A DNA stretch of 5,448 nt from Candidatus Zhuqueibacterota bacterium (GTDB taxonomy: Bacteria; SM23-31). Position numbers and translations under genes: made by a program. The DNA is taken from assembly GCA_022562855.1 (NCBI GenBank), contig JADFON010000159.1, forward strand, positions 1 to 5,448. Direction: 5' to 3'. Of this stretch, positions 1 through 5,448 are shown piece after piece (within the stretch, counting starts at the first letter, position 1; every line of letters begins with the position of its first letter). The notes beneath the pieces were generated by a model. That model saw only the letters and a program-made list of their open reading frames with translations, made no database searches and had not been told where the DNA came from.

Positions 1-215
1 ATAACTTCATTTTTGTAAACACTTTTAATTATAAGCCGGGTGAAGGATATTTGATTGAGGTATTCGATGCCGACCGGAGAGAGTACCGCAGTTCGTTTTA
101 TATCCCATTTGATAATTACACGATAAAAAACAGGATGTTATATCATCTGAAAACAAGCCGGAACGACTTTCCGGTAATTGAAGTGTTTTCAATCAATCCG
201 AAGGTTTACCACTGA
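1..215 (+). CDS. C-terminal fragment of an unknown protein, possibly a beta-propeller blade
   Basis: An open frame enters from the left edge (first complete codon at position 3) and stops at TGA 213-215, giving 70 residues of a C-terminus. It has no start in the window. The fragment alternates hydrophobic and polar residues like beta strands. It includes GYLIEVFDADRREYRSSFYI followed by a short strand (RMLYHL) and a closing strand (FPVIEVFSI). That layout, with a 'VFD' strand, a turn and a final 'P-V-I-x-V' strand, resembles the last blade of NHL or 6-bladed beta-propeller proteins. This is pattern recall, not a search, so function is left open. The gene is convergent with csrA and 81 bp from its stop, so it probably belongs to a separate transcription unit. 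Coding status is fairly sure because the frame stays open while the other two plus frames are interrupted within it. Confidence 0.55.
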   Translation, partial: NFIFVNTFNYKPGEGYLIEVFDADRREYRSSFYIPFDNYTIKNRMLYHLKTSRNDFPVIEVFSINPKVYH

Positions 216-273
216 TTTTGTGGTGTATGGCAGTTAATCTTATTGAATATTTATTTATGATAAATGATTTCAG

Positions 274-346
274 GGAGGAGTAAGCAATGAAAAATACTAT
301 TTATCTGAGGCTTTCTTCTTTTTCCAGTTGTTGGCAATTGTTTTGA
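274..346 (+). other. Strong Shine-Dalgarno plus ATG leading to a 19-codon frame, possible gene stub
   Basis: GGAGGAG at 274-280 lies 6 nt before an ATG at 287-289, the best Shine-Dalgarno spacing in the window. The frame reads [19 protein letters not shown] and stops at TGA 344-346. From 297 on it is antisense to the 3' end of csrA, so most of the peptide is the complement of csrA coding sequence. It could be a genuine micro-ORF, the remnant start of a plus-strand gene whose body is missing, or a chance match. It follows the upstream plus-strand gene by 71 bp, a spacing that would suit a second gene of the same operon. I see no family in the peptide. Confidence 0.25.
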
Positions 347-542
347 GGTCGAGGGTTGATGTTTTTGCCGCCTGGCGGTTTTCTTCTAAAATCTTGATAT
401 AAATTTCTTCACGGTGTACAATCACATCACGGGGGGCTTCGATACCGAGACGCACCTGTCCGCCGTCCATGTTGATTATGGTCACTTTTATGTTGTTCCC
501 GATATTGATGCTCTCGCCGACTTTTCTGGTTAATACTAACAT
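297..542 (-). CDS. csrA: CsrA post-transcriptional regulator with extended C-terminus
   Basis: CsrA is a small dimeric RNA-binding protein that binds GGA motifs in mRNA leaders and usually blocks translation; in FliW-containing bacteria its main target is flagellin mRNA. The 81-residue product carries the family hallmarks in order: MLVLTRK at 1-7, VRLGIEAP at 30-37, and VHREEIY at 42-48 with the conserved RNA-contacting Arg44. It is longer than the roughly 61-residue proteobacterial form. The tail after residue 50 matches the extension seen in B. subtilis CsrA, including EEN at 53-55; Asn55 is, as I recall, a FliW-interaction position there. The last residues are lysine-rich (KKKK at 74-77). 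It lies 18 bp downstream of fliW, almost certainly in the same operon. The start is fixed by AAGGAAGGA upstream of ATG 542-540. Its ribosome binding site itself looks like a CsrA target. Confidence 0.97.
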
Positions 543-560
543 TATTCCTTCCTTGGAGTG
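543..560 (-). promoter_or_regulatory. csrA ribosome binding site with overlapping CsrA-like GGA motifs
   Basis: The fliW-csrA gap reads CACTCCAAGGAAGGAATA on the minus strand, directly followed by the csrA ATG. It contains two GGA triplets (552-550 and 548-546). The first sits in CAAGGA (555-550), which fits the CARGGA core of the published CsrA SELEX consensus, and both overlap the Shine-Dalgarno sequence. The ribosome binding role is well supported. Direct CsrA binding and autorepression is inference, and no clear hairpin presents the motif in its loop. Confidence 0.5.
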
Positions 561-998
561 TTAATCTCTTATAAAATCATGACTCGTTAAATAGCGTTCG
601 TCCGCTAAGACGATCTGCTGTCCTAACCGTTTCTTCTGGTTGATAATTATTGGACCCTTCAGATTTGCCGACGCTCTTTTGAATTCCGGACGAATGGTCA
701 CGATCGCATACATCAGCAAATCTCTATCTTCAAATTCCCCGATATTATATGCTTCCGCTTTTGAAATTTTCGGTTCATAATCTTCAAGAACGAGGATCGG
801 GCTGATAATCGGAAAGCTGATATCCGGGTCGTCAATACTAAGCAGCCATTGAAACGGTTCATATTCAGGAAGATTGATTATCGCAAATTGGATGAGATCT
901 TCAAATCCGATCAATCCTTCCGGAAATGTGGTGATTTTATCCGGGTCAATGGTAAGATTGCCAAGCTGGGAATTGGTAACAGTGAATGTTTTACTCAT
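561..998 (-). CDS. fliW: FliW, flagellar assembly factor and CsrA antagonist
   Basis: FliW binds CsrA and relieves its repression of flagellin translation. Free flagellin sequesters FliW, so flagellin synthesis follows export (the partner switch described in B. subtilis). The 145-residue product is the usual family length and shows the family signatures: FPEGLIGFED at 25-34, PFQWLLSIDDPDISFPI at 48-64, and ANLKGPIIINQKKRLGQQIV at 111-130. It is encoded just upstream of csrA, the classic pairing. ATG 998-996 is chosen because it is the only Met near the conserved N-terminus. It has no Shine-Dalgarno sequence and is preceded by an almost pure U leader. The gene is separated from flgL by 124 bp, unlike the roughly 20 bp gaps elsewhere in the cluster, so fliW-csrA may be regulated separately from flgKL. 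Confidence 0.95.
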   Translation of the reverse strand: MSKTFTVTNSQLGNLTIDPDKITTFPEGLIGFEDLIQFAIINLPEYEPFQWLLSIDDPDISFPIISPILVLEDYEPKISKAEAYNIGEFEDRDLLMYAIVTIRPEFKRASANLKGPIIINQKKRLGQQIVLADERYLTSHDFIRD

Positions 999-1042
999 AA
1001 AAAAAGATAAAAAAAAAATACCCTTAATTCAAGTGAAATTAA
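999..1042 (-). promoter_or_regulatory. fliW leader: AT-only hairpin followed by U10 and U7 tracts, no SD
   Basis: On the minus strand a 6-7 bp inverted repeat (1042-1024; stem TTAATT with AATTAA, loop of 5-7 nt) is followed by GGGUA, then U10 (1018-1009), AUC and U7 (1005-999) running straight into the fliW ATG. The shape recalls an intrinsic terminator, but the stem has no G-C pair, so termination is probably weak or absent. The U-rich stretch could instead serve as an S1-protein type ribosome entry site in place of a Shine-Dalgarno sequence. Both roles are inference; the sequence structure itself is plain. Confidence 0.35.
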
Positions 1043-1122
1043 TTTTAGATAGATAGAAGACTGAGCACCAGATGCGCTTTCTTGCTATTAACCTGACAGA
1101 TGTTGATATTCCGAAGAATGTT
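1043..1122 (-). other. Untranslated flgL-fliW spacer, possible promoter region
   Basis: This is the remainder of the 124 bp flgL-fliW gap. It contains a small imperfect hairpin (1078-1064, AGCGC pairing with GTGCT through one G-U pair), a short TCTA repeat, and TAAAAT at 1047-1042, which matches a sigma-70 -10 box at five of six positions. No convincing -35 box lies 16-18 bp upstream, so I do not call a promoter. I see no sigma-28 type GCCGATAA element here. No coding frame worth reporting is present. Confidence 0.3.
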
Positions 1123-2046
1123 TTATACTACTCCAAGGAAATCGAGCAAGCTTGGAGCGATCACCCTGGCGCCGGCGCTGAGTGCGGAATTAAGTGCGTT
1201 TTCCTCTGCTTTAAAATTGACAAAAGTAGTGGCAAAATCGGTGTCCTCGAGATTGGATAAAGCTGCCCTGACTTCAATATTTTGTGTAATAAACCTGTCG
1301 TCGTTGAATTGGACAAGCTGTTTACGCGTACCGATTTTCAGAAATGACTTTAGAATCTGTTCTATCGAAATTGATACATCCTCTATTTTCCCGTTTATTG
1401 CAGTAGTATCGTCTTCTATCATAAATTTTTTCAAATCAAAAATCATCTGGAATATGTCAACGCCACCACCGGCTGATTGGTCGAATACTTCTAATCCTGT
1501 CACGTTCACCGCAATAGTCGTCTGCTCGTTGATTTTCCGGTTAATTTTACCGTTGTTACCCCGGTATTCGACAATCTTGTCATCAAGTGAGAATCTCAAT
1601 ACGTTTTCATTCAGTGTAAACGGTTTATTCAGTGTTTCGGTACCCCCAAATATGTATTTTCCGTTGAATTTGGAATTCGCTATTTCCAGCAAATTATCGA
1701 GTGTAAACTGCAACTGCTCTGCAATGCTGCTCCGAACTGTTATCGTATCCGATGCGCCTTCCAAAGTCAATTCCTTTACCTGAATGAGAACATCATAAAT
1801 CTGGTTAAGCGCTTCTTCCTGAACAGAAAGCTGCGTAATACTATCTTGTATATTATTCTGAAATTGGAAATTGCTTTCCAATATCGACCGGAGTTTCATC
1901 GCATTCGACATTGCCTCCGGGTCATCAGAGGGTCTGTTTATTCTTTTGCCGGTCGCCAATTGCTCTTGCAAATCATTCATTCTTTCCCGGCTTCTATTCA
2001 GGTTAGAGATAACGGTTCTATACCGGAATGTGTCAGTTATTCTCAT
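1123..2046 (-). CDS. flgL: FlgL, hook-filament junction protein (HAP3)
   Basis: FlgL is the second junction protein, exported through the flagellar type III apparatus and placed between FlgK and the flagellin filament. The 307-residue product has the flagellin-like N-terminal helical region, with MRITDTFRYR at 1-10 and the signature ATGKRINRPSDDPEAM at 31-46, and the flagellin-type C-terminal helix ending ALNSALSAGARVIAPSLLDF. A variable middle region rich in Asn and Ile lies between them, as usual for HAP3, and total length is normal. The gene starts 23 bp after flgK, with a weak AGGAA about 10 nt before ATG 2046-2044. It is probably cotranscribed with flgN and flgK, and FlgN is the expected chaperone of its C-terminus. 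Nothing is truncated or unusual. Confidence 0.96.
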   Translation of the reverse strand: MRITDTFRYRTVISNLNRSRERMNDLQEQLATGKRINRPSDDPEAMSNAMKLRSILESNFQFQNNIQDSITQLSVQEEALNQIYDVLIQVKELTLEGASDTITVRSSIAEQLQFTLDNLLEIANSKFNGKYIFGGTETLNKPFTLNENVLRFSLDDKIVEYRGNNGKINRKINEQTTIAVNVTGLEVFDQSAGGGVDIFQMIFDLKKFMIEDDTTAINGKIEDVSISIEQILKSFLKIGTRKQLVQFNDDRFITQNIEVRAALSNLEDTDFATTFVNFKAEENALNSALSAGARVIAPSLLDFLGVV

Positions 2047-2069
2047 GATTACTGTTCCTATTTCATATC

Positions 2070-3503
2070 TTACATATTAATCAAGGTTTCGAACATCTGA
2101 TCGACTGTCGTAATGATCTTTGCACCTGCCTGGAAACCTCGCTGAAACTTTATCAAATTGATGAATTCCTCGTCAAGGCTTACACCCGAAACAGAGTCTC
2201 TGAAATTCTTAAATTGCTGTATTAACAGATCTTCATTAGTAACATTATCGTGAGCTTTTTTGGCTTCTATTCCGATTTCACTTACAATTTCATTAAATGA
2301 GTCTAATAAGGATTTCGTCCCTTTAGCCAGTATTAGAGCTTGTTTGAGGTCTGCAATTTGTATTGCAATATTATTGTCTCCCGGCGATCCGGTTGTTTTT
2401 ACCTCACCATTCTCTTGTAGAATATCTATTCTTGAAGCCGCGGCGATATTTGCCACATCGGCTTTTATTGCAAAGGAGATATTTATATTACTCGAGCTGT
2501 CACCTTCAAAAAAATCGTTATCTTTCGGAATTTCAGAGGAATTTCCCTGCAGCCCCACTCCGGCGCGGTGAACGTTGTTTACGCGGTCAATGATATTTTT
2601 TGCTAAACTGTCAAACAAATCCCGAAAATGCGGAATAATTACATTTCTCGCTTCAAGCATGCCGGCTAATTTACCGTTTTTAACAGTGAATTTCTTCCGG
2701 TTATTCTTTACGATAATATCCGATTTTAGATTCCCTTTGTCGTTTCGAACCTGCACCTCAAGCTCAAGTGGAAAGTTGGATGAGACAAGGGTTTGTTCTG
2801 AAGCTGCAACGTCGACTATACCATTGCGTTTTTCAAGCGCAAATATATCCAGCAATTCCGACAAATCATCCAGCGCTCTATCACGTTCATCCCGCAGATC
2901 GTTTGCCGTGCCTTTTGCAGTACCTTCGAGAGAAACAATTTGCGAATTCAATTTTGCGACTTGTCCGCTCAATCTATTCAAATTCTCTACACCTCGGCGA
3001 AGCTCGAAATCTATATCGTCACTCAGTACCCTCAACTGTTTATCCAGACGGTGAAACGCCTCAGACAATAGATTGCCGGATTCTCTTAAATTAAACCGTG
3101 TAGTGGCATTTTCGGGGTCGTTAGCCAAATTATGAAAATTATCAAAAAAACGGGACATTAATGACCTGAGACCTGTATCGGAAGGCTCGTTGATTGTGGT
3201 TTCAAGCTGGTTGTATATCCGCTCCAGAATATCGTTTCTTCCTTTTGAGTGCATTTCATTTCTGAGCTGTCTGTCGACCAGATTGTCACGGATACGGCGA
3301 ACGCCATCTATCTTCACACCCGTTCCAAATATACCTTCCGATGTGGTAATCGGGATATCGGAAACAATGGATACTTCCTGCCTGCTGTAAGACGGCGTGT
3401 TTACATTGGCGATATTGTTGGCGGTCACGTTCAAACCGGCAAGCTGTGCCCTGAGAGTCTTCCTCCCTATATCAAGCGCCGATCTTATACCAAATCCACT
3501 CAT
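2070..3503 (-). CDS. flgK: FlgK, hook-associated protein 1 (HAP1)
   Basis: FlgK forms the first ring of the junction between the hook and the filament, and is exported by the flagellar secretion system with help from FlgN. The 477-residue product carries the rod/hook/HAP N-terminal signature: LNVTANNIANVNTPSYSRQ at 24-42, following an amphipathic helix. It also has the matching C-terminal helix SLDEEFINLIKFQRGFQAGA beginning near residue 442 and ending QMFETLINM. A long helical segment around residues 85-220 and a beta-rich central region fit the family. At 477 residues it lies toward the short end of HAP1 sizes. The start is ATG 3503-3501, fixed by the N-terminal motif. No Shine-Dalgarno sequence precedes it, and it begins 20 bp after flgN, which suggests translational coupling. 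Confidence 0.97.
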   Translation of the reverse strand: MSGFGIRSALDIGRKTLRAQLAGLNVTANNIANVNTPSYSRQEVSIVSDIPITTSEGIFGTGVKIDGVRRIRDNLVDRQLRNEMHSKGRNDILERIYNQLETTINEPSDTGLRSLMSRFFDNFHNLANDPENATTRFNLRESGNLLSEAFHRLDKQLRVLSDDIDFELRRGVENLNRLSGQVAKLNSQIVSLEGTAKGTANDLRDERDRALDDLSELLDIFALEKRNGIVDVAASEQTLVSSNFPLELEVQVRNDKGNLKSDIIVKNNRKKFTVKNGKLAGMLEARNVIIPHFRDLFDSLAKNIIDRVNNVHRAGVGLQGNSSEIPKDNDFFEGDSSSNINISFAIKADVANIAAASRIDILQENGEVKTTGSPGDNNIAIQIADLKQALILAKGTKSLLDSFNEIVSEIGIEAKKAHDNVTNEDLLIQQFKNFRDSVSGVSLDEEFINLIKFQRGFQAGAKIITTVDQMFETLINM

Positions 3504-3523
3504 AGGACTGCCATGCTGTCTTT
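3500..3523 (-). promoter_or_regulatory. flgN-flgK junction: SD-less start overlapped by a four-codon mini-ORF
   Basis: The 20 nt between the flgN stop and the flgK ATG contain no AGGAG-like sequence. They do contain ATG GCA GTC CTA TGA (3514-3500), whose TGA stop overlaps the flgK ATG. Such ATGA overlaps often allow ribosomes to restart. The mini-ORF also lacks a clear ribosome binding site, so a coupling role is only a possibility. Confidence 0.2.
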
Positions 3524-4036
3524 TTAAGCCTTCCAGTCAACCAGGCTGGCTGTTTGTGCCCCCGGTTTTCCCGTGTTAGTTAAGGGTGTATATAGACCTT
3601 TATCTTCCATCGCACCAAAAAACACCTGGATGTTTTTGTCAAAAAATTGCAGGGACCGGTTTATCAGGAATTTATTGCTTTTATTGAGATTTAATATTTC
3701 CTGAATAACCGATTTGAATTTTGTCTCAAGGCTGGTCAGTTCCTTTGCAAGTTCATTATTTACTCTTTGAGCAATCATAGCTATCTTGAGAAATTCGGGA
3801 GATTCGCCAAGATAAATACCGATTACATCCAGCTCCTGTAACCTCTTTTCTTCGAGCTTATTAATCGATGACATAATAGCCTGCTGTTCCAAAAGGTTTT
3901 TGTCCAGACCTTCAATGTCGATATTGACAAGAACGCTTTGTTCCTTTTTAACCAATTCATAAATATGTTTGTAGAGTTCGTATTCCTTTGTCAGGATAAC
4001 CATCAAATTACGAACATGTTTTTCTTGTGATTCCAT
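3524..4036 (-). CDS. flgN: FlgN, export chaperone for FlgK and FlgL
   Basis: FlgN-family proteins are cytoplasmic helical chaperones that bind the C-terminal helices of FlgK and FlgL and deliver them to the flagellar export gate. The 170-residue product is almost entirely predicted helix, with heptad-like spacing of Leu and Ile through about residue 135 (for example LVKKEQSVLVNIDIEGLDKN and LNLNKSNKFLINRSLQFFDK). A flexible tail, YTPLTNTGKPGAQTASLVDW, follows and resembles the Tyr-Gly-Pro rich end common in FlgN proteins. Sequence conservation in this family is low, so the call rests on length, helical pattern, the tail and the position directly upstream of flgK, as in many flagellar operons. 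ATG 4036-4034 has no good Shine-Dalgarno sequence; Met12 is a possible internal start but has none either. Confidence 0.88.
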   Translation of the reverse strand: MESQEKHVRNLMVILTKEYELYKHIYELVKKEQSVLVNIDIEGLDKNLLEQQAIMSSINKLEEKRLQELDVIGIYLGESPEFLKIAMIAQRVNNELAKELTSLETKFKSVIQEILNLNKSNKFLINRSLQFFDKNIQVFFGAMEDKGLYTPLTNTGKPGAQTASLVDWKA

Positions 4037-4131
4037 ATTTCAAGTGTTTAAAGCCTGGTTGTTTTCACTTATTCTCAGTTTGTTTTAAATAATATCTTTA
4101 GTATATATATCGTCATTTTCGAAAATTAGCT
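4037..4131 (-). promoter_or_regulatory. flgJ-flgN intergenic stretch with a candidate promoter; no flgM
   Basis: These 95 bp separate the flgJ/SLT stop from flgN. On the minus strand ATGACG (4116-4111) and TATTAT (4094-4089) are 16 bp apart. They match the sigma-70 -35 and -10 boxes at four and five of six positions, which would give a leader of about 45 nt before flgN. The region is very AT-rich, so chance matches are likely. A 12 bp perfect palindrome ATTTTCGAAAAT lies at 4115-4126. The anti-sigma gene flgM, often found at this place, is not here; the longest minus frame starting in the gap encodes 13 residues. Confidence 0.25.
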
Positions 4132-4917
4132 TTAAATTCTTTCACCGCTTCTGAACTGCTTTTGTAATTTCACCACTTTTTGAACATAGTTCTTTGTTTC
4201 TGAATAAGGCGGTATTCCGTTATACAGCTTAACCGCCCCGGGTCCGGCATTATATGACGCCAGCGCAAGTTTCAAATCACCTTTATGTTCTTTTAACTGG
4301 TTTTTCAAGTATTGAGCGCCTGCAAAAATATTTTCTCTCGGATTAAACACGTCTTTTACTCCAAGTTCCGCAGCCGTGCCATCCATTAATTGCATCAGAC
4401 CCTTTGCGCCGCTTTTTGAAACAGCATTTGGGTCCCCCCGGCTTTCCTGAACGATAACTGCTTTTAACAAATCGGGATCAATTTCATATTTTGCCGCTGC
4501 TTCATTAATCAAAGGCAGCAGTTGTTCGATACGGTCTCCTACCGTCATGCTTTTTGTATTTGAATCGGGAGAATTGACTTTTTCAATCTTAAATAGTTTC
4601 GGCTCTTCAGCCTCATTCGTTTCTTCGATCTTGTATTCATTACGGTTTTCCAAATAGTCGATTAGCATGTCGCTGAGACCGAATTTCTGGCTTGTGGCGA
4701 TCCTGTTTGCCATCTTCTCGTCAAGCATAGAGGTAAAAATATCCATACCAAAACTTTCGCTCATTAAAGAGCTTTTTGGGACTGTTTTTCTCATTTCCTG
4801 GAGCATTCGTAAAATAAAAAGCGACTCAAAACCTTGAGCAGCTTCCTTTATACCTTCTTTTCCTTTGATACCTTTCAAATTTTCAAGAGCTGTATTTGGT
4901 GCGGCAACGAGTGTCAT
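4132..4917 (-). other. flgJ: Probable native flgJ/SLT portion if the upstream join is artificial
   Basis: ATG 4917-4915 lies just before the FlgJ-type region and would give a 261-residue protein (MTLVAAPNTALENLKG at its N-terminus) with the rod-binding domain near residues 25-89 and SLT near 132-252. That is a sensible size for a stand-alone FlgJ-transglycosylase. Only a purine stretch (AAAAGAAGAAAAAAAT) precedes it, so ribosome binding is uncertain. The exact point where the foreign-looking N-terminal half ends cannot be read from this sequence; it lies somewhere in the low-complexity linker, about 4850-5055. Confidence 0.4.
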
Positions 4918-5448
4918 ATTTTTTTCTTCTTTTACTACTTGCTCCGATGGAGATACTTGTTTTGACTCCGGAGCAACCACTTTCCCAACAATCGATACTG
5001 ATTTTTCCGTATTCTCAACAATTTCTTCCGGAAATATTTGTACAAATACTTGCGGTAGCACAACGCTTCCATTTGGATATTTTAAAATTGCTTTGTCCTT
5101 TTCTTGGGCATTGAGTCCTGTTACTTTAGAAGAAAACTTAACGGATACATTCGGAAGAATGATGGTGTGTCCAGGAATAGTAAAATAAGAGCCGTTCACT
5201 TCAACTATCCACCACGATATATCCAACTCTCGATTTCCACTATTTGAAAGTGTAATAAATTCAGGGTTTGTCTCTGAAATTACAATATCTGCAGGAAGCG
5301 CCTTTACTATTATTCTGTCTGAAGTTGAATACTCGCCAGAGGAAACTTCAAGAATGACGACATACTCTCCGGGATATGTGTAGTGATGGAGTACCCGGTT
5401 TCCTTCTCGCCTTGAGCCGTCTCCAAAACTCCACAAAAATCGAGCTCC
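4132..5448 (-). CDS. flgJ: PKD-LTD / FlgJ rod-binding / SLT lytic transglycosylase fusion, 5' truncated
   Basis: The frame is open to the right edge; the four codons before TTG 5436-5434 encode GARF and continue the PKD domain, so the TTG is not the real start. Counted from that TTG codon, residues 1-47 are the end of a PKD domain (WSFGDGS, HHYTYPGEYVV). Residues 50-127 resemble a lamin-tail-like domain (ITLSNSGNRELDISWW, TIILPN, KYPNGSV). Residues 128-195 are a linker. Residues 198-262 are the FlgJ rod-binding domain (AAQGFESLFILRMLQEMR). Residues 305-425 are an SLT domain with catalytic Glu331 in QESRGDPNA, then GLMQLM and YNAGPGAV. The last two parts make a FlgJ that caps the rod and cuts peptidoglycan; enterobacterial FlgJ uses a glucosaminidase domain instead. 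The PKD/LTD half has no known place in FlgJ and looks foreign. The gene symbol applies to the C-terminal part only. The stop is TAA at 4134-4132. Confidence 0.85.
   Translation of the reverse strand, partial: GARFLWSFGDGSRREGNRVLHHYTYPGEYVVILEVSSGEYSTSDRIIVKALPADIVISETNPEFITLSNSGNRELDISWWIVEVNGSYFTIPGHTIILPNVSVKFSSKVTGLNAQEKDKAILKYPNGSVVLPQVFVQIFPEEIVENTEKSVSIVGKVVAPESKQVSPSEQVVKEEKNMTLVAAPNTALENLKGIKGKEGIKEAAQGFESLFILRMLQEMRKTVPKSSLMSESFGMDIFTSMLDEKMANRIATSQKFGLSDMLIDYLENRNEYKIEETNEAEEPKLFKIEKVNSPDSNTKSMTVGDRIEQLLPLINEAAAKYEIDPDLLKAVIVQESRGDPNAVSKSGAKGLMQLMDGTAAELGVKDVFNPRENIFAGAQYLKNQLKEHKGDLKLALASYNAGPGAVKLYNGIPPYSETKNYVQKVVKLQKQFRSGERI

Follow-up and report, generated by a model that had tools for sequence, protein, structure and literature searches.

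The contig analyzed here encodes, at one of its ends, an open frame that passes without interruption from domains typical of surface proteins into a flagellar FlgJ transglycosylase. This arrangement raises the question of whether the frame represents a FlgJ protein with a large surface-type N-terminus or a contig that joins DNA from two genomes. The window under analysis is the whole of contig C165 (5,448 bases), which belongs to a bin (G000) of 2.51 Mb distributed over 491 contigs, with an estimated completeness of 79.6% and contamination of 2.5%.

Domain organization of the open frame

A stop-free frame of 438 codons (5448..4132, minus strand) runs off the right end of the contig and has no upstream limit within it. 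Read from its start, the frame contains the second half of a PKD domain, an LTD-like domain, a linker, a Rod-binding (FlgJ) domain and an SLT domain, all on the minus strand. The PKD domain spans approximately residues 2-43 (window positions 5320-5445), with a PKD_4 match at residues 3-39 that scores 32 bits against a Pfam cut-off of 27. The LTD match at residues 52-130 (5059-5295) scores 24.7 bits, under the Pfam cut-off of 34.3, and the call is supported by homologs, in which the first LTD reaches 74-76 bits and one of which presents two LTD stretches. A low-complexity linker (4897-5058) leads into the Rod-binding domain (PF10135; residues 217-263, 4660-4800) and the SLT lytic transglycosylase domain (PF01464; residues 313-417, 4198-4512), which at 51 and 105 bits, respectively, both lie over the Pfam cut-off. 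The SLT motifs ES, GLMQ and YNAG are found in the translated FlgJ half. The frame and the Pfam matches therefore confirm the description given in the first-pass annotation, which had reported one unbroken frame leading from a PKD end, across an LTD-like domain and then a linker, to FlgJ and SLT domains. The openness of the 438-codon frame is a fact; that it constitutes a single gene is not supported by the evidence presented below.

The FlgJ half lies in a conserved flagellar operon

The FlgJ half of the frame (4132..4896, minus strand) is identified by its Pfam domains and by its identity to the stand-alone FlgJ proteins of two genomes from the same family (63% to G001 over residues 187-438 and 54% to G002 over residues 183-438), and presents 46-47% identity to the FlgJ of two genomes from the same class (G003 and G004). 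When used as query against GTDB genome contigs, FlgJ yielded relatives at the level of the SLT domain only. In all four relatives harboring the locus (G001-G004), flgJ is a stand-alone gene of 272-290 codons located directly behind flgI. Downstream of flgJ, the genes flgN and flgK, then flgL, fliW and csrA, follow in G001, G002 and G004, and the G003 contig stops shortly past flgJ. The minus strand of the window encodes the flagellar chaperone FlgN (3524..4036; Pfam FlgN, 75 bits), in the same order as in G001, G002 and G004, the hook-associated protein 1 FlgK (2070..3503; FlgK_D1, 171 bits), a FlgL-type hook-associated protein 3 (1123..2046; Flagellin_N, 78 bits), the FlgL name of which derives from its position behind FlgK, FliW (561..998; FliW, 119 bits) and CsrA (297..542; CsrA, 85 bits). 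Since the relatives share both the flgJ layout and the gene order, the region from position 1 to about 4890 can be considered an ordinary flagellar operon of the host lineage. At the other end of the contig, a 70-codon C-terminal frame without Pfam match (window 3-215, plus strand) is convergent with csrA; the frames matching it in position look different in G001, G002 and G004, and this contig end is without synteny support.

In the classical dual-domain FlgJ of Salmonella enterica and Escherichia coli, the hydrolase is a glucosaminidase. At window positions 4132-4896, as in the four related genomes (L004, L005, L006, L007), the rod-binding domain and an SLT transglycosylase are combined in one protein rather than split into two. 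This resembles the classical protein (PMC8517470) in the succession of a rod-binding and a lytic domain, but the lytic domain there belongs to another hydrolase family, whereas here it is SLT, in an operon ordered flgJ-flgN-flgK-flgL-fliW-csrA. The SLT layout is common to the four relatives, whereas the PKD-LTD extension upstream of it is foreign.

On the upstream side of flgJ, the PKD-LTD sequence occupies the usual place of flgI in G000, while flgN and flgK are located downstream of flgJ as expected. With the FlgI of G001 as query, strong matches (E 1e-83 or better) were obtained in four relatives and no match was obtained in G000, a bin that is approximately 80% complete and in which 17 of the first 20 contigs appear as N throughout (C1-C6, C8-C15 and C18-C20, corresponding to L119-L124, L126-L133 and L136-L138; about 2.3 kb each). 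These all-N contigs create possible blind spots in searches of G000 and hence weaken the absence of flgI; with a completeness of 80%, that absence taken alone is weak evidence for a chimeric contig. A search for FlgH, run without a positive control, returned none in G000. As assembled, flgJ is without its expected site between flgI and flgN/flgK, a mismatch that is explained by a chimeric contig.

The PKD-LTD half matches small, CPR-type genomes

The PKD-LTD half yielded no matches in the five nearest genomes (G001-G005), even at an E-value of 0.1. Against 386 genomes sampled across the domain, three genomes besides G000 presented a match at 1e-6, two of which were short and restricted to the PKD region of long frames in 4-Mb genomes. 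The sole match over both domains in this set corresponded to G204, a genome of 0.6 Mb rated as 100% complete. Matches were identified in 67 of the 105 genomes of its family and, at E<=1e-20, in 121 of the 397 genomes of its order, with a best identity of 55%, and the genomes harboring them are mostly 0.4-1.2 Mb in size. A search of families f342 and f285 for a closer CPR parent gave nothing above 55% identity. In a tree of the PKD-LTD region, the window falls inside the small-genome family f342 with moderate support (0.74), and linker motifs such as SIVGK are also present in this family. The same query returned no matches in phages and plasmids, and no confirmed relative among viral contigs.

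The ribosomal protein uL30 was absent in all 14 small genomes tested and present in G000, G001 and G002. CPR bacteria are known to have lost L30 (PMC6744442), and the small genomes can be assigned with high confidence to the CPR/Patescibacteria. The first-pass annotation had associated PKD-LTD pairs of this kind with CPR bacteria, which is consistent with these small, uL30-less relatives. Patescibacteria have been described as being without flagellar assembly genes (PMC7137472), and a search with the FlgJ half revealed no FlgJ or SLT relative in 34 of the 35 small genomes tested. The lone exception, G588, gave a match confined to the SLT part, within a frame of 191 codons; this genome (L159; 1.2 Mb) has 5% contamination, and its SLT match may be contamination. 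Searched separately, as had been proposed, the two halves therefore lead to different sources, the FlgJ half to the same-family genomes G001 and G002 and the PKD-LTD half to genomes of 0.4-1.2 Mb. In view of these results, it is barely conceivable that the PKD-LTD piece is native to the host or its phylum and was brought upstream of flgJ when the locus was rearranged, a stop codon or frameshift having been overlooked. PKD proteins do occur in many bacteria, some of the searched genomes included, but the five nearest genomes contain no relative of the PKD-LTD half even at the permissive threshold, and its close relatives sit in small genomes lacking uL30.

The CPR-type relatives share a common layout, with a signal-peptide-like start, an LTD, a PKD domain, a second LTD-like domain, a linker and a C-terminal transmembrane (TM) helix, the start and the helix having been judged by eye. 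The family is widespread in small CPR-type genomes (L053, L056-L114; e.g. L086:1300-2715 and L085:1120-2622, both on the minus strand), with a conserved SWW motif, a variable linker and usually one copy per genome. A literature search for papers naming the lamin tail domain and Patescibacteria together returned none, so the function of the LTD-PKD-LTD family looks unstudied. The window shares with these proteins the second half of the PKD domain, the second LTD-like domain with its SWW and YPNG motifs and the low-complexity linker, at no more than 55% identity, but is missing the signal peptide, the first LTD, the start of the PKD domain and the C-terminal TM helix. Because the contig ends inside the PKD domain and the frame turns into FlgJ before the TM helix, the foreign half (residues 1-184; 4897..5448, minus strand), which includes the linker, constitutes a fragment of a CPR/Patescibacteria-type LTD-PKD-LTD surface protein, as indicated by the Pfam matches, the genome matches, the tree and a CPR profile.

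Location of the junction

The CPR profile was built from the PKD-LTD proteins of the 0.4-1.2 Mb genomes, and a FlgJ profile from the four host relatives. For the CPR profile, the match covers residues 2-189 (226 bits) and extends to column 447 of 492, just short of the TM helix. For the FlgJ profile, it covers residues 185-438 (363 bits) from column 27 of 286 onward, the first 26 columns being missing. The two matches hence abut within about five residues, and the best estimate, derived from these sequence comparisons, places the join at 4882-4896 (residues 185-189). Since the linker match reflects composition in its final stretch, the join could reach up to residue 164 (window about 4959), and the junction interval was accordingly set at 4882..4959 on the minus strand, based on the comparison of the two profiles, the alignment of FlgJ with its relatives and the tails of CPR linkers. 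FlgJ may truly start at an in-frame ATG located at 4917-4915, in which case the join would lie just upstream of that ATG, or the true start could have been lost at the junction. The contig ends 550 bases beyond the join.

The composition of the two halves was also assessed. The PKD half has a GC3 of 0.30, within the lowest 2.5% of 199 gene segments of G000, and its codon use is closer to that of the small genomes than is the case for 97% of G000 segments. The GC3 of the PKD half differs from that of the rest of the operon with P = 3e-4, whereas the FlgJ half does not differ (P = 0.13); between the two halves, the difference does not reach significance by itself (P = 0.08), and the best change-point falls at residue 242, not 187. 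Codon use and GC3 weakly favor a chimeric contig.

Many CPR bacteria grow attached to other bacteria, which makes contact between a CPR bacterium and the host plausible, and the frame is unbroken, as would be expected if a fragment of a CPR surface-protein gene had been acquired horizontally, e.g. from an episymbiont, and inserted upstream of flgJ, giving rise to a FlgJ with an extracellular PKD-LTD N-terminus. Such an event, which would fuse host and symbiont genes in a protein of the flagellar rod, appears highly improbable. The extension is absent from the four relatives harboring the locus; flgI, without which the P ring cannot form, would have to have been lost or moved elsewhere; and a surface-anchored N-terminus is hard to square with the export of FlgJ through the flagellar apparatus that is seen in model species. 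Furthermore, the fragment breaks off at the boundary between the CPR linker and the TM helix and FlgJ is left without its N-terminal columns, while the foreign piece extends to the very end of a short contig.

Discussion

The results presented here strongly suggest that the contig is an inter-genome chimera, in which DNA from a very small, non-motile bacterium of CPR type has been joined to the flagellar operon of another bacterium, and that the frame does not correspond to a new protein. The two halves have separate parents, their homology boundaries abut, flgI is missing from its expected place and the order of the operon is conserved. From these observations we infer that the join is an artefact rather than the product of DNA transfer, and that the name CPR applies to the foreign parent. 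A chimera provides by far the best account because the separate parents abut, both are truncated at that point, the expected neighboring gene is lost, and the join is located in a short terminal contig of a fragmented bin. Some points run counter to this interpretation. No stop interrupts the frame at the join, although joining at random would give this result about one time in three, and a single parent clade is placed for the foreign half, with its nearest member 55% identical and neither parent seen across the join.

The first-pass annotation had considered both a contig joining CPR and flagellated genomes and an undescribed FlgJ with a surface-type N-terminus. The former is strongly supported by the different parents, the abutting matches and the missing flgI; the latter is not supported, as no relative has such an N-terminus. 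The mild preference for a real gene that had been drawn from the open frame finds no confirmation here. The same fusion, for which a search in other genomes had been suggested, was found neither in the five same-family and same-class genomes nor in the 35 small genomes tested.

Metagenome assembly is known to yield chimeric contigs (PMC7299287), and the present case is alike in that sequence from more than one genome is contained in one contig. That review, however, deals mainly with related species sharing k-mers, whereas the parents here are distant, which points to a chimera formed in amplification or library preparation, or to a brief fortuitous overlap. Positions 1 to approximately 4890 would correspond to the flgJ-flgN-flgK-flgL-fliW-csrA operon of the flagellated host bin, and approximately 4890 to 5448 to a piece of a gene for a membrane-anchored surface protein of the CPR/Patescibacteria LTD-PKD-LTD type, the join having presumably arisen in assembly or amplification and the absence of a stop in the frame being a coincidence. 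In the actual genome of the host, flgI would be followed by an ordinary flgJ, the product of which would combine a rod-binding domain with an SLT domain opening the peptidoglycan for the rod, and the PKD-LTD frame of the actual CPR genome would continue via the linker into a TM helix.

More generally, the lack of a stop across a join is weak evidence for a gene, and the abutment of profile boundaries, together with synteny, can expose a chimera without reads. It is advisable to divide the frame near 4882-4896 and to take the 550 bases at the 3' end out of the bin, since automatic annotation would otherwise call it a new flagellar fusion protein and evidence of gene transfer from CPR bacteria to the host.
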